64,000 nucleotides of DNA from Maricaulis sp. Lineage in GTDB: Bacteria > Pseudomonadota > Alphaproteobacteria > Caulobacterales > Maricaulaceae. The translations under genes were made by a program, and so were the position numbers. The DNA lies in NCBI RefSeq assembly GCF_017642925.1, contig NZ_JAEPOL010000006.1, positions 62,001 through 126,000 on the forward strand, given 5' to 3'. Shown in pieces: positions 1 through 64,000 of the stretch. How positions within the stretch are numbered: position 1 is the first letter of the stretch; every line of letters begins with the position of its first letter. The notes below the pieces were generated by a model that was not told the origin of the DNA, made no database searches, and saw only the letters and a program-made list of their open reading frames with translations.

Positions 1-112
1 TGTGATGGCCGGAGCGGTAGAGCCCCTCGCGCACTTTCGCGCCGCCGGCTGCGTCATAGCCGTGGAAATTACGAAAATTGTGGACGCCTTCAAGCGGTGT
101 AATCCGTATCAT
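1..112 (-). CDS. Tyrosine-protein phosphatase-like protein (N-terminal fragment, cut by window edge)
   Basis: This reading frame is too short for the ORF track and runs off the left edge. It opens with ATG at 112 on the minus strand and gives 37 codons, including TPLEGVHNFRNFHGYDAAGG and VREGLYRSGH. That pattern (substrate-binding N-terminus with 'NFRDxGGY' followed by 'G.lYRSG') is typical of the Y_phosphatase3 family of bacterial protein tyrosine/serine phosphatases, whose catalytic CxxGKDR loop would lie outside this window. No strong Shine-Dalgarno is visible, so the start is uncertain. The family call rests only on the N-terminal motif. Confidence 0.55.
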   Translation of the reverse strand, partial: MIRITPLEGVHNFRNFHGYDAAGGAKVREGLYRSGHH

Positions 113-155
113 ACCATGGAGGTACGCAATCCGCACCGCCGCGGCAAGAGGAGCA

Positions 156-785
156 TCAGGCCGGCGGGGTGCGGCGGGCCGGCGGCCAGCGCAGGATCAG
201 CCATTCTGCGACGAGGAGATTGCCGACCCAGCACAGCCAGGCGGCGATGCCGTAGGCGGCGGCGAATTCCATGTCTGCCGCCAGGGCCAGAAGAAGTGTT
301 TCTGCTCGCAGCGTCACGCCGGAGAAGGCGAGTGCATAGGAGCGGATCATCCAGCGGCGATGCTGCAGGAGATCGCCGGCGATGACGGCGCGGATGCCGG
401 TCGCCGTCGCGACGAACCAGAGCACCGCGAGCATCGCGAAGGCCGCCGTGTTGGATGGCGGGCCGAAAGCATGCCCGGACAGCGCCAATCCGCTTGCAGA
501 CGCGCTGACGACGGCGAGCGCATAGACCCAGCCATTGATGCGATGCAGGACAGGCCGGCGTTCACGCAGGCCGCGCAGGAACTGCACCGGTCCGGCGAGG
601 AGCGCGAGCATTCCGCCGGCCACGTGCACCAGCAGCGCCGTGCGATTGGCGGCAAAAACGGCGCTCTGTTCCTCGAAGGGATAGGCATCGGCCGAAACCA
701 TGAAGTAGCGCAGCGACACGGCGCACACGGCCAGCGCCGACAGAAAGACAAGCGCCAGCGCATAGCGGCGCGAAAGTGCGGGCAT
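156..785 (-). CDS. DUF2306-type multi-pass membrane protein
   Basis: This is a 209-residue integral membrane protein starting MPALSRRYAL. I chose this start over the longer track ORF because it places the first hydrophobic helix at the N-terminus. Several membrane segments are visible: residues about 8-25, one around ALLVHVAGGMLALLAGPVQFL, and further helices to the C-terminus. The conserved 'GPxQFLRGLRERRPxLHRxxGxxY' stretch fits the DUF2306 family, whose function is unknown. It lies 127 nt downstream of the MipA-like gene on the same strand and could be co-transcribed, but nothing links the two functionally. Confidence 0.7.
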   Translation of the reverse strand: MPALSRRYALALVFLSALAVCAVSLRYFMVSADAYPFEEQSAVFAANRTALLVHVAGGMLALLAGPVQFLRGLRERRPVLHRINGWVYALAVVSASASGLALSGHAFGPPSNTAAFAMLAVLWFVATATGIRAVIAGDLLQHRRWMIRSYALAFSGVTLRAETLLLALAADMEFAAAYGIAAWLCWVGNLLVAEWLILRWPPARRTPPA

Positions 786-912
786 GATTGTCTCCGGTGA
801 ACAGAGCGTGATCAGGTGAAGTGGGTACCGGTTCACCGGTTCGATCACGCGACCACTCAGGATCCTGCTCCAGCGGCGCGGGGCGGTCGCAGACCGGCCC
901 CGCCCCGGCGGA

Positions 913-1677
913 TCAGAAGCGGACCATCAGCCCAAGAAAGGCGCCATAGCGGGCATCCGCATCGATGATCGGGCTGTCGCGGCCGGTATCCGGTATGGCC
1001 TCGACCTCGATTGCACCGACAACGGCGATCCGCTCGGTCAGGGCATAGCGCCCCATGGCCGCCATGAAGGGCGCGACACTGTCATCCGCGGTGTAGGCAG
1101 CGCGGCCGGGCCGGACCTCGTCGGCGTAGATGCCGTACATATAGGTGCCCAGATCGCTGTCGCGCCAATAGGCCCCGGCCTCCGCCGAGATCGCGAAACG
1201 CGGCGTCAGCGCCGTTTCCGCTTCGACCGACAGGGTGACTTCCTGTCCGTCATGCCGGCCCGAGATATCGGCGAGATAGGCCAGGGACACCGTCACCGGA
1301 CCGCTGGCCGCTGCCAGGCGAAATCCGCCATCGACAGCAATGTCGCGCTCGATGTCTTCCAGCCCGGCGACATCGCCAGGTTCGGCAAACTGCCAGCGCG
1401 GCGCGACCAGCGCTTCCAGCCGGATCGCCTCGCCGCGGTAGAGCGCCATCGCGGCCCCCTCGGGACTGACGGAGAGCCAGTCATTCTCATAGGCGATGTA
1501 GGGGATGGCCGTGGCTTCGACATCGTCATCGGCGCCCAGATAGGGATTGGAGTTGACGACAACGCCGAGGCCCGCCGTCCAGCGGAGTTCGGCGTCCTGG
1601 GCGGAGGCCACAGCCGCCAGGCAAGGGAAAGCCAGCCCGGCCGCAAGGGACACGGCCGGGAAGAAAGCGGATTTCAT
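913..1677 (-). CDS. MipA/OmpV-family outer-membrane protein
   Basis: The 254-residue product starts MKSAFFPAVSLAAGLAF, a Sec signal peptide likely cleaved near ASAQ-DAEL. The ORF-track start 52 codons earlier has no signal peptide, and a purine-rich AAAGG precedes the chosen ATG. The mature part has alternating amphipathic strands, a WTAGLGVVVNSNPYLGADDD opening and a terminal aromatic residue (GLMVRF). These are features of beta-barrel proteins of the MipA/OmpV family, described as a murein-enzyme scaffold in E. coli and elsewhere as an inducible outer-membrane protein. The AraC-type gene directly upstream and the direct repeats between them suggest it is that regulator's target. Confidence 0.75.
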   Translation of the reverse strand: MKSAFFPAVSLAAGLAFPCLAAVASAQDAELRWTAGLGVVVNSNPYLGADDDVEATAIPYIAYENDWLSVSPEGAAMALYRGEAIRLEALVAPRWQFAEPGDVAGLEDIERDIAVDGGFRLAAASGPVTVSLAYLADISGRHDGQEVTLSVEAETALTPRFAISAEAGAYWRDSDLGTYMYGIYADEVRPGRAAYTADDSVAPFMAAMGRYALTERIAVVGAIEVEAIPDTGRDSPIIDADARYGAFLGLMVRF

Positions 1678-1789
1678 GATCGGATACACCTTTGCAGTTC
1701 GGGGGATGGCCCGCTGCACCAGGCTGGGGATCGAGAGCTGAACGGTGCGGCGGGCCGCCCGTCTTGTGCCGCGCCGTCGCGGCCGGGTC

Positions 1790-1840
1790 GTCCGGACGGT
1801 CACGCCGGGACGCGGAAATGTCCGGACGCTCACGCCCGGA
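1790..1840 (-). promoter_or_regulatory. Pair of 21-bp direct repeats, probable AraC-type operator for the mipA-like gene
   Basis: Two copies of a 21-bp unit beginning GTCCGGACG and continuing TCACGCC (plus-strand reading) start at 1790 and 1820. They differ at 2 of 21 positions and have a 30-bp period, close to three helical turns. They sit between the end of the AraC-type gene (1855) and the start of the MipA-like gene (1677), 113-163 bp upstream of that start. Tandem sites on one helix face are the usual layout for AraC dimers; the assignment to this regulator is inferred. Confidence 0.55.
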
Positions 1841-1854
1841 CATGGCCGGTCGAT

Positions 1855-3063
1855 CTATTCTGCCGGTGAAGCCTCGATCCGCGGCAGCCCGTCCGGCCAG
1901 TCCGCGGCAGGCTGGCGGCGCCAGGCGCTGGGCGTGGTGCCGGTGTGCTTGCGGAAGGCGGCATTGAAGGTGGAGCGGGAGTTGAACCCGGTCTCGTGCG
2001 CCACGTCCAGCACGCGCGCGCCCTCCCCCAGGCGCTGGCAAGCCTCGGCGATCCGCCACGCATTGACATAGTCGAAGAAATTCCGGCCCAGCCGGTCATT
2101 GAGCGTCTGGGAGATATAGTTCTGGGAGACCCGGATCGTGTCGGACAATTGCCGCAGCGAGAGCGCCGGATTGCGGTAGAGATGCTGCTCGCGCATGGCC
2201 GTTTCGATCCGGGCAGCGATCCGGTCCATGCGCTGAGCGTCCAGCGCCGAGCGGGTGTATTTCGCCGCCTCTACCGGAGCCGGCAAGGTGCGGGCAGGAA
2301 AGATCTCGCCCTGGCGGATGCCGAAGAAGGCGAAGGCAAACACCCATCCCATTTCCAGAATACTGGCCAGCGGTCCCTGCCATTGCGGCACCTGGTCGTC
2401 GAGCCGCCAGAGCGTGCTGGCCGCGCCCCAGATCCAGGCTGCCGACAGAACCAGCAGGACCGCGCGCACCCAGTTCAGCGACTTGTCCTCGATATTGGCA
2501 AACAGGTTCCGCAGGCTGCGCATGTGCGCGAGAAGGCCCCGGAAGGCGAGCAGCAGGGAGGCCAGCGCGATGACCAGGAAGAGGACGCCCAGAATGGCCG
2601 GGACCGCTGACGCGATCGTATCCGGCGCGTCGCCGCCTGCGAGCATGGCCAGCTTCTCCTCGCCCGGGCGCAGGAAGAAGGGCAGCGCGATAAGATAGCC
2701 GGCCGGAACCGGCCAGGCGTAGCGGGCAAAGCGCGCCGGCGTCATCGGCGGGCGCTCGGCAGCGGTCATGTCGCGGACATAGAGCAGGATGGCCGGGCCG
2801 ATGATCACGATAAGCGGCCACGCCAGGGCAATGCTCCAGGGATACAGCGCGTATCCGCCTGCATGCATGTAAAGCTCGTCGAACTCCGAGACCGCGGTCG
2901 CCAGGAAAAAAAGCGCCAGTCCCAGAGCCCGCATCCGGGCGTCGTGATCGCGGGACAGGAGCAGGAGCGCGGCAAAGCCTGCAATAGCGGCCGTCATCGC
3001 GCCGATCACGATCTGCAGGAAGTCCAGCGCTGACAGATCAAGCGGCACGTACTGACCGAGCAT
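1855..3063 (-). CDS. AraC-family transcriptional regulator with N-terminal multi-helix membrane sensor
   Basis: This 402-residue protein starts MLGQYVPLDL; ATG at 3063 is preferred to the upstream alternative. Residues 1-250 contain about seven hydrophobic helices (for example FLQIVIGAMTAAIAGFAALLLL and ALAWPLIVIIGPAILLYV). Residues about 290-385 form an AraC/XylS double helix-turn-helix: LSLRQLSDTIRVSQNYISQ in the first HTH, then VLDVAHETGFNSRSTFNAAF and the signature FRKHTGTTPSAWR. Membrane-embedded AraC regulators of this layout are common in Hyphomonadaceae and sense unknown signals. The downstream MipA-like gene with direct repeats in its promoter is the obvious candidate target. Confidence 0.8.
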   Translation of the reverse strand: MLGQYVPLDLSALDFLQIVIGAMTAAIAGFAALLLLSRDHDARMRALGLALFFLATAVSEFDELYMHAGGYALYPWSIALAWPLIVIIGPAILLYVRDMTAAERPPMTPARFARYAWPVPAGYLIALPFFLRPGEEKLAMLAGGDAPDTIASAVPAILGVLFLVIALASLLLAFRGLLAHMRSLRNLFANIEDKSLNWVRAVLLVLSAAWIWGAASTLWRLDDQVPQWQGPLASILEMGWVFAFAFFGIRQGEIFPARTLPAPVEAAKYTRSALDAQRMDRIAARIETAMREQHLYRNPALSLRQLSDTIRVSQNYISQTLNDRLGRNFFDYVNAWRIAEACQRLGEGARVLDVAHETGFNSRSTFNAAFRKHTGTTPSAWRRQPAADWPDGLPRIEASPAE

Positions 3064-3148
3064 TGGGCAAGCCCCGGGACGTTTCGCGCCAGTCTGGCGC
3101 AAGGGTGGCGGACCGGAACGTCAGGCCGGTACCGCCGAAAGGATGACT

Positions 3149-3775
3149 CTAGTCCAGCCCGGCTTCGCGCAGATCTTCAAGCAGGCGGCGGTACTGGTCG
3201 ATCAGGAAGCGTTCCTGTGAGGCCAGCTCGCTGAAACCGATCTGGGTGAAGCGCAGGCTGGCCTCGAGATCCTGTTCGCGCATCACCTGCGGCCCGGCGA
3301 ACAGGAGTTCGACGATCTGCCGCCAGGTGGCCTCCACGCCGCTGGCCTGCATGCCGTAGACCCGCGCCGTCCCGGCCACGATGGCGTAGGGCAGCACGTC
3401 CAGCCGGCCATGCTGCTGGGCGTGTTGCCAGGCAAAGCTGGACAGGCCGGGCGCATTGACGCCGCGCGGCATGAGGTCGTCGAACTCGTCGAAGGCGACA
3501 CCGCGGACGGGCTCGCCGGCCGCCGCGATCTCGGCGAGGCGCTCGTCGATCCGCTCGACGACGCTCTCGTGATAATCCACCACCGCTTCGAGCTGGGCGA
3601 TATTGGTCTCGATCTCGGTGACCACGCGGCCCATCGCCGCTTCGGCCGCACGCCGGTCGGAGACGTCCTCGCGCCATTCATTGACGACGAAACCGAGCAC
3701 CACCGCGAACACGATGAGTGCCGCCTCGATGACCGCACGGCCAAGCCAGGCCTGGACGGAAGAAGTCTTCGACAT
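3149..3775 (-). CDS. Uncharacterised single-pass membrane protein with coiled-coil periplasmic part
   Basis: The 208-residue product starts MSKTSSVQAW. One transmembrane helix is visible (EAALIVFAVVLGFVVNEWRE, residues about 17-36), followed by a charged, probably helical domain with IAQLEAVVDYHESVVERIDERLAEI. The 'E.hhIvhaVhLGFhhNeWre' helix followed by a helical tail resembles small membrane proteins of the DUF6090 type, which have no assigned function. It stands alone between the AraC-type gene and the REP-like repeat. I do not recognise a catalytic motif. Confidence 0.6.
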   Translation of the reverse strand: MSKTSSVQAWLGRAVIEAALIVFAVVLGFVVNEWREDVSDRRAAEAAMGRVVTEIETNIAQLEAVVDYHESVVERIDERLAEIAAAGEPVRGVAFDEFDDLMPRGVNAPGLSSFAWQHAQQHGRLDVLPYAIVAGTARVYGMQASGVEATWRQIVELLFAGPQVMREQDLEASLRFTQIGFSELASQERFLIDQYRRLLEDLREAGLD

Positions 3776-3795
3776 GGAGCGCCCCTCGCAAACCA

Positions 3796-3873
3796 GGGGA
3801 CATGTACCTGCGGTACGTGTCCCCATCCTCACCCAACGCTTTTACCGGGACACGTACCGCAGGTACATGTCCC
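3796..3873. repeat. REP/BIME-like pair of inverted palindromic repeats
   Basis: Two 27-bp units (3797-3823 and 3847-3873) are exact reverse complements of each other, separated by 23 bp. Each unit is itself a near-palindrome built from GGGACAYGTACC arms around TGC/GCA. An imperfect hairpin duplicated in opposite orientation is the architecture of REP doublets (BIMEs), which are mobilised by RAYT-type (IS200-like) transposases. No RAYT gene lies in this window. The unit sits in the gap between two minus-strand genes, 5 bp beyond the amn stop codon. Confidence 0.75.
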
Positions 3874-3878
3874 TCTTT

Positions 3879-5342
3879 TCACCGGAAGGGCGGCTCATCG
3901 AAACTGCGCAGCTTGCGCGAGTGCAGGGCCGCGCCCTCGTCGCGCTTGAGGATCTCGATTGTCTCGAGACCGGCGGCGAGGTGTTCGGAGACCGAGCGCT
4001 GGTAGAAGAGATTGGCCGCACCGGGCAGTTTCAGCTCGCCATGCAACGGCTTGTCGGAGACGCAGAGCAGCGTGCCATAGGGCACCCGCATGCGCAGGCC
4101 GTTGGCCGCGATAGTGGCCGATTCCATATCCAGCGCGATGGCGCGCGACTGGTTGATGCGGCGCGACTGGGCGGCATAGGTGAGTTCCCAGTTGCGGTCG
4201 GCATAGGTGGCCACGGTGCCGGTACGCAGGCGCGCCTTCAGGGCATCGCCGCTGTCGCCGCTGACCGTGGCGACGGCCTCTTCCAAGGCGATCTGGATTT
4301 CCGCGATCGGCGGGATGGGGATCTCGATCGGCAGCGCCTCGTCCAGCACCGCGTCATAGCGCAGATAGGCGTGGGCCAGCACGTAATCGCCCAGACGCTG
4401 GGAATGGCGCAGGCCCGCGCAATGGCCGATCATCAGCCAGCATTGCGGGCGCAGCACGGCCAGATGGTCGGTGATATTCTTCGCATTCGAGGGGCCGACA
4501 CCGATATTCACCAGGGTGATGCCGCGCCCGCCGGGCGCGATCAGGTGATAGGCCGGCATCTGGAAGCGCCGCCAGGGCGCACCTTCCACCAGGGCATGGG
4601 CATTGGGCGTATCGGCGTCGACGCGCACATGCCCGGCTGCCGAGAAGGCCTCGTAGTGATTGTCTTCCTTCAGCTGCCGGATGGCCCAGGCGGTGAAGAC
4701 GTCGACATAGCGGTGGTAATTGGTGAACAGGATGAACTGCTGGGTGTCCTCGTAGGGCGTGCCGGTATAGTGGCGCAGCCGCTGCAGGGAATAGTCGACC
4801 CGTGGCGCCTCGAACAGCGAGAGCGGTTTCACCTCGCCCGGCACGGAGGGGCGCTGGCCATTGGGCAGGTCGTCATCGATCCGCGAGAGATCGGCATAGG
4901 GGAAGTGACGCACCAGCTCGGCCGGCGTCACCGCATTCATGTCCAGATCGTCAGCGCCGTCGAGCACGTAGGAGAAGGGAATCTCCACCTGCGACGGGCC
5001 GGTCTCGATGGTGATCTCGTACTGGTCCGCCAGCAGGGTGAGCTGTTCGATCAGATAGGCGCGATAGAGCTTCGGATGCGTGATCGTGGACGCGTAGACG
5101 CCGGTATCGGTGAATTTGCCGAAAGCGCGGCTGACCGGCGGCGGCGGGCCGTCCGGCACGTAGGTAACCCGCAGCTCGGGATAGACGAAAACTCCGGACT
5201 TGCGGTCCTGGTCCGATGGCGGCTTCCCACCGGTCAGGAATGTTCTCAGGGCTGTCTGGAGACGTTCAACGGAAGCCTGATAGAGCGCATCGAGCTGCTC
5301 CACCGCTTCCTCGGGGCTGTTCGCAACCGTAAAGACTGTCAT
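3879..5342 (-). CDS. amn: AMP nucleosidase
   Basis: This 487-residue enzyme splits AMP into adenine and ribose 5-phosphate in the cytoplasm and helps control adenylate levels. The N-terminal AMP nucleosidase domain covers residues about 10-170. A purine-nucleoside-phosphorylase-like catalytic domain follows, with ITLVNIGVGPSNAKNITDHL, LMIGHCAGLRHSQRLGDYVLA and AIALDMESATIAANG; the Met-Glu-Ser of the last motif is the nucleoside-binding loop of the family. Length matches the E. coli protein (484). ATG at 5342 has GAGGT five to six bases upstream and is preferred to ATG at 5354. The gene reads away from the divergent membrane-protein gene at 5514. Confidence 0.92.
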   Translation of the reverse strand: MTVFTVANSPEEAVEQLDALYQASVERLQTALRTFLTGGKPPSDQDRKSGVFVYPELRVTYVPDGPPPPVSRAFGKFTDTGVYASTITHPKLYRAYLIEQLTLLADQYEITIETGPSQVEIPFSYVLDGADDLDMNAVTPAELVRHFPYADLSRIDDDLPNGQRPSVPGEVKPLSLFEAPRVDYSLQRLRHYTGTPYEDTQQFILFTNYHRYVDVFTAWAIRQLKEDNHYEAFSAAGHVRVDADTPNAHALVEGAPWRRFQMPAYHLIAPGGRGITLVNIGVGPSNAKNITDHLAVLRPQCWLMIGHCAGLRHSQRLGDYVLAHAYLRYDAVLDEALPIEIPIPPIAEIQIALEEAVATVSGDSGDALKARLRTGTVATYADRNWELTYAAQSRRINQSRAIALDMESATIAANGLRMRVPYGTLLCVSDKPLHGELKLPGAANLFYQRSVSEHLAAGLETIEILKRDEGAALHSRKLRSFDEPPFR

Positions 5343-5513
5343 CGCGCACCTCATGCCCCAATTCTTGCGGGGGGTAAATCTCCCAGATCACGAAATATCG
5401 GCGACAGCGCGGGTCCGGGCATCGGGCCCGGCTCGCCTGGCAGGCGAAGTTATTCACAAAGCGTTCAGCTCTGGCGTTTCATCGTGGAGGCTGGAATTAG
5501 CGCGGGGGCGTCC

Positions 5514-6386
5514 ATGTTTCTGGTTTTCAACTTCAAGGATCTGAGCAACGCGGTCCTCACCCTGGTACAGCTGCTCATCCTTGCGATGATTTTCATCGTC
5601 TTCCCGTTCTGGTTCCTGCAGACACTCATCTATCTCGCCACATCGAGCGGCTGGTATCTCGTTGCCGGCCTGGTCCTTCTCGTCGCGGGCTTCTTTTTCG
5701 CCCTGATGAAGAAGCAGATGATGCTGGCAACCCTGCTGGGTATCGCCAGCCTGGCCATGGCTGTTTGTGTCATGGTGGTCGGCAACAATATGCGCACCAA
5801 CGCCGTCGAATTCGGATCGCCACGCAATGTGCTGTGGGTTCAAAGCCTGGACGCGATCTATCCCTATCCGGTGTGCCGGGATGAGTGCGTCACCTTCCGC
5901 CCGATCCTACCGCAAGCCGTCCGGGCCATAACCGACAATGTCAATCTGGATGAGCGCGTCAATTACGATTTCGGCCAGCGCGCGCGCCGCGCACCCGGCT
6001 CCATCGAGATCACGAATTATCGCATCACGCCGGAGGATCTGTTCGACCGCTATATCGAGGTCGCCCGCACCGAGGGTGACTGGCTGGCCTTCCACGCCGA
6101 ATGCGTGCTGGGCGACCGGCAATGCGGTGCCGATAGCGACACGGTCGCCGAAGCCGTCCGGGAGGCCCGTGGCCGCTATGGCATCGATGTGCCTGGCCGC
6201 ATCGCCGCCCATCTCGGCATGGCTGAGCTGACGCCGGAGACGATGGAAAACTCGGCCGAATTCGCGGCCGCCTGTCACGCCGAGGCCCCCTGCCGCAGCG
6301 TCATGGGGGGGATCGGCTGGCCCGTCATTATCGGCGCCGCGTCCGGTCAGCCTGTCGTCGTCCACACGCCGCGCCGCCGCGACTAG
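5514..6386 (+). CDS. Uncharacterised membrane protein with three N-terminal helices
   Basis: The 290-residue product begins MFLVFNFKDLSNAV. I take this inner ATG as the start because the 927-residue track ORF upstream is the shadow of amn. Three hydrophobic helices cover residues about 10-95 (VQLLILAMIFIVFPFWFL, GWYLVAGLVLLVAGFFFAL, LLGIASLAMAVCVMVVG). A soluble domain with paired cysteines (YPVCRDECVTF, CVLGDRQCG, ACHAEAPC) follows and is probably periplasmic with disulfides. No family recognised. It ends 73 nt before the crotonase-family gene. Confidence 0.6.
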   Translation: MFLVFNFKDLSNAVLTLVQLLILAMIFIVFPFWFLQTLIYLATSSGWYLVAGLVLLVAGFFFALMKKQMMLATLLGIASLAMAVCVMVVGNNMRTNAVEFGSPRNVLWVQSLDAIYPYPVCRDECVTFRPILPQAVRAITDNVNLDERVNYDFGQRARRAPGSIEITNYRITPEDLFDRYIEVARTEGDWLAFHAECVLGDRQCGADSDTVAEAVREARGRYGIDVPGRIAAHLGMAELTPETMENSAEFAAACHAEAPCRSVMGGIGWPVIIGAASGQPVVVHTPRRRD

Positions 6387-6459
6387 ACTGAGCCGCCAGC
6401 CGTTGGCGGATACCGCCGGAGGCTTTAAGCACGGACGCCTGACACAAAAGGATGGCGTC

Positions 6460-7275
6460 ATGACGCAGCCCCGAACCTTCCACGACCGCGTTGCGGTTTC
6501 GCTCAGCGATCATATCGCCCGGATCGAGATGATCCGCGAGGACAAGCTGAACGCGCTCGACCCGGCGATGTTCGACGCGCTGATCGAGGCCGCAGCCTGG
6601 CTGCGCGAGCAGCGCGAGGCGCGGGTGGCGATCCTGTCCGGCCGGGGCCGGATGTTCTGCGCCGGGCTGGATTTCGGCAGTTTCGCCGCGATGGCAGGCG
6701 AGGACGGGACAGCATCGACCTCGCTGGAGCCGCGCACGCACGGCCTGTGCAATACGCCGCAATACGCCGCTTATGCCTGGCATGAAGCGCCTGTGCCTGT
6801 GGTCGTGGCGATCCAGGGCGGCGCGCTGGGCGGCGGGCTGCAGATCGCGCTGGGCGGCGATATCCGCATCGCCGCGCCAGACGCCAAGATCGCCATCGCC
6901 GAGACGCAATGGGGCCTGGTGCCCGACATGTCGGGCATGGCCCGCGTGCGCCGCCTGGTGCGCGACGATGTCCTGCGCCGGCTGACCTATACCGCCGAAC
7001 GCATCGATGGCGGCCAGGCGCGCGAGGCCGGTCTTGTCACCGAAGTGCATCCCGATCCGCAGGCCCGCGCCCTGGAGATCGCACAGCAGATCGCCCATCG
7101 CAGCCCCTCGGCCATCCGCGCCTGCAAAGTGCTTCTCAACGGGCTGGACGACGCCAATGCCGGCGAGATCCTGGCCGCCGAGTCCCGCCTGCAGCAGGCG
7201 ATCATCGGCAAGCCCAACCAGGTGGAGGCCGTGATGGCCAATCTGGACAAGCGGACCCCGGATTTCCGCGACTAG
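6460..7275 (+). CDS. Crotonase-family protein (enoyl-CoA hydratase/isomerase)
   Basis: This 271-residue protein starts at ATG 6460 with AAGGA just upstream. The crotonase fold signatures are present: GRGRMFCAGLDFGSF forms part of the oxyanion hole and acyl-CoA site, and IQGGALGGGLQIALGGDIRIAAPDAKIAIAETQWG is the family core. The first catalytic Glu of true hydratases (GGGCE) is Gln here (GGGLQ), while the second position keeps Glu (AETQWGLVPDMSG) followed by an Asp. That arrangement resembles dienoyl-CoA isomerase-type members more than hydratases, so the exact reaction is open. It probably acts in fatty or aromatic acyl-CoA degradation. Confidence 0.8.
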   Translation: MTQPRTFHDRVAVSLSDHIARIEMIREDKLNALDPAMFDALIEAAAWLREQREARVAILSGRGRMFCAGLDFGSFAAMAGEDGTASTSLEPRTHGLCNTPQYAAYAWHEAPVPVVVAIQGGALGGGLQIALGGDIRIAAPDAKIAIAETQWGLVPDMSGMARVRRLVRDDVLRRLTYTAERIDGGQAREAGLVTEVHPDPQARALEIAQQIAHRSPSAIRACKVLLNGLDDANAGEILAAESRLQQAIIGKPNQVEAVMANLDKRTPDFRD

Positions 7276-7409
7276 CCAGCACGCAAAATGCGCACAACGG
7301 CCCTGCGGACTGAGATTCGCGCAATTATCTGTTGTTGCGCCGCAACAGGGCCTGTATGCACGCCGCGCCCCGAGGGCCACGCCGGCCCTGCGGCGTAATG
7401 GAGATAGTC

Positions 7410-9983
7410 ATGAGCAACACGCAGAACTGGGTCGTACTGAAATTCGGCGGCACCAGCGTCAAATCGCTGGCGGACTGGCGTGTTATCTCCAAACGGATCG
7501 CCGACGTGCGGGCGGAAGGCAAACGGGTCTTCGTCGTGCACTCGGCCGTCGCGACGATCTCGGACCTGCTCGACACGCTGGTGACCCGCGCGGTCGCCGG
7601 CGAGGGCGAGGCCGAACTCGCGGCGATCAAGGCGCGCCATATGGAGCTGGCGACCGAGCTGGGTGTCGAGGGCGAGGCCCTGCTGGCGCCCTATTTCGAC
7701 GAACTGGACCGGCTGCGGGCCGGCCTGTCGCTGACCGGCGATGTGTCGCCGCGCCTGAAGGCGCGCATCATGGCCCAGGGCGAGCTGATGGCGACGACGC
7801 TGGGCCAGGCCTGGCTGGCACGTGAAGGCGTGGCCTCGGCCTGGCTGGACGCGCGCGACCACCTGACCGCCGCCCACGCCTCCGGCGCCCGCGGCTATCT
7901 GGCCTGCGACTGCCCCTTCGATGCCGACGCGCATCTGCAGCGCACGCTGGCAGACCTGCCGCCGGTGATCGTCACCCAGGGCTTCATCGCCCGGCGCGAG
8001 GATGGCGACACCGCCCTCTTGGGCCGCGGCGGCTCGGATACGTCGGCGAGCTATTTTGCCGCCAAGCTGGGCGCCGAACGTATCGAGATCTGGACCGACG
8101 TGCCCGGCTTCTTCTCGGCCGATCCGCGTCTGACCGGCGCCGCCCGCCAGATCCGCTCGCTCGCCTATGAGGAAGCCCAGGAACTGGCCTCGATGGGCGC
8201 CGGCGTGCTGCACCCGCGCGCCATCGGCCCGGTGCGCCGCGCCGGTATCGAGATGCAGGTTCTGTGCACGCACCGGCCCGAGATGACGGGCACGACGATC
8301 TCGGCCACCCCGTCGGAAGACACGCCGCGCATGAAAGCGGTGTCGGTGAAGCACGGCGTGCGCCTGATCACGCTGGAGACCGACGGCATGTGGCGCGCCT
8401 CCGGCTTCCTGGCGCGCGCCTTCGAGCCCTTCTCGCGCCATGGCGTCTCGATCGACCTGGTCTCCACCTCGGAGACCTCGGTCACGGTATCGCTGGACGA
8501 CGATCCGGGCCTGACGCCGGACGTGCTCGGTGCGCTGGAGGACGAGCTGTCGCAGATCGCCAGCGTCAAGCTGATCGAGGATTGTGCCGCCGTCTCGATG
8601 GTCGGCCGCGGCGTGCGCGCCCTGCTCGCCCAACTCGGTCCGGCGATGGAGGCCTTCGCCCATTACCCCGTGCGGCTGGTCTCCCAGGCGGCCAATGACC
8701 TCAACCTCACTGTCGTGGTGGATGGCGATCAGGGCCGGCCGCTCTGCCGCCGCCTGCACGACCAGCTGATCCAGCCCAAACCGCGCGACAAGACCTTCGG
8801 TCCGTCCTGGCGGGAAATCGGCGAGAACCTGACCGAAGCAGCCCCGGCCGGCGCGGGCACCTGGTGGCGCAACAAGCGTCAGGCGCTGCTCGATCTCTGC
8901 CCGGCCGACGGCGCGGTCTATGTCTACGATCTGGAGACCGTGCGCACGCGCGCCGAAGCGGTCTCCGGACTGAAGCATCTCGACCGCGGCTGGTATGCGA
9001 TGAAGGCGAACGGCCATCCGGACATGATCCGCACCGCCGTGGCTGCGGGCCTGGGCGTGGAATGCGTCTCGATCAACGAGGTCCGCGCGGCCCGCGACGC
9101 CGTGCCGGGCCTGGAGGCCGACCGCATCCTGTTCACGCCGAACTTCGCGCCGAAGGCCGAATACGCCGAAGCGCTGGAACTGGGCGTGCATGTCACGCTG
9201 GACGGACTGCACCCGCTGCGCGCCTGGCCGGAGATCTTCAAGGGCCGCAAGATCACGCTGCGGATCAATCCGCAGCGCCCGGAAGGCCATCACAAGCATG
9301 TCCGCACGGCCGGGCCGGAAGCCAAGTTCGGCCTGCATGCCGACGAGCTGGACGAGGCCCGCACGCTGGCGGCTGACGCCGGCGCGATCGTCAACGGTCT
9401 GCACGTGCATTCCGGTTCGGGGATTTCCGACCCGGATCACTGGCGCCGGGTCGGCCTCTTCCTGGTGGAGACGGCGCGGTCGATGCCGGATGTCGAGATC
9501 CTCGATCTGGGCGGTGGCCTGTCGGTCGACGAAGCCTCGGGCGTGCGCCGCATCGACATGGCGGCGCTGGATGCCGTGCTGGGCGATCTCAAGACCGCCC
9601 ATCCGCAATACCAGCTGTGGATCGAGCCGGGCCGCTATATCTCGGCGGAAGCCGGCGTGCTGCTCGCCCGGGTGACCCAGCTCAAACACACCCCGGATGC
9701 GCGCTTCATCGGCCTGAATACCGGCATGAACTCGCTGATCCGGCCGGCGCTCTACGGCGCGCGGCACGAGATCGTCAATCTCACCCGGCTCGACGAGGAC
9801 GCCGCCTGGATCGCCGATATTGTCGGTCCGATCTGCGAAACCGCCGACCGTCTGGGCGCCCAGCGCCTGATGCCGGAAACGCAGGAAGGCGATGTCATGC
9901 TGATCGCCAATGGCGGCGCCTATGGCCGCGTCATGTCGTCCAGCTACAACATGCGCGAACCGGCCGGCGAGGTGGCGATCTAG
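7410..9983 (+). CDS. Bifunctional aspartate kinase / diaminopimelate decarboxylase (LysC-LysA fusion)
   Basis: This 857-residue fusion joins the first and last steps of lysine synthesis. Residues about 5-290 are aspartate kinase (KFGGTSVKS near the start, RGGSDTSASYFAAKLGAERIEIWTDVPGFFSADPR), and two ACT modules follow (about 300-445). Residues about 470-857 form a fold-type III PLP decarboxylase: PLP lysine K532 in WYAMKANGHPD, the glycine-rich LHVHSGSGISDPD, and EPGRYISAEAGVLL for cofactor and substrate binding. The ACT modules suggest lysine or threonine feedback on the kinase. Fusions of this kind are known from Xanthomonas and Xylella relatives. ATG at 7410 has GGAGA upstream. No frameshift at the junction. 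Confidence 0.93.
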   Translation: MSNTQNWVVLKFGGTSVKSLADWRVISKRIADVRAEGKRVFVVHSAVATISDLLDTLVTRAVAGEGEAELAAIKARHMELATELGVEGEALLAPYFDELDRLRAGLSLTGDVSPRLKARIMAQGELMATTLGQAWLAREGVASAWLDARDHLTAAHASGARGYLACDCPFDADAHLQRTLADLPPVIVTQGFIARREDGDTALLGRGGSDTSASYFAAKLGAERIEIWTDVPGFFSADPRLTGAARQIRSLAYEEAQELASMGAGVLHPRAIGPVRRAGIEMQVLCTHRPEMTGTTISATPSEDTPRMKAVSVKHGVRLITLETDGMWRASGFLARAFEPFSRHGVSIDLVSTSETSVTVSLDDDPGLTPDVLGALEDELSQIASVKLIEDCAAVSMVGRGVRALLAQLGPAMEAFAHYPVRLVSQAANDLNLTVVVDGDQGRPLCRRLHDQLIQPKPRDKTFGPSWREIGENLTEAAPAGAGTWWRNKRQALLDLCPADGAVYVYDLETVRTRAEAVSGLKHLDRGWYAMKANGHPDMIRTAVAAGLGVECVSINEVRAARDAVPGLEADRILFTPNFAPKAEYAEALELGVHVTLDGLHPLRAWPEIFKGRKITLRINPQRPEGHHKHVRTAGPEAKFGLHADELDEARTLAADAGAIVNGLHVHSGSGISDPDHWRRVGLFLVETARSMPDVEILDLGGGLSVDEASGVRRIDMAALDAVLGDLKTAHPQYQLWIEPGRYISAEAGVLLARVTQLKHTPDARFIGLNTGMNSLIRPALYGARHEIVNLTRLDEDAAWIADIVGPICETADRLGAQRLMPETQEGDVMLIANGGAYGRVMSSSYNMREPAGEVAI

Positions 9984-9992
9984 GGAAGCGCC

Positions 9993-10775
9993 TCAAGAAT
10001 CCGATTTGAAGGTCTTTTTGCCGTCTGGACCATAGTGGACGTAGCGCGCCGTTCTTTTATGTATCTTACTATGCGTGGACGCTGCATCGACACGTGTCTT
10101 AAAATACTTCGTGGCCCATTCCATTTCTGCGTATTCTACAGGAAACTCCTGATGAGTAAGCAAAGGACCGATTATCGATGACACCCAATCTGCCATCTGT
10201 ATAGTTCCATATAAGTGGCTTTCAACATGATAAGGCGGCTCAACCAAACGCTTGGCTGGCTTTTCTCGAGAAAACATTGTTTTCATAGCGCCTTCCAACA
10301 AGCGCGTTCGGGAGCCGTGCTCGTCCATAACTATTAGATAGTTACTTGATTTGGTCGAAAAATATCGCTCAATTTCACGAATAGCGTGACTCAATACGGT
10401 TGCATATAACCCTGTCGGCTTCGAACGATCAGGGGTCATATCCTTTACTACTCCATGATAAAATATCTTTCCGCGCCTTTGCTTTATGTTATTTATCAAA
10501 GCATACCCAAGGCGCTTATTTTTATGCACTCGCCCAGAGGTAAATAGCGAGTTTCCTTTTTTCTCCCAGACCGACGAATTTGCGCCAGCCAATTCGATAT
10601 CACGCTCGAAAGCCGCTTCTTTTAGCTTGTGAAACCAATGAGCTAAGTCCCTCACTTGATCGACGTCTAATATAAACCCGCTGACGCCAAATATGGGGCT
10701 TGTTTTATATTTTTCGTGATTCTTGGAAACGAAAGGACCTATATGTCCAAATTCGTCTAGAAATACCATATGCAT
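9993..10775 (-). CDS. DUF3800 domain protein (RNase H-like fold predicted)
   Basis: This 260-residue protein begins MHMVFLDEFGHIGPF; ATG at 10769 is an equally possible start. DUF3800 proteins carry an acidic residue in an N-terminal 'hxDExG' strand (here FLDEFG), a second acidic strand (LIVMDEHG) and a C-terminal 'hQhADhhas' helix (GTIQMADWVSSII), which together suggest an RNase H-like metal site. The biological role is unknown; members occur in mobile and defence-rich regions. Codon and base use are clearly more AT-rich than the neighbours, a sign of horizontal transfer. It converges on the lysC-lysA fusion and has a structured leader upstream. Confidence 0.85.
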   Translation of the reverse strand: MHMVFLDEFGHIGPFVSKNHEKYKTSPIFGVSGFILDVDQVRDLAHWFHKLKEAAFERDIELAGANSSVWEKKGNSLFTSGRVHKNKRLGYALINNIKQRRGKIFYHGVVKDMTPDRSKPTGLYATVLSHAIREIERYFSTKSSNYLIVMDEHGSRTRLLEGAMKTMFSREKPAKRLVEPPYHVESHLYGTIQMADWVSSIIGPLLTHQEFPVEYAEMEWATKYFKTRVDAASTHSKIHKRTARYVHYGPDGKKTFKSDS

Positions 10776-10945
10776 GCGATATTCGTACAAAAGCACGAAA
10801 GCCCACACAAGCTATTTGTGTGGGCTCCGGCAACGAGAGCGGGGATATCCCATCGCGTCTCAGACTAGAAACTATGCAAACCCCCTTAAGGTTTCAATAG
10901 CGAGCTGCTTTTTTTGCTACACCGCGTGAATCGCTTCACTAGTCT
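10776..10945 (-). ncRNA. Structured RNA leader/small RNA upstream of the DUF3800 gene
   Basis: The stretch before the DUF3800 start folds readily on the minus strand. A perfect 11-bp stem (AGCCCACACAA with TTGTGTGGGCT, 5-nt loop, 10800-10826) sits 25 nt before the ATG. A GGGATATCCC palindrome (10842-10851) and a GTGAA/TTCAC hairpin (10926-10939) lie further upstream. Candidate 'DUF3800' RNA motifs located 5' of DUF3800 genes are known from comparative genomics; I cannot match this sequence to one of the published classes by eye. It may be a cis-regulator or the RNA partner of the protein. The boundaries are approximate. Confidence 0.5.
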
Positions 10946-11022
10946 CATTCGATAAATTTTTCCGCTAATTGCGGAACTCTCGCAGTTAAGTCATCTGAAA
11001 GCGGCATATCGACAGGACACGC

Positions 11023-11328
11023 ATGTACGGTCTGATCGGGAAGTTCATTGCGGCGGAGGGGCAGCGTGATGCGCTGGTCGATATCCTGCTGGAGGGCATG
11101 GCCAGCATGCCGGGCTGTTTCAGCTATGTCGTCGCGCGCGATCCGCAGGAGGCCAGCACGATCTGGATCACCGAGGTCTGGGACAATGCGGAAAGCCACC
11201 GCGCCTCGCTGGAACTGCCCTCGGTGCAGCAGGCGATCGCCCGCGGCCGGCCCCTGATTGCAGGCATGGAGCGGATCGCCGAGACCGCACCCGCGGGCGG
11301 GCACGGTCTGGCGAAGGAACCGCTCTAG
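11023..11328 (+). CDS. Antibiotic biosynthesis monooxygenase-type (ABM/YgiN-like) small enzyme
   Basis: This 101-residue ORF starts MYGLIGKFIAAEGQRDALVD with AGGA eight bases upstream. The ABM ferredoxin-like fold is recognisable from the first strand, 'GCFSYVVARDPQEASTIWITEVWDNAESHRASLELPSVQ' and a final short strand. Members act as quinol monooxygenases or small cofactor-free oxygenases and dimerise through the sheet; the substrate cannot be told from the sequence. GC content returns to the chromosomal level here, marking the right border of the AT-rich islet. It converges on the DUF4396 gene with a 6-bp gap. Confidence 0.8.
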   Translation: MYGLIGKFIAAEGQRDALVDILLEGMASMPGCFSYVVARDPQEASTIWITEVWDNAESHRASLELPSVQQAIARGRPLIAGMERIAETAPAGGHGLAKEPL

Positions 11329-11334
11329 CCGCAA

Positions 11335-11781
11335 TTAGTGGCAGCTCTTTCCCAGCGCGGCGAGGCGCCAGTAATTATAGGGCAGGGGCGCCAGGAAGCC
11401 GGCCAGCAGCATGATGGGCAGCACCCACCAGGTCAGCTTGGCACCACCGGTCAGCAGCACATCCACCGAATTCATCACCGCCTCCATGGCGATCATGGAG
11501 ATGAAGGACATGCCGATGGCGGTCCGGAAGGCGGTCTTCAGGGCCATCTGACGCGACAGGATGAAGGTCTCCAGCGCGATGGAGGTGAGCAGGCCGTTGA
11601 CGATGGCCAGGCACATGATCGCCAGTGTCGGCCAGGGAATGCCCGTGGCCTGGAAGAAGGCGATGGTGCCGAAATCGCCGATGGAGCAGCCCAGCAGACA
11701 CCAGGCGGTGTTCTTCGAAGCCCGGCCCCACAGGGGGGCGCGTTGCCAGAAGCCCGGCCGGGCAAGGGAGGTCGCAGTCAT
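11335..11781 (-). CDS. DUF4396 membrane protein, probably metal-responsive
   Basis: This 148-residue membrane protein has about four helices, with the family-like motif NTAWCLLGCSIGDFGTIAFFQ near residue 25, then LAIMCLAIVNGLLTSIALETFIL, an internal 'SFISMIAMEAVMNSVDVLL' and a last helix. It ends LGKSCH, adding Cys/His to the C-terminus. The motif NT..CL.GC.IGD fits DUF4396, found in metal-resistance neighbourhoods and sometimes fused to copper proteins. It is divergent from a CueR-like regulator, and a MerR-type promoter with a 19-bp spacer lies between them. That supports control by copper or a similar ion; its transport role is inferred. Confidence 0.65.
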   Translation of the reverse strand: MTATSLARPGFWQRAPLWGRASKNTAWCLLGCSIGDFGTIAFFQATGIPWPTLAIMCLAIVNGLLTSIALETFILSRQMALKTAFRTAIGMSFISMIAMEAVMNSVDVLLTGGAKLTWWVLPIMLLAGFLAPLPYNYWRLAALGKSCH

Positions 11782-11815
11782 GATGATGGTCTCCGGTTTA
11801 CATCAACTGCCGCAC

Positions 11816-11846
11816 TACCTAATCTTTCCTGTAGCTGGAGAGTCAA
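11816..11846 (-). promoter_or_regulatory. MerR/CueR-type promoter-operator with 19-bp spacer driving the DUF4396 gene
   Basis: Reading the minus strand, a TTGACT -35 (11846-11841) and a TAGGTA -10 (11821-11816) are separated by 19 bp. The spacer carries an imperfect dyad CTCTCC / GGAAAG. An over-long 19-bp spacer with a central dyad is the hallmark of MerR-family activated promoters. The site lies between the DUF4396 gene and the divergent cueR-like gene, so the regulator probably untwists this promoter when metal-bound. Confidence 0.7.
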
Positions 11847-11858
11847 GGATATCGCCGC

Positions 11859-12242
11859 ATGAATATCGGAAGCGCTGCCAAGGCCGCCGGACTGCCCGTG
11901 AAAACCGTGCGCTATTATGCCGATATCGGCCTGGTCGAAGCGCCGGACCGGACGCAGACCGGCTATCGGCGCTATGATGAGGCGGCTGTCCGCAAGCTGG
12001 CCTTCGTGCGCCGCGCCCGCGATTTCGGCTTCTCGATCGAGGAGTGCCGCGAATTGCTCAGCCTGTACGAGGACAAGAGCCGCTCAAGTGCCGATGTCCG
12101 CGCCATAGCGGCGGCGCATCTCGAGGAGATCGAGGAGAAGCAGCGCCAGCTGGCCGCCCTGCGTGACGAGCTGGCGCATCTGGTCACCGCCTGCCGCGGC
12201 GACGACCGGCCGGACTGTCCGATCCTCGACCGGCTGGGCTAG
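11859..12242 (+). CDS. cueR: MerR-family copper-responsive regulator (CueR-like)
   Basis: The 127-residue protein starts MNIGSAAKAAGLPVKTVRYYADIGLV, the MerR winged HTH (residues 1-70), followed by a dimerisation helix. The C-terminal loop TACRGDDRPDCPIL has two cysteines spaced as in CueR and related monovalent-metal sensors. The divergent 19-bp-spacer promoter is its likely target. Curiously the window shows no copA or multicopper oxidase; DUF4396 is the only neighbour. The stop codon TAG coincides with an IS insertion point, so the 3' end of the transcript is altered while the protein is intact. Confidence 0.85.
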   Translation: MNIGSAAKAAGLPVKTVRYYADIGLVEAPDRTQTGYRRYDEAAVRKLAFVRRARDFGFSIEECRELLSLYEDKSRSSADVRAIAAAHLEEIEEKQRQLAALRDELAHLVTACRGDDRPDCPILDRLG

Positions 12243-13107
12243 GTTCAATCGACATTCAGGGATTCACAAAGTTGGTCGGGGTGTGATTCATAGGGTTCCA
12301 GATTCATTGATCTGGAGCCTTGGATGTTACGACCGAAGCGCTACGAGCTAAGTGCGGAACAATGGGACCGGATCAAGGATTTACTGCCCGGCAAGGTGGG
12401 CGATCCGGGGCGGTCGGGGGCGGATAACCTGACCTTTGTGAACGGGGTGCTCTGGGTCTTGCGGTCCGGCGCGCACTGGCATGATCTTCCGGAGCGTTAC
12501 GGCAAGTGGAAGACGGTGCACAAGCGCTTCACCCGCTGGGCGAAGGCGGGCGTGTGGGAGCGCGTATTCGCGAATCTGATCCGCGATCCGGACAATGATT
12601 ATGTCAGCCTGGATTCCAGCCTGGTGCGGGCACATCAGCAGGCAGCCACCGGCAAGGGCGGCGGCCAAAAAGGGGGGACCAGGCTCTGGGGCGATCCCGA
12701 GGAGGACTGACCACCAAGATCCACATGGCGGTCGATGCCCTGGGCCGCCCGCTCAAGCTGATCCTGACACCCGGCCAGCGCGGCGATGCGCCGCTCGCCC
12801 CGGCCCTTCTTGATGGCCTGTCGCCGCGCCGCGTGCTGGCCGACAAGGCTTACGACTCAAACGCCATCAGAGCGCTGGTCGCAGGCATGGGCGCCGAGGC
12901 GGTTATCCCGTGCAATCCAACCCGCAAGCGGCTCATCGCCTATGACTTCGAAGCCTACAAGATGAGAAACACCGTCGAGCGCGGCTTCAACAAACTCAAA
13001 CACTTCCGCCGCATCGCAACCCGCTTCGACCGCCGCGCAATCTACTTCCTGGGCTTCCTGCAGATCGCTGCTGCCATGCTCTGGATGCGATGAATGTCGA
13101 TTCAGCC
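12242..13107 (+). mobile_element. IS5-family (IS427-like) insertion sequence
   Basis: The element is about 866 bp long. Its ends are imperfect inverted repeats that both contain AATCGACATTCA (left end 12247-12258; reverse complement at the right end near 13090). TA (within CTAG) flanks both ends at 12240-12241 and 13108-13109, consistent with the TA/YTAR target preference of IS5 subgroups. It carries a two-frame DDE transposase joined by a slippery A5G6 run. Both ends and the reading frames look intact, suggesting a recent and potentially active insertion. Confidence 0.88.
12324..13093 (+). CDS. IS5-family transposase, two ORFs joined by -1 frameshift
   Basis: The first frame (12324-12710) encodes MLRPKRYELSAEQWDRIKDL, the N-terminal DNA-binding part and the first catalytic Asp (LDSSLVRAHQ). 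The second frame carries GRSRGGLTTKIHMAVDALG, the second Asp (ADKAYDSNA) and the Glu region (NTVERGFNKLKHFRRIATRFD). A run of five A and six G at 12667-12677 lies where a -1 slip joins the frames, and the slipped reading restores the canonical GRSRGGLTTKIH motif. That points to programmed frameshifting rather than decay. All three DDE residues are present. Confidence 0.88.
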
Positions 13108-13160
13108 TAGAGCATTTTCAGCAAAAGTGGGGACCGGTTTTGCGGTTCGAAAATGCGACC
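13107..13160. repeat. Intergenic 54-bp repeat, copy 1
   Basis: A 54-bp unit starting CTAGAGCATTTTCAGC and ending AAAATGCGACC recurs at 60757-60810 with two mismatches. GCATTTTC and GAAAATGC near its ends can pair, giving a hairpin. It resembles the 'gagcat...aagtggg.accgg...atgc' intergenic repeats widespread in alphaproteobacteria. A degraded partial copy follows at 13173-13198. Without the IS, this unit would directly follow the cueR stop codon. Confidence 0.8.
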
Positions 13161-13492
13161 GCCAAGAACCCGGCATTTTCAGAAAAAGCGGGAACCGGCA
13201 CCCTGGGGGATATCCGGCAACTTATCCCCGCCCCCTCTCGCTCGCCTATACTGTCTCCACGGTCCGGTGACGCCGGTGCACAGGCGGGCAGGACCGGGTG
13301 GCGCTGACGCGGGAAGCGATCGTCCCGCGGCTTAATCCGCTTCACCGGGTTGCAGACGATCCTCCGGGACTTCGCGTGCCCATATCAAGTACCAGATACC
13401 CCCCGGCGGGTCGTCTGCAATGCCCGAACCTCCGGCGCCCGGCGCGTGCGGAGCTAGCAGCTTGTGCACCATCTCCCGGACAGTGCCGCAAG
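13161..13492. other. Gene-free stretch between the IS/repeat and ftsH, with an inverted repeat
   Basis: No convincing gene is seen. The stretch begins with a degraded copy of the 54-bp repeat (13173-13198). It contains an inverted repeat with 19-bp arms (13350-13368 and 13402-13420, TTGCAGACGA / TCGTCTGCAA at the tips, 17 of 19 paired) around a 33-nt loop. A short minus-strand frame ending in GIWYLIWAREVPEDRLQPGE runs across the repeat but has no proper ribosome site. In many alphaproteobacteria glmM follows ftsH; it is absent here. Confidence 0.6.
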
Positions 13493-13526
13493 AAAAAGCC
13501 CGGAACCTTGCGGGTCCGGGCTTTCC
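13493..13526 (-). terminator. Rho-independent terminator of ftsH
   Basis: On the minus strand a perfect 10-bp stem (AAAGCCCGGA / TCCGGGCTTT) with a 10-nt loop is followed by a T run (TTTTTC). It begins about 28 nt after the ftsH stop codon. Confidence 0.85.
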
Positions 13527-13551
13527 GTTTTCGTTCTTACAGTGGCAGCGA

Positions 13552-15465
<1,914 letters not shown>

Positions 15466-15598
15466 GCGTCAGTTCCGTTCAAGTTTCGGCCGTGTACGAC
15501 CGATATGTGGGCATTGCGGAGCCATCTTGCCAGCCGGTGCCGCAGTGTGAAAGCGCGTTCGGGAAAGAGCCTAAAGGCGAACTGGCCCGCCTGCCGCG

Positions 15599-16927
15599 TC
15601 ATTTTGTATCAAACCATACCGCCGGAGCGGCCGATAGAAGCCGGGTGCAAAATCTGTGCGCCTGCAGCGGTTCGATCTGCACTCGGCTGTCCTGGCTGCC
15701 CGGCACGCCTGCCAGGGCGACGACGGTGCCCTCTTTGCACCCGCCTTCGCGCACGGCCAGAAGCCCCGGCCGGGCAAAGCCGGGGATTGCGTCCAGTATA
15801 TCACGCCGATCAAGGCCATCATATGTCCGGCCCAGAGGTCCGGCCGTGAGGCCGGCACCCAGCCCCGTGACGGCAAAGCGGCCGTCCCAGACACCGTCGG
15901 CATCGAGGCTGCCGATGCCCGGACGGTCCACCCGTCCTGTGACGGCACCGGGATCGCGCACCAGCCAGGTGCAGCCCTGCCAGGGCGCCAGCATGACCCC
16001 GCCCGCCGTTGCGCGACCTCCCGCAGCCAGAGCCGCAGACAGCCGGCCGATCGCGCGCCGGCCCGGCAGGCTTTCCCGCCCGGAGACGGCCAGCACGGCG
16101 GCTTCCAGCACGGCATGGCGGATCACCGGCGCCGCCGCGTTGAGGGCATCGGGATCGATCCTCATTCCGCCCCAGGGCCGGATTTCGCAGGCCTCCGCAG
16201 CGAGACGGGCCGCCATTCGCTGTTCGGCATCGCGCAGGGCAGACAGATCGCCCGCCAGCTGCGCCAGCCGGGCGACATCGAAGCCGGTGGCCTCCAATGC
16301 CGTGAGACGCTGGCGGATACGCACGCGGGTATAGCGGGCATCCGTGTTGGATGGATCCTCGACCCAGCGCTCGCCCTGCCCCATCAGCCAGTCCCTCAGC
16401 ACCTGCCGGCGCATCGCCAGCAGCGGACGGTAAAGAACGACATCCCGCCCGTCCGGCCAGACCGGCGACGGCGCGACCGGGCGCATGGCCGCCGCGCCGC
16501 GCCAGCCGCCACCGGCCGCAAGCCGCATGGCAAGGGTCTCGATCTGGTCGTCGAGTGTATGGGCGAGGAGAAGCCCCGTCGCCCCGGCCTCGTTGCAGGC
16601 CCGGGCCAGCAGATGATGACGAGCCTGGCGCGCGGCCTCCTGCAGACCGCTGGCCGGCTTGGGTCCGGTCCAGACGAGACACTGTGCCGCATGCCCCAGC
16701 GCTTCGGCACGGCGCACCACGAAAGCCGCTTCATCGGCGCTTTCGCGGCGCAGGCGATGATCGACCGTCAGGACGTGAAGGGTGCGCCCGGCCTGCGCGG
16801 CCCAGCGGCTGGCCGCCAGCAGGAGGGCCAGCGAGTCACTGCCGCCGGAACAGGCGACCGCGAGCGGCCCGGGCGGCACATGCCGGCCGAGCCAGTCGCC
16901 GGCCGCGGCCGCCGGATCGCCCGCCAT
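15599..16927 (-). CDS. tilS: tRNA(Ile)-lysidine synthetase
   Basis: This 442-residue N-type ATP pyrophosphatase joins lysine to C34 of the tRNA-Ile CAU anticodon, letting it read AUA. The PP-loop SGGSDSLALL lies at residues about 28-37, followed by the family's 'VDHRLRRESADEAAFV' and 'LLAHTLDDQIETLAMRL' segments and a C-terminal domain of ordinary length. It starts 6 nt after the cpoB stop, so the genes are co-transcribed. This follows the usual alphaproteobacterial order pal-cpoB-tilS-ftsH. Confidence 0.94.
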   Translation of the reverse strand: MAGDPAAAAGDWLGRHVPPGPLAVACSGGSDSLALLLAASRWAAQAGRTLHVLTVDHRLRRESADEAAFVVRRAEALGHAAQCLVWTGPKPASGLQEAARQARHHLLARACNEAGATGLLLAHTLDDQIETLAMRLAAGGGWRGAAAMRPVAPSPVWPDGRDVVLYRPLLAMRRQVLRDWLMGQGERWVEDPSNTDARYTRVRIRQRLTALEATGFDVARLAQLAGDLSALRDAEQRMAARLAAEACEIRPWGGMRIDPDALNAAAPVIRHAVLEAAVLAVSGRESLPGRRAIGRLSAALAAGGRATAGGVMLAPWQGCTWLVRDPGAVTGRVDRPGIGSLDADGVWDGRFAVTGLGAGLTAGPLGRTYDGLDRRDILDAIPGFARPGLLAVREGGCKEGTVVALAGVPGSQDSRVQIEPLQAHRFCTRLLSAAPAVWFDTK

Positions 16928-16933
16928 GCGGGA

Positions 16934-17878
16934 TCAGCAGCCGGCGCGAACCGCCTCGCGGGAGGCCCGGGCGCGCGAGGCCGCAGATGCGTTGGGGAAC
17001 TGGCTGTCGAACCGCTCCAGCGTGCCGCAGGCATCGGCCTGCCGGCCCATGCCGTTCAGCGAGGCCGCCAAGCGCACCAGGGCGTCGGGCGCCTTGTCGC
17101 CATTCGGCTCGGCCCGCAGCGCGGCGATATAGGCATCGGCCGCGCCGGTGAAATCGGAGCGTACGAAGAAGGTCTCGCCCAGCCAGTACCAGGCCTCGCC
17201 GGTGCGGGCATGATCGGGATAGGCGTTCACGAACTGCTCGAAATCGACCTGGGCACCGCCGAAATCGCCTTCCAGCAGCTTGTCACGGGCATCGCCATAC
17301 AGCGTTTCCGGATCCCGCGCGGCAGGTGCACGCGTGTCGCTGGACGGCTCGCCGGCCGGGCGGCGCGACGGCGCCCCTAGCACACCCGTCGCTTCGGCAC
17401 GGGCCTCGGCATAGGGATCGTCGGGATCGACCACGGCAATGTCGCGGCCGCTTTGACCGGCCTCGTCCAGGCCTTCGCTCATCCAGGCGACGGCGTCCTC
17501 GTCGAGATCGCCACGATCGACGCCCCCGGCACCGGCAGCGTCCGGACCGCCATCCATACCGTCATACCCGCGAGGCGTACGGCCGCCGCGGTCGAGCTGA
17601 GCCTGCAGCGCTTCCACTTGGCTGCGCAGCTGACGGTTCTCGAAGGTGAGGCGTTCGGTTTCGCTGGTCAGCTCGCGCATCTGGTAGTCCAGCTCGTCGA
17701 GCCGGCGCAGGAGCGTTTCAGCCACCGGGTCCCCGGCCATCGACGAGGTCTCGACCTCGGCGATCCTCGCTTCCACGGCGTCGAGCCGTTCGGCCAGTTC
17801 ACGGCGGGACTGGGAATGGGCGGGCGCCGCAACCAGGAGGGCGGCAGTCAGGGCGGACAGGCAGAGTGTCTTGATCAT
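16934..17878 (-). CDS. cpoB: Cell division coordinator CpoB / Tol-Pal protein YbgF
   Basis: This 314-residue periplasmic protein starts MIKTLCLSALTAALLVAAPAHSQS, a clear Sec signal peptide; the longer track start lacks one. A coiled coil (RRELAERLDAVEARIAEVE through LTSETERLTFENRQLRSQVEALQAQLD) mediates trimerisation in the family. An Asp/Gly-rich linker leads to TPR repeats beginning DPETLYGDARDKLLEGDFGGAQVDFEQFV, then GEAWYWLGETFFVRSDFTGAADAY. CpoB links peptidoglycan synthesis with Tol-driven outer-membrane constriction. Located between pal and tilS as expected. Confidence 0.92.
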   Translation of the reverse strand: MIKTLCLSALTAALLVAAPAHSQSRRELAERLDAVEARIAEVETSSMAGDPVAETLLRRLDELDYQMRELTSETERLTFENRQLRSQVEALQAQLDRGGRTPRGYDGMDGGPDAAGAGGVDRGDLDEDAVAWMSEGLDEAGQSGRDIAVVDPDDPYAEARAEATGVLGAPSRRPAGEPSSDTRAPAARDPETLYGDARDKLLEGDFGGAQVDFEQFVNAYPDHARTGEAWYWLGETFFVRSDFTGAADAYIAALRAEPNGDKAPDALVRLAASLNGMGRQADACGTLERFDSQFPNASAASRARASREAVRAGC

Positions 17879-17950
17879 GGAAGGCACCATAATGAGGAGC
17901 GCGGCAAAATTACGGCGTCCGGGACGGTCTGCCGCCCCCGGACAAGCAGA

Positions 17951-17977
17951 CGCCCGCGACATGATCTGCCGCGGGCG
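17951..17977 (-). terminator. Hairpin between pal and cpoB, possible attenuator
   Basis: A perfect 8-bp GC stem (CGCCCGCG / CGCGGGCG) with an 11-nt loop starts 28 nt after the pal stop. It is followed on the minus strand by TCTGCTTG rather than a true U tract. It may stabilise the pal end or attenuate cpoB rather than fully terminate. Confidence 0.45.
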
Positions 17978-18004
17978 CCGGAATGCTTGCGGTCAGCGCG
18001 TCAC

Positions 18005-18529
18005 CTAGTTGGTGTAGCTGCTGCCGACGATCGAGGTGGTCGCATTGCGGTTGATCGCCCAGCAACGTTCGCCCGACTGCGTGCAGCTCGGACGTTCCTT
18101 GCCGTAGGAGGTCGTGGAAATGCGGGACGGATCGACGCCCTGGCTGACCAGATAGGACCGGGCCGCATTGGCGCGGCGGGCGCCGAGAGCCAGGTTGTAC
18201 TCGCGCGTGCCGCGCTCGTCGCAATTGCCGGCGATCAGGATGCGGGCATCCGGATAGCTGGCAAGCCAGGCGGCCTGGCGGCGCAGGGTCTCGCGGCCTT
18301 CAGCCGAAAGATCGTTGCGGTCCAGGTCGAAGAAGACGCGGTCGCCCGCCGTCTGAACAAAATGCTCCGTCGTGCCCGGGATCGGGCCGGCAGGCTGGTT
18401 GGACCCGGTATCGGCCGGCTCGACCGAGCGCGGCGGCTCGACCGGCGTGGTATCGTCCGCCGGCGGGGTCGATGCGCAAGCGGTCGCGAAAGCGCCGAGC
18501 GCTGCAATGGCAAGCAGTCTGATTTTCAT
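18005..18529 (-). CDS. pal: Peptidoglycan-associated lipoprotein Pal
   Basis: The 174-residue outer-membrane lipoprotein has lipobox ATAC with the modified cysteine at residue 18. A Pro/Thr-rich linker leads into an OmpA-like peptidoglycan-binding domain (residues about 60-170: RVFFDLDRNDLSAEGRETL, AGNCDERGTREYNLALGARRANAARSYL). The conserved Asp/Arg pair that binds diaminopimelate is in the CDERGTREYN...ARRA region. Two extra cysteines (SCTQSGERC) near the C-terminus could form a disulfide. Pal anchors the Tol complex to the wall during division. It lies downstream of tolB in the standard order. Confidence 0.95.
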   Translation of the reverse strand: MKIRLLAIAALGAFATACASTPPADDTTPVEPPRSVEPADTGSNQPAGPIPGTTEHFVQTAGDRVFFDLDRNDLSAEGRETLRRQAAWLASYPDARILIAGNCDERGTREYNLALGARRANAARSYLVSQGVDPSRISTTSYGKERPSCTQSGERCWAINRNATTSIVGSSYTN

Positions 18530-18660
18530 GATGTTACACCCTCATCCGGCCAGCCCCGAAATGAGCACTGGCCTACTCTCTTCACGACACGCGTGACACG
18601 GTTTGCGCCTGCGGCTCCCCCAACTGGCGCCGCTCGGCAGAGACGTTAAGCGGAAACCGA

Positions 18661-20016
18661 TTACTCGATCAAGGGCGACCACGCCGGGTCGGAGGCCATT
18701 CCGCCCGTTGCCAGCCGCCGCAGATTGAATCCCGCCAGATCGATACTCCAGATTTCGTAACGCGTACCGTCCGAGCGCGGTTCCCCGCGCGTGAACAGCA
18801 AAACACGCCCGTTCGGCGACCAGGCCGGTGTATCGACAAAATAGCCCTCGAACAGGATGCGCTCGATGCCCGAGCCGTCGGCCCGCACGACACCCAGCGA
18901 GAAAGTGCCGCCGCTCTGCTTGGTAAAGGCAATCAGATCGCCGCGCGGCGACCAGACCGGTGTCGTGTAGATGCCGTCACCGAAGGTGATGCGCTGCACG
19001 TCCGTGCCGTCGACATTCATCGTGTAGAGCTGGGAGCCGCCGCCGCGCGACGAGGAGAACACGATCCGCTCGCCATCCGGCGCGAAGGAGGGCTCCACAT
19101 CGTCAGCCGGGTGCTGGGTCAGCTGGGTAAGATTGCGCGTGCGCAGATCGAACAGGTGGACATCGTGACCCGACCGCCCCTGGATCGACACGGCGAGCCG
19201 TTCGCCGTCCGGCGAGAAGCGGGCCGACAGGCTCTGACCGTCCGGATTGAGGCCCGCCTGGCGCATGGCGGAGGAGAAGAGCGCCTCCTGGCGGCCGGTC
19301 TCGAGATCGTAGAGATAGGTCGTCGCCTGCCCGTCGAGGAAGGAGACGTAGGTGATTTCCTGCGAGTTCGGCGAATAGTTCGGCAAGAGCGCCATGTAGG
19401 AGCGGTCGGTCAGGAAAGACGGGTTGGCACCGTCCTGATCCATCCAGGCCAGCTGGCGCAGCGGCTCGCCATCGGACCCGCGGCCTTCTGAGACATAGAC
19501 GATGCGCGTGTTGAAATAGCCTTCTTCGCCGGTCAGGCGCTCATAGACCTCGTCGGCGACGCGGTGCGCCACGCGGCGCCAGTTCTCCGGTGCCGTGCGG
19601 TATTGCAGGCCCAGCAGCTGTTCTTCCAGACGCGTATCCCAGAGCCGGAAAGCGACAACCAGCCGGCCATCCTCCTGGATCGTCACACTGCCGACCAGAA
19701 GCGCCGAGGCGTCGATCACGCGCCAGTCGGAAAAGCGCGGGCGCAGGTCGATATTCTCGATGTCCTCGATATAGGCCGCCTGATCGACCGGCGCGAACAG
19801 GCCTGAAGACGCCAGGTCGTTCGTCACGACGCGCGTGATATCCGCACCGCGCGCGGCGGCCTCATCGCTCGAGCCGACAAAGTCCGGCAGCGCGATCGGC
19901 AGGGGATCGAGATTGCCGCGGGTCACATCGACGCGCAGCGGCTCCTGGGCCACGGCCAGTCCCGCGAACGCCAGGCTGGCGAGAACGGCGGTGAAGACGG
20001 CGATAAGTCGGCTCAT
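18661..20016 (-). CDS. tolB: Tol-Pal system beta-propeller protein TolB
   Basis: The 451-residue periplasmic protein has a signal peptide (LIAVFTAVLASLAFAGLAVA-QEP), an N-terminal D1 domain (LRVDVTRGNLDPLPIALPDF) and a six-bladed propeller made of repeats such as 'SARFSPDGERLAVSI', 'SFAPDGERIVFSSSRGG' and 'PVWSPRGDLIAFT'. TolB shuttles between TolA at the inner membrane and Pal at the outer membrane. The TolA-box segment should be at the mature N-terminus. The gene follows tolA by 24 nt, and 131 nt separate it from pal. Confidence 0.95.
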   Translation of the reverse strand: MSRLIAVFTAVLASLAFAGLAVAQEPLRVDVTRGNLDPLPIALPDFVGSSDEAAARGADITRVVTNDLASSGLFAPVDQAAYIEDIENIDLRPRFSDWRVIDASALLVGSVTIQEDGRLVVAFRLWDTRLEEQLLGLQYRTAPENWRRVAHRVADEVYERLTGEEGYFNTRIVYVSEGRGSDGEPLRQLAWMDQDGANPSFLTDRSYMALLPNYSPNSQEITYVSFLDGQATTYLYDLETGRQEALFSSAMRQAGLNPDGQSLSARFSPDGERLAVSIQGRSGHDVHLFDLRTRNLTQLTQHPADDVEPSFAPDGERIVFSSSRGGGSQLYTMNVDGTDVQRITFGDGIYTTPVWSPRGDLIAFTKQSGGTFSLGVVRADGSGIERILFEGYFVDTPAWSPNGRVLLFTRGEPRSDGTRYEIWSIDLAGFNLRRLATGGMASDPAWSPLIE

Positions 20017-20040
20017 GCGGCGAAACTCCAGTCTGATCGA

Positions 20041-20886
20041 TCAGCGGCTGTATAAGGACGGCGCGAAATTGACCTCAATTTGACGCCATTGCGAATAATG
20101 CTCCGGAGGCAACGGATAGGGCGCACATTGGTTCGCGGCCCGCAAGGCCCGTTCACCCGCGACGCGGAGATAGGGGTTGGGTGAATTGAGCACGCGCGCC
20201 TGGTCGACCAGGCGCGGCGGGCTCGTCAGTTCGCCATTGCGGTCGAGACTGAACACGATCCGCACAGCCAGTTCGTCCGGATCCGGGGCGTCGAGGGAAT
20301 TGCGCCAGCAGCGCGCCAGATGGCTCTGCAGCATATCCTGCAGCGTCGCCGTCATCTGCTCGCCGTCACCGGCGGACCGGCGGCGGTCGCCGGTGTCGGG
20401 CGTGCCCCGGTCGCGGCTTTGGGCAACCTGGCGCTCGATATTGCCCAGCATGTCTTCCAGCGACGGCTCGGCCGGACGCTGCGGCTCGCGGCGCACGGGT
20501 TCCGGTTCAGGCTGAGGCTCGGGTTCCGGCTCGGGCTCTTCCTCAACGGGGGCTTCTTCAACCGGTTCCGGCTCAGGCGCCGGTTCGGCTTCAGCCTCGG
20601 GTTCCGGAGCGACGGGTTCCGGTTCAGGCTCGGGCTCCGGTTCAGGCTCCGGAGCGGGCGGCGGCGTCTCGATCGCGTCCTCAACGGTCTCTTCTTCCGC
20701 CGGCTCTTCCTCGACGGGTTCCGGCTCGGGCGCCGCGGCGCGCACATTGGTCACGTCGGACACCGTGACGAGTTCGATCGGCACGATCGGCGTGTTCTCG
20801 AACACCTGTGCGGCCCGGGGCAGATAGACCAGCCCCGCCGCCAGAATGCCGGCATGTACGAAGAGGGAGAGAACAAGACCTCGCAC
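20041..20886 (-). CDS. tolA: Tol system protein TolA
   Basis: This 281-residue protein starts at GTG 20886 with GGAG upstream. A single N-terminal helix (LVLSLFVHAGILAAGLVYL) carries the TolQR-contact region. The middle (residues about 50-135) is a Pro-Glu repeat, PEPEPEPEPE-like, instead of the Ala-Lys helix of enteric TolA; this makes a stiff periplasm-spanning rod. The C-terminal TonB/TolA-like domain (DELAVRIVFSLDRNGELTSPPRLVDQARV) contacts TolB and Pal. It lies 11 nt after tolR. Low sequence complexity makes homology searches weak, but position and architecture fix the identity. Confidence 0.88.
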   Translation of the reverse strand: MRGLVLSLFVHAGILAAGLVYLPRAAQVFENTPIVPIELVTVSDVTNVRAAAPEPEPVEEEPAEEETVEDAIETPPPAPEPEPEPEPEPEPVAPEPEAEAEPAPEPEPVEEAPVEEEPEPEPEPQPEPEPVRREPQRPAEPSLEDMLGNIERQVAQSRDRGTPDTGDRRRSAGDGEQMTATLQDMLQSHLARCWRNSLDAPDPDELAVRIVFSLDRNGELTSPPRLVDQARVLNSPNPYLRVAGERALRAANQCAPYPLPPEHYSQWRQIEVNFAPSLYSR

Positions 20887-20897
20887 GGATGGCTCCG

Positions 20898-21332
20898 CTA
20901 CCGCTCGATCGGGTCCGTCACCAGGCCCAGATTGGTAAAGCCCGCCGCATTGATATTGGCCATCACGCGCGCCACCTCACCGTATGCCGCGCCATCGTCG
21001 GCACGGATATAGATGCGGCTTTCATAGCCTGTGCCCGCAATGGCCCGCAGGCGCGGCGCCAGTTCGGCGAGTTCGACTTCGGTTTCCTGCAGGAAAATCC
21101 CGCCATCCGCCGTGATCGTGATGGTCAGCGGCTCCTCGCCGGAGGGCAGGTTGCGCGCCTCGGTTTCGGGCAGATCGACCGGAACGCCGACAGTCAGTAG
21201 CGGCGCCGTGATCATGAAGACGATCAGCAGGACGAGCATCACGTCGACGAAGGGCGTGACATTGATTTCCGCCTTGGGTTTCCAGCGGGCCCGGCCGCGA
21301 CCGGATCCGCCGCTGTCGAGAGAAACGGCCAT
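20898..21332 (-). CDS. tolR: Tol system proton-channel subunit TolR (ExbD family)
   Basis: The 144-residue single-pass protein carries the pore helix 'INVTPFVDVMLVLLIVFMITAPLLTVGV'. Its Asp (FVDVMLVLL) is the protonatable residue of ExbD/TolR/MotB stators. The C-terminal periplasmic domain (ITITADGGIFLQETEV...RIYIRADDGAAYGEVARVM) binds peptidoglycan when activated. The gene is 3 nt after tolQ. A Gly/Arg-rich cytoplasmic N-terminus (SGGSGRGRARWKPKAEINV) is somewhat longer than in enteric TolR. Confidence 0.94.
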   Translation of the reverse strand: MAVSLDSGGSGRGRARWKPKAEINVTPFVDVMLVLLIVFMITAPLLTVGVPVDLPETEARNLPSGEEPLTITITADGGIFLQETEVELAELAPRLRAIAGTGYESRIYIRADDGAAYGEVARVMANINAAGFTNLGLVTDPIER

Positions 21333-21335
21333 GGA

Positions 21336-22004
21336 CTAGTCTCCATCCCGCTCGGCCAGCGCCGACAGCTCGTCGACAAATCCGTCCAGCCGCGCGCCAT
21401 ACTTGGCGAGATTGGCGGACAGGGCGTTGAAGAAGATCACCGCCGGCACAGCGGCCAGAAGGCCCAGCGCGGTGGCGAACAGCGCTTCGGCGATACCGGG
21501 CGCGACGACGGCAAGATTCGTGTCCTGCGAGGCGGCGATCGAGCGGAAGGCGTTCATGATGCCCCAGACCGTACCGAACAGGCCGATAAAGGGCGCTGCC
21601 GAGGCAATGGTCGCCAGGATGCCCAGGCCGCCTTCGGTATTCGTCATCTGCCGGCCCGCTTCGGCGCCGGCTGCCTTGGACACACGGCCGCCTGCATTGT
21701 CGCCATTCCATTCGCGCAGCCCTGCCGCGAAAACGCGGGAGAAGGGCTCCTTGGGGTTCTTGGCAAACTGGTCGGTCAGCGCGTCGAGCGACCGGCCTGC
21801 CCAGAATTCGCGCTCGAAATGACGCGCCTTGGCATGCAGGCCGCGCAGATGAAACGCCTTGTCGATGGCGATGGCCCAGGACCAGACCGACATGAAGGCC
21901 AGAATGGCCATCACGCTTTTTACCACCCAGTCGGCACGCATGAAGAGCGCATAGAAGCTGAACCCTTCGATCGCCTGCGCAACCTCGACGACACTCGATT
22001 CCAT
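21336..22004 (-). CDS. tolQ: Tol system stator subunit TolQ
   Basis: The 222-residue protein has three helices typical of TolQ/ExbB: residues about 25-45 (WVVKSVMAILAFMSVWSWAIAI), one around LGILATIASAAPFIGLFGTVWGIM, and ALFATALGLLAAVPAVIFFNAL. The conserved Thr/Pro residues lining the proton path are in the latter two helices. It forms the TolQ5R2 motor driving TolA. First gene of tolQRAB; 163 nt separate it from the upstream SnoaL-like gene, so a tolQ promoter could lie there. Confidence 0.94.
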   Translation of the reverse strand: MESSVVEVAQAIEGFSFYALFMRADWVVKSVMAILAFMSVWSWAIAIDKAFHLRGLHAKARHFEREFWAGRSLDALTDQFAKNPKEPFSRVFAAGLREWNGDNAGGRVSKAAGAEAGRQMTNTEGGLGILATIASAAPFIGLFGTVWGIMNAFRSIAASQDTNLAVVAPGIAEALFATALGLLAAVPAVIFFNALSANLAKYGARLDGFVDELSALAERDGD

Positions 22005-22167
22005 GAACCTACCCTCTGGATCGGCCGCTCCGTTCCGACGCGGCGAGACTAAACCGGTATGACACCATGCATATTGAGTGCCTGACGGCTACCCGGTCCT
22101 GCGGTCCGGCCCGCTATGCACAGCGATTAAGGCGAATTTCGGGAGAAATAGCACATCCGCGCAGCGA

Positions 22168-22785
22168 TCAGGACTCGTCGTTATGGGCCACCGTGTGCGG
22201 GGCGACCGGCTGGATCGCGTCCCAGTGTTCCACAATCATCCCGTCGGCCAGACGAAACAGGTCGCAGGCCCTGAAATTCTGGCCTGCTTCATCGAAGCAG
22301 GAGAAAACTGCTGCAAAATCGCCCTCTGCAACCAGGTCGTCGATTCCGTGATAGCGCACACCGTCGCGCGGTCCGCGCCGGGCAATCAGCTGATCCAGCC
22401 GTTCGCGCTGGCCGCTCGGCCCGGCTCGCAGAAGATCGAAGGCGACGTGATCGATAAAGGGCTCGAGCGTTGCCCGGGCCGCACCGGCCATCACGGCGTC
22501 GATGAACCCGCGCACCTGAACCCGGCTGGTCTCGGTGTTCTCCGGCGGCCCGTTCGGAATGGCATAGGCCGCCATCGACGATACGATCCGCTCCTCACAG
22601 ACCGGACTTACGGAAATCTGCCGGCGCACCGACATCAGACCGCTGTCATCGGTCCGGATCAGGCTCATTGTCAGCCAGGCCTCGGCACCGCCTTCCGGCT
22701 CATGCACGGCTTTCACGAAAGTATCCGGCCCGTCCTGCAGAACACGGGTGACGGAAAAGCCGAAATTGGGCGGGCGACCAGACAT
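22168..22785 (-). CDS. SnoaL-like / NTF2-superfamily protein
   Basis: The 205-residue product starts at ATG 22785 (MSGRPPNFGFSV); the track start at 22836 is a TTG. The C-terminal half (residues about 95-195) is a SnoaL-type cone fold: FIDAVMAGA, DQLIARRGPRDGVRYHGIDDLVAEGDFAAVFSCFD and the family signature DLFRLADGMIVEHWDAIQP. The N-terminal half (QDGPDTFVKAVHEPEGGAEAWLTMSLIR) may be a second related domain. No catalytic residues are diagnostic. It interrupts the usual ybgC-tolQ adjacency and may be co-transcribed with the tol genes. Confidence 0.75.
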   Translation of the reverse strand: MSGRPPNFGFSVTRVLQDGPDTFVKAVHEPEGGAEAWLTMSLIRTDDSGLMSVRRQISVSPVCEERIVSSMAAYAIPNGPPENTETSRVQVRGFIDAVMAGAARATLEPFIDHVAFDLLRAGPSGQRERLDQLIARRGPRDGVRYHGIDDLVAEGDFAAVFSCFDEAGQNFRACDLFRLADGMIVEHWDAIQPVAPHTVAHNDES

Positions 22786-22887
22786 GTCTGCCTGCTTGTC
22801 CTGTCCTTCGTCCAACCGGGGCTCCCTTTTGCCCAAGGGTAACCACCGATGTTGCTTTGCGGCAAGCCCCTGCGGAAACGAAGGAAT

Positions 22888-23361
22888 TCAAACCGACGGC
22901 CAGTCGGCACCTGCCGGAAGGACAAATGACGCCCAACGCGCCGCCATGGATCGCGGCGGCCGCTTGGCCCGGCCAGCCCCGTCAATACAGACCGCCTGCA
23001 CCTGTGCACCGGCGATCGTTTCGGGACCGCGGCGGATCCTCTGGTCGATCATCAGGCGCGCGCCCTTCTGCGGCCGGTAGAGCGTCTCCACGACAAGAAC
23101 GTCATCCACCCGTGCCGCCTTTTCGAATTCGACATTCATCCGCCGGACCGCGAAGGCGAGCGGCTCGTCGGCGGCGGCCAGTTCGGAGTGGTGAATGCCG
23201 ATCGCTCGCAAGCTTTCCGTCCGCCCGCGCTCGAAGAAGTGCAGATACCGCGCATGGTAGACGATGCCGGAGAAGTCGGTGTCCTCGTAATAAACGCGCA
23301 CCGGCAGCCGGTGAATGCGGTCCGGCCCGAAACGGCCGGATGCGGGCATCAAGTCTGTCAT
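22888..23361 (-). CDS. ybgC: Tol-Pal-associated acyl-CoA thioesterase YbgC
   Basis: This 157-residue hotdog-fold thioesterase starts MTDLMPASGRFG. The 4-hydroxybenzoyl-CoA thioesterase signature VRVYYEDTDFSGIVYHARYLHFFERGR (residues about 22-48) contains the catalytic Asp. It continues with the central helix and 'VNVEFEKAARVDDVLVVET'-like strand. YbgC acts on short or fatty acyl-CoA/ACP at the membrane and is encoded with tol-pal in many proteobacteria. The gene is the first of the minus-strand envelope block and is divergent from a hybrid histidine kinase. Confidence 0.92.
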   Translation of the reverse strand: MTDLMPASGRFGPDRIHRLPVRVYYEDTDFSGIVYHARYLHFFERGRTESLRAIGIHHSELAAADEPLAFAVRRMNVEFEKAARVDDVLVVETLYRPQKGARLMIDQRIRRGPETIAGAQVQAVCIDGAGRAKRPPRSMAARWASFVLPAGADWPSV

Positions 23362-23441
23362 CGTTAATCCATTTTCAGCGTCCTGCCGCCAGAATGCGCA
23401 CCGGGACAAGACAGAGATAGTCGGCAAGGGGGCCGGATGTC

Positions 23442-25238
23442 ATGAGAAAGCTGTGGGAACTGGCATGGCCGCCGGTCCGGGACGGTGACATCCTGCGCGC
23501 AGCGCGCGAGCGCATGCTGAACATTATGGCGATCACCGTGGCTGTGCTCGGCGGCTTTGCCGGTGCCCTCAACTTCGTCGAGAACATCGAGGTTTATCCT
23601 GTCCAGGCGAGCGCCGGGCTTGTCATTCCGCTCAGCGCACTGTCGATCCCGCTCATCGCACGCAGTCCACGACTGGTGAAGCCGGCGGGTATCGCCTTGT
23701 GTGTCGCTCTCTACCTGCTAGTGACCGGGATGATCGGCACAATCGGTGGCATGTACCACCCTGCAGCCATCTATTTCGTTGGCCTGCCGGTCCCGGCTGC
23801 TTTCCTGATCGGTCACAGATCCGGCCTTGTTGCCGCGCTCTTGTGCTGCCTTACCATGCTGTTGCTCTACTCGGTCGGTGGTCCGGGCGGTCTCATCGAG
23901 AATCCCTTCGAGAACGATATTTCCGCCTACCAGGTGGGCTGGACAACCGTCGTCCTCGTTATCATCACGCTGGGTGTGGGCATCGCTGCATCCGTCTTCC
24001 AGCACGAGCTGGAGGGCGCCGGACGCGCACTCGACCAGGCGCGCCAGAGCGCCAACGCCGCCAATCGCGCCAAGTCGGACTTCCTGGCCGGCATGAGTCA
24101 CGAAATCCGCACCCCCATGAACGCCGTGCTGGGCATGGCACAGGCGCTGGAGCAGGCCGATATTCCCGATGCTCACAAGCGGCAGGCCGAGACCCTGGCC
24201 CGGTCCGGCCGCCTGTTGCTGCGCCTGGTCAATGATGTGCTGGACCTGTCGAAGATCGAGGCCGGCAAGCTGGAGATCGAGGCCACACGCTTCAACCTCG
24301 CCGACGTCGCCGGAACGGTGGAAGCGCTCTACGGCCCGGCGGCGCGTGAAAAGGGTATCGGTTTCTCCATCGCGCTTGGTGAGGGCGCCCGGGAGGACCT
24401 GATCGGCGACCCGGTGCGGATCAGCCAGGTCCTGAACAATTTGGTGTCCAATGCCATCAAGTTCACGGCCGAAGGCGAGGTGCGCGTCGAAATCGACTGC
24501 GAGCGCGCCGCAAGCTTGCCGGGACGGGACATCCGGATCACCGTGCGCGATACCGGGATCGGCATCGCCGCACCGGACGTCGAACGCCTCTTCCAGCCCT
24601 TCACCCAGGCCAAGCCGGGAACGGCGCGTACTTTCGGCGGCACGGGGCTCGGACTGGCGATCTGCCGGCGCCTGTGCGAACTGATGAGCGGCGAGATCGC
24701 CGTCGACAGCACGCCGGGCTCCGGCTCGACCTTCCGTGTCCGGCTGCGCGTGGATCCGGCCGACACGGCGGCGCCCGTACTGGACTGCGGCTGCCCGTCG
24801 GCCTTGTGCGACACCGCCCTGCGCGGCCAGCGCCTCCGTGTCCTGGCCGCCGACGACAATCTGACCAATCGCATGGTGCTGAAAGCCTTGCTGGCCGATG
24901 TGACGGAGACGCTCGTGATGGTCGAGGACGGGCAGCAGGCCCTCGACGCCCTCGCAAGCGGCGATTTCGATCTTGTCCTGATGGATTCCCAGATGCCCGT
25001 TCTCGACGGGATCACCGCAACCCGGCAGCTGCGCGAGCGGGAAGCGGCTGCAGGCCGCGCGCCGGTGCCGGTCTATGCCGTGACGGCCAATGTGATGCAG
25101 ACCCATATCAACGAGTATGTGTCCGCAGGCATGACCGGCGTGATCGCAAAGCCGATTTCGCGGGAAGCCCTGCTGGAAGTCCTGGGCCAGCATACACGTG
25201 ACGCCGCAATGCCGGCCGCGACCAGACGCAGCGCCTGA
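23442..25238 (+). CDS. Hybrid sensor histidine kinase with receiver domain
   Basis: This 598-residue protein has about five N-terminal helices (residues 28-190) as sensor, a HisKA domain with phosphorylatable H220 (FLAGMSHEIRTPMNAVLGM), and a HATPase_c domain with N box (NNLVSNAIKFTAEG), G1 (VRDTGIGIA) and G2 (GGTGLGLAICRRL). It ends with a receiver domain (residues about 465-585; LAADDNLTNRMVL and phospho-acceptor Asp near 515 in LMDSQMP). A short cysteine-rich linker, CGCPSALC, joins kinase and receiver. No response regulator is adjacent, so the phosphorelay partner is elsewhere. Start ATG 23442 has GGGGG upstream. Confidence 0.92.
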   Translation: MRKLWELAWPPVRDGDILRAARERMLNIMAITVAVLGGFAGALNFVENIEVYPVQASAGLVIPLSALSIPLIARSPRLVKPAGIALCVALYLLVTGMIGTIGGMYHPAAIYFVGLPVPAAFLIGHRSGLVAALLCCLTMLLLYSVGGPGGLIENPFENDISAYQVGWTTVVLVIITLGVGIAASVFQHELEGAGRALDQARQSANAANRAKSDFLAGMSHEIRTPMNAVLGMAQALEQADIPDAHKRQAETLARSGRLLLRLVNDVLDLSKIEAGKLEIEATRFNLADVAGTVEALYGPAAREKGIGFSIALGEGAREDLIGDPVRISQVLNNLVSNAIKFTAEGEVRVEIDCERAASLPGRDIRITVRDTGIGIAAPDVERLFQPFTQAKPGTARTFGGTGLGLAICRRLCELMSGEIAVDSTPGSGSTFRVRLRVDPADTAAPVLDCGCPSALCDTALRGQRLRVLAADDNLTNRMVLKALLADVTETLVMVEDGQQALDALASGDFDLVLMDSQMPVLDGITATRQLREREAAAGRAPVPVYAVTANVMQTHINEYVSAGMTGVIAKPISREALLEVLGQHTRDAAMPAATRRSA

Positions 25239-25250
25239 CGGGGCTGCGGT

Positions 25251-26306
25251 CTACTTGCCAAACAGGCCGGTCTGACCGGTATTGCCGCTTTGCGGCGGCG
25301 CCAGTCCCAGATGCTCCCATGCCCGCGCAGCGGCCAGTCGGCCACGCGGTGTGCGCTGGATGAAGCCCTGCTGGATCAGGAAGGGTTCGACCACGTCCTC
25401 CAGCGCGTCGCGCGCCTCGGCGAGTGCCGCAGCAAGCGTCTCGACCCCGACGGGGCCGCCGCCGAAGCTCTCGGTGAGCGCCTTGAGATAGCGGCGGTCC
25501 AGACTGTCCAGGCCCAGCGCATCGACTTCCAGACGCCCCAGGGCGCGATCGGCGACAGGTGCGGATATCTCGGTTGCCCCTTCCGCCTCCGCGAAGTCCC
25601 GGACCCGGCGCAGCAGACGGCCGGCCACGCGCGGCGTGCCGCGGGCGCGGCGCGCGATCTCGCGAGCCCCGTCCGGCGTCGCATCGATACCGAACTTGCT
25701 GGCCGCCCGCGAGACGATAAAGCCGAGTTCGGCCTCGTCATAGAATTCCAGCCGGACAGGCACACCGAACCGGTCGCGCAGCGGCGTCGCCAGCAGGCCA
25801 GCCCGCGTGGTTGCGCCGACCAGTGTGAAGGGCGGCAACTCGATCCGGACCGTGCGGGCGGAAGGCCCCTCGCCGATCACGAGATCGAGGCAGAAGTCCT
25901 CCATCGCCGGATAGAGGATTTCCTCGACCGCGGGGGCAAGCCGGTGGATCTCGTCGATAAAGAGAACGTCGCGCGGCTCCAGATTGGTCAGGATGGCGGC
26001 CAGGTCGCCCGCCTTTGCAATCACCGGCCCCGAGGTCGCCCGGAAGCCGACACCCATTTCCCGCGCCACGATCTGGGCCAGCGTCGTCTTGCCGAGGCCG
26101 GGCGGTCCGGACAGCAGGACGTGGTCCAGCGCCTCCTCGCGGCGGCGGGCCGCCTCGACGAAGACCTTGAGATTGGCGATGGCCGCCTTCTGACCGACGA
26201 AGTCGGAAAAGCTGAGCGGGCGCAGCGCACGGTCCCGCCCGTCGCCGGGTTGTTGTTCCCGGCCGATCAGTCGTTCGTCGTCGTCGCTGTCGGGCATGTC
26301 GCTCAT
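25251..26306 (-). CDS. ruvB: Holliday junction branch-migration ATPase RuvB
   Basis: The 351-residue AAA+ motor pumps DNA through the RuvA-Holliday junction complex. Walker A is [14 protein letters not shown] (about residues 65-78), Walker [10 protein letters not shown], sensor [10 protein letters not shown] and the RuvA-contacting beta hairpin lies between. The C-terminal winged-helix domain ends '[23 protein letters not shown]', the DNA-contact part. Last gene of ruvCAB; a 46-nt gap follows ruvA. Confidence 0.96.
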
Positions 26307-26352
26307 CAGACCGGGTCTAGACCGATCCGCGCGCCGGAGAAAGCCGCCCGCA

Positions 26353-27000
26353 TCACGGCGCCAGCTCCTTCAGCGACAGGCGTATGACGTCGTTGAGCGG
26401 CGTATCCTCACCCTTGTCCCGCAACACGGTGGCGACCGCCTGGCGTGCGAGGCTTTCGTGATAGCCCAGATTGGTCAGGGCCGAGACCGCGTCTTCCCGA
26501 GATGCGCCGCCCGCCGACCTCTCAGGCTTGCGAGCCACCGTCTCGCTGGAGCCTGTGTCCGCAGAATGCGGCGCCAGCCCGATCGAGAAGCTGCGCCCCT
26601 GGGGCGGTGCCTTGTCCTTCAGCTCGGTCGCGATACGCGTCGCCAGCTTCGGTCCGACACCCTTGGCGCGGGCAAAGGTCGACTTGTCCCCCAGCGCGGC
26701 GGCATTGGCGATCTCGGAGACCGGAACGGTGTCGAGTATCGCGAAGGCCGCCTTGGCGCCGACGCCCTGGATGTTCTGCAGGTGAACGAACCAGGCCCGC
26801 TCGATATCCTCCAGGAAGCCGAACAGGCGAAAGGCGTCCTCGCGGACATGGGTTTCAATGTGCAGCGTGACAGGCTGGCCCGGTTCGAGCCGGGCGAGCG
26901 TGCGCGAGGCGCAGCCCACAAGATAACCCACGCCGTTGACGTCGATCACCGCTTCGTCGGCGCCGACGGCCTCGACGATACCCTTGAGCATGCCGATCAT
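26353..27000 (-). CDS. ruvA: Holliday junction DNA-binding protein RuvA
   Basis: The 215-residue protein starts [28 protein letters not shown], the OB-fold domain I. Two helix-hairpin-helix motifs follow ([16 protein letters not shown] and [14 protein letters not shown]), then a linker and domain III ([24 protein letters not shown]) that contacts RuvB. Its start overlaps the ruvC stop by 4 nt (ATGA), a sign of translational coupling. The linker is rather long and Arg/Ser/Gly-rich. Confidence 0.96.
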
Positions 27001-27497
27001 GCTGCGCTCCCGATGCTGGCGGCCTTGCGATGATGAGCGTGACAGATAGCAACCGCCAGCGCGTCGGCTGCATCGGCCTTCGCCTTTGTCCCCGGCAGGA
27101 GCACGCCGACCATCGCCGCCACCTGATCCTTGCCGGCCCCGCCGGTGCCGACGACGCTCTTCTTCACGAGCCGCGCTGCGTACTCGCTGACCGGCAAGCC
27201 GGCACGGGCGGGCGCAAGCAGCGCCGCCGCCCGGGCATGCCCCAGCTTCAGCGCAGATGCGGCGTTTGCCGCCATGAAGGCTTCCTCGATCGCGGATTCA
27301 TCCGGCCGGTACTCGGCCACAAGGTCCGTCACGGCCTGGAAGATGTGATCCAGCCGCACGGAGAGCGCCGCGTCGGTCGGCGGCGTGACGACGCCATGCG
27401 CCACTGCGCTCAGCCGCGTGCCGTCTGCACGGACGATACCCCACCCCATCCGGCGCAATCCGGGATCGATACCGAGAATAGTGACCGCTGCAGACAT
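26997..27497 (-). CDS. ruvC: Holliday junction resolvase RuvC
   Basis: This 166-residue RNase H-fold endonuclease cuts Holliday junctions. Start MSAAVTILGIDPGLRRMGWG has GGGGGCGGA just upstream, so the 213-residue track start is rejected. Catalytic acids visible are D11 (GIDPG), E71 (SAIEEAF) and the C-terminal pair in KADAADALAVAICH. Length and motifs match the family. It leads the ruvCAB operon and is divergent from the Tat-repeat protein genes. Confidence 0.95.
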   Translation of the reverse strand: MSAAVTILGIDPGLRRMGWGIVRADGTRLSAVAHGVVTPPTDAALSVRLDHIFQAVTDLVAEYRPDESAIEEAFMAANAASALKLGHARAAALLAPARAGLPVSEYAARLVKKSVVGTGGAGKDQVAAMVGVLLPGTKAKADAADALAVAICHAHHRKAASIGSAA

Positions 27498-27905
27498 TCC
27501 GCCCCCTGTTTGCACCAGACTTAGCACCATCCGGCAAACCGGAACAAGCCGTGAACGCAAGCCGCCCGACTTGCAAATGAGACGCACAAATGGGCGCAAG
27601 TGAAAATCAATAGCAATTACTTTGCGACACCCTCGCAATAAAGCTCGTAATATATTGTTTTATAATACAAATTAATTCACGTATTTCGTTTGACCGGATC
27701 AGCGCGGCGGAGGAAGATTGCCGTAACGCATTGCGCGTGCAGCGCAGTCTGCATGGCGATTGCGCCGATGATGTGCAGACGGGACAAACGTCCAGCCTTT
27801 ATTTGGCGGACGTTGGGTTTCGACGGCACGCATCAGATCCGCGCAGGCGGGCAGAGGGACAGGGCGGCCCCTGGGGAGGGTCCGCAGCAAGGCAGGGGAG
27901 CCGAC
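27498..27905. promoter_or_regulatory. AT-rich divergent intergenic region between ruvC and the repeat-protein operon
   Basis: The 408-bp gap has no convincing gene. At 27601-27690 it becomes strikingly AT-rich and includes a perfect TATAAT (27661-27666, plus strand) with no clear -35, and a short stem TTGCGA/TCGCAA (27622-27638). The -10-like box lies 240 nt before the first repeat-protein ATG, implying a long leader if used. The start at 27906 itself has GGGGAG 6-7 nt upstream. Confidence 0.45.
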
Positions 27906-28358
27906 ATGGCCAAAAAAGGAAAGCTGAGCCGCCGTTCATTCCTGGCGCGCGTTGCAGGTGCTGCCGCGATGACAGGCGCCGCCTCGATCGTGACGGGTGG
28001 CGCACAGGCCCAGAACTATACGGGACGGACCGACAGCGACACGGGAAGCTATGCCGACCGGGCCGGCTATGGCCGTACCGGCCTGACCGACAGCGATACC
28101 GGTCCGAATGCCGACCGCGCAGGCTATGGCCGCGGCGGCTCGCGCTCCACGACGGGCATCACCGACAGCGATACCGGCACCTATGCCGACCCGGCCGGCA
28201 ATGGCCGCGGCTCGTCCGGCAACAGCTGGACCGATGCCGACAGCGGTTCCTGCGCCGACCCCGGCGGACGCGGACGCGGGCCGGTGCGTAACGGCACGAC
28301 CGACAGCGACACCGGCTCCTGCGCCGATGCCGTGGGCCGTGGCCGTCCCGGCTACTGA
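27906..28358 (+). CDS. Tat-exported Asp/Gly/Arg tandem-repeat protein A
   Basis: The 150-residue product starts MAKKGKLSRRSFLARVAGAAA, a twin-arginine signal (SRRSFL) likely cleaved after AQA. The mature part is five copies of a 17-residue motif, consensus TDSD[TS]Gx[YNC]ADxxGxGRG, joined by 2-8 residue Gly/Ser-rich linkers. Two repeats carry Cys in place of Tyr (SGSCADP, TGSCADA). The Asp spacing D-x-D-x-G-x-x-x-D recalls calcium-binding loops (EF-hand or thrombospondin-3 type); this is an inference. The longer track start is rejected. No family with a known role recognised; it pairs with the next gene. Confidence 0.82.
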   Translation: MAKKGKLSRRSFLARVAGAAAMTGAASIVTGGAQAQNYTGRTDSDTGSYADRAGYGRTGLTDSDTGPNADRAGYGRGGSRSTTGITDSDTGTYADPAGNGRGSSGNSWTDADSGSCADPGGRGRGPVRNGTTDSDTGSCADAVGRGRPGY

Positions 28359-28375
28359 CCGGGAGGCGGCAGACC

Positions 28376-28933
28376 ATGGCCAAGCGCGGTAAACTCAGCC
28401 GGCGCTCCTTTCTGACCCGGGTTGCCGGCGCGGCGGTTTCCGTCGGCGCCGTCGGAACGGTGACAGGCTGCGCCACGACCGGCTATTCCGACAGCGATCC
28501 CTATGATCCCGTTGGCGGCGGACGCGGCTATCGCGGCGGCGGTATCACCGACAGCGACACCGGCCGCTATGCAGACCCACCCGGCCAGGGACGGGGCGGT
28601 GGCATCACCGACCGGGATACCGGCCGCTATGCCGATCCGGTCGGACGGGGCCGCGGCTCCGGGATCACCGACAGCGATACGGGCAGCTATGCCGACCCGC
28701 CGGGCGCCGGACGCGGCAGCACGGGGATCACTGACAATGACAGCGGCCCCTATGCCGACCCGGCCGGCCGCGGGCGCGGCGGTTACGGTTCCGGCATCAC
28801 GGACAGCGATTCAGGACGCTATGCCGACCCGCCCGGCAATGGCCGGGGCGGTAGCGGCGGCTATAATTCCGGTTGCACCGACAGCGATACGGGCAGCTAT
28901 GCCGACCCGGTCGGCAATGGCCGCTATTGCTGA
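28376..28933 (+). CDS. Tat-exported Asp/Gly/Arg tandem-repeat lipoprotein B
   Basis: This 185-residue paralogue of the preceding protein begins 17 nt after its stop, with GGGAGG upstream. Its signal MAKRGKLSRRSFLTRVAGAAV is nearly the same but ends in TVTGCATTG, a lipobox, so it is probably a Tat-exported lipoprotein. One degenerate and six full repeats follow (for example TDSDTGRYADPPGQGRGGGI), and the chain ends NGRYC with a terminal Cys. Every unit keeps the D-x-D-x-G-x-x-x-D ladder and GxGR. A and B appear to have arisen by duplication with separate expansion of the repeats. Confidence 0.82.
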   Translation: MAKRGKLSRRSFLTRVAGAAVSVGAVGTVTGCATTGYSDSDPYDPVGGGRGYRGGGITDSDTGRYADPPGQGRGGGITDRDTGRYADPVGRGRGSGITDSDTGSYADPPGAGRGSTGITDNDSGPYADPAGRGRGGYGSGITDSDSGRYADPPGNGRGGSGGYNSGCTDSDTGSYADPVGNGRYC

Positions 28934-28994
28934 TCCCTGACGTTTCGACTGCCTCTCCTCCACGCTTTCGCTACACACGCGGAGTCCCATTGCC

Positions 28995-30185
28995 ATGTCC
29001 CGTCCTGCCTGGCTGAACGACCCGATCGCCAGCCTCATTGCTCCGTTCGACGCGGAAACCTTTTTTCGTGACTATCATGAGCGCAAGGCGCTGATCGTCC
29101 ACCGGGACGATCCTGCGCGCTATCAGGGTCTGCTCACGATCGACCGCATCGACGCGATTGTATCCTCGCGCGATCTGCGCGCCGGATCACTGGACATGGC
29201 GCGCTCGGAACCGCCGGTGCGGCCGAACGACTTCACCTTCGAGACCGGCTATATCGATCCTGGCGGCGTGGCCGACCAGTATCGTCGCGGCGCGACCATC
29301 ATCCTGCCACAGCTGCACCTCGCCGATCCGGTGCTCGGCGAGTTCTGCCGGGCGATGGAGGCGCTGCTCTCCTGCCATGTGCAGACCAATATCTATCTCA
29401 CGCCGCCGCACAATCAGGGCTTCCGGACCCATTACGACGATCACGACGTCTTCGTGCTGCAGGTTTCCGGCGAGAAATACTGGCGCCTCTATAACACCCC
29501 CGTCGAAAATCCCTATCGCGGCGAAGGCTTCCGTCCGGACGACCACAAGGTCGGGGAACCGGTGGAGGAGTTCGTCCTGAAGGCCGGCGAATGCGCCTAT
29601 GTCCCGCGCGGTCTGATGCACGACGCCTCGACCCACGGCGACGAACCCTCCCTGCACATCACACTCGGACTGATCGTGAAGACCTGGGCCGATCTGATGC
29701 TGGAAGCGGTGTCCGAAGTGGCGTTGCGCCATCCGGCTTTCCGCCGCTCCCTTCCGGTCGGCTATGCCCGTCCGGACTTCGACCGCACTGATGCCCAGGC
29801 CCATTTCGCCAGCCTGGCTGAAACCCTGGCCGGCGAAGCCAGGCTGGACGAGGCGATGGACCTGTTCGCCGACAGCTTCATCCGTTCCCGCATGCCGGAT
29901 GTCGGCGGCACGATTTCCGGCTTTGCCGCCCCGTCCGAACCGGGACGCAACTTCCGGCTCCGCCCCTTCGTGCCCTGGCGCCTGGCTGGCGATGGCGAGG
30001 ATGTGGTGATCGTGACCGCGGGCGGAGAGGTTCGCTTCCCGGCGGCGGCCGAGCCGGGCCTGCACACACTGCTCGATGGCGGAACGGTCTCGCTGGAGAC
30101 ATTTGACGGTCTGGACGCGGATGCCGCCCGCGACACGATGGGCAAATTGCACGCCTTCGGCCTGATCGTCCCGGACGAGGCCTGA
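28995..30185 (+). CDS. JmjC/cupin-4 Fe(II)/2-oxoglutarate-dependent oxygenase (ROXA/MINA-like)
   Basis: The 396-residue enzyme belongs to the ribosomal-oxygenase-like JmjC group (Cupin_4). The double-stranded beta-helix core shows the iron facial triad H146-x-D148 in FRTHYDDHDVFVLQVSGEKYWRLY and H209 in AYVPRGLMHDAST, with SLHITLGL following. The C-terminal part is a winged-helix-like dimer/tail region as in YcfD/ROXA. Known relatives hydroxylate arginine or histidine of ribosomal proteins. Here the gene lies 61 nt after two repeat proteins rich in Asp and Arg, so these are plausible substrates; that is inference. ATG 28995 has GGAG upstream. Confidence 0.85.
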   Translation: MSRPAWLNDPIASLIAPFDAETFFRDYHERKALIVHRDDPARYQGLLTIDRIDAIVSSRDLRAGSLDMARSEPPVRPNDFTFETGYIDPGGVADQYRRGATIILPQLHLADPVLGEFCRAMEALLSCHVQTNIYLTPPHNQGFRTHYDDHDVFVLQVSGEKYWRLYNTPVENPYRGEGFRPDDHKVGEPVEEFVLKAGECAYVPRGLMHDASTHGDEPSLHITLGLIVKTWADLMLEAVSEVALRHPAFRRSLPVGYARPDFDRTDAQAHFASLAETLAGEARLDEAMDLFADSFIRSRMPDVGGTISGFAAPSEPGRNFRLRPFVPWRLAGDGEDVVIVTAGGEVRFPAAAEPGLHTLLDGGTVSLETFDGLDADAARDTMGKLHAFGLIVPDEA

Positions 30186-30312
30186 TACCTCAGGTCATAA
30201 TTCAGTACCGGAGTTCGCCTTGCAGGGGATACAGCTCTAACTCTACATGCGGCCCCTGCGCACGGCCCGCGACTGTCGGGACGTGCGATTCCTGTGGCGA
30301 ACCGGCGAGCGC

Positions 30313-31461
30313 ATGCGTCTGAGACTGACCCTCATCCTGATCGGCTGCCTGGCCGCGTTTACCCTGTTATGGTCGATGTGGCCCTCGCCTATCAGTCCGA
30401 CCTACTGGGACGAACCGGTTGCGCCGGCGATGACCGGCGCTCTGGAGCCCGATGGCGCACTGGCCGATGCCGTCGCCATCAATGTCGGCCTGCCGGGAAG
30501 CGGCGAAGGCATCGCCGTTTCCGATAGCGGCACGATCTATTTCGGCACCGCTGACGGACGCGTCATGCGTCTTTCCCCCCACGAGGGCATTGACGAACCG
30601 GTCATCGAAGAAGTCGCGCGGGTCTGCGAGACGCTGATCCTCGGCCTCGACTGGATCGCTCCGAACGTTCTGGGGGTGGCGGCCATATCGGGCCTTTATG
30701 CGCTTGATGTGGAGACCGGGCATTATACGCTTGTCAGCTCCGGGGCACCGGCGCACCCGTTCGGCTATGTGAACGATCTCGCCGCAGCGCCGGACGGCCG
30801 GATCTTCTTTACCGACTCCTCCACCCGGTGGGGCCATGGCAGCAATCGGGACGGCTATCTCCACGACATGATGGAAAACCGCCCCAGCGGTGCGCTCTAT
30901 GTCTGGGATCCGGCCACGCACCAGACCCGACTGGTCCGCAGCCGGCTGCATTACCCCAACGGAATCGAACTGGCCGCCGACGGTCGCTCGGTTCTCGTCG
31001 CCGAGACATTCCGCTACCGCATCGTTCGGATCTGGATCGACGGGCCGGACGCGGGCAGCAAGGATATCTTCATCGACAATCTGCCAGGCCTGCCGGACGG
31101 GTTGGCGACGGACAGCCACGGCCGTCTGCTCGTCACCATGCCGTCACAGCGCGTACCGCTTCTCGGCTTCCTGCATCGTCATCCGCGCGTCACGCAATTC
31201 CTGATGAAAGTGCCGGAATGGCTGCGCCCCGGCGCCGGCCCCGCACGCGCCTTCATTCTCGCGCTCGACCCGGAAACCGGAGAGGCGCTGGACAGCTGGC
31301 ACGATCCCGAGGGGCGCCTGGGCTATCTGTCCAACACGGTCGAGGCGCCGGACGGGGATTTCTGGATCGGCACGACAGATCGTGGCCACCTGGTCCGGTT
31401 CTCTCCGGACCGGCCGGACACCGCCGGCGATACCGGCGCACCGGTATCGCTCGACGACTGA
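30313..31461 (+). CDS. Membrane-anchored SMP-30/strictosidine-synthase-like beta-propeller (APMAP-like)
   Basis: The 382-residue product starts MRLRLTLILIGCLAAFTLLW, an uncleaved anchor or signal. Six propeller blades follow: GIAVSDSGTIYFGTADGRVMRL, YVNDLAAAPDGRIFFTDSSTRWG, LHYPNGIELAADGRSVLVAETFRYRI and LPDGLATDSHGRLLVTM. These match the SMP-30/gluconolactonase/strictosidine synthase clan, close to APMAP and paraoxonase-like lactonases that bind calcium at the hub. The start at 30313 is favoured over 30247 because it begins the hydrophobic segment. It follows the JmjC gene by 127 nt on the same strand; a functional link is possible but unproven. Confidence 0.8.
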   Translation: MRLRLTLILIGCLAAFTLLWSMWPSPISPTYWDEPVAPAMTGALEPDGALADAVAINVGLPGSGEGIAVSDSGTIYFGTADGRVMRLSPHEGIDEPVIEEVARVCETLILGLDWIAPNVLGVAAISGLYALDVETGHYTLVSSGAPAHPFGYVNDLAAAPDGRIFFTDSSTRWGHGSNRDGYLHDMMENRPSGALYVWDPATHQTRLVRSRLHYPNGIELAADGRSVLVAETFRYRIVRIWIDGPDAGSKDIFIDNLPGLPDGLATDSHGRLLVTMPSQRVPLLGFLHRHPRVTQFLMKVPEWLRPGAGPARAFILALDPETGEALDSWHDPEGRLGYLSNTVEAPDGDFWIGTTDRGHLVRFSPDRPDTAGDTGAPVSLDD

Positions 31462-31483
31462 CCGCCTCTTAGCCGCGGAGGCG

Positions 31484-33466
31484 CTAGCCGCGCACAAGCC
31501 CGCGTGCAGCTGCCGCAATCGCGTCGGCCGTGATACCGAAGTGCGCGTACAGCGTCTCGGCTGGCGCACTGGCACCAAATCCGTTCATGCCGACGAACGC
31601 CCCGCCGCGGCCGATCACGGCATCCCAGCCATAGCGCAGCGCAGCTTCTGCCGCGACACAGGGAACGCCCTGCGGCAGAACCGCGTCCTGATAGCCGGCA
31701 TCCTGGGCCAGGAAACGCTCGACACAGGGCGCGGACACCACACGTGCAGCGATACCCTCGCCGGCCAGCGTTGCGGCGGCGTCGACGGCCAGCGACACTT
31801 CCGATCCCGTCGCGATCAGCAGCACATCAGGCGCGCTATCGCTGTCGAGCAGGGTATAGGCGCCGCGCGCCGACAGATTCTCGGCACCATCGTCAGAACG
31901 CAGATGCGGAAGTTTCTGGCGTGACAGGGCCAGCACGGTCGGACCGTCGAGACGCGTCAGCGCGGCTTCCCAGGCCTCGGCGGTTTCCAGCGCATCGCAG
32001 GGGCGGAAGACCTCGACATTGGGAATGGCCCGCAGCGCAGCCAGCGTTTCCACCGGCTGGTGGGTCGGCCCGTCCTCGCCCAGACCGATCGAGTCGTGGG
32101 TCATCACATAGATGACCGGCTGCTGCATCAATGCCGACATGCGGATCGACGGGCGGCAATAATCGGAGAACACCAGGAAAGTCGCCACATGCGGACGGAA
32201 GCCGCCATGCAGCGACATGCCGTTGGCGCAGGCTGCCATGCCGTGCTCGCGCACACCGAAATGGATGTACTGGCCGGCATAATCGCCCGCCTTCACCACA
32301 CCGACATCCGGCGTCTTGGTGAGGTTGGACCCGGTCAGGTCGGCCGAACCGCCCACCAGGCCGGGCCAGTCGCCGATAATGGCGCCGAGGGCCTGGCCGG
32401 ACGAGGCACGCGTGGCCAGGGCCGGCTTGTCTTCAGCCACCTTCCGGCGCCACGCGGCCAAAGCGGCCAGCTCGGCTTCGCCCGGTTCACCGGACAGCTG
32501 GGCCACGAAGGCATCGGCCTGGTCGTGGTCGGCCAGGCGTTCGCGCCAGGCAGCGTGCGCGTCCGGAGAGCCGGCGGCGCGCCAGGCGTCCAGGATGTCG
32601 GACGGGACTTCGAAGGCCGGGTGATCCCAGCCCAGCGCCTTGCGCGCACCGGCGATCTCGTCCGGCCCCAGCGGCGAGCCGTGGCTGCCGGCGGTTCCGG
32701 CCTTCGTCGGCGCGCCATAGCCGATCGTCGTGCGGCAGGCGATCAGCACCGGCTTGTCGCTCGTCCTGGCCGCCTCGAGCGCCGCGTCGATCGCCTCCAT
32801 GTCGTGACCGTCGATACGCGACACGACCCAGTTGGCCGCCTCGAAGCGCTTGAGGACATCGGTCGACTCGGAGAGCTGCGTCGGGCCGTCGATCGAGATC
32901 TCGTTATCGTCCCACAGGACGCAAAGACGGTTCAGCCCGAGATGCCCCGCCAGCGAGATCGCCTCGTGGCTGATGCCTTCCTGCAGGTCGCCGTCCGAGG
33001 CGATAACCCAGGTGCGGTGATCGACGAGATCGTCGCCATAGCGGGCATTCATCATGCGCTCGGCCAGCGCCATGCCGACCGACATGGAGATGCCCTGCCC
33101 CAGCGGCCCGGTCGTCGCCTCGACGCCCGGCGTGTGGCCGTATTCCGGATGGCCCGCGGTGAGCGAATCGAGCTGACGGAACTGCTTGATCTGATCCATC
33201 GTCATGTCCTCGAACCCGGTCAGGTGGAGGAGCGAATAGAGCAACATCGAGCCATGGCCGGCCGACAGGACGAAACGGTCGCGATCGGCCCAGGCCGGTG
33301 CCGCCGGATCGAACTTCATGTGGCGCGACCAGAGAACGGTCGCCACGTCGGCCATGCCCATCGGCATGCCGGGGTGGCCCGAATTGGCCGCCTGGACGGC
33401 ATCCATGGACAGGGCACGTATGGCGTTCGCCATCGCCGTGAGCGAGGTTCCGTTCGGTGCTTTCAT
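31484..33466 (-). CDS. tkt: Transketolase
   Basis: The 660-residue thiamine-diphosphate enzyme transfers two-carbon units between ketoses and aldoses in the pentose-phosphate and Entner-Doudoroff/gluconeogenic network. The ThDP motif GDGDLQEGISHE-like segment (ASDGDLQEGISHEAISLAGHLGLNRLCVLWDDNEISIDG) is near residue 150. The pyrimidine-domain GVREHGMAACANGMSLHGG and C-terminal domain are complete. ATG 33466 (MKAPNGTSL) has GGAG upstream; the longer start is not needed. It lies 52 nt after pgi and converges on the propeller gene. Confidence 0.96.
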   Translation of the reverse strand: MKAPNGTSLTAMANAIRALSMDAVQAANSGHPGMPMGMADVATVLWSRHMKFDPAAPAWADRDRFVLSAGHGSMLLYSLLHLTGFEDMTMDQIKQFRQLDSLTAGHPEYGHTPGVEATTGPLGQGISMSVGMALAERMMNARYGDDLVDHRTWVIASDGDLQEGISHEAISLAGHLGLNRLCVLWDDNEISIDGPTQLSESTDVLKRFEAANWVVSRIDGHDMEAIDAALEAARTSDKPVLIACRTTIGYGAPTKAGTAGSHGSPLGPDEIAGARKALGWDHPAFEVPSDILDAWRAAGSPDAHAAWRERLADHDQADAFVAQLSGEPGEAELAALAAWRRKVAEDKPALATRASSGQALGAIIGDWPGLVGGSADLTGSNLTKTPDVGVVKAGDYAGQYIHFGVREHGMAACANGMSLHGGFRPHVATFLVFSDYCRPSIRMSALMQQPVIYVMTHDSIGLGEDGPTHQPVETLAALRAIPNVEVFRPCDALETAEAWEAALTRLDGPTVLALSRQKLPHLRSDDGAENLSARGAYTLLDSDSAPDVLLIATGSEVSLAVDAAATLAGEGIAARVVSAPCVERFLAQDAGYQDAVLPQGVPCVAAEAALRYGWDAVIGRGGAFVGMNGFGASAPAETLYAHFGITADAIAAAARGLVRG

Positions 33467-33518
33467 GCGGCGATCTCCACTGGTCGGCCGGTCGGACACC
33501 GGCGCGCGATCGCCGGCA

Positions 33519-35075
33519 CTAGTCCTGTATCAGACCCGTACGGGCAAGAAGGGCACGAGTCGAGGCGTCATACTCGGATATCTCGCCGTCCAAAATCCCC
33601 TTGGTCAGAACTTTTCCCAGCTCGACGCCCCATTGATCAAAGGGATTGATCTCGTACATCACGCTTTCGACGAAAACCTTGTGTTCGTGCAAGGCGATAA
33701 GCGCGCCGAGCGTGCGGGCGGACAGGTCGTCGAGCAAAAGCGTGTTCGACGGACGCCCGCCCGGCATGGACTTGTGCGCCGCCAGCAGGGGCTCGGCCTC
33801 GGGGTCGACCTGCCGTCCATCCAGCAATGCAGCCCCCTGGGCCGCCATATTGGCCGCCAGCGCCCGCTCGCGCGGATCGGAACTGGCGAAATGCCGGGCG
33901 ATGCCGATGAAGTCGACCGGCACGACATCCCTGCCCTGATGCAGCCACTGGAAAAACGAGTGCTGGATCTCGGTGCCGTTGCCGCCCCAGACAAGCGCCC
34001 CGCCGGGCGTCGGTCCCGGGCGATTGTCCAGCGTCACCGACTTGCCGAGCGATTCCATCTCCAGCTGCTGGAAATAATCGGCCAGCTTGCCGAGGCGCGC
34101 CGAATAGGCCGCGACGCAGCGGCTGGGATAGCCCAGCGCCACACGGTTCCATACGTCGATCAACCCTTTGAGCACCGGAAGGTTCTCTTCCAGCGGCGCG
34201 ACAGCGAAATGCGAGTCCATGTCGCGGGCACCGGCCCGGAAGTCCTCGAACAGATCCGGGCCCAGTCCGATCTCGAGCGCCAGTCCGACTGCGCTCCATA
34301 CCGAATAACGTCCGCCCACCCAGTCGGGAAAATCGAACACATGCTCCGGCGCGATGCCGAACGCCCGCGCCTTGTCCGGTGCTGCCGAGGCAGCCACGAA
34401 ATGGGCACCGACTCGCTCGGGCCCGACATGCCCTTCCAGCCAGTCGCGCGCGGCCTCGGCCGACATCAGCGTTTCCTGGGTCGAGAATGATTTCGACGCG
34501 ACCACGAACAGGATGGCTTCCGGCTCGACGCCCGATACGGCCTGTTTCAGGTCGCTTGGATCGAGCGAAGCCACAAAGCGCAGCTCGGGCCCGTCACCGG
34601 CCAGGTCCGACAGGGCGTCTGCCACAAGCCGCGGTCCCAGATCCGATCCGCCGATACCGATATTGACGATGCGGGTGATCGGCCGGCCCGACGGTGCGTA
34701 GTCACCGGACCGGACGGTCTCCGCAAAAGCGCGCGTCTGCGCCTGGGTCCTGTCGACGAGCTCGGCCTCCGGCGTGCCGGATATCCTGGCGCCATGCCGA
34801 TAGGCCATGTGCAGGGCGGGACGACCCTCGGTCGGGTTCACGACACCGCCCGACAGGAGCCTGTCGCGCTGTTCTTCCAGCCCGGCTTCGCGGGCCGCCT
34901 TGAACAGCGCAGTGAGCGCCGCCTCGTCGAGCCGCTGCTTTGACGCGTCGAACTCGATGCCGGCGGCGCTGGCGAGCAGGCGGTTCGAACGCGTCTCGCC
35001 GCTGTCGGCGAGCGTGCGGAGCGAGACTTTGCCGAGGCGTTCGGCATGGGCGGCAATGTCGGACGTCAACACCAT
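33519..35075 (-). CDS. pgi: Glucose-6-phosphate isomerase
   Basis: The 518-residue cytoplasmic enzyme interconverts glucose 6-phosphate and fructose 6-phosphate. Two SIS-type sugar isomerase domains are present; signatures include VNIGIGGSDLGPRLV (phosphate binding), FVVASKSFSTQETL and the PGI motif GGALVWGGNGTEIQHSFFQWLHQG with the catalytic Glu and His. The C-terminal lysine helix NPFDQWGVELGK is intact. Same orientation as the AGE-family gene upstream (69-nt gap) and transketolase downstream, forming a sugar-phosphate cluster. Confidence 0.96.
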   Translation of the reverse strand: MVLTSDIAAHAERLGKVSLRTLADSGETRSNRLLASAAGIEFDASKQRLDEAALTALFKAAREAGLEEQRDRLLSGGVVNPTEGRPALHMAYRHGARISGTPEAELVDRTQAQTRAFAETVRSGDYAPSGRPITRIVNIGIGGSDLGPRLVADALSDLAGDGPELRFVASLDPSDLKQAVSGVEPEAILFVVASKSFSTQETLMSAEAARDWLEGHVGPERVGAHFVAASAAPDKARAFGIAPEHVFDFPDWVGGRYSVWSAVGLALEIGLGPDLFEDFRAGARDMDSHFAVAPLEENLPVLKGLIDVWNRVALGYPSRCVAAYSARLGKLADYFQQLEMESLGKSVTLDNRPGPTPGGALVWGGNGTEIQHSFFQWLHQGRDVVPVDFIGIARHFASSDPRERALAANMAAQGAALLDGRQVDPEAEPLLAAHKSMPGGRPSNTLLLDDLSARTLGALIALHEHKVFVESVMYEINPFDQWGVELGKVLTKGILDGEISEYDASTRALLARTGLIQD

Positions 35076-35144
35076 GAATATCCCGTCTTTCGGTCAGGTC
35101 GAGACCGTAGAGTTAGCGCTCCCATATGACAATATGAACTGCGC

Positions 35145-36248
35145 TCAGAGATGGCGTTCCACTTCCGCCAGAGCACCGACGAGGTGATAGAGCGTCGAGG
35201 CTGGCATGCCCGATGCCAGATCCTCACCACCTGCGCCCCGCTTGTCGATCCAGCCGCCCGGAACGACACCTTCGAGATGCCAGCGAACCAGCGTGCCGCA
35301 GGCCTGGTCGAGCTCGCCGCGGCTGCCCGCGACGGCGGCCGCGCGCACCCATTCGGTCTGCATCCAGGTACGCGAGCGGGCGTCGACGATATCGCCTTGC
35401 GCTGTCATGCCCGCCATCAGAAGGCCGGTCTGCTCACTGCGCCCCTGCTCCATGGCCCGCCGGTAAAGCATCGGTCCGGCCGGGTCTGCTTCGCGGCCCA
35501 GAAGCCGGCCATGCTCGGCAAGCAGCCAGGTCCATTCGCACCAGTGCCCGGGCTCGACATGAGCGCCCTTTTCGCCATGCGGCTGCCAGTCCGGTTCGAA
35601 GAATTCCCGCAAGAGCCCGGTCTCGGCCACAAAAAAGTGCCGGTCGAAAAGCCCCTTGATCGCATCGATCCGCGGCACCAGACCGGTCTCGCCGGTCAGC
35701 TCGTAGAGCGACAGCAAGGCTTCAAAAAGATGCATGTGCGGGTTTTGCCGGCGGGGCAGAAGCGGCGCCCCGATCGCCTCGCGGTAGCCGCCGTGACCGG
35801 CCGGCATGTGCGTGTCGAGAAAGGCCAGCGTCTCGTGTGCCATGTCGAGGAAGCGTACAGCACCGGTTGCTTTCCAGACCCAGGCCGCCGCCAGGATGAT
35901 GAAGGCATGATCGTAGAAGTCGCGCCGGCTGTCGGCGACCCGGCCATCATCATGGACCAGGTGCACCCAGCCCGGCTGGCCGTCGGGCGACCGGGCAATC
36001 CGTGCCAGCCGGTCCAGGCCGGCTTCGGCCAGATCGGTACGATCGAGCCAGCCCTCGCAGGCGGCGCGGGCGAAGACATAGGCCTGGCGGGCCTGGGCCC
36101 GCACGCGCCGGATATCGCCGGTTATGCCGGCTCCGTCCATGTCGAGTGTTTCAAAGAAGCCGCCATTATGCCGGTCCCAGCCCCGCTCTGCCCAGAATGG
36201 CAGAGCCTGGCTGCGGCCCCAGTCGGCAAAACGGCGTGCATGCTCCAT
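35145..36248 (-). CDS. AGE-family sugar epimerase/isomerase (mannose isomerase-like)
   Basis: The 367-residue (alpha/alpha)6-barrel protein starts MEHARRFADWGRSQALPFWAERGWD. Family motifs include 'RVRAQARQAYVFARA', DFYDHAFIILAAAWVWKATG, RRQNPHMHLFEALLSLYELTG, and the catalytic-His region EPGHWCEWTWLLAEHGRLLG. Members interconvert mannose/fructose, mannose 6-phosphate/fructose 6-phosphate or N-acylglucosamines. Its place between yebC/manC and pgi suggests feeding fructose 6-phosphate toward mannose 6-phosphate for GDP-mannose, which would fill the missing PMI step; this is inferred. Confidence 0.8.
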   Translation of the reverse strand: MEHARRFADWGRSQALPFWAERGWDRHNGGFFETLDMDGAGITGDIRRVRAQARQAYVFARAACEGWLDRTDLAEAGLDRLARIARSPDGQPGWVHLVHDDGRVADSRRDFYDHAFIILAAAWVWKATGAVRFLDMAHETLAFLDTHMPAGHGGYREAIGAPLLPRRQNPHMHLFEALLSLYELTGETGLVPRIDAIKGLFDRHFFVAETGLLREFFEPDWQPHGEKGAHVEPGHWCEWTWLLAEHGRLLGREADPAGPMLYRRAMEQGRSEQTGLLMAGMTAQGDIVDARSRTWMQTEWVRAAAVAGSRGELDQACGTLVRWHLEGVVPGGWIDKRGAGGEDLASGMPASTLYHLVGALAEVERHL

Positions 36249-36286
36249 GAATGTCCCCGGCAAACTGCCCCCTAAAGGAGGTCCTA

Positions 36287-37048
36287 TCAGCCCAGGGCGG
36301 CCATGTCCTCGTCGGAAACGTCGAAATTGGCGTAGACGTTCTGGACGTCGTCGCAATCTTCCAGCGCTTCCATCATCTTCATCAGCGTCGCGACCTTGTC
36401 GCCGGTCACCTCGATGAGGTTCTGCGGCTTCCAGATCAGCTTGGCCGAGGAGGGATCGTCGAACGTGCCGGACAGGGCCGTCACGACATCCATCAGATCC
36501 TCGCGGGCGGTGTAGATGATGTGTTCGCCTTCCTCATCCTCGTCACCGGCTTCGGAGGCTACATCCTCGGCGCCGGCCTCGATGGCGGCTTCCATCATCG
36601 CATCCTCGTCCGCCTTGGAGAGCGGATAGCGGATCTCGCCGACATTATCGAACATGAAGGCGACCGAACCGGTCTCGCCCATATTGCCGCCATTCTTTGC
36701 GAAGGCGGTGCGAACCTCGGCAGCGGCGCGGTTGCGGTTGTCGGTGGACACTTCCACGATCACCCCGATGCCGGCCGGACCGAAGCCTTCATAGCGGATG
36801 TCTTCGTAGGCTTCGCTGTCGCCGCCGGACGCCTTGTCGATGGCGCGCTGGATATTGTCCTTGGGCATCGACTGGCCCTTGGCATTGGCGATGGCCAGAC
36901 GCAGGCGGGGATTGGCGTCGGGGTCCGGGCCGCCCATTTTCGCAGCGATCGAGATTTCCTTCGACAGACGCGAGAACAGCTTGGAGCGCAGCTTGTCCTG
37001 GCGCCCTTTGCGGTGCTGGATATTGGCCCATTTGGAGTGTCCGGCCAT
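36287..37048 (-). CDS. yebC: YebC/PmpR-family regulator or translation factor
   Basis: The 253-residue protein starts [19 protein letters not shown], the invariant family N-terminus; the ORF-track extension is spurious. The three-domain YebC fold is covered in full, with [32 protein letters not shown] and [15 protein letters not shown]. YebC proteins were described as transcriptional regulators (PmpR) and more recently as helpers of translation through proline-rich stretches. The Pro-Glu-rich TolA here would be a natural client. It precedes the AGE-family gene by 38 nt. Confidence 0.93.
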
Positions 37049-37161
37049 GGTGACAATCCCTCTTCCTGCGGATTTGAGGGACACTGCATACTCAGATTGA
37101 GCGGCGATGGCCACTGCTCACGACACACGAAACGCGCACCCGGCCCGGGCCGGATTGCCCG

Positions 37162-38244
37162 TCAGAGCAGGTCTGCCCGCCCCTCGGCCTGCAGCGCTTC
37201 GACGATCGACTTGACCGACTGACTGGTCTCCCGGCGCGTCACCAAGACAGCATCGGCGGTTTCCACGACCACCAGGTCGTCGACACCGACCACACCGACC
37301 TTGCGGCCCGTCGAAAGAACATAGCTGCCGCGCGTATCGACCAGATCGACATCGCCGCGCGTCACATTCCCCGCCGCGTCGCGCTCGGCGATATCCCACA
37401 GCGCCCCCCAGGCCCCGACATCCGACCAGCCGATATCGGCCGGTACGACCGCCGCATTTTCCGTACGCTCCATCACCGCATAGTCGAACGAGATCGACGG
37501 GCAGGCGGAAAACGCGGCAGCGTCGAGCCGCAATGTCGACGGATCGCCGGCGGCTGCCTCGACAGCGGCCCGGCTGGCCGTGAGCACATCCGGGCAGTGC
37601 TGCGACATCTCGGTGGCAAGATGCCCCGCACCGAACAGGAATATGCCGGCATTCCAATAGTAACCGCCATCGGCCAGGAAGCCCTTGGCACGCTCCAAGT
37701 CGGGCTTCTCCGTGAAGGCCCGGACGCGATAGCCGCCGTCCAGCGCCTCGCCCCGGCGGATATAGCCATAGCCGGTTTCCGGGCGCTCGGGCTGGATGCC
37801 GAAGGTGATGATGTGGCCGTTCTCGGCAAGTCCGGCTCCGGTTGCGACTGCCGCCCTGAAGCCGGCCGCATCGCGAATGTGATGATCGGCCGGCAGCAGC
37901 AGGATCAGCGCGTCCTCGCCATGCTCGCGGCGGACAAGTTCCGCCGCCACGGCTGCGACCGGGGCCGTATTCCGCCCCACAGGTTCCACCACCAGACGCA
38001 CAGCACCGGCGTCCATCGCCTCGAGCTGCGACCGGGCCAGATCGCACTGCCGCTCGTTGAGCACCACGATCGGTGGTTCGAAATGATAACGCTCATCCGC
38101 GCCGCTGACGCGGCGGACGGTTTCCTGCAGCATCGTCCGCCCGGAGACCAGCGCGTGGAGCTGTTTGGGATGCGCGGTGCGCGAGAGCGGCCAGAGCCGC
38201 GTACCGGAACCGCCGGACATGATCACTGGTACGATACGGGTCAC
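37162..38244 (-). CDS. manC: Mannose-1-phosphate guanylyltransferase
   Basis: The 360-residue nucleotidyltransferase starts at GTG 38244 with GGGGGAG close upstream. The N-terminal signature VPVIMSGGSGTRLWPLSRTAHPKQL binds GTP. It continues with LLPADHHI, ETGYGYIRRGEAL, and FTEKPDLERAKGFLADGGYYWNAGIFLF, and a short left-handed beta-helix end. It lacks the C-terminal isomerase domain of bifunctional ManC/XanB, so mannose 6-phosphate must come from another enzyme, plausibly the neighbouring AGE-family protein. GDP-mannose feeds the nearby surface-glycan genes. Confidence 0.93.
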   Translation of the reverse strand: MTRIVPVIMSGGSGTRLWPLSRTAHPKQLHALVSGRTMLQETVRRVSGADERYHFEPPIVVLNERQCDLARSQLEAMDAGAVRLVVEPVGRNTAPVAAVAAELVRREHGEDALILLLPADHHIRDAAGFRAAVATGAGLAENGHIITFGIQPERPETGYGYIRRGEALDGGYRVRAFTEKPDLERAKGFLADGGYYWNAGIFLFGAGHLATEMSQHCPDVLTASRAAVEAAAGDPSTLRLDAAAFSACPSISFDYAVMERTENAAVVPADIGWSDVGAWGALWDIAERDAAGNVTRGDVDLVDTRGSYVLSTGRKVGVVGVDDLVVVETADAVLVTRRETSQSVKSIVEALQAEGRADLL

Positions 38245-38337
38245 GCGCTCCCCCGGAGTTTCTGCAGGAGCATCATCCCGCGCGGACGCTTCAGATCAAG
38301 ACCTTATCTCAGAACAGCGCCGGGGTCGGCCGAAGGC

Positions 38338-38613
38338 TCAAAGATAATAGCGTTCCTTGCGGAATCCGGTTTCCGCGGCCGGCGGGAAGTCGTGAACCGA
38401 CAGATAGGCGAGAAAGCGGCCGAGCAGGTCGGCATTGTCCGTCTGGACCACGCGGATATAGGCCCCGTCATCCTCAAGCCGGGTCGTGAAGACACACGCC
38501 TCATCATCGCCCTGTGCGGTCTCCTTGTCGCACAGCCGGAGGAAATCCGTCATGTGCCGGTCGAACACATAGGCGTCCTGTGCGCGTTCGAAGCGGATCG
38601 TCTGCTTGAACAT
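38338..38613 (-). CDS. Small uncharacterised protein
   Basis: This 91-residue ORF starts MFKQTIRFERAQDAYVFDRHMTDFL. It mixes alpha and beta segments (CVFTTRLEDDGAYIRVVQTDNADLLGRFLAYLSVHDFP) and looks cytoplasmic and folded, with no signal or membrane helix. The codon pattern is typical of the genome. I do not recognise the family. It is 93 nt upstream of manC on the same strand. Confidence 0.6.
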   Translation of the reverse strand: MFKQTIRFERAQDAYVFDRHMTDFLRLCDKETAQGDDEACVFTTRLEDDGAYIRVVQTDNADLLGRFLAYLSVHDFPPAAETGFRKERYYL

Positions 38614-38878
38614 GAATTCCCCTGCACTCACTGACCTGACTGGCACCACACGCAAGAATCATTCCCCCGATTGCGAACGCATGCCGGCCCAAAGCGATCC
38701 ACCTTGCGCGCAGTGCGGTCCGCCTGAACGGCGCGCGCCCGCCTGGCCGGCACCAGACATCATCGCAGGCAGGCCGCGACAATCCGGTCTCGTCACGCTA
38801 GCGGAGGCGGGGAGACGATCAAGCGAGGCGAGCGGCTGGAAACGGAAGAAACCGTCGCGACGCATCATTTTTGTCACA
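38614..38878. other. 265-bp gap between the YmdB-like gene and the small ORF
   Basis: I see no gene or clear terminator here. The track ORFs crossing it lack ribosome sites and family features. Confidence 0.4.
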
Positions 38879-39694
38879 TCAGCCGGGAATATATTCCGAA
38901 AGTTGGCCGCCAATCCGCACAGGTTCGCACCGCACGGCCAGCCCGGTCGCATCGTCCGTCTCGACGAAGACGCCGCACAGGGTCGCCTCTCCGGTCGCCG
39001 GCTCGAAGCGGCCGGAGCGCATGCGGGTGGTGAAACGGCGTAGAGGCTCTTCCTTGTCCATGCCGATGACACTGTCATAGTCGCCGCACATGCCGGCATC
39101 GGTCTGATAGGCCGTACCGCCCGGCAAGATACGCGTGTCCGAAGTCGGCACATGCGTATGGGTGCCGACCACGAGACTGGCCCGGCCATCGCAGAAGACG
39201 CCCATGGCCATCTTTTCGCTGGTGGCCTCGCCGTGAAAGTCGAGCAGCACCGCGTCCGCGACCACGCCCAAGGGCGCTGCGGCCAGTTCCCGTTCAACCG
39301 CCGCGAACGGGTCGTCGAGCGTTTCCATGAAGAGATTGCCCATGGCGTTGATCACCAGGATGCGGCGGCCGTCGGGCAGATCGTAGAGATTGGCGCCGGC
39401 GCCGGGCGTCGACCCCACCGGATAGTTGGCCGGGCGCAGGAGACGCGGCTCCCGCTCGATATAGCTCAGCGCCTCGCGCTGGTCCCAGGCATGATTGCCC
39501 AGCGTGATGACATCGGCGCCCAGGTCGAACAGCTGATTGCAGATCCGCTCGGTGATGCCGAAGCCGGCCGCCGCATTCTCGGCATTGATGACCACGAAAT
39601 CGAGCGCCAGGCGTTCCCGGAGGTCCGGCAAGTGGTCCTCGACAGCGCGACGACCCGTCTTTCCGACAATATCTCCAAAGAAGGCGAGGCGCAT
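38879..39694 (-). CDS. ymdB: YmdB-like metallophosphoesterase (TIGR00282 family)
   Basis: The 271-residue protein starts MRLAFFGDIVGKTGRRAVEDHL with AAGGA upstream; the 326-residue track start is rejected. The calcineurin-like metal motifs are GDIVGK (first Asp), VINAENAAAGFG (Glu/Asn), ITLGNHAWDQREA (Asn-His), LLDFHGEATSEKMA and VVGTHTHVPTSDTRILPGG. The Bacillus YmdB enzyme hydrolyses cyclic nucleotides (2',3'- and 3',5'-cAMP) and affects biofilm gene expression. It is divergent from the glycosyltransferase operon. Confidence 0.92.
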   Translation of the reverse strand: MRLAFFGDIVGKTGRRAVEDHLPDLRERLALDFVVINAENAAAGFGITERICNQLFDLGADVITLGNHAWDQREALSYIEREPRLLRPANYPVGSTPGAGANLYDLPDGRRILVINAMGNLFMETLDDPFAAVERELAAAPLGVVADAVLLDFHGEATSEKMAMGVFCDGRASLVVGTHTHVPTSDTRILPGGTAYQTDAGMCGDYDSVIGMDKEEPLRRFTTRMRSGRFEPATGEATLCGVFVETDDATGLAVRCEPVRIGGQLSEYIPG

Positions 39695-39807
39695 ATTCCA
39701 TCCTTTTTCGTGCTCGATTGCGCTCTGGTGCCGCCGCCGAAGGCGACATTGCAACCGTTCTTGTTCTGGTTCATTAGGAGGGCAAAGAAAAGAGTGGGTA
39801 ACAATCC

Positions 39808-40842
39808 TTGAGCGTTCATCAGCCCGTGCCGCAGATTTCAGCGCCCCATGTCGGTGCAACGCCGGACGATGCCGACCTTCCGGAGATCGCCGTCATTGTC
39901 CCTGTCTACAAGGGCGCCGCGATGCTGGGAGAACTCGTTCGCCGCTTGCGCGAAACGCTGCGCGGGATTAATGCGCGCTACCAGATCGTGTTGGTGGACG
40001 ACCGCAGCCCGGACGACAGCTGGACCGGAATTCTCGCGGAGAGCGCTGCTGATCCCGGCGTGCTTGGGGTAAGACTGAGCCGCAATTTTGGCCAGCACGC
40101 CGCAATTTCTGCCGGCATGGCACACGCCAGGGCCCGCTGGTATGTGGTGATGGACTGCGACCTGCAGGACCCGCCCGAAGCGATTGCGGATTTGTACCGC
40201 CATGCGATCGAAACCGGTGCCGACGTCGTGATTGCCGAGCGCGAGACATCCGGATTGGGCGCCGGTCGCAATCTGGGTTCCACCCTGTTCAACACCGCAC
40301 TGCGCTGGTCGTCCGGCCTCGAAGTTTCCAGCAAGTTCGGAAATTTCAGGATATTCTCCGACAAGGTCGCCGCGGCCTTCCGGGCCTATCCCGAACAGCT
40401 GCGCCTCTTTCCCGCAATCATGACGCAGCTCGGCTTCGAAACGCGCCGCCTGCGCCTGCCGCGCAATGAGCGGGCCGAGGGCAAGTCGTCCTACAACCTG
40501 TTCAAACTGGCCAAGCTCGGCCTGGAAACCATCATCGCCTATTCCGAAAAACCGCTCTGGCTGATGACCGGGGTCGGCGTTGCGGTGTGTATCGCCAGTG
40601 TGCTCTTTGGCCTGACCATCACGGTCAACGCGCTGGTCAACGGCATTTCCGTACCCGGTTACGCCTCCCTGGCGAGCCTGATATCCTTCCTGGGAGGCTT
40701 GCAGGTTTTCCTGATCAGCCTGGTCGGCCTCTATGTCGGACGGGCACTGGCGGAGGCGAAACGGCGGCCGGTCTTCATCGTCGACACACTCGCAGCCGCG
40801 GACGCTCCCGGCACGCCGCCACGCCCGAAGGACACACCATGA
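39808..40842 (+). CDS. Glycosyltransferase family 2, polyprenol-phosphate type (DPM1/ArnC-like)
   Basis: The 344-residue protein is read from TTG 39808 because no in-frame ATG precedes the domain; GAGTGGG lies upstream. The GT-A domain has IAVIVPVYKGAAMLGELV, DDRSPDDSW and the metal-binding VVMDCDLQDPPEAI, then RNLGSTLFNTALRW. Two C-terminal membrane helices (residues about 240-265 and 280-310) mark the GtrB/ArnC/DPM1-like class, which loads sugars on undecaprenyl phosphate. The GtrA gene two places downstream fits a flippase partner. Its stop overlaps the next start (ATGA). Confidence 0.88.
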   Translation: MSVHQPVPQISAPHVGATPDDADLPEIAVIVPVYKGAAMLGELVRRLRETLRGINARYQIVLVDDRSPDDSWTGILAESAADPGVLGVRLSRNFGQHAAISAGMAHARARWYVVMDCDLQDPPEAIADLYRHAIETGADVVIAERETSGLGAGRNLGSTLFNTALRWSSGLEVSSKFGNFRIFSDKVAAAFRAYPEQLRLFPAIMTQLGFETRRLRLPRNERAEGKSSYNLFKLAKLGLETIIAYSEKPLWLMTGVGVAVCIASVLFGLTITVNALVNGISVPGYASLASLISFLGGLQVFLISLVGLYVGRALAEAKRRPVFIVDTLAAADAPGTPPRPKDTP

Positions 40843-41696
40843 GCGAGACGCGCTATCCCTCCCGTATCGACGGCACGATCGAGGCTGATGAAGTCATTAT
40901 CGGCGAAGGTGCAATCGTCGAGGAAGGGGCCATAATCCGGGGCAAGTCGGGGCCGGCCAAGCGTGTCGTTATCGGCGACTTTGCCTATGTCGGCGCCGGC
41001 GCCAAGATCCTGTGCCCCGAATTCGTCATCGGCGACTACACCAAGCTGCACGAGCGCGCCTTCTGCCACGGCGTTCACCCCCTGCGCATCGGCCGGAATT
41101 GCTGGTTCGGCGGCAATGTCATCCTCGACACGATGGGCGGGCTGGACATTGACGACAATGTCGGGATCGGCGCAGGCAGCCAGATCTGGACCCATGCGCA
41201 ATTCGGCGATGTGGTCGAGGGATCGCGCTTTTACTCCCACAAATACATGCATATAGGAAAAGACGCCTGGCTGGTGGGACATTGCCTGGTCTCTCCCGTT
41301 CGCATCGAACCGAAGAGCATGGCCATGCTGGGCTCGGTCGTTACCGGCGACATGCTGGAGAACCGGATTTATGGTGGTGCACCGGCCAAGGACCTGTCGG
41401 ACAAGATCGGCTTTCAGTTCCTGGACCGCTCGGTCGACGAGAAAATCGCCAAGCTGCAGGAGTTCATCGACGCATTTGAAGCCGAGAACCCGCGATTTGC
41501 CGGACAACTCGTCGCCGTCGACAGCCTCCCGGAGACCCCCGACCCGCAGACATCCTATTTCAACCTGTCGGACCGGACCTATACCCGCCGCCGTTCCGAG
41601 GCAGAGACCGCCTTCCTCCGGAAGAATGTCCCGCTGATCAAGTTTGTCCCCCACGACGTGCCGGAGTTCTACCGCCCGTCCGCCCCGGCCGCCTGA
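40839..41696 (+). CDS. Left-handed beta-helix (hexapeptide) acyltransferase-like protein
   Basis: The 285-residue protein starts MSETRYPSRIDGTIEADEVIIGEGAIVEEGAII, hexapeptide-repeat coils that continue through GDFAYVGAGAKIL, IGRNCWFGGNVILD, VGIGAGSQIWTHA and MHIGKDAWLVGH (residues about 10-185). A C-terminal helical extension (SVDEKIAKLQEFIDAFEAEN...) follows. The His in FCHGVHPL or WTHAQFG could be catalytic. Members acetylate or acylate (amino)sugars. Coupled by 4-nt overlap to the glycosyltransferase, so it likely modifies the same glycan. Confidence 0.8.
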   Translation: MSETRYPSRIDGTIEADEVIIGEGAIVEEGAIIRGKSGPAKRVVIGDFAYVGAGAKILCPEFVIGDYTKLHERAFCHGVHPLRIGRNCWFGGNVILDTMGGLDIDDNVGIGAGSQIWTHAQFGDVVEGSRFYSHKYMHIGKDAWLVGHCLVSPVRIEPKSMAMLGSVVTGDMLENRIYGGAPAKDLSDKIGFQFLDRSVDEKIAKLQEFIDAFEAENPRFAGQLVAVDSLPETPDPQTSYFNLSDRTYTRRRSEAETAFLRKNVPLIKFVPHDVPEFYRPSAPAA

Positions 41697-41697
41697 C

Positions 41698-42126
41698 ATG
41701 TTCCCGGACCCGGCTTCATTGCCCCGGCCCGCCACCCATCCGGCGCTGTTCCGGCTGTTGCGCTATCTGGTGGTCGGTGGCGGAACCAATCTGCTGCTTT
41801 ATCTGGCTTATCTCGGCATCACCTTTCTCGGCGTATCGCCAGAAATTGCGACAACCGGAGCCTTCGCGGCCGGCATAGCGATCACCTACCTGCTCAACCG
41901 GGGCTGGACGTTCCGCAGCACCCACGCCTGGCAACGCACAGCGCCACGCTATGTCGCTGCCTATCTGATGGGATACGTCGTGCAGATCGGCGCGCTGGCG
42001 GGGCTCTACCGGCTGCTCGACATACCACATCCGCTTGCCCAGCTCGTCGCAATGGGCCTGGCGGCTGTGACAATCTTTTTGTCGCTGCAGTTCTGGGTTT
42101 TCGCCGAGCAGACGCCGCAAGACTGA
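41698..42126 (+). CDS. GtrA-family membrane protein
   Basis: The 142-residue protein starts MFPDPASLPRPATHPALFRLLRYLVVGGGTNLLLYLAYL, one nucleotide after the previous stop. Four transmembrane helices are visible, with the GtrA motif FAAGIAITYLLNRGWTF between helices two and three. GtrA proteins are proposed to flip undecaprenyl-phosphate-linked sugars and work with GT2 partners such as the one encoded two genes upstream. The three plus-strand genes thus form a small glycan-decoration operon. Confidence 0.88.
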   Translation: MFPDPASLPRPATHPALFRLLRYLVVGGGTNLLLYLAYLGITFLGVSPEIATTGAFAAGIAITYLLNRGWTFRSTHAWQRTAPRYVAAYLMGYVVQIGALAGLYRLLDIPHPLAQLVAMGLAAVTIFLSLQFWVFAEQTPQD

Positions 42127-42134
42127 AGCGGCTC

Positions 42135-43616
42135 TCACTCGGAGATGCGCACGGCGCGTTTTTCCCGCACAAGATCGACTGCTGCCTGACACATCTCCAG
42201 CGGACGGCGGCACCGCAGCGCCTGCGCGTCCTGTTCGGTCAGAACGGGGTGACCGTAGAATATCTCGGCCTGCCGCGACATGTAGCGGCGTGTGTAGTCG
42301 ACCTGTTCCTGAAGATATGCCGCATACCCCCACATCGAAGCCAGGCTGACCAGCAACATCGCACCGGCACCGGCCACCGCAGCGATACTCGACCACCGTG
42401 CAAAGCGCTGGCGGGGAACACTGCGTTCAACGACGAGTGCGCGCACAGCAAACAGGAAAGCCAGCAGGACACCGATCCAGAAGAAGCTCAGCACACCTTG
42501 GTAACGCGGTGCTTCAACCACGCCTCGCACCAGTCCCGCACCGATGGCGGCGAGCACTGCATGCCCCATGAGTGCCAGCACAACGATATGTCCGCGGGCG
42601 ATCAGGAATGGCGCCACGGCCGCGCTGCAGATTGCGCACAGCACCAGCAACCCTGTCTTGATCGCCTCGGCCTTGTCAGCGAGCTCTAAATAGTCCGTCA
42701 GGGTCGCCCCTCCGAGACTCTGATAGACGCCGGAGCGAACCCAGCCGACGAGATCGGCGATCCCGACACTGCCTGGATCGGGCGCCCGATAGCCGGTTTT
42801 CGCCAGAAGCACGTCATACAGCAGCCAGCTGGCCGCGAAACAGGCGATCACCACGCCATGACGCAGATAGGCCTTCGGCAAGGCAGCCAGGTCTCCGGCC
42901 CGGATCCGGGCAAAAAGATCCGGCAATGACACAAGCGCCATCGCGGCGAAGCCGGCAGCGTAGAAGGTCTTGAAAGTCGCCACGCCCACGACGAAGACAG
43001 GCACAATCGCCACGACGATGAAGATCAGGTGTCCGATCCGCCGGCGCACATAAAGCGCTGTACACACCAATGTCGCTGTGAATGCGACATAGGCAAGATT
43101 CCCGTTCAGGGCGAGCATGTCATAGCTGAAGTCGACCGAACGCAGCGGCGTGAAAACGAAAAAAGCAACCATCACCGCACCGCTGGCCATCCACACGGCC
43201 CGGTACTGCGGATTCCCGATCTCCGCGTCACGTTCGAACTCGGCGATATACCCGCGGACGAGCATCACCAGCCCGATCAGGGCAAGCGGACCGGTCGCCG
43301 AGAACACAAGCGTGTTATAGCCGAACTCCTCAAGGAGCAGATACGACATGATCTTGTAGGAAAAGTGGAAATGGGGTCCCTGGCTGTGCAGCAGGTAGTC
43401 GGGGTCCAGCATGCCTTCGGCGCCCATTATCGCCGGAATGAAGAAGTTCAGGTCATCGGCATGGGGAATGCCGTTCTTGAACCGGAACAGGTAGACCACC
43501 CACATCAGCGCAAAGACCGCTGCGCAGGTGAAGTACACAAGCCCGGCCGGCCCGGCATTGAAATGGCGTGTCCCCGACGAACCGGCCGGTCGATTATCTT
43601 GACCGGCGTCAGCCAT
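42135..43616 (-). CDS. Uncharacterised multi-pass membrane protein, possible GT-C-type glycosyltransferase
   Basis: The 493-residue protein has about ten hydrophobic helices. After the first helix (GLVYFTCAAVFALMWVVYLF) a loop carries HADDLNFF, an acidic DD pair as often found in the first loop of GT-C enzymes. The C-terminal soluble tail has two cysteines (LRCRRPLEMC). Its start overlaps the wecE-like stop by 8 nt, so the two are translated together. Together with the aminotransferase it may handle a lipid-linked amino sugar. No named family recognised. Confidence 0.6.
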   Translation of the reverse strand: MADAGQDNRPAGSSGTRHFNAGPAGLVYFTCAAVFALMWVVYLFRFKNGIPHADDLNFFIPAIMGAEGMLDPDYLLHSQGPHFHFSYKIMSYLLLEEFGYNTLVFSATGPLALIGLVMLVRGYIAEFERDAEIGNPQYRAVWMASGAVMVAFFVFTPLRSVDFSYDMLALNGNLAYVAFTATLVCTALYVRRRIGHLIFIVVAIVPVFVVGVATFKTFYAAGFAAMALVSLPDLFARIRAGDLAALPKAYLRHGVVIACFAASWLLYDVLLAKTGYRAPDPGSVGIADLVGWVRSGVYQSLGGATLTDYLELADKAEAIKTGLLVLCAICSAAVAPFLIARGHIVVLALMGHAVLAAIGAGLVRGVVEAPRYQGVLSFFWIGVLLAFLFAVRALVVERSVPRQRFARWSSIAAVAGAGAMLLVSLASMWGYAAYLQEQVDYTRRYMSRQAEIFYGHPVLTEQDAQALRCRRPLEMCQAAVDLVREKRAVRISE

Positions 43617-44760
43617 GTCCGGCGGACCGCAACGCGGTTTCGATGATCCGGTCCAGGTTCTGGCCGACCCCCGGATAGAGCGGAAGACGCACCAGCCGAT
43701 CGGAAAGCTCGTCCGTCACCGACATCGCCCCGTGCACCCGCGAACAGGTCCGGCCGAAAGGCGACGAGTGAAGCGGAACATAGTGGAAGGGCGTGGTGAT
43801 ACCGGCTGCCTTCATACTCGCGATGAAGGCCGTGCGCGCATCCAGATCCGGCATGAGCAGGTAATACATGTGCGCGTTGTGCTCACACACGGCCGGGATG
43901 ACAGGGCGCCGGACCCCGGCCGTTCGCTCGAGCGGTTCGAACGCCGCGTGATAGCGGTTCCAGACAGCGATCCGCTCGTTGTTCAGCGCATCCAGCTTCT
44001 CGAGCTGCCCGAACAGGAAGGCCGCAACGAGCTCGCCGGGCAAGAATGAAGAGCCCATATCCACCCAGCTGTACTTGTCGGTCATGCCACGGAAGAACTG
44101 GGCGCGGTTAGTGCCTTTTTCACGAATGATCTCGGCGCGCAGCGAAAGCCCAGACCGGTTCACGATCAACGCACCGCCTTCACCGCTGATGATGTTCTTC
44201 GTCTCGTGGAAGCTGAATGCCGCCATGTCGCCGAAAGAGCCCGCAGGGCGGCCGTTGCGGGTCGCACCGAGTGCTTGGGCAGCATCCTCCACGACCATCA
44301 GGCCGTGTTCGGCAGCGATCGCGCAGATCGGATCCATGTCCGCGACCACGCCGGCATAATGGACCGGGAAAATTGCGCGTGTCCGGTCAGTAACAGCGTC
44401 CCGCACCTGTACGGGGTCGATGTTCAGTGTCTCCGGCTCGATATCGACAAATACGGGCGTCGCACCACGCAGCACGACTGCGTTGGCCGTGGAAACGAAG
44501 GTGTATGAGGGCAGGATCACTTCATCGCCCGGACCGAGATCGCAAAGGATCGCGGCCATCTCCAGGCCGGCGGTACAGGAGTGCGTCAGATGCGCCGAAG
44601 CACCGCCGATGCGCTGCAACAAGGCTTGCTCGCACCGCTCGGTGAAAGGCCCGTCGCCGGCCAGCTGGCCGGAGTCGATCGCTTGCTTGATATAGTCCAG
44701 CTCCCGGCCGGCCAGAACCGGCTTGTTGAACGGGATCTTGGGCGCAGACATATCGTTCAT
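43609..44760 (-). CDS. wecE: dTDP-4-amino-4,6-dideoxygalactose transaminase
   Basis: The 383-residue PLP enzyme aminates dTDP-4-keto-6-deoxyglucose to dTDP-Fuc4N. It follows E. coli WecE/RffA closely: IPFNKPVLAGRELDYIKQAI, SCTAGLEMAAIL, PSYTFVSTANAVVLRGA, VEDAAQ and IIREKGTNRAQFFRGMTDKYSW. The PLP lysine is K188 in FSFHETKN. GGGGAG stands 4 nt before ATG 44760. The dTDP-glucose synthesis genes (rmlA/rmlB) are not in the window. The product is probably built into O-antigen or capsule with the overlapping membrane-protein gene. Confidence 0.92.
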   Translation of the reverse strand: MNDMSAPKIPFNKPVLAGRELDYIKQAIDSGQLAGDGPFTERCEQALLQRIGGASAHLTHSCTAGLEMAAILCDLGPGDEVILPSYTFVSTANAVVLRGATPVFVDIEPETLNIDPVQVRDAVTDRTRAIFPVHYAGVVADMDPICAIAAEHGLMVVEDAAQALGATRNGRPAGSFGDMAAFSFHETKNIISGEGGALIVNRSGLSLRAEIIREKGTNRAQFFRGMTDKYSWVDMGSSFLPGELVAAFLFGQLEKLDALNNERIAVWNRYHAAFEPLERTAGVRRPVIPAVCEHNAHMYYLLMPDLDARTAFIASMKAAGITTPFHYVPLHSSPFGRTCSRVHGAMSVTDELSDRLVRLPLYPGVGQNLDRIIETALRSAGHG

Positions 44761-44832
44761 TGAACTCCCCTAGGTGAACGATGGTGTATCGTTTCCCCAA
44801 GGTAGCAACAACCACTAAGACAGGCGCCGCAC

Positions 44833-47493
44833 TCAGGCGCTCTGCCGGATATCGCCCGGGGCATAGTCCAGGATGGGGGCCAGCATCCGCTCGCATTCCT
44901 CGACCGTCCAGCCCTTGCGCCCGGCATAGTCCTCGACCTGGTCACGCTCGATCCGGCCAACGGCGAAGTAGTGGCTGTCCGGATGAGACAAATAGATTCC
45001 GGAAACCGACGAGGCCGGTGTCATCGCAAAGGAGTTTGTCAGGCTGATGCCCGCATTTTCCGGCGCATCGAGGAGTTTGAACAGCGTGACCTTCTCGGTG
45101 TGGTCGGGCTGAGACGGGTAGCCCGGCGCCGGTCGGATGCCGGCATAGGCCTCCTCGATCAGCTCGCGATTGGAGTGGGCCTCGTCCGGCGCGTAGCCCC
45201 AATGGTGCTTGCGCACCTCCTCATGCAGCCATTCCGCCGCAGCTTCGGCCAGGCGATCGGACAGCGCCTTGAACATGATGGCGCTGTAGTCGTCCTTGGC
45301 CTTCTCGAAGGCCGCAAGCACGTCGGGATTGTCGCCGGCGGTGACGGCAAACCCGCCGATCCAGTCCTCATTGCCCTCGGGCGCGAGGAAGTCGAACTGG
45401 CTGAGATGCGGCCGGTCATTCGACTTCGCAGCCTGCTGGCGCAGCCCGTAGAAGCGGTCGAGCACGGTCTTGCGGCTGTCATCGGAGTACAGCACCACAT
45501 CATCACCGTCGCGATTGGCCGGCCAGAAGCCGCAGACGGCGCGCGGCTTGAGCAAGCCCTCATCCACGATCTGCCTGAGCATCGCCTGGGCGTCGTCGAA
45601 CAATGACCGGGCCGCTTCGCCGCGATTGGGGTCGTCGAAGATCGCCGGATAGCTGCCCTTCATCTCCCAGGTGAAGAAGAAGGGCGTCCAGTCGATATAG
45701 TCGACCAGCGTCGCGACATCCGGCTCGAAGGTTTTCACCCCGGTCCAGTTCGGGCGGGGCGGTGTGTATTGCGACCAGTCGCAATCCCAGCCTTTGCGGC
45801 GCGCCTCGGCGAGCGGCACGCGCTTCTTTGAGGAACGGGCGGCCAGGCGGCGCTCGCGGATCCTGGCGAGATCGGCACGCACATCGCGGGCATAGTCGTC
45901 GCGACCGTCGGAGAGGAGTTTCGACACCACGCCGACCGCGCGGCTGGCGTCGAGGACGTGAACCACGGGCGCGACCGAGATCGCCGGATCGATCTTCACG
46001 GCCGTGTGGGCCGGTGAAGTCGTCGCGCCGCCGATGAGCAGCGGAATATCGATCTGTTTACGCTCCATCTCGGAGGCCACGAAAACCATCTCGTCGAGCG
46101 AGGGCGTGATCAGTCCGGACAGGCCGATCACGTCGGCCTTCTCCTTGCGGGCGGTCTCCAGGATTTTCTCGCAAGGCACCATCACGCCGAGATCGATCAC
46201 GTCATAGCCATTACACTGCAACACGACGCCGACGATATTCTTGCCGATATCGTGGACATCGCCCTTCACCGTCGCGAGCACGATGCGGCCATTGGATGAC
46301 TGCTCCTCGCCCGCTGCCTCTTTCTCCTCCTCCATGAAGGGAATGAGGTGAGCCACGGCCTGTTTCATGACGCGCGCCGACTTCACCACCTGGGGCAGGA
46401 ACATCTTGCCGTCGCCGAACAGGTCGCCGACGACATTCATCCCGTCCATCAGCGGCCCCTCGATCACATGCAGGGGGCGGTCGAACTGCTGGCGCGCCTC
46501 TTCGGTGTCCTCGACGATGAACTCGTTGATACCGTGCACGAGGGCGTGCCGGATACGGTCGCCGACCGCGGCCTCGCGCCAGGAAAGGTCGCGCTCCTTG
46601 CCCGTGCCGCCGCCCTGCCCACGATACTGTTCGGCCGCCTCGAGCAGCCGGTCCGTGGAATCGTCGCGGCGATTGAGGATGACATCCTCGACCAGCTCGC
46701 GCAGCTCGGCATCGATATCGTCGTAGATGTCGAGCTGGCCGGCATTGACGATGCCCATATCCATCCCCGCCTTGATGGCGTGATAGAGGAAGACCGAGTG
46801 CATCGCCCGGCGGACCGGTTCATTGCCGCGAAAAGAGAATGAGATGTTCGACAGGCCGCCGGAGACATGGCAGCCGGGCAGGTTCTCGCGGATGCGCTTG
46901 GTCGCCTCGATGAAATCGACCGCGTAATTATTGTGCTCCTCGATCCCCGTCGCCACCGCGAAAATGTTGGGGTCAAAAATGATGTCCTCGGGCGGAAAGC
47001 CGATCTCGTCGACGAGGATCTTGTAGGCCCGCTCGCATATCTCGTACTTGCGGTCGGCGGTATCGGCCTGCCCGGTCTCGTCGAAAGCCATGACCACGAC
47101 GGCGGCGCCATAGGCCAGACACTTCTCGGCGTGTTCGCGGAACTGGTCCTCGCCCTCTTTCAGGCTGATCGAATTGACGATGGCCTTGCCCTGCACATTC
47201 TGCAGACCGGCCTCGATCACTTCCCATTTCGAACTGTCGATCATCACCGGCACGCGGGCCACATCGGGCTCGCCGGCGATCATGCGCAGGAAAACAGTCA
47301 TGGCCTCGACACTGTCGAGCAGGCCCTCGTCCATATTGACGTCGATCACCTGCGCGCCGTTCTCGACCTGCTGACGGGCAACCGAGACGGCCTCGGCATA
47401 GTCGCCCTCCGTGATCAGCTTGCGGAAGCGCGCGGAGCCAGTGACATTCGTCCTCTCGCCGACATTGACGAAGGTGGGTACAGCAACAGCCAT
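44833..47493 (-). CDS. metH: Methionine synthase, C-terminal subunit (pterin, cobalamin and reactivation domains)
   Basis: This 886-residue protein is the second part of a split cobalamin-dependent methionine synthase. It starts [23 protein letters not shown], the methyl-THF (pterin) domain. The B12 cap and Rossmann domain follow with the axial-ligand motif [26 protein letters not shown] and the [14 protein letters not shown] region. The last 300 residues are the SAM-binding activation domain ([37 protein letters not shown]). The homocysteine domain is encoded separately 13 nt upstream. The split arrangement is common in alphaproteobacteria. Confidence 0.95.
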
Positions 47494-47506
47494 GAAATAA
47501 TTGCCT

Positions 47507-48565
47507 TCAGGCGGAAAGTTCGAAGGGTTCGAGGCCGGACAGACGCATGGCCCGCTCGCGTTTGGCCGGACGGCGCGGCTTGGCGCCCTTCACGGCCTCG
47601 GCGATGGCCCGGATATGCTCCGGCGTGGTGCCACAGCACCCGCCCAGGATATTCACCAGGCCCGACTGCGCCCATTCGCCGACGAAACCCGACGTTTCGT
47701 CCGGGGTCTCATCATACTCGCCCATGTCATTGGGCAGGCCGGCATTGGGATAGGTGATGATGCGGGTGTCCGCGACCCGGGCGATCTCCGCGATATAGGG
47801 CCGCATCTCCTCCGCCCCCAGCGCACAGTTCAGCCCCACGGCCCAGGGCCGCGCATGGCGCACGGAGTACCAGAAGGCCTCGGCCGTCTGTCCGGACAGG
47901 GTACGTCCGGACCGGTCGGTGATCGTCCCGGAAATCATGATCGGCCGGTCGATACCGGTCTCGGCCTTGAGGTCGAGCAGCGCCTTGATGGCGGCTTTGG
48001 CATTGAGTGTGTCGAACACGGTCTCGATCAGGAAGAAGTCGACATGCTCGGCCATGGCAGCAGCCTGCTCGTGATAGGCCTTGCGGATGGTTTCGAAGTC
48101 GATGTCGCGGAATCCGGGATCGTTCACATCCGGCGAGATCGACAGCGTCTTGTTGGTCGGCCCGATCGCCCCGGCCACGCCGCGCGGCGTGCCGGTTTCC
48201 GCCTCGATCTCGTCGGCGGCCTCACGGGCAAGGCGCGCACCTTCGCGCGCGATCTCCGGCGCGAGGTCCTGCATGCCGTAATCGGCCTGGGCGATGGAGG
48301 TGGCGGAAAACGTGTTGGTCTCGACGATGTCGGAACCAGCCTCGAAATAGGCCTTGTGGATCGCCTTCACGGCTTCGGGCGTGGTGAGATTGAGAATGTC
48401 GTTATTGCCCTTGATCGCCGACGGCCAGTCGGCAAAGCGCTCGCCGCGATAGCCCTCTTCATCCAGTTTGAGATCCTGGATCTGGGTGCCCATCGCGCCG
48501 TCGAGGATCAGGACACGCTCGCGCCCCAGCGCGGCAAGCGCTTCAACCCGTTCGCCCGTCTTCAT
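47507..48565 (-). CDS. Methionine synthase, homocysteine S-methyltransferase subunit
   Basis: The 352-residue TIM barrel corresponds to the first module of Met[28 protein letters not shown] at the N-terminus, [16 protein letters not shown], and zinc ligands in [13 protein letters not shown]-like VGLNCALG and the C-terminal [17 protein letters not shown] Cys-Cys pair. ATG at 48565 shares one base with the metF stop (TGATG), so metF and this gene are translationally coupled; the 48568 start of the track is a GTG. It hands the homocysteine thiolate to the cobalamin subunit encoded just downstream. Confidence 0.94.
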
Positions 48566-49470
48566 CACGCAACCCCCACCGGTTCACGCTGTTCGGCCTT
48601 CACGCCAAGCAGCTGGCAGGTGGAGAGCGCCAGCTCGGCCCGGTTGAGCGTGTAGAAGTGGAAATTGTCGACACCGCCGGCCTGCAGCTTGCTGCACAGT
48701 TTGGCCGCGACATGGGCCGTCACCAGCTTGCGCGTGCCGGCGTCCTCGTCGAGTCCTTCATAGGCCTCGTGCAGCCAGACCGGCAGGCTGGCCCCGCACA
48801 GCCCCGCCATCCGCTTGAGACCATTGAAATTGGCCTGCAGCATGATGCCCGGCACGATCGGGATGGTGATACCGGCGCGCTCCGCCCGCTCGCGGAAGCG
48901 GAAATACACATCCGGTTCGAAGAAGAACTGGGTGATGGCGCGCGTGGCCCCGTTGTCGATCTTCTTCTTCAGCAGGTCGATATCGTAGTCGAAATCGCGG
49001 CTCTCCGGATGCTTTTCCGGATAGCAGCCGACGGAGATCTCGAAATCGCCGATCTTGCGGATTCCGCCCGCGAGTTCCGCAGCGTTGGCATAGCCGCCCG
49101 GATGCGGCGTGTAGGCCTCGCCGATCCCGTCCGGCGGATCGCCACGCAGGGCGACGATGTGACGGATACCGGCCGACCAGTAGTCGCGGATCACGTCATC
49201 GATCTCCTCACGCGTCGCCGAAACACAGGTCAGGTGTGCGGCGGGCCGGATCCCCGTCTCGCGCACGATACGGCGCACGGTCCGGTGCGTCCGGTCGCGC
49301 GTCGAACCGCCGGCACCATAGGTCACCGACACGAAACTCGGCGACAGGGGCTCAAGCCGGGAAATCGACTCCCAGAGCGTCTCTTCCATCGCCTCGGTCT
49401 TGGGCGGGAAGAATTCGAAGGACACGTTCAGTCCGTTCCGGGGCTGCATCGTACTGCCGTCCGCACTCAT
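48565..49470 (-). CDS. metF: 5,10-methylenetetrahydrofolate reductase
   Basis: The 301-residue FAD-dependent TIM barrel makes 5-methyl-THF for MetH. Motifs seen: [17 protein letters not shown] (catalytic Glu), [27 protein letters not shown] and [19 protein letters not shown] (folate/NADH binding). AAGGTGA stands ahead of ATG 49470. First gene of metF-metH1-metH2, divergent from metK. A perfect 20-bp palindrome lies 93 bp upstream and is a likely repressor site. The ArsR-type regulator that often precedes metF in this class is not here. Confidence 0.95.
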
Positions 49471-49562
49471 GGGTCACCTTCAGTTGGCCCCGCCGGCGCG
49501 CAGCCGGTGTTTCAGGGCATGTCGAATTCGCTTGCGCCAATCTATAACGCAATAACATGACG

Positions 49563-49582
49563 ACATAAAGATATCTTTATGT
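49563..49582. promoter_or_regulatory. Perfect 20-bp palindrome, probable SahR/ArsR-type operator of the metF operon
   Basis: ACATAAAGATATCTTTATGT is an exact palindrome in the metF-metK intergenic region. Its half-site ATAAAG / CTTTAT recurs at 49679-49698. Methionine-cycle genes of alphaproteobacteria are controlled by SAH-responsive ArsR-family repressors (SahR) that bind palindromes of this AT-rich type. The regulator match is inferred. Confidence 0.7.
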
Positions 49583-49678
49583 GCGATGGATTGAAAGGGG
49601 GTGGCTGCAGCGGAACCGCCGGGCATGTTTTCACCAAGAGGCTTGCATCCGGCCCGCGTATCTGTTCTACCCCACGCG

Positions 49679-49698
49679 ATATAAAGCGATCTTTATAT
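49679..49698. promoter_or_regulatory. Second operator palindrome, immediately upstream of metK
   Basis: ATATAAAGCGATCTTTATAT repeats the half-sites TATAAAG/CTTTATA of the palindrome at 49563 around a 4-bp centre. It overlaps the ATG at 49697 that begins the track ORF. A repressor bound here would block the metK ribosome site or promoter, which supports the downstream GTG as the true start. Confidence 0.68.
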
Positions 49699-49711
49699 GA
49701 GGATATGCGCA

Positions 49712-50878
<1,167 letters not shown>

Positions 50879-50899
50879 ACCACCCCGAACCTAAATGAC

Positions 50900-50928
50900 G
50901 GGGCCGGCCGCAGCCATGCGCCGGCCCC
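50900..50928 (+). terminator. GC-rich hairpin between metK and ahcY
   Basis: A perfect 9-bp stem GGGGCCGGC / GCCGGCCCC encloses an 11-nt loop. No U tract follows (GGTATTTCC), so partial termination or mRNA stabilisation is more likely than full termination. I looked for the SAH-riboswitch consensus here and did not see it. Confidence 0.4.
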
Positions 50929-50992
50929 GGTATTTCCGGCGCTCATCCGGCGCCCCGTCAGAAACCCGAAACACGAAGAGGACCTGAAGGTC

Positions 50993-52420
50993 ATGACTGC
51001 TGTTGCGGATAAATCCCAGTTCGCCGCCGACCACCCCCACGTCATCAAGGACATCTCGCTGGCCAAATGGGGCCGGACCGAGATCGAGATGGCCGAGATC
51101 GAGATGCCGGGCCTGATGGCCCTGCGCGAGGAGTTCGGCAAGGCCCAGCCCCTGAAGGGCGCGCGCATCGCCGGCTCGCTGCACATGACGATCCAGACCG
51201 CGGTTCTCATCGAGACCCTGGTCGCGCTGGGCGCCGAAGTGCGCTGGGCGTCGTGCAATATCTTCTCCACCCAGGACCATGCCGCGGCGGCCATCGCCGA
51301 GCAGAAAATCCCGGTCTTCGCCTACAAGGGCGAGACGCTGGAAGAGTACTGGGACTATGCCGACGCCATCTTCCATTGGCCGAACGGCGAAACCGCCAAC
51401 ATGATCCTGGACGATGGCGGCGATGCCACCATGTATCTGATCCTGGGCGAGAAGGCCGAGGCCGATCATTCCCTGCTGGATCACCCGAAGTCCGAGGAAG
51501 AGACCGCGCTCTTCGCCCAGATCCGCAAGCGTTTCGAAGCCACGCCGGGCTGGTTCACCAAGGCCAAGAACGCCATCCAGGGCGTCTCCGAAGAGACGAC
51601 GACCGGCGTGATGCGTCTCTATCAGATGGCCAAGCGGGGCGAGCTGCCCTTCCCGGCGATCAACGTCAATGACAGCGTCACCAAGTCGAAATTCGACAAC
51701 CGCTATGGCTGCCGCGAAAGCCTGGTCGACGCCATCCGCCGCGGCACCGACGTGATGATGGCCGGCAAGAAGGCCGTCGTCTGCGGCTATGGCGATGTCG
51801 GCAAGGGATCGGCGGAATCGCTGCGCGGCGCCGGCGCCCGTGTCTATGTCACCGAAATCGACCCGATCTGCGCCCTGCAGGCCTGTATGGACGGTTTCGA
51901 GGTTGTGCGCCTGGACGATGTCACCGCCGAGATGGACATCTTCGTCACCGCGACGGGCAATAAGGACATCATCACCGTCGACCACATGCGCGCCATGAAG
52001 GACATGGCGATCGTCTGCAATATCGGCCACTTCGACAACGAGATTCAGGTCGAGAGCCTGAAGAACTTCCAGTGGACGAATGTGAAGCCGCAGGTCGACC
52101 TCGTACAGTTTCCGGACGGCAACCGCATCATCCTGCTGTCCGAAGGCCGCCTGGTGAATCTGGGCAATGCGACCGGCCACCCCTCCTTCGTGATGTCGTC
52201 CTCCTTCACCAACCAGACGCTCGCCCAGATCGAGCTCTGGACGAGGGGCGACGAGTACAAGAACGAGGTCTACATCCTGCCCAAGCACCTGGACGAGAAG
52301 GTTGCCCGCCTGCACCTCGACAAGCTCGGCGCCAGACTGACCGAACTTTCCAGCGACCAGGCCGATTATATCGGCGTGCCGCAGACCGGTCCGTTCAAGG
52401 CGGAACATTACCGCTACTAG
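50993..52420 (+). CDS. ahcY: Adenosylhomocysteinase (SAH hydrolase)
   Basis: The 475-residue cytoplasmic enzyme splits S-adenosylhomocysteine to adenosine and homocysteine. Start [32 protein letters not shown] has GAAGG upstream. The substrate part shows [16 protein letters not shown] and [19 protein letters not shown]; the NAD-binding Rossmann part shows [23 protein letters not shown]. The C-terminus ends KAEHYRY, the conserved tail reaching the neighbouring subunit. Homocysteine goes on to the divergent metH genes. A strong terminator follows. Confidence 0.97.
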
Positions 52421-52447
52421 GCGATGTCCGGACTTTGAAGAATGCGG

Positions 52448-52482
52448 AGCGCCCTGCCTTTCTGGCGGGGCGTTTCCTTTTG
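52448..52482 (+). terminator. Rho-independent terminator after ahcY
   Basis: Stem CGCCCTGCC / GGCGGGGCG (one G-U pair) with loop TTTCT is followed by TTTCCTTTT. It ends just before the convergent fau stop codon and may serve both strands. Confidence 0.85.
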
Positions 52483-52485
52483 TGC

Positions 52486-53061
52486 TCAGGGGAAAGCCTG
52501 CCAGCCTTCGTCGGTAACCAGCGCATCGAGACGCTGGTCATGATCCTCGCAAGGCAGGCGATCGACGCATTGTTCGGGATAGGCCAGCCCGACGACCCGC
52601 ACCTCGCCGGCTTTGCGCAGCCGGGCCAGCGTGCGGTCGTAATAACCCGCCCCGAAGCCGAGGCGTACACCCTGGCGGTCCACACCGACCAGCGGCACAA
52701 GAACCAGATCGGGGACGGCTTCAGGTGCCCGGTCCGTGGGCTCCTTCACGCCGAAGGCCCGGGCTTCCAGCGTGTCGCCGGCGCGCCAGCACCGGAAGAC
52801 CAGTGGCCGGTCCCGCCCCTGGACGACAGGCAGGCAGAGCTGGGCGCCTGCCGCGGCGAATGACGCCATCAGCGGCCCGGGATCGATCTCGTGCGGCAGC
52901 GGATGATACCCCGCCACGACCATGCCGGCGTGCGGCCGCCAGTTGGGTGCAAAATGATCAACCAGCCGTTCGCCGGCCTTCGGCCGGGCGGCCGATGCGG
53001 CAATGCGGTCGGCGATCAGACGGCGCCTCAGGACGGATTTTGCGTCAGTCGTTTCAGTCAT
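52486..53061 (-). CDS. fau: 5-formyltetrahydrofolate cyclo-ligase
   Basis: The 191-residue enzyme converts 5-formyl-THF to methenyl-THF using ATP. Start MTETTDAKSVLRRRLIADRIA carries the phosphate-contact lysine/arginines. Other family motifs are VAGYHPLPHEIDPGPLM and the C-terminal VDRQGVRLGFGAGYYDRTLARL. It is linked in many proteobacteria to 6S RNA and zapA, which lie directly upstream here, and it belongs to one-carbon metabolism like the neighbouring met genes. Confidence 0.94.
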   Translation of the reverse strand: MTETTDAKSVLRRRLIADRIAASAARPKAGERLVDHFAPNWRPHAGMVVAGYHPLPHEIDPGPLMASFAAAGAQLCLPVVQGRDRPLVFRCWRAGDTLEARAFGVKEPTDRAPEAVPDLVLVPLVGVDRQGVRLGFGAGYYDRTLARLRKAGEVRVVGLAYPEQCVDRLPCEDHDQRLDALVTDEGWQAFP

Positions 53062-53081
53062 GATCCTGGCGGACAGCGGGT

Positions 53082-53248
53082 GTGACGGCTCCACTTGCGC
53101 CGGTGGTGCGTGTGTATCCCCACGGACCCGACAATTCAGGTGGGCGCCGCGTGAAAGGGACCACGGTCCCGAACAGAGGCAGCTCCCTCGTGGAGATGTA
53201 CGGTCAGCGGGATAAACGCTCCTATCGCACGCAGCAGATAACCGTCAC
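53082..53248 (-). ncRNA. ssrS: 6S RNA (RNA polymerase regulator)
   Basis: The gene-free stretch between zapA and fau is the standard location of 6S RNA in proteobacteria, read in the same direction. On the minus strand its ends pair as a closing stem (GTGACGG at 53248-53242 with CCGTCAC at 53088-53082). That defines an RNA of about 167 nt, within the usual size range. Inside, self-complementary stems such as GGGACC/GGTCCC near 53158-53171 are seen. 6S RNA mimics an open promoter and binds sigma70-RNA polymerase in stationary phase. The ends are approximate. Confidence 0.72.
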
Positions 53249-53279
53249 GATGTCTATGTGGCGCTTTCCGGCGTCAGTC

Positions 53280-53699
53280 TCAAGCGCGCGCATCTGCAAG
53301 GTGTGCACCCGCCGCATCATCCGTATCGGACTGGGCCGGCGGCTCGCCTTCCAGATCGGTCGCAAAGGCCTCAAGGCGCTCGGCCACATCGATCAGGCAG
53401 CTGACCATGCGCTGGCGTTCTTCGGCCTGCAGGCTGGCTGCGCCATGGCGTTCATGACGCAGACGCTCGATATGGCCCTCCAGCGCCTCGACCCGCCGCT
53501 CCGCATCCTTCTGCTCGTCGATCAGCATCAGGGCTGCCATCAGCAGGAGCCGGACATCGCCGATCTGGCCGACCTGTTCGACGATCCCGCCGACGCGCTG
53601 GTCAAGCTGACCGGCGAGCTCGCGCAGATAGGCTTCCTGGCCGTCTTCGCAGCCGATGGTGAACTCGCGGCCATTGAGTGTCACGGTGACCTTGGACAT
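53280..53699 (-). CDS. zapA: Cell division protein ZapA
   Basis: The 139-residue protein starts MSKVTVTLNGREFTIGCEDGQEAYLRELA, the ZapA globular domain that binds FtsZ. A coiled coil follows (IDEQKDAERRVEALEGHIERLRHERH...). ZapA bundles FtsZ filaments at mid-cell. The C-terminal tail is acidic and longer than in enteric ZapA. The upstream small coiled-coil gene is 5 nt away, and 6S RNA follows. Confidence 0.92.
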   Translation of the reverse strand: MSKVTVTLNGREFTIGCEDGQEAYLRELAGQLDQRVGGIVEQVGQIGDVRLLLMAALMLIDEQKDAERRVEALEGHIERLRHERHGAASLQAEERQRMVSCLIDVAERLEAFATDLEGEPPAQSDTDDAAGAHLADARA

Positions 53700-53704
53700 G
53701 CCGC

Positions 53705-53995
53705 CTACTCCTCACCTGCCAGACCGCGCAGGTCCTCGATCGCCCGGTCGAGCGCATCGGACGCTTCCTGGGCAGCCTGATGCAGCGCGGCTTCGCGGCC
53801 GCGCGCCTCGTCCAGCGCTTCGGCCAGCCGCGCCCGGTCGTCATCGGCATTGCGAGCCTGGTCGGCCGCCGTCTCGGCGCGTTCGACGCGCGCCCGCATA
53901 CGGCCGGCCACGCGCTCGACACGCGTCATCGCACCATCAAGCCGGGCGACGGCCTCCTTGAGCGGATCTGAGGGCAATTCCGGACGCACGTTCAT
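53705..53995 (-). CDS. DUF4164-type small coiled-coil protein
   Basis: The 96-residue protein starts MNVRPELPSDPLKEAVARLDGAMTRVERVA; the 153-residue track start is rejected because the extension has no homology-like features. Almost the whole chain is a coiled coil (ERAETAADQARNADDDRARLAEALDEARGREAALHQAAQ). DUF4164 proteins are encoded next to zapA in alphaproteobacteria and are probably division-related, possibly filling a ZapB-like role (inference). It is 5 nt upstream of zapA. Confidence 0.75.
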   Translation of the reverse strand: MNVRPELPSDPLKEAVARLDGAMTRVERVAGRMRARVERAETAADQARNADDDRARLAEALDEARGREAALHQAAQEASDALDRAIEDLRGLAGEE

Positions 53996-54201
53996 ACGTC
54001 CAGAATCGGCTGCGTCGGTGAAAAGTTCAAGTGACCTCTCAAGTTTTCCGCCGGACACACTGGCGTTCACGGCAGATATCATCAGCAAAACGCGGCCATT
54101 TTGAGTCCGTGACGAGCGATCCGCGGGCAGGGCGGCGCGATTGACCTTCTCCGCATCACGGGCCAAACAGTCGCACCGGTAACGCGATCACGGGATGCGC
54201 G

Positions 54202-54783
54202 ATGTTCTCCTTGCCTGACTGGGCCTTTTACCCGATCGCCGCCCTCGTCACGGGCGGCATGGTCGCCGGCGCCCTCGCTTTCGGCGATTCCACCAAGCGA
54301 ACCCCGGAGCAGATCCAGGCGGAGGGCCTGGTCTATGAAGGCGACACGCTGAATGCGATCGGCACGGGTAACGGGCTGGAAGCGACCTTCCTGACTGAGG
54401 GACAGACCGCTTTCGTGCGCATCGCGGCATCGCGCGGACCGCTGGATGGCATGCAGTCGGCGGGAGCCTTTTTCGCACTGGCGCCCAATGAGCTCGAAGC
54501 CCTGCAGGGTCACCGCCTGCGCCTGACTTTCCGCGTACGCGCTGCCGCAGACCAGCCGGCGGAAGGGGTACGCTTCAACGTCTTCCTGCCCGGCATCGGC
54601 CAGGACGGATGGGAGCGCCATGCCGTCGGCGACGACTATCAGGACATCACTTTCGACGTATCGCCGCCCACCTGTGTCTGGGATCACGGCTATATCGGCA
54701 TCTGGCCGGACTGGGATTTCGAGCGCAACACGATTGATCTGCAGCGCGCCGAGCTGATCGCGCTCGAGGAAATCGAGTGCTGA
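54202..54783 (+). CDS. Uncharacterised membrane-anchored protein with jelly-roll-like domain
   Basis: The 193-residue product has an N-terminal anchor or signal (FYPIAALVTGGMVAGALAF) and a mainly beta soluble part (GHRLRLTFRVRAAADQPAEGVRFNVFLPG, YQDITFDVSPPTCVWDHGYIGIWPDWDFERNTIDLQRAELI). The last section resembles carbohydrate-binding-like beta sandwiches, but I cannot name the family. It ends 8 nt before the convergent glycosyltransferase stop, with which it might share cell-surface functions. Confidence 0.6.
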   Translation: MFSLPDWAFYPIAALVTGGMVAGALAFGDSTKRTPEQIQAEGLVYEGDTLNAIGTGNGLEATFLTEGQTAFVRIAASRGPLDGMQSAGAFFALAPNELEALQGHRLRLTFRVRAAADQPAEGVRFNVFLPGIGQDGWERHAVGDDYQDITFDVSPPTCVWDHGYIGIWPDWDFERNTIDLQRAELIALEEIEC

Positions 54784-54790
54784 AGCCCGG

Positions 54791-55786
54791 TCAGCGCTGA
54801 ACCGGCCGGATATCCGGCTCGCGGGTCAGAAGCGCCCGGGAGTTCCAGCACATCATCCGCGCAAAGACTGACGGCTTCACCGTACGCGCCGCCTGAAGCT
54901 CGCGACGCTCCCGCATGATCCGCGGCCAGTCGGCCAGGGCATCCCGGACAGCCCGGCCGTAGAGCCCGAACTGGCCCTGCCGCGCCGACGCCCCCCAAAG
55001 GGCGAGATTGGCGATGACGTGAAACGGGACCAGCACCGGAAACAGCCAGCCCGGCATGTCGCGGGCGAACACCCAGATCCGGTTGCGCACGCCGTGATAG
55101 GTGGCAAATTCCGACCGCCGCCCCGACGAAGCATACCCCATATGCTCGACGGCTGCCTCACGCAGCTGGATGGCCCTATGGCCCAGCAGGCGGGCGCGGA
55201 AAGCGAGATCGACGTCTTCATTGTAGCAGAAGAAGCTTTCGTCGAAGCCGTTCAGCGCCTCGAAAACATCGCGCCGGACCATGGCCGCAGCACCGCAAGG
55301 CCCGAACACCTCGCCCTCCTCCGGCAGAAGGGAGACAGGGCGCATATAGGCCGCCCGATAGGCCAGACCGGCGGCGTGATAGACATCGCCGGCCCCGTCC
55401 AGCAGGTCCGGGCGCTCGGCGCTGTACTGGGTGGAGCCGAACAGGGCGACGTCCGGATAGCGCTCGATCGCGGCTGCCAGCTGTTCGATCCAGTCGGGCC
55501 GCGCAAAGGCGTCGGGATTGAGAAAGACCACCCAGCGGCCGGAGCTCTTCGCGACCAGCCGGTTATTGCCGGCGGCAAAGCCCAGATTGGTGTCGGACTC
55601 GATAAAGGTCGCCCAGCCCGGCAGGTCTGCAGCCGTCACCCGCTCGCCCTCCGGCGAGCCGTTTTCCAGGACCAGGACCTCGCCCGGCCGCACGGTCTGG
55701 GCCTCGAGCGCGGCAAGGCAGCGCCCGATCGTGTCACGGCTGCGATAGGCGACAATATGTACGCAAATGTCCGGCGCCTGCGTCAC
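54791..55786 (-). CDS. Glycosyltransferase family 2 (rhamnosyltransferase-like)
   Basis: The 331-residue protein starts at GTG 55786 (MTQAPDICVHIVAYRSRDTIGRCLAAL) with GGGAG upstream. The GT-A fold is seen in VLVLENGSPEG, NLGFAAGNNRLVAKSSGRWVVFLNPDAFARPDWIEQL (the DxD-equivalent is NPDA) and EALNGFDESFFCYNEDVDLAFRARLLGH with the catalytic ED. These motifs fit WbbL-like rhamnosyltransferases. No membrane helix other than a possible hydrophobic patch near FPVLVPFHVIANLALWG. The acceptor is unknown; it stands outside the main glycan cluster. Confidence 0.85.
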   Translation of the reverse strand: MTQAPDICVHIVAYRSRDTIGRCLAALEAQTVRPGEVLVLENGSPEGERVTAADLPGWATFIESDTNLGFAAGNNRLVAKSSGRWVVFLNPDAFARPDWIEQLAAAIERYPDVALFGSTQYSAERPDLLDGAGDVYHAAGLAYRAAYMRPVSLLPEEGEVFGPCGAAAMVRRDVFEALNGFDESFFCYNEDVDLAFRARLLGHRAIQLREAAVEHMGYASSGRRSEFATYHGVRNRIWVFARDMPGWLFPVLVPFHVIANLALWGASARQGQFGLYGRAVRDALADWPRIMRERRELQAARTVKPSVFARMMCWNSRALLTREPDIRPVQR

Positions 55787-55902
55787 ACCCTGCTCCCGTC
55801 CTGATCCGGCCCGCGCCGGAAACCCTGCATACAGGCTTGGCGCGGCAGGGCAATTCCCCTATGCCCCAAAGCACACTTCTTTACGCCGTTTCTCACTAGG
55901 TT

Positions 55903-56724
55903 ATGCCGACGATGTCCCTGCCCGCCGACCGCAATGCGCTTGCCTTCGAATTCGCCCGTATCTGCAGCCTTGCGGCGGTAAAGGTGATGGAGGTCTACAA
56001 CAGCGATTTTGACACGCGCGGCAAGGCCGACCGCTCGCCGGTGACGGATGCGGACGAACTGGCCGAAGCCATTATCCTGGAAGAGCTGGCAAAGTGCGTA
56101 CCGGATGTGCCGGTGCTCGCCGAGGAGAGCTTCAGTGCCGGTCTGCGCCCGGATACGGGCCGCGCCTTCATCCTGGTCGACCCCGTCGACGGCACCAAGG
56201 AATTCATCAACAAGAACGGCGAGTTCACGATCAATATAGCGCTGATCGAGGACCGCACCCCGACCGCGGGCTGCGTTTATGCGCCGGCGCGCGAGCGCAT
56301 TTTCGTCGGCGGCGAGACCGCCTGGGCCGGCGCGCTGAAGCCCGGCCAGCCGGTCAGCCGCGACAGTCTTGAGCCGATCGTCACGCGCCAGGCTCCCGAA
56401 GGCGGCAAAACGGCCGTGATGAGCCGTTCCCACGCCGACGAGAAGACCGTCGCCTTCGCCGACAGTGTCGGAGTCACCGAAAAAGTCTCCGCCGGAAGCT
56501 CGCTGAAATTCTGTCTGGTGGCGGAGGGTTCGGCCGATGTCTATCCGCGCTTCGGCCCCACCTGCGAATGGGATACCGGCGCGGGCCACGCCGTGCTGAA
56601 AGCGGCTGGAGGCGATGTCCTGACGCCCGAAGGCACGCCCTTCCTCTACGGCAAGTCGGACACCGATTATCTCAATGGTGCCTTTGTCGCCTGGGGCCGG
56701 CCGGACTCTTTGACGCAGGGCTGA
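55903..56724 (+). CDS. cysQ: 3'(2'),5'-bisphosphate nucleotidase CysQ
   Basis: The 273-residue enzyme dephosphorylates 3'-phosphoadenosine 5'-phosphate from sulfate assimilation and is magnesium-dependent and lithium-sensitive. Inositol-monophosphatase-family metal motifs are VLAEES, ILVDPVDGTKEFINKNGEFTINIALIE and CEWDTGAGHAVLKAAGG. Start is ATG 55903 or ATG 55912; the second has better ribosome-site spacing. No sulfate genes adjoin. Confidence 0.93.
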   Translation: MPTMSLPADRNALAFEFARICSLAAVKVMEVYNSDFDTRGKADRSPVTDADELAEAIILEELAKCVPDVPVLAEESFSAGLRPDTGRAFILVDPVDGTKEFINKNGEFTINIALIEDRTPTAGCVYAPARERIFVGGETAWAGALKPGQPVSRDSLEPIVTRQAPEGGKTAVMSRSHADEKTVAFADSVGVTEKVSAGSSLKFCLVAEGSADVYPRFGPTCEWDTGAGHAVLKAAGGDVLTPEGTPFLYGKSDTDYLNGAFVAWGRPDSLTQG

Positions 56725-56817
56725 TCGCGGTTACCTCATTTTTACGCTCACGGCGCACAAGATCGGACCAGACCGGAACACCCGGAAGTCCGCACAGCAG
56801 CCAGGGGCGTCTTCACC

Positions 56818-58137
56818 GTGACCCTTTCGATCAAAGGCCGTTTCGTCGTGATGGTGGTCACCGCAGGTGCCATCATGATGGGCGGTACCGCCTTCGCCTT
56901 CTACGCCTTCCGTCAGGCCATGCTCGGCCAGCTCGGCTCGCCCGAAGCGGCCCAGGCCTTCGTCTCCGGTGACATCGCCGCACACATCGACGCGCTGATT
57001 GCCGACCAGATGCTGGTGATCGGCCTGACCTGCGCGCCTGTCGGTCTGGCCTTCCTCGGCCTGGCCATCTGGCTGGCCCTGGGCGTAGCACGCCCCCTGG
57101 GACGTTTGCAGACAGGGCTGGACCGGCTGCGCAGCGGCGATCTCGATATCGAGATCGACGGGGCCGACCGCGGCGACGAGATCGGCGCCATTGCCCGTTC
57201 GGTAATCGAATTCCGCACCAATCTGGCCGATCGCGCTCGTGAAGAAGCCGAGCGGCAATATGCCCAGCAGACGGAGATCGCCCGCGAACGCGAGGCCCTG
57301 ATGCGTCAGGTCGCCGAGGACTTCGAGCGCTCGGTCCTTACCGTCGTGAACACGCTGACCGATGCAGCCGGCACGGTCGGGCGGCATTCCGGTGACCTGC
57401 AGACAGCCGTGGAACAGTCCCTGGCCTCCCTGCAGGAAGTGCGCACGGCGTCCGGCGAATCGCGCACCCAGGTAGAAACCGTTTCCCGCTCGGCAGATGC
57501 GCTGTCACTGTCGGTTGCCGACATCAACACCAATGCCGACCAGGCCGCCGAGATCGCCGCGACGGCGGTCGCCGAGGCCCGCAAGACCGACGAGATCGTC
57601 GGCCGCCTGTCCGAGACGGGCCGAACGATCGGCGAGATTGTCGAGCTGATCAGCCAGATCGCGAGCCAGACCAATCTTCTCGCGCTCAATGCCACCATTG
57701 AGGCCGCCCGCGCAGGCGAGGCAGGCAAGGGCTTCGCCGTCGTGGCGAGCGAAGTGAAGGCCCTGGCCGAACAGACCACGAAGGCGACGGAAGACATCAC
57801 CGCCCAAGTCGCCTCGGTGCAGGACGTCGCCCGTCAGTCGGAGACCGCGATCCGCAATATCGCCGCAACGATCGACCGCATCAGTGCCCTGTCCGGAACG
57901 ATCCGCCAGGCCGTCGAGGACCAGTCCAGCGCCACCCATCAGATCGATGACAGCGCCCGGATCGCCAGCACAAGCTCCGAGCGCGTCGCGGAGAATGTCG
58001 CCCGGCTGGACACGGCCATGACATCGAGCCGGAATGCGACCGCCGGGATGCAACGCGCCTCAAGCGACCTCACCTCGGCCTCCGGCGAGCTGCACGTCCA
58101 GGTGACGCAGTTCCTCGAAAGCATCCGGGCTGCCTGA
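56818..58137 (+). CDS. Methyl-accepting chemotaxis protein
   Basis: The 439-residue receptor starts at GTG 56818. Two membrane helices (residues about 8-30 and 64-86) flank a short periplasmic loop of only about 35 residues, so the ligand input is minimal or lies within the membrane. HAMP (about 87-140) and the signalling hairpin follow, with tip sequence [47 protein letters not shown]-terminal pentapeptide for CheR/CheB is not evident. No che genes nearby, so it is an orphan. Confidence 0.92.
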
Positions 58138-58148
58138 ACCAGGCCCGC

Positions 58149-58640
58149 CTATTGCTCGCGCAGGAAGACTTTCGATACGGCGCGATAGCCCCGCGCCTCG
58201 AAGAAGCTGTGGGCGCGATCATTGGCAATGCCGCTTTCCAGCATGATCCGGTCGGCATTGTTTTCGCGGCAGAGCGTCTCGGCAGCTTGGAGCAGCCGGG
58301 ACCCCAGTCCATGGCCCCGCCCGTCTTCACCGACCAGCAGGTCCTCGATCGTCGCGATCCGGGTGCCGGCAGCACTTTCGAGCGCAACCGCGCACAATCC
58401 CGCGATCGAATCGCCCCGCCGCGCGACAAGCACAAACCCGCCGCCTTCCAGGCAGGCCGAGAAATCCCTCGCCAGCACGACATCCAGATCCTCCGCCCAG
58501 CGCTTTCCGTCCGGACTGCGGCCGGACAGGATTTCCCCGTGCGAGATATAGGCCGGCATCGGCCGGAGCTGGGCAGCCGCCCATTCGGCTGCTGCGGCAA
58601 TTCCGGCGGGCTCAAGCGGGCGGATATCGATATCAGGCAT
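58149..58640 (-). CDS. GNAT-family N-acetyltransferase
   Basis: The 163-residue protein contains the GNAT fold: FVLVARRGDSIAGLCAVAL (strand 2-3), IATIEDLLVGEDGRGHGLGSRLLQAAETLC (acetyl-CoA pyrophosphate loop GRGHGLG) and the C-terminal NDRAHSFFEARGYRAVSKVFLREQ. Substrate unknown. The start overlaps the stop of the upstream membrane-protein gene by 8 nt, so the two are coupled. It converges on the chemotaxis receptor gene. Confidence 0.88.
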   Translation of the reverse strand: MPDIDIRPLEPAGIAAAAEWAAAQLRPMPAYISHGEILSGRSPDGKRWAEDLDVVLARDFSACLEGGGFVLVARRGDSIAGLCAVALESAAGTRIATIEDLLVGEDGRGHGLGSRLLQAAETLCRENNADRIMLESGIANDRAHSFFEARGYRAVSKVFLREQ

Positions 58641-59184
58641 TGTCGAGCCACTTTTTGACCGTGCGGCACTTCATCTGCTTCGCCGCCGCCTCGAAGAAGA
58701 AGTGCTGGCGCTCTTCAAAGGGTATGGAGAGGTCCGGAACGGTGCGGAAATAGGTGTCGAATATACCCCGCATGTCCGGTGAATAGTGCAGCCGGTAGTC
58801 AGGCCAGTTGCGCCGGAACCAGCCCATCTCCGACACTTCGAGAAACCAGGACACCCAGGTCCCGAAAATCATCGGATCGAGATTGCCCCGGCTGCGCAGC
58901 CGCACCGCAATCTCGAACAGGTTCAGGATCTGGAGGAAGTAATTGTTGGCAACGACAGTCTCTTCATCATCCAGCTCGACCGGCCTGTCCCCGGGCTCGT
59001 TGAATATCCGGGCCAGAACGGCGCGATGCTCTGCTTCGAAGCGGAAGATGTTCAGCGCTTCGGCCTCCAGATTGATATAGGTGGAACGCCGGGTTTCCCG
59101 CGCATTCCACATCACACCGATGATCAGCGCGGCAAATGCTGCGATGTCCAGCGTCCCGAGTATCGGTGGTAACCAGTCCGGCAT
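58633..59184 (-). CDS. Uncharacterised membrane-anchored protein (DUF4760-like)
   Basis: The 183-residue product starts MPDWLPPILGTLDIAAFAALIIGVMWNARETRRSTYINLE. A single helix (about 10-28) is followed by an all-helical cytoplasmic domain with EAEALNIFRFEAEHRAVLARIFNEPG and a Trp/Phe-rich stretch. The layout resembles small DUF4760-type proteins; I cannot confirm the family. It is coupled to the acetyltransferase by an 8-nt overlap. Confidence 0.55.
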   Translation of the reverse strand: MPDWLPPILGTLDIAAFAALIIGVMWNARETRRSTYINLEAEALNIFRFEAEHRAVLARIFNEPGDRPVELDDEETVVANNYFLQILNLFEIAVRLRSRGNLDPMIFGTWVSWFLEVSEMGWFRRNWPDYRLHYSPDMRGIFDTYFRTVPDLSIPFEERQHFFFEAAAKQMKCRTVKKWLDNA

Positions 59185-59358
59185 GATCCCTCCCCCGTCT
59201 GCAATCTGCAGAATATCCGCCCGCAGCGCGCGAGACACACCTTTCCTCAGCCCGCCCACGGCCAATTTGCATGACTATCCTGCAAAGCCATGCACGAGAA
59301 ATTCCGTGACCTTTCTGCGCGCTCCGGTTATGCGGGCGGCCACAGACAGGACACCGGC

Positions 59359-60000
59359 ATGCTCGAACTCTTCACCTCCGCCCTGGTCACCTTCTTCGTG
59401 GCCATCGACCCGCCCGGCGTGGCGCCGATCTTTGCGGCGCTGACCGATGGCGCGCCGAAATCGCACCGCCGTTCGATGGCGATCCGCTCGGTGGTGATTG
59501 CCTCGGGCGTACTGCTGGGCTTCGCCCTGGGCGGGGCCTGGCTGCTGAACGCCATGCATATCTCGCTGGACGCTTTCCGCGCCGCCGGCGGCGTTCTGCT
59601 GTTCCTGATGGCGCTGGAAATGATCTTCGAGAAGCGTACCGAGCGCCGCGAGGAGCGCGCCGAGGAAATCATCGGCGAACACGATACGCATCCGGAAAAG
59701 TGGGACGACATCTCTGTCTTCCCGATGGCCATCCCGATGCTGGCTGGCCCCGGCGCCATCGCCACAATGATGCTCTTCATGTCCGACGCCACCAGCCTGA
59801 CCGAGCAAGGCATTGTTCTGGCGGCCGTGGCGATCATCCTGGTTTTCTGTCTGGTCGTCTTCCTGATGATCGGTCCGGTGATGAAGCTGATCGGCGAGTC
59901 GATGGCGGCCATGATCACCCGGATCCTCGGCGTCATCCTTGCCGCACTGGCCGCGCAATTCATCTTTGACGGGATCAAGGGCGCCCTGATGGGCGGGTAA
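59359..60000 (+). CDS. MarC-family integral membrane protein
   Basis: The 213-residue protein starts MLELFTSALVTFFVAIDPPGVAPIFAALTDG, the conserved MarC N-terminus with NP/DPPG motif. Six helices are visible; the second internal motif PMAIPMLAGPGAIATMML (PLAxPLLxGPG) is canonical. The Arg/Glu-rich cytoplasmic loop (EKRTERREERAEEIIGEHD) is between repeats. Transport role of MarC is unproven despite its early link to antibiotic resistance. ATG 59359 is favoured over the track start. Confidence 0.9.
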   Translation: MLELFTSALVTFFVAIDPPGVAPIFAALTDGAPKSHRRSMAIRSVVIASGVLLGFALGGAWLLNAMHISLDAFRAAGGVLLFLMALEMIFEKRTERREERAEEIIGEHDTHPEKWDDISVFPMAIPMLAGPGAIATMMLFMSDATSLTEQGIVLAAVAIILVFCLVVFLMIGPVMKLIGESMAAMITRILGVILAALAAQFIFDGIKGALMGG

Positions 60001-60040
60001 CCGCCCCCGCCCGGCTTGCACGGCAACGCCGAAGCGACTA

Positions 60041-60120
60041 TCTCCGAAAACCTGACTTTCGGAGACTTTATGTCCATCAGCCAAGAGGCCCGATAGGGCC
60101 CGGTCAAGACCGACCGGGCC
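60041..60120 (+). promoter_or_regulatory. Two hairpins around an eight-codon ORF upstream of yjhX
   Basis: A 9-bp stem TCTCCGAAA/TTTCGGAGA (60041-60065) precedes a tiny frame ATGTCC...CGATAG (MSISQEAR), and a second 9-bp stem GGCCCGGTC/GACCGGGCC (60097-60120) follows. The layout recalls a leader-peptide attenuator but lacks repeated codons or a U tract. It could equally be the marC terminator plus chance. Confidence 0.35.
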
Positions 60121-60193
60121 TGATCGATCGACGCTGCCGCATGCGTGAGCTGCGGCCGGCGTTTTCGTGTGCCTTTTTCAAGCTGACATCACC

Positions 60194-60451
60194 ATGGACA
60201 TATCCAAGCCCGAGCAGCGGGTCCTGCACCTGCTCGCCCAGGGCGGCCGTATCGATTTCGAGAAGGACGAACGCGGCCGCATTATCGATATCACCACCGT
60301 CACGCGCGACGGATGGGCCTGGAACGGCTGTTCCCTTGCCCTCTTCGCCAAGCTGCGGCGCCGGCGCTATATCGCGTCGCACGGCAGCGGCCCCTACCGG
60401 ATCACCCGGCTGGGCCTGAAACGCGTCCGGTCTCAACCCGACAACCGGTAA
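60194..60451 (+). CDS. yjhX: YjhX/UPF0386-family protein
   Basis: The 85-residue protein starts [30 protein letters not shown] and ends [18 protein letters not shown], matching E. coli YjhX along its full length (including QGPYRIN-like and VRAQLDNR end). YjhX is listed as the toxin of the proposed YjhX-YjhQ pair, YjhQ being a GNAT protein. No yjhQ adjoins here; the GNAT gene at 58149 is 2 kb away and on the other strand. The fold predicted is winged-helix. Confidence 0.88.
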
Positions 60452-60455
60452 CAGA

Positions 60456-60489
60456 CCGCCGCCGGCGCCCTTCAAGGCGCCGGCGGCGG
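60456..60489 (+). terminator. Strong 14-bp GC hairpin after yjhX
   Basis: CCGCCGCCGGCGCC pairs perfectly with GGCGCCGGCGGCGG around a CTTCAA loop, starting 4 nt after the yjhX stop. There is no U tract, so it may act as a 3' stabiliser or Rho-assisted terminator. Confidence 0.55.
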
Positions 60490-60571
60490 AAACCGATCGT
60501 TAGCCAACACCTGCCATGATAAGGCCCTGAAGGACCGCTACCGGTCTCTTGAGGGGGGACTGGAGGAGTAG

Positions 60572-60760
60572 ATGGCATTCCGCCTGATCGTGCTGCTCAC
60601 GGCAGCCACCCTGTCATCGGCCGGCTTTACCGCGGCCGCCTGGAGCCTGACCCGCGGTCAGACCGATCAGGCGATCGCGTTCGGCTGGCCGGCCGTCGCG
60701 GTCGCTATCACCGTTGCCATCCTTGTCCCCTTCGGCAAACGCCCGGGTACAGACAGCTAG
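60572..60760 (+). CDS. Small two-helix membrane protein
   Basis: The 62-residue ORF starts MAFRLIVLLTAATLSSAGFTAAAWSL and has a second helix IAFGWPAVAVAITVAILVPFG. A strong ribosome site (GGAGGAG) precedes the ATG, supporting expression. The stop codon TAG is the first part of the 54-bp intergenic repeat. No family recognised. Confidence 0.6.
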   Translation: MAFRLIVLLTAATLSSAGFTAAAWSLTRGQTDQAIAFGWPAVAVAITVAILVPFGKRPGTDS

Positions 60761-60810
60761 AGCATTTTCAGCAAAAGTGGGGACCGGTTTTGCGGTCCGA
60801 GAATGCGACC
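60757..60810. repeat. Intergenic 54-bp repeat, copy 2
   Basis: This copy matches 13107-13160 at 52 of 54 positions. As in copy 1 it opens with CTAG whose TAG is the stop codon of the gene before it. The unit lies between the small membrane protein and the convergent aguB stop. Confidence 0.8.
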
Positions 60811-60819
60811 ACAAAAAAG

Positions 60820-61674
60820 CTAGACCTTCGGCGAAAAGAACGGCGCGTAGAGATCCTGGCGGCGATCCCGGAAGAAGCCCCAGGCTGCGCGGTGACGCTG
60901 CAGGAAGTCCAGGTCATAGGTCGATGAGACCACGCCGGTCTCGTTCCGGCCCAGCTCTTCCAGCTTTTCACCCGTATGATCGGTGACGAAGGATGAACCA
61001 TAGAAGACCTGGCCATCCTCATTGCCGATCCGGTTGGCGGCGATCACGGGAATGACGTTCGAGACGGCGTGCCCCTGCATCGCCCGCTGCCAGCGGATAG
61101 CGGTGTCGAGGCTGTCATCATGCGGCTCCGAACCGATCGCGGTCGGGTAGAGCAGCACCTCTGCTCCCAGCATGGTCATGCAGCGCGCCGCTTCCGGGAA
61201 CCACTGGTCCCAGCAGATGCCCACACCGATCTTGCCGGCCTTCGTATCCCAGACCTTGAAACCGGTATCGCCCGGCCGGAAGTAGAACTTCTCCATATAG
61301 CCGGGACCGTCGGGAATATGGCTCTTGCGGTAGACGCCCAGCGCCTTGCCATCGGCATCCAGCACGACGAGCGAATTGTAGTAGTGCGGCCCGTCGCGCT
61401 CATAGATCGAGACCGGAATGACCACGCCCAGTTCGGCAGCCAGCGGCGCCAGCGCCGTCACGCAGGGATGTTCCATCGCCGGCCAGGCCGTCGCGAAGAA
61501 GCGCTCGTCCTGGACCTTGCAGAAATAGGGCCCCTGGAAGAGTTCCGGCGGCAGCACGACCTGGGCGCCGCGGCCGGCAGCCTCGCGCACGAGTTCTTTC
61601 ACGGTCGCGATATTGGCGTCCATGTCCTCGCCGAATGCCGCCTGCAGGGCGGCCACCGAAATCGTACGGGCCAT
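60820..61674 (-). CDS. aguB: N-carbamoylputrescine amidase
   Basis: This 284-residue nitrilase-superfamily amidase converts N-carbamoylputrescine to putrescine, ammonia and CO2. The Glu-Lys-Cys triad is E44 (VLPPELFQGPY), K117 (YRKSHIPDGPGY) and C154 (GICWDQWFPEAAR). The sequence DQWFPE and the GPGYMEKFYFRPGDTGF stretch are specific to AguB. It starts 4 nt after the serine hydrolase stop and is last in the aguA-hydrolase-aguB operon. Confidence 0.94.
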   Translation of the reverse strand: MARTISVAALQAAFGEDMDANIATVKELVREAAGRGAQVVLPPELFQGPYFCKVQDERFFATAWPAMEHPCVTALAPLAAELGVVIPVSIYERDGPHYYNSLVVLDADGKALGVYRKSHIPDGPGYMEKFYFRPGDTGFKVWDTKAGKIGVGICWDQWFPEAARCMTMLGAEVLLYPTAIGSEPHDDSLDTAIRWQRAMQGHAVSNVIPVIAANRIGNEDGQVFYGSSFVTDHTGEKLEELGRNETGVVSSTYDLDFLQRHRAAWGFFRDRRQDLYAPFFSPKV

Positions 61675-61678
61675 CCCG

Positions 61679-62851
61679 TCAGTCCTCCATAACCTCTTCG
61701 ATCCAGTCGCCCGGCCCGTCGCCGGTGCGCAGATCCATCACGGTCGGCCACAGCCACCAGGCCGGCCGGTTGTCCGAATTCCACAGCGCCACAAAGGCAA
61801 AACCGGTCTCCGGTTCGAGCACGATCTGGGCGCCATAGCCGGACAGATAGCCCGAGTGCAGCACCAGCGTGCGGTCGCCCCATTCATAGATGCGCCAGCC
61901 GAGCCCGTAGGCCGTGCTGTCGACCCGATCGCGCAGCCGGCCCAGACGGCGCGTCTCGCGCAGCGTGTCGGTCAGCGGGCTGTGGATGCGCACCCGCACG
62001 GCCTCGTCCAGCCCGGGCAATGTTCCCAGCTGTACCTGCGCCCAGGCGATCAGATCGTTCAGCGACAGGTTCAGGCCGGACGCCGACGGGATAGAATCAT
62101 AGGGGGTGGTCGGATTGCCCGGTGTATTCGCCGTACGCCGCCAGCCGCTGTGCGGCCGCGCCCAGGAGGGTGACGCTTCGAGCGCCGCCGTTCCGACCGA
62201 CGCGGCCGGCAGCCCCAGAGGCTCGATCACATAATCACGCAGCGCCGTGTTGAAATCGGTCCCGGTGGCGTCCTCCACCACGCTTTCCAGCGCCGAGAAG
62301 GCGACGTTCTGGTAGGTGTAGCAATCGCCGACCGGGCACAGAAGATCGACCCCGGCCAGGCGCATGCGAATGCGGTCCGGCGCCTGTCCGGCTTCCAGGT
62401 CCAGATCGTAGGCATTGGGCGGCAGGCCGGTGCGGTGGCTGGCGATTTCCTCCAGCGTCGGCTGGCGATCGCCGCGCAGCTGCAACACATCGACCGGCAC
62501 CGGCGCGCTCATATCGACCAGGCCCTGCGCCTCGAGCACGCCCAGCAAGGTGCCGGTGAAGGTCTTGGACACCGAGGCGGCGCGGAACATCGTCTCCGCG
62601 GTGACGGTCTCGCCGGACCCGGCAGCGGTCTCACCATGGGTATAGATGAAGACCGGTTCGCCGTGCTCGATCACGGCCGCCACAAGGCCGACCACACGCT
62701 GGTCTCCAGCGGCCTCGTCCAGCCTTTCGCGCAAGGCGCCAAGATAGGGATAGTCTTCCCGCTCGGTCGGGCTGGCGCTGTCATGGCCGGCGGCAGCCGC
62801 CGGCACCGTCGAGACGAGCACAAGGCCCAGGGCAGTCAGTACGCTTCGCAT
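61679..62851 (-). CDS. Class C beta-lactamase-like serine hydrolase (secreted)
   Basis: The 390-residue protein starts at ATG 62851 (MRSVLTALGLVLVSTVPAAAAG, signal peptide) with GAGGA upstream; the track start at 62854 is TTG. Serine beta-lactamase/DD-peptidase motifs are S93-x-x-K96 (AASVSKTFTG), Y-x-N (YTYQNVAFS) and HSG (LVLHSGYLSGYG) in place of KTG. HSG/HTG forms are common in esterase-like members, so an esterase or peptidase is as likely as a beta-lactamase. It is embedded between aguA (6-nt gap) and aguB (4-nt gap), an unusual partner. Confidence 0.85.
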   Translation of the reverse strand: MRSVLTALGLVLVSTVPAAAAGHDSASPTEREDYPYLGALRERLDEAAGDQRVVGLVAAVIEHGEPVFIYTHGETAAGSGETVTAETMFRAASVSKTFTGTLLGVLEAQGLVDMSAPVPVDVLQLRGDRQPTLEEIASHRTGLPPNAYDLDLEAGQAPDRIRMRLAGVDLLCPVGDCYTYQNVAFSALESVVEDATGTDFNTALRDYVIEPLGLPAASVGTAALEASPSWARPHSGWRRTANTPGNPTTPYDSIPSASGLNLSLNDLIAWAQVQLGTLPGLDEAVRVRIHSPLTDTLRETRRLGRLRDRVDSTAYGLGWRIYEWGDRTLVLHSGYLSGYGAQIVLEPETGFAFVALWNSDNRPAWWLWPTVMDLRTGDGPGDWIEEVMED

Positions 62852-62857
62852 CAATCC

Positions 62858-63892
62858 TCACACTCCGGGCTGATGGCATGTGACACAATGGAAAGCCCCT
62901 CCGCCCGAAAGTATGGCACGCGCTGACGATCCGACAACGGTGTGATGCGGAAACAGGGGGCGAAGCGCTGCAACGGCAGCGTTTGCGCTGGCCGTGCCAT
63001 AGGTCGGCACGACCACATTGCGCGGTCCGATCACCCAGTTCATGTGGCTGGCGGGCACGGTCTCGCCATCGCCCAGATCCACCCGCCCCGGAGACGGGAT
63101 GGTGTAGACTTTCAGCCGCCGGCCCTTGGCGTCGGTCATGCGCGAAAGCTGCCGGGCGATCGATGACAGCACCGCGGTCTGCGGATCGTCCTCGCCCGAC
63201 GGCGCCTGGCAGATCACAACACCCGGCCGGGCAAAGCGGACGATATTGTCGATATGCCCGTCGGTGTGATCGGCAACCAGGCCCTCATCGATCCACAACA
63301 CCTTGCGCACACCGAAAGTCTGCTTGAGCACATCCTCGACCTGCGCCTCGGTGAGGCCGGGATTGCGGTTGGGATTGAGCAGGCATTGCCGCGTCGTGAT
63401 CAGTGTGCCGTCGCCGTCGAACTCCAGCGCGCCGCCTTCGGCAACCAGGTCGACATGACGTTCGGACGCGTCCGCCATGCGCGCGATCGCACCGCCCACC
63501 GTGTCGTCGCCGGGCAGGTCGTACTTGCCGCCCCAGCCGTTGAAACGGAAGCGGATGGCAATGTCCTTGCCGTGATCCCTGACGAAGACGGGACCGGTGT
63601 CGCGTGCCCAGACATCCCCGAAAGCCTCGCGCACGACGCGCGCACGGCGCCCCATCGCCTGGCGGGCCGAAGCCTCGGCCTGGGCCGTCGCCGCGAGCAC
63701 GACCAGATCCAGCGTTTCGCCGCGGACGGACGGTTCGGCGAGCGCGTTGAGAAAGGCGCCGAACTCGGCCTGGGCCGGTTCGAGATCCTCTTCCCACAGA
63801 TCGGCCGCGGACGGCCAGCAGGTGAAGATCCGCCGGACCGGAGCGGTCTCGTGCGGCAGGGCGAGTGCGGGGGGAAATGGCAGGGTCGTCAT
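62858..63892 (-). CDS. aguA: Agmatine deiminase
   Basis: The 344-residue enzyme hydrolyses agmatine to N-carbamoylputrescine and ammonia. Start MTTLPFPPALALPHETAPVRRIFTCWP; the track start is 21 codons longer. The guanidino-modifying fold has WARDTGPVFVRD, VAEGGALEFDGDGTLITT, LVADHTDGHIDNIVRFA (catalytic His/Asp) and the nucleophile C336 in GGGAFHCVTCHQP. First of three tightly packed genes giving a complete agmatine-to-putrescine route. Confidence 0.95.
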   Translation of the reverse strand: MTTLPFPPALALPHETAPVRRIFTCWPSAADLWEEDLEPAQAEFGAFLNALAEPSVRGETLDLVVLAATAQAEASARQAMGRRARVVREAFGDVWARDTGPVFVRDHGKDIAIRFRFNGWGGKYDLPGDDTVGGAIARMADASERHVDLVAEGGALEFDGDGTLITTRQCLLNPNRNPGLTEAQVEDVLKQTFGVRKVLWIDEGLVADHTDGHIDNIVRFARPGVVICQAPSGEDDPQTAVLSSIARQLSRMTDAKGRRLKVYTIPSPGRVDLGDGETVPASHMNWVIGPRNVVVPTYGTASANAAVAALRPLFPHHTVVGSSARAILSGGGAFHCVTCHQPGV

Positions 63893-63943
63893 GGGCCGCG
63901 GCTCTATCATGACGCGGGCCGCCGCGCGAGACACAAAACGAAG

Positions 63944-63968
63944 AAGGGCGGCCACAAGGGCCGCCCTT
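63944..63968 (-). terminator. Hairpin terminator for a gene beyond the right edge
   Basis: AAGGGCGGCC and GGCCGCCCTT form a perfect 10-bp stem with a 5-nt loop. On the minus strand it is followed by CTTCGTTTTG, so it probably ends a minus-strand transcript entering from outside the window, ahead of aguA. Confidence 0.65.
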
Positions 63969-64000
63969 CCACAAGTCCGGTCATCCGGAAAGTCTGGCCT

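What the first reader, a model, noticed from the sequence alone, without database searches (positions are those of the whole stretch)
9993..10980. AT-rich islet with a DUF3800 gene and a structured RNA upstream
GC content drops sharply across about 1 kb. The single gene encodes a DUF3800 protein with RNase H-like acidic motifs. Immediately upstream lie a perfect 11-bp hairpin, a GGGATATCCC palindrome and further stems. Structured RNAs 5' of DUF3800 genes are an established but functionally unexplained association. This locus could be a compact RNA-protein toxin-antitoxin or anti-phage unit between two housekeeping genes.
Basis: partly seen in the sequence, partly recalled or inferred. Interest (0 to 1): 0.75.

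Follow-up and report, generated by a model that had tools for sequence, protein, structure and literature searches.

The report
RNA leader on a mobile nuclease gene
A roughly 1-kb piece of foreign DNA carries one gene for a predicted RNA-cutting enzyme, preceded by a short folded RNA that relatives of this gene in many bacteria and phages also carry; this folded RNA is not in the Rfam library and probably controls the enzyme's production.

Summary
Window 9986-11014 is an AT-rich insertion (about 44% GC in 62-73% surroundings) between a lysA-type gene and an ABM-domain gene. Its one gene (minus strand, 10775-9993) encodes a DUF3800 protein, modelled as an RNase HII-like fold (pLDDT 94.7).

The upstream stems are a real structured RNA. 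The 11-bp hairpin (P2) and the GGGATATCCC element (tip of P1) form a two-hairpin 5' leader. It lies directly 5' of nearly every relative examined: 98 of 102 distinct upstream regions match a core pattern and two more match a covariance model. These come from several phyla, plasmids and phages. Covariation is overwhelming: 14 of 19 pairs have double changes, with 222 double-change cells against 61±8 in shuffles. G-U pairs vastly outnumber A-C in P2 (220:2), so the coding-strand RNA is selected. A model built without the window finds it at 49 bits. The -10 box usually sits 7 nt before P1. Rfam 15 lacks it.

Promoter, leader and gene move as one unit, including into a known P2-phage anti-phage hotspot.

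Most likely the leader acts in cis, controlling translation of the nuclease. A trans-acting RNA-protein (antitoxin-like) role is unproven but open. DUF3800-linked RNAs are a known kind; this one is a distinct variant.

The parts
9986..11014 (.). AT-rich islet inserted between the lysA-type gene and the ABM-domain gene
   Evidence: GC profile. blastn to L016 aligns on both sides and breaks at these points, with about 230 bp in its place; closest relative L015 has a different cargo upstream of its ABM gene.
9993..10775 (-). DUF3800 gene, 260 aa, RNase HII-like fold; invariant acidic residues D7, E8, D151, D196
   Evidence: Pfam PF12686; AlphaFold2 pLDDT 94.7 and best PDB match RNase HII 1eke; invariant columns in 77 relatives.
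10776..10861 (-). structured 5' leader RNA (P1 + linker + P2 + conserved 3' tail)
   Evidence: Model R1 built without the window: 10878-10783(-), 49.2 bits, E=8.3e-13; covariation; strand test.
10835..10861 (-). hairpin P1 (GAG-AC-GCG ... CGC-T-CTC, capped by GGGATATCCC)
   Evidence: All 8 consensus pairs show changes on both sides; 86.8% of cells paired.
10798..10828 (-). hairpin P2 (13 bp here), the 'perfect 11-bp hairpin' of the finding; terminator-like but with a weak U tract
   Evidence: 98.7% of cells paired, 6 of 11 pairs with double changes, GU 220 against AC 2.
10869..10874 (-). -10 element TAGTTT, 7 nt before P1
   Evidence: Across 94 leaders, 43% have a >=9/12 promoter against 4% in shuffles, with the -10 end 7 nt before P1 in 28 of 40.
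10892..10897 (-). -35 element TTGAAA, spacer 17
   Evidence: 8 of 12 matches in the window itself.
7332..9983 (+). left neighbour: aspartokinase plus diaminopimelate decarboxylase-type fusion (lysA-type)
   Evidence: ORF; conserved in L016; name from my own reading of the sequence.
11023..11328 (+). right neighbour: small ABM-domain-like protein
   Evidence: ORF; 70-96% identical in five congeneric genomes; name from my own reading.

Best explanation
This is a mobile single-gene cassette: sigma-70-like promoter, a structured leader of about 86 nt, then a gene for a DUF3800 nuclease of RNase HII-like fold. SHOWN by sequence comparison: the leader is a conserved RNA of two hairpins, selected on the coding strand, tied to this DUF3800 subfamily, placed at a near-fixed distance from the start codon, and moved together with promoter and gene. 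INFERRED: transcription starts at the first base of P1, so the leader is the 5' UTR. INFERRED, most likely: the leader works in cis and sets translation of the nuclease. P2 abuts or overlaps the ribosome site, its 5' arm carries a purine (SD-like) GAGG/GGAG/GGGG run, and its lower pairs are kept weak (G-U). The nuclease itself probably binds or cuts the P1-P2 leader and so represses its own synthesis. INFERRED, weaker: the protein serves competition between mobile elements, for example superinfection exclusion.
For: Covariation: 93.7% of cells paired, 222 double-change cells against 61.4±8.3 in shuffles (0/500), slid controls 35-52% paired. Strand: P2 has 220 G-U against 2 A-C. Held-out tests: model R1, built without the window, finds it (E=8.3e-13) as the only strong hit in its 3.6-Mb genome; it also finds relatives left out of the training set, L048, L050, L109, L110, L112, L125, L135, L137. 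Spread: 98 of 102 distinct upstream regions carry the core, from genomes, plasmids and phages. Leader core is 91% identical between window and L036 while the proteins are 45% identical. Promoter placement. P2-to-start spacing: median 20 nt, 10-90% range 18-27; 7 nt in five leaders. No SD-like 4-mer after P2 in 31 of 95 leaders, window included. Distance modulo 3 is spread over all frames, so P2 is not coding. Loops are interchangeable, 38 of 95 being GNRA or UNCG-type, which points to a structural hairpin. Homology between distant loci covers only promoter-leader-gene(-terminator). Fold: RNase HII best, prob 1.00. phiO18P carries it between rep and portal genes, the P2-like anti-phage hotspot described in PMC9122126.
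Against: No expression, binding or cleavage data exist here. P2 resembles intrinsic terminators (weak model hits fall on tRNA-side terminators), so a short separate RNA with read-through is possible. In Achromobacter the leader lies about 130 nt further upstream, which loosens the cis argument. 64 of 95 leaders do have an SD-like 4-mer after P2. The RNase HII match is moderate (TM 0.46-0.52, 9% identity), and catalytic residues were not superposed.
Confidence: 0.55

Rival explanations
1. RNA-protein pair acting in trans (antitoxin-like or RNP). P2 terminates most transcripts, releasing an RNA of about 65-75 nt that binds and restrains, or directs, the DUF3800 nuclease; read-through gives the protein. 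The unit would be a one-gene RNA-regulated toxin-antitoxin or abortive-infection module.
For: Own promoter ending at P1 and a terminator-like P2 between RNA and gene. Lone mobile cassette, also in a P2-like anti-phage hotspot and beside phage repressor genes. The RNA is more conserved than the protein. Nuclease fold.
Against: Tight P2-to-start spacing is not expected for an independent RNA. The U tract is weak: longest T run is 3 in 61 of 95. No tandem repeats as in type III antitoxins. The protein has no match in PADLOC.
Confidence: 0.25
2. Attenuator or riboswitch-type leader that senses something other than the protein (a metabolite, RNA polymerase state, phage signal) and controls read-through into the nuclease gene.
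For: Two hairpins starting at the first transcribed base with a terminator-like second one; conserved unpaired stretches UUCC and CGUG flanking P2.
Against: P1 terminal loop and length are highly variable, with little room for a ligand pocket. Different DUF3800 subfamilies have different leaders (DUF3800-VI at L002), which suits protein-specific recognition better than one shared ligand.
Confidence: 0.13
3. The leader is a DNA-level signal (recombination or insertion end of the cassette), not an RNA.
For: It sits at one end of a mobile unit.
Against: Strong strand bias of wobble pairs; fixed placement relative to promoter and start codon; homology extends upstream of the leader to the -35 region.
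Confidence: 0.04
4. The stems are ordinary terminator or repeat sequence and chance folding.
For: Folding z-scores are similar on both strands.
Against: Covariation, held-out recovery and invariant unpaired bases.
Confidence: 0.01

Closest known systems
DUF3800-associated RNA motifs in Rfam (DUF3800-I RF02969, DUF3800-VI RF02915, DUF3800-IX RF02968)
   Same: Structured RNA immediately 5' of a DUF3800 gene. Rfam types DUF3800-VI as cis-regulatory. The same genome has DUF3800-VI 14 nt before another DUF3800 gene (L002).
   Different: DUF3800-VI is a 52-nt multibranch structure (two hairpins inside a closing stem); this one is two hairpins in series with different conserved letters. No Rfam DUF3800 model matches the window at E<=10, nor eight relatives.
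RNase HII
   Same: Best solved-structure match (1eke, prob 1.00, E=4.6e-4). N-terminal LDEFGHxGP resembles the DE-x-G-x-G start of RNase HII (my own knowledge).
   Different: 9% identity; no RNase HII Pfam match in any of 77 relatives; large helical insertions.
Type III toxin-antitoxin (ToxIN-like)
   Same: Small RNA, then a terminator-like hairpin, then a nuclease gene on a mobile unit.
   Different: No tandem RNA repeats; fold is RNase HII-like, not ToxN-like.
Cas12a2- and VI-F-linked DUF3800 proteins (PMC10910872, PMC12669027)
   Same: Same domain family; PMC10910872 predicts an RNase H fold with a catalytic rearrangement and notes the ncRNA link.
   Different: Those sit in CRISPR loci, one type fused to TPR; here a lone gene with its own leader.
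Leaders through which nucleases repress their own genes (rnc, rne, pnp of E. coli; my own knowledge)
   Same: Hairpin leader in the 5' UTR of a nuclease gene; the proposed working model.
   Different: No sequence relation; autoregulation untested here.

Membership tests
DUF3800 (PF12686) | score over the Pfam cut-off | tested here: met
   52.5 bits against 21 for the window; matched by all 77 relatives.
Known Rfam DUF3800 RNA motifs | match to an Rfam covariance model | tested here: not met
   No such match at E<=10 for the window or eight relatives; none at gathering score for leaders of 18 further relatives, while L002 did hit DUF3800-VI.
DUF3800-associated RNAs as a kind | structured RNA directly 5' of DUF3800 genes, with covariation | tested here: met
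DUF3800 motifs published but not in Rfam | identity with a published alignment | not testable with these tools
   The original motif paper (Weinberg et al. 2017, named from memory) is not in the library; only 11 held papers contain DUF3800.
RNase HII / RNase H superfamily | fold | tested here: met
   Foldseek 1eke prob 1.00, at moderate TM-score 0.46-0.53.
RNase HII / RNase H superfamily | superposed catalytic DE-D-D residues | tested here: inconclusive
   Four acidic residues D7, E8, D151, D196 are invariant and lie on b1, the end of b4 and a late helix, but no residue superposition was available.
Type III toxin-antitoxin | tandem repeats in the RNA | tested here: not met
   No tandem array in 9950-11050.
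Type III toxin-antitoxin | toxicity relieved by the RNA | not testable with these tools
   Needs an experiment.
Known anti-phage systems | match to a defence protein model | tested here: not met
   No PADLOC hit; PHROG 26069 is of unknown function.
Phage moron / hotspot cargo | autonomous unit inserted between unrelated genes | tested here: met
   Homology limited to promoter-leader-gene; varied neighbours; phiO18P gpA-gpQ position; IncP-like parB-kfrB slot holds another gene in P. fragi.

The most novel reading that the evidence does not exclude
The leader is processed or terminated at P2 into a stable RNA that forms a complex with the RNase HII-like protein and holds it inactive until a phage or plasmid signal disturbs it. 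This would be a minimal one-gene RNA-gated nuclease defence unit moving as a 1-kb cassette.
Probability: 0.22. Interest if true: 0.85.

Novelty: new variant of a known kind. Interest (0 to 1): 0.62.

Why it matters
Structured RNAs next to DUF3800 genes have had no explanation. This case gives a well-defined motif with about 95 aligned examples, an inferred promoter and start site, a confident protein model whose nearest solved fold is RNase HII, and clear mobile-cassette behaviour. That makes the RNA-protein link directly testable with one purified protein and one 86-nt RNA. It also suggests a general rule, that each DUF3800 nuclease subfamily carries its own leader, and flags a candidate defence gene in known phage hotspots.

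Tried and rejected
1) Rfam at gathering and lenient thresholds: no match at the locus. Weak hits in relatives were microRNA and terminator noise.
2) Folding energy alone: not strand-specific, so set aside.
3) N-terminal extension through P2 (the ORF opens at 10808): rejected, since the P2-to-gene distance falls in all three frames.
4) First genome-contig scan with the single protein found nothing; the alignment query worked.
5) Early reading of some genome-search loci on the wrong strand, corrected.
6) Second R1 hit in the window, 18020-17934(-), 24.7 bits: sequence shows only a GC-rich hairpin without the conserved flanks; regarded as a terminator-like chance hit.
7) Leader copies without the gene (L149, L150-152, L171) look like decayed units. 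In L150-152 the flanks are as conserved as the leader, so they say nothing about an independent RNA.
8) SD sequestration by the UUCC before P2: not conserved in the window's own clade (inspection).
9) IS110-like bridge RNA idea: dropped; no recombinase domain and no defined ends or target duplications at cassette borders.
10) Sequence search of the PDB gave only noise; the fold search was needed.

Full report
OBSERVATION. The window has a sharp fall in GC between about 10000 and 11000 (0.43-0.45 against 0.62-0.73 around it). Its only gene runs on the minus strand and matches Pfam DUF3800 (E=1.3e-13). Homologues support the ATG at 10775 (MHMVFLDEFGH), stop at 9993. Directly upstream, on the gene's strand, are the perfect hairpin (10800-10826) and GGGATATCCC (10842-10851). 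The islet is an insertion: in a congeneric genome (L016) the lysA-type and ABM-domain genes are adjacent with about 230 bp between them, and the closest relative (L015) has a different cargo upstream of its ABM gene. None of the other 18 congeneric genomes has this gene.

IS THE RNA REAL? Rfam 15 has no credible match at the locus, even at E<=10. Relatives of the protein were collected from whole genomes, plasmids, phages and viral contigs. Nearly all carry the same leader directly 5' of the gene: 98 of 102 distinct upstream regions match a core pattern, and two of the remaining four (Achromobacter) have it about 130 nt further upstream. Hosts include alpha-, beta- and gammaproteobacteria, MAGs labelled Acidobacteria, Gemmatimonadetes, Nitrospinota, Binatia, Rhodothermales and Cyanobacteria, and a Rhodococcus plasmid. 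The consensus is GAG-RC-GCA...UGC-C-CUC (P1), then UUCC, then GAGGCCCGCGC-loop-GCGCGGGCUUU (P2), then CGUGUUUCUGG. On 95 sequences and 19 pairs, 93.7% of cells pair, 14 pairs show double changes, and 222 cells are double-changed against 61.4±8.3 in shuffles (0/500); sliding the partner strand drops pairing to 35-52%. P2 has 220 G-U and only 2 A-C cells, so the coding strand is the one selected. A covariance model built without the window finds 10878-10783(-) at 49.2 bits, E=8.3e-13, and this is the only strong hit in the 3.6-Mb genome.

ANATOMY. A sigma-70-like promoter precedes the leader in many loci. 43% reach 9 of 12 matches against 4% in shuffles, and in 28 of those 40 the -10 box ends exactly 7 nt before P1, so transcription very probably begins at the first base of P1. 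In the window: -35 TTGAAA 10897-10892, -10 TAGTTT 10874-10869, P1 10861-10835, P2 10828-10798, ATG 10775. P2 ends a median of 20 nt before the start codon (10-90% range 18-27), and only 7 nt before it in five leaders. In 31 of 95, the window included, no SD-like 4-mer follows P2; the purine run in the 5' arm of P2 is then the nearest candidate (inference). P2 is capped by interchangeable loops (38 of 95 GNRA or UNCG-type) and has only a weak U tract. The leader is far more conserved than the protein: window versus L036 is 91% in the leader core and 45% in the protein.

THE PROTEIN. AlphaFold2 on 77 relatives gives pLDDT 94.7 and pTM 0.90. The best solved fold is RNase HII (1eke, prob 1.00, E=4.6e-4, TM 0.46-0.52). 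D7, E8, D151 and D196 are invariant. PMC10910872 had already predicted an RNase H fold with a catalytic rearrangement for a DUF3800 protein and noted the ncRNA link. No defence model matches.

MOBILITY. In many locus pairs DNA homology runs only from the promoter or leader to the end of the gene or its terminator, with unrelated flanks. Annotated copies stand alone among unrelated neighbours: between parB and kfrB in IncP-like plasmids, a slot that holds another gene in P. fragi; between phage structural genes on a Providencia IncC plasmid; near TIR- and caspase-like genes in Sphingomonas; next to a HEPN-domain gene in Thalassospira. In the P2-like phage phiO18P it lies between the rep and portal genes, the position PMC9122126 describes as an anti-phage hotspot. 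Viral copies also sit next to CI-like repressors, a tail fibre gene and a methyltransferase.

MECHANISM. Shown: a conserved, coding-strand, promoter-proximal two-hairpin RNA inherited together with one DUF3800 subfamily. Inferred: it is the 5' UTR. Most likely (0.55): cis control of translation, probably through binding or cutting by the nuclease itself, because of the near-fixed distance to the start codon, the weak lower pairs of P2, and the pattern that different DUF3800 subfamilies carry different leaders (DUF3800-VI 14 nt before the paralogue L002 in the same genome). The main rival (0.25) is a trans-acting RNA released at P2 that pairs with the protein as antitoxin or RNP partner; a read-through terminator would fit that. 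A defence or element-competition role for the protein is plausible from placement only.

NOVELTY. DUF3800-associated RNAs are known as a kind; this motif matches no Rfam entry. Whether it appears in the original motif paper outside Rfam could not be checked. I call it a new variant of a known kind.

Noticed in passing
L002 2163-2111 (-), gene 2097-1366 (-) (own genome, contig C29): A second DUF3800 gene in the same genome carries the known Rfam motif DUF3800-VI 14 nt upstream, so one genome holds two DUF3800 paralogues with two different leaders; a third paralogue (L001) has no Rfam match.
   Followed up: partly
window 53243-53084 (-): 6S RNA (RF00013, 54.5 bits), the only Rfam gathering-level match in the window.
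   Followed up: no
L015 1805-3303: In the closest relative (G079), different genes (an HTH regulator, a small membrane-type protein and a beta-lactamase-like ORF, by my own reading) occupy the place upstream of the ABM gene, suggesting a variable insertion spot.
   Followed up: partly
L016 about 1813-2014: The empty site holds GC-rich inverted repeats (CCCTCTCCCCGGGGAGAGGG type) between the lysA-type and ABM genes.
   Followed up: no
window 12324-13093 (+): Two consecutive ORFs that look like an IS5-type transposase split into two frames, about 1.3 kb from the islet.
   Followed up: no
L150, L151, L152 (around 1501-1650): Three species of one genus keep a leader plus the first codons (ATGATGTACATTGCC) of a lost DUF3800 gene.
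   Followed up: yes
L109 2778-2870, L110 2779-2871: In Achromobacter the leader is intact but separated from the gene by about 130 extra nt.
   Followed up: partly
L020 2254-3908: The Sphingomonas plasmid copy sits directly downstream of a TIR-domain gene, a caspase-family gene and a small ORF, a possible defence neighbourhood.
   Followed up: no

Follow-up and report, generated by a model that had tools for sequence, protein, structure and literature searches.

A repeat protein with a twin-arginine translocation (Tat) signal and an Fe(II)/2-oxoglutarate oxygenase of the JmjC type are encoded by a conserved two-gene module, which is described here from a window of 64,000 nucleotides of Maricaulis sp. 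DNA and from its relatives. We think it rather likely that this is a dedicated module in which the repeat protein is a multi-site substrate of the oxygenase, is modified before Tat export and binds metal in the envelope. A prior description of the gene pair was not found in the searched open literature, which misses most subscription papers.

The locus and its genes

All three genes of the locus lie on the forward strand. Repeat protein A (27906..28358) has 150 amino acids, a Tat signal, an AQA signal-peptidase-I-type site after A35 and five long repeat units. Its gene is separated by 17 nucleotides from that of repeat protein B (28376..28933; 185 amino acids), which has a Tat signal, the lipobox VTG-C32 (28469-28471), six long units, of which the last is flanked by Cys, and one short unit, SDSDPYDPVGGGRG. 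The oxygenase gene (28995..30185; 396 amino acids) follows after 61 nucleotides and encodes a JmjC_2 (PF08007) protein with the fold of NO66, MINA53 and YcfD. The earlier note had described two adjacent Tat-signal proteins with five and six full units, followed by an oxygenase with an intact HxD...H triad; both observations were confirmed, with the addition of the short unit in protein B, a PF08007 E-value of 2.6e-28 and a triad (H146, D148 and H209) that is invariant in 49 orthologues.

The module is divergent from ruvC-ruvA-ruvB (25251-27638), and the ruv-ybgC-tol cluster adjoins it in most relatives of the family and order, a conserved chromosomal position. We rejected the ruv and tol genes as members of the module, as what they share with it is location. 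On the other side lies a gene for an SMP-30/strictosidine-synthase-like protein with an N-terminal membrane segment (30247..31461, forward strand), which comes next after the oxygenase in about 20 of 79 loci and is absent at the others. It may be a lineage-restricted member of the operon outside the conserved core; both this gene and a transketolase gene are lineage-bound and were rejected as core members. A larger gene cluster was likewise rejected, since only the repeat gene and the oxygenase gene are kept across clades.

The repeat and oxygenase genes are gained and lost together

The earlier note had named genes lying apart in most relatives as an outcome that would refute its substrate idea; the genomes show the opposite. 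Among 137 Maricaulaceae genomes, 43 have both genes, 93 have neither and none has the repeat gene alone, and in all 43 repeat-bearing genomes the orthologous oxygenase gene is directly downstream. The one oxygenase-only genome has a contig that begins inside the gene. Joint presence or absence in 136/137 genomes corresponds to a Fisher p of 6e-35, uncorrected for kinship. As two genera (g6 and g15) each include some species with both genes and others with neither, repeat gene and oxygenase are gained and lost as a pair.

The pair also occurs in other families of the order, where the repeat gene usually abuts the oxygenase gene and the misses are contig ends, and a scan of 85,000 species revealed it in Brevundimonas, Hyphomonadaceae-type, Sphingomonadales, some rhodobacterial, gammaproteobacterial and myxococcal (Myxococcota) genomes. 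A strict adjacency script was passed by 144 of 162 loci, with a median gap of 42 nucleotides; this set holds some loci twice and a few spurious picks (L241, L248), and contig ends or effects of start calling account for several of the 18 misses. Seven distant orthologues have no adjacent repeat gene (L197, L204, L240, L242, L243, L248 and L249); six of their genomes carry a repeat protein elsewhere (one weakly, E 9e-4), and in the remaining one none was detected. Genomes that bear the pair (L115-L124) can also have repeat genes distant from the oxygenase, and the enzyme may therefore have more than one substrate. Some of these extra repeat proteins have other C-terminal tails (L115, L117 and L121), and that of L122 consists of nine near-identical units.

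Beside plasmid-borne relatives with 34-36% identity (Streptomyces clavuligerus, Rhizobium etli), an annotated repeat gene was not found. The 36%-identical JmjC gene of the R. etli IE4803 plasmid (L271 3980-5155) stands in a run with radical SAM/SPASM and acetyltransferase genes and small ORFs. This run resembles a cluster of the type that makes ribosomally synthesized and post-translationally modified peptides (RiPPs) and seems unrelated to the module.

The oxygenase is a NO66/MINA53-like enzyme with an altered pocket

The oxygenase scored 98.5 bits against PF08007, for which the cut-off is 22, and its AlphaFold2 (AF2) model has a pLDDT of 94.6. The best solved matches in Foldseek were NO66 (E 9e-30; TM about 0.74), MINA53 and then YcfD. 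The enzyme, a relative of human hydroxylases of the ribosome, is nearer to NO66 and MINA53 than to YcfD. The triad and the 2-oxoglutarate lysine K161 are invariant among the aligned orthologues. The repeat-associated enzymes together form a clade (74 rows) apart from the JmjC_2 paralogues, with an SH-aLRT of 99 in a quick tree of moderate weight, given its long paralogue branches, and the paralogues have no repeat gene beside them.

The module enzyme resembles NO66 (RIOX1), MINA53 (RIOX2) and YcfD in its JmjC_2 domain, fold and triad, and in the Lys and Tyr of its pocket. NO66 holds its substrate His by Tyr328 and Ser421 (PMC9994133). Of this pair, the Tyr is kept in the oxygenase as Y134, whereas the Ser of NO66 and MINA53 is replaced by Gly (Gly225) in 127/127 sequences with a residue at that position; the paralogues mostly have Ser. 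On this ground the substrate residue is probably not His; the repeats, too, have few His residues or none.

One further reading is that this is an ordinary ribosomal oxygenase with the repeat genes as mere passengers, to which the fold it shares with NO66, MINA53 and YcfD, and its being the sole PF08007 gene of the genome, would lend themselves. We regard this as highly improbable, given the joint presence and absence described above, adjacency across Alphaproteobacteria, Gammaproteobacteria and Myxococcota, the separation from the paralogues and the purifying selection on the exported repeats. The linkage of their genes gives strong support to the proposed modification of the repeats by the oxygenase.

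The repeat units are old and under selection

The unit in the window has 15-16 residues and reads [TS]DxD[ST]GxxADxxGxGR. The consensus proposed earlier, TDSD[TS]Gx[YNC]ADxxGxGRG, captured a real unit but was written too tightly, as TDRD, TDND and TDAD also occur and the last units end in GRYC or GRPGY. In the collected loci, 172 repeat proteins contain 819 long units and 258 units of the short form TDSDPxDxxGxGR, with 2 to 17 units per protein. Searches of the Pfam and NCBIfam families with the repeat proteins returned nothing beyond sub-threshold Tat-signal models, and AF2 gave no confident fold for unmodified protein B (pLDDT 43).

Comparison of units within each of the two proteins gave dS values of 0.95 and 0.83 and a dN/dS of about 0.2, with zero amino-acid changes between units at the compared D/G columns. 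Between species, dN/dS was 0.06-0.20 for all three genes and 0.13-0.15 for protein A against its relatives. As the silent sites have diverged while the D/G columns are unchanged, the units are not a product of chance; they are old, and selection acts on their protein sequence.

Aspartate is the residue common to all repeat versions

The atom that ROX enzymes hydroxylate is the beta carbon (C-3) of the target residue, and to our knowledge the enzymes characterised act on His or Arg, not on Asp. Two residues of the Maricaulis units, Asp and Arg, are candidate targets. The earlier note took the fixed spacing of these two residues to mark the repeats as multi-site substrates; the linkage data support the idea of a multi-site substrate, for which hydroxylation would be the expected chemistry, and the part concerning Asp holds universally, while Arg is absent from some gammaproteobacterial and rhodobacterial versions and is thus not a universal feature. 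The Pseudohongiella-type unit, [DG]TDS[SAT]DQ[AS]GGE, has Glu in the place of Arg. Neither L184 nor L200 has Arg in its units, L247 has none at all, and the mature part of the Octadecabacter-type repeat protein is likewise free of it. Asp is present in every version and makes up 18-23% of the Arg-less ones, and the oxygenases paired with these retain intact catalytic residues. As Arg has been lost in pairs whose enzymes are intact, the one plausible target that every version shares is Asp, and Arg as a universal target was rejected.

The same pairing could nevertheless serve to hydroxylate the Arg of GxGR, much as YcfD acts on Arg81 of L16. Arg occupies the last position in 94% of the long and 90% of the short units, although the search pattern left it unfixed; YcfD, a structural relative, is an Arg C-3 hydroxylase (PMC9994133); and the change from Ser to Gly in the pocket could admit a larger side chain. 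Against this stand the Arg-less pairs with kept active sites, the closer relation of the enzyme to NO66 and MINA53 than to YcfD, and the report that Arg analogues are neither substrates nor inhibitors of NO66 and MINA53 (PMC9994133). Judged from these sequences, Asp is a roughly even prospect as the target and Arg an unlikely one, with the rest falling to other chemistry.

Tat-type signals fit a proposed modification before export

The Tat signals of A and B are near-identical, MAK[KR]GKLSRRSFL[AT]RVAGAA, and both contain SRRSFL. Of 111 unique adjacent repeat proteins, with signals that span the classes, 90 have a strict RRxF[LMV] motif and 12 have KR, and for several of the remaining nine the script picked the wrong RR. 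A lipobox is present in 35 of 44 oxygenase-proximal copies in Maricaulaceae, including protein B, and in 5 of 67 elsewhere. Protein B thus looks like a Tat lipoprotein, and A and B would mature differently, as B has the lipobox and A the AQA site. The MNIO-RiPP literature notes that Sec-routed precursors need a way to avoid premature export (PMC12452194). As a Tat substrate is folded or finished in the cytoplasm before it crosses the membrane, modification could come first, and the Tat-type signals found throughout fit this order.

A signal-bearing leader with tandem, near-identical cores and a single oxidative enzyme is also the pattern of a RiPP, and a JmjC hydroxylase, BipG, acts in biphenomycin biosynthesis (PMC12707348). 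The repeat proteins might on this basis be multi-core RiPP precursors from which cleavage after export releases small modified peptides, such as signals, antimicrobials or small metallophores. We consider this improbable: the pair has no conserved companion gene for a protease, a transporter or immunity, the lipobox in many of the proteins fits retention of the whole chain, and the number of units varies from 2 to 17.

Fur-like boxes precede the operon in several lineages

Iron-uptake genes of Alphaproteobacteria are established to be under Fur-box control (PMC3751524, PMC7376174). With a Fur-type box defined as the 7-1-7 palindrome TGMKAATNATTMKCA and counted at a score of at least 11, a box was present 5' of the operon in 26/27 Maricaulis/Hyphobacterium loci versus about 5% of other ORF upstreams. 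It was in Maricaulis that the motif first came to notice, so independent testing comes from the other groups alone. Among f3/f4 loci the count was 26/32, mostly 31-53 nucleotides before the start, versus a background of 5.5%, and among gammaproteobacterial loci it was 4/5 versus 21%, the latter background comprising only 29 upstreams. Fur-type control as a universal feature was rejected, as the box is nearly missing from Oceanicaulis-type genera (1/16) and Sphingomonadales (2/18), in which no shared alternative motif was seen.

The window has two weak sites on the forward strand, TGAAAATCAATAGCA (27601..27615; two mismatches), 305 nucleotides 5' of protein A, for which relatives have strong boxes at the orthologous place, and TGCAAATGAGACGCA (27572..27586; three mismatches), which is weak alone and at chance level across the window. 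Genome-wide, the motif occurs at 6-8 places per genome at up to one mismatch, and its reversed pattern at none; in one genome (G027), three of the eight places are at this operon. The others include sites beside genes that we named from sequence by eye: a TonB receptor with a DUF6607-like lipoprotein, a ferric-binding-type ABC protein, a PiuC-like hydroxylase, and a Fur-family regulator with rubrerythrin. The Fur-like boxes of several lineages suggest that the module has to do with iron, a role that the earlier note lacked.

Two of these other places have arrangements of their own. In Maricaulis-family genomes, a strong box lies between the divergent genes for the DUF6607-like lipoprotein and the TonB receptor (L295 ~3045; L299 ~2968; L275), which suggests an iron role for that pair as well, and a single box is common to the PiuC-like hydroxylase gene and a divergent gene for an acidic, lipoprotein-like product (L272; L301).

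DxDxG...D resembles acidic calcium loops. The repeats could accordingly have a structural role that does not involve iron, for example as calcium-bridged envelope repeats, with the Fur-like sites reflecting other regulation in some lineages only; the lack of boxes in two large lineages and of a confident fold without metal would agree with this. The boxes in both Alpha- and Gammaproteobacteria argue for iron instead, as does a gene for a PepSY_TM membrane protein 3' of the oxygenase in several gammaproteobacterial copies (L184 5161-6342; L200 2848-4035; L207 5347-6459), and we hold the calcium-type role to be unlikely. The most specific form of the iron reading, in which the repeats are ribosomally made beta-hydroxyaspartate iron binders displayed in the envelope after Tat export and induced by iron shortage, is offered tentatively, as a possibility that is less likely than not.

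A model for the module

We propose that one operon makes both proteins, probably when iron is short; the box enrichment would place this response in the Maricaulis/Hyphobacterium relatives, Hyphomonadaceae-like and Brevundimonas-type genomes and Gammaproteobacteria. The ROX-type JmjC enzyme would act in the cytoplasm and oxidise one residue per unit, most likely at the beta carbon of one Asp in the TDxD...D motif. The Tat route would then export the finished protein, so that no export would precede modification, and the protein would stay in the envelope as a lipoprotein (B type) or in soluble form (A type), where arrays of Asp or hydroxy-Asp may bind a metal, probably ferric iron and possibly calcium. 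Of these proposals, Asp as the target is held most firmly, metal binding less so and the iron role least.

Relation to known systems

NO66, MINA53 and YcfD have ribosomal substrates, whereas the module enzyme is tied genetically to exported repeat proteins with little or no His. Bufferins and other MNIO-modified exported RiPPs (PMC12452194) resemble the module in having a short exported precursor gene directly before the gene of an iron-dependent oxidative enzyme, and the metal-binding envelope role of bufferins is akin to that suggested here. The module differs from bufferins in having a JmjC_2 rather than an MNIO enzyme, a Tat rather than a Sec signal, Asp repeats rather than a Cys core and regulation of an iron rather than a copper type, and no partner protein was found. 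It shares with RiPP systems the linkage of a precursor gene to a modifying-enzyme gene; no third gene that could be a dedicated protease or transporter is conserved across clades. BipG of biphenomycin biosynthesis is, as the module enzyme would be, a JmjC hydroxylase of a ribosomal peptide; unlike the latter, it has Orn in a small core as its target and belongs to a large cluster that includes rSAM, arginase and protease genes and no repeat envelope protein (PMC12707348). In the DAG-RiPPs, which are RiPP-lipoprotein hybrids, a modified ribosomal chain is also a lipoprotein, but the enzyme is an MNIO and the abstract mentions neither Tat export nor tandem repeats (PMC12636315).

On the features compared, then, the module would work like a bufferin-type system for exported modified peptides, yet lies outside both the bufferins and the ribosomal His hydroxylases. 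FIH is a JmjC beta-hydroxylase that modifies ankyrin repeats at several sites and accepts Asn, Asp and His. Its selectivity is broad (PMC9994133), and it differs from the module enzyme in acting promiscuously on folded ankyrin repeats in the eukaryotic cytoplasm rather than being dedicated and operon-linked.

The module is present in many marine and freshwater bacteria, and its two-gene size makes for easy reconstitution. For an orphan bacterial branch of the ROX/JmjC hydroxylases, it supplies an obvious and easily tested candidate substrate. If the modification is borne out, the ROX/JmjC class would extend from ribosomes to exported proteins, and if the product binds iron, it would be a gene-encoded, Tat-exported answer to hydroxyaspartate siderophores and a counterpart of the copper-binding bufferins.
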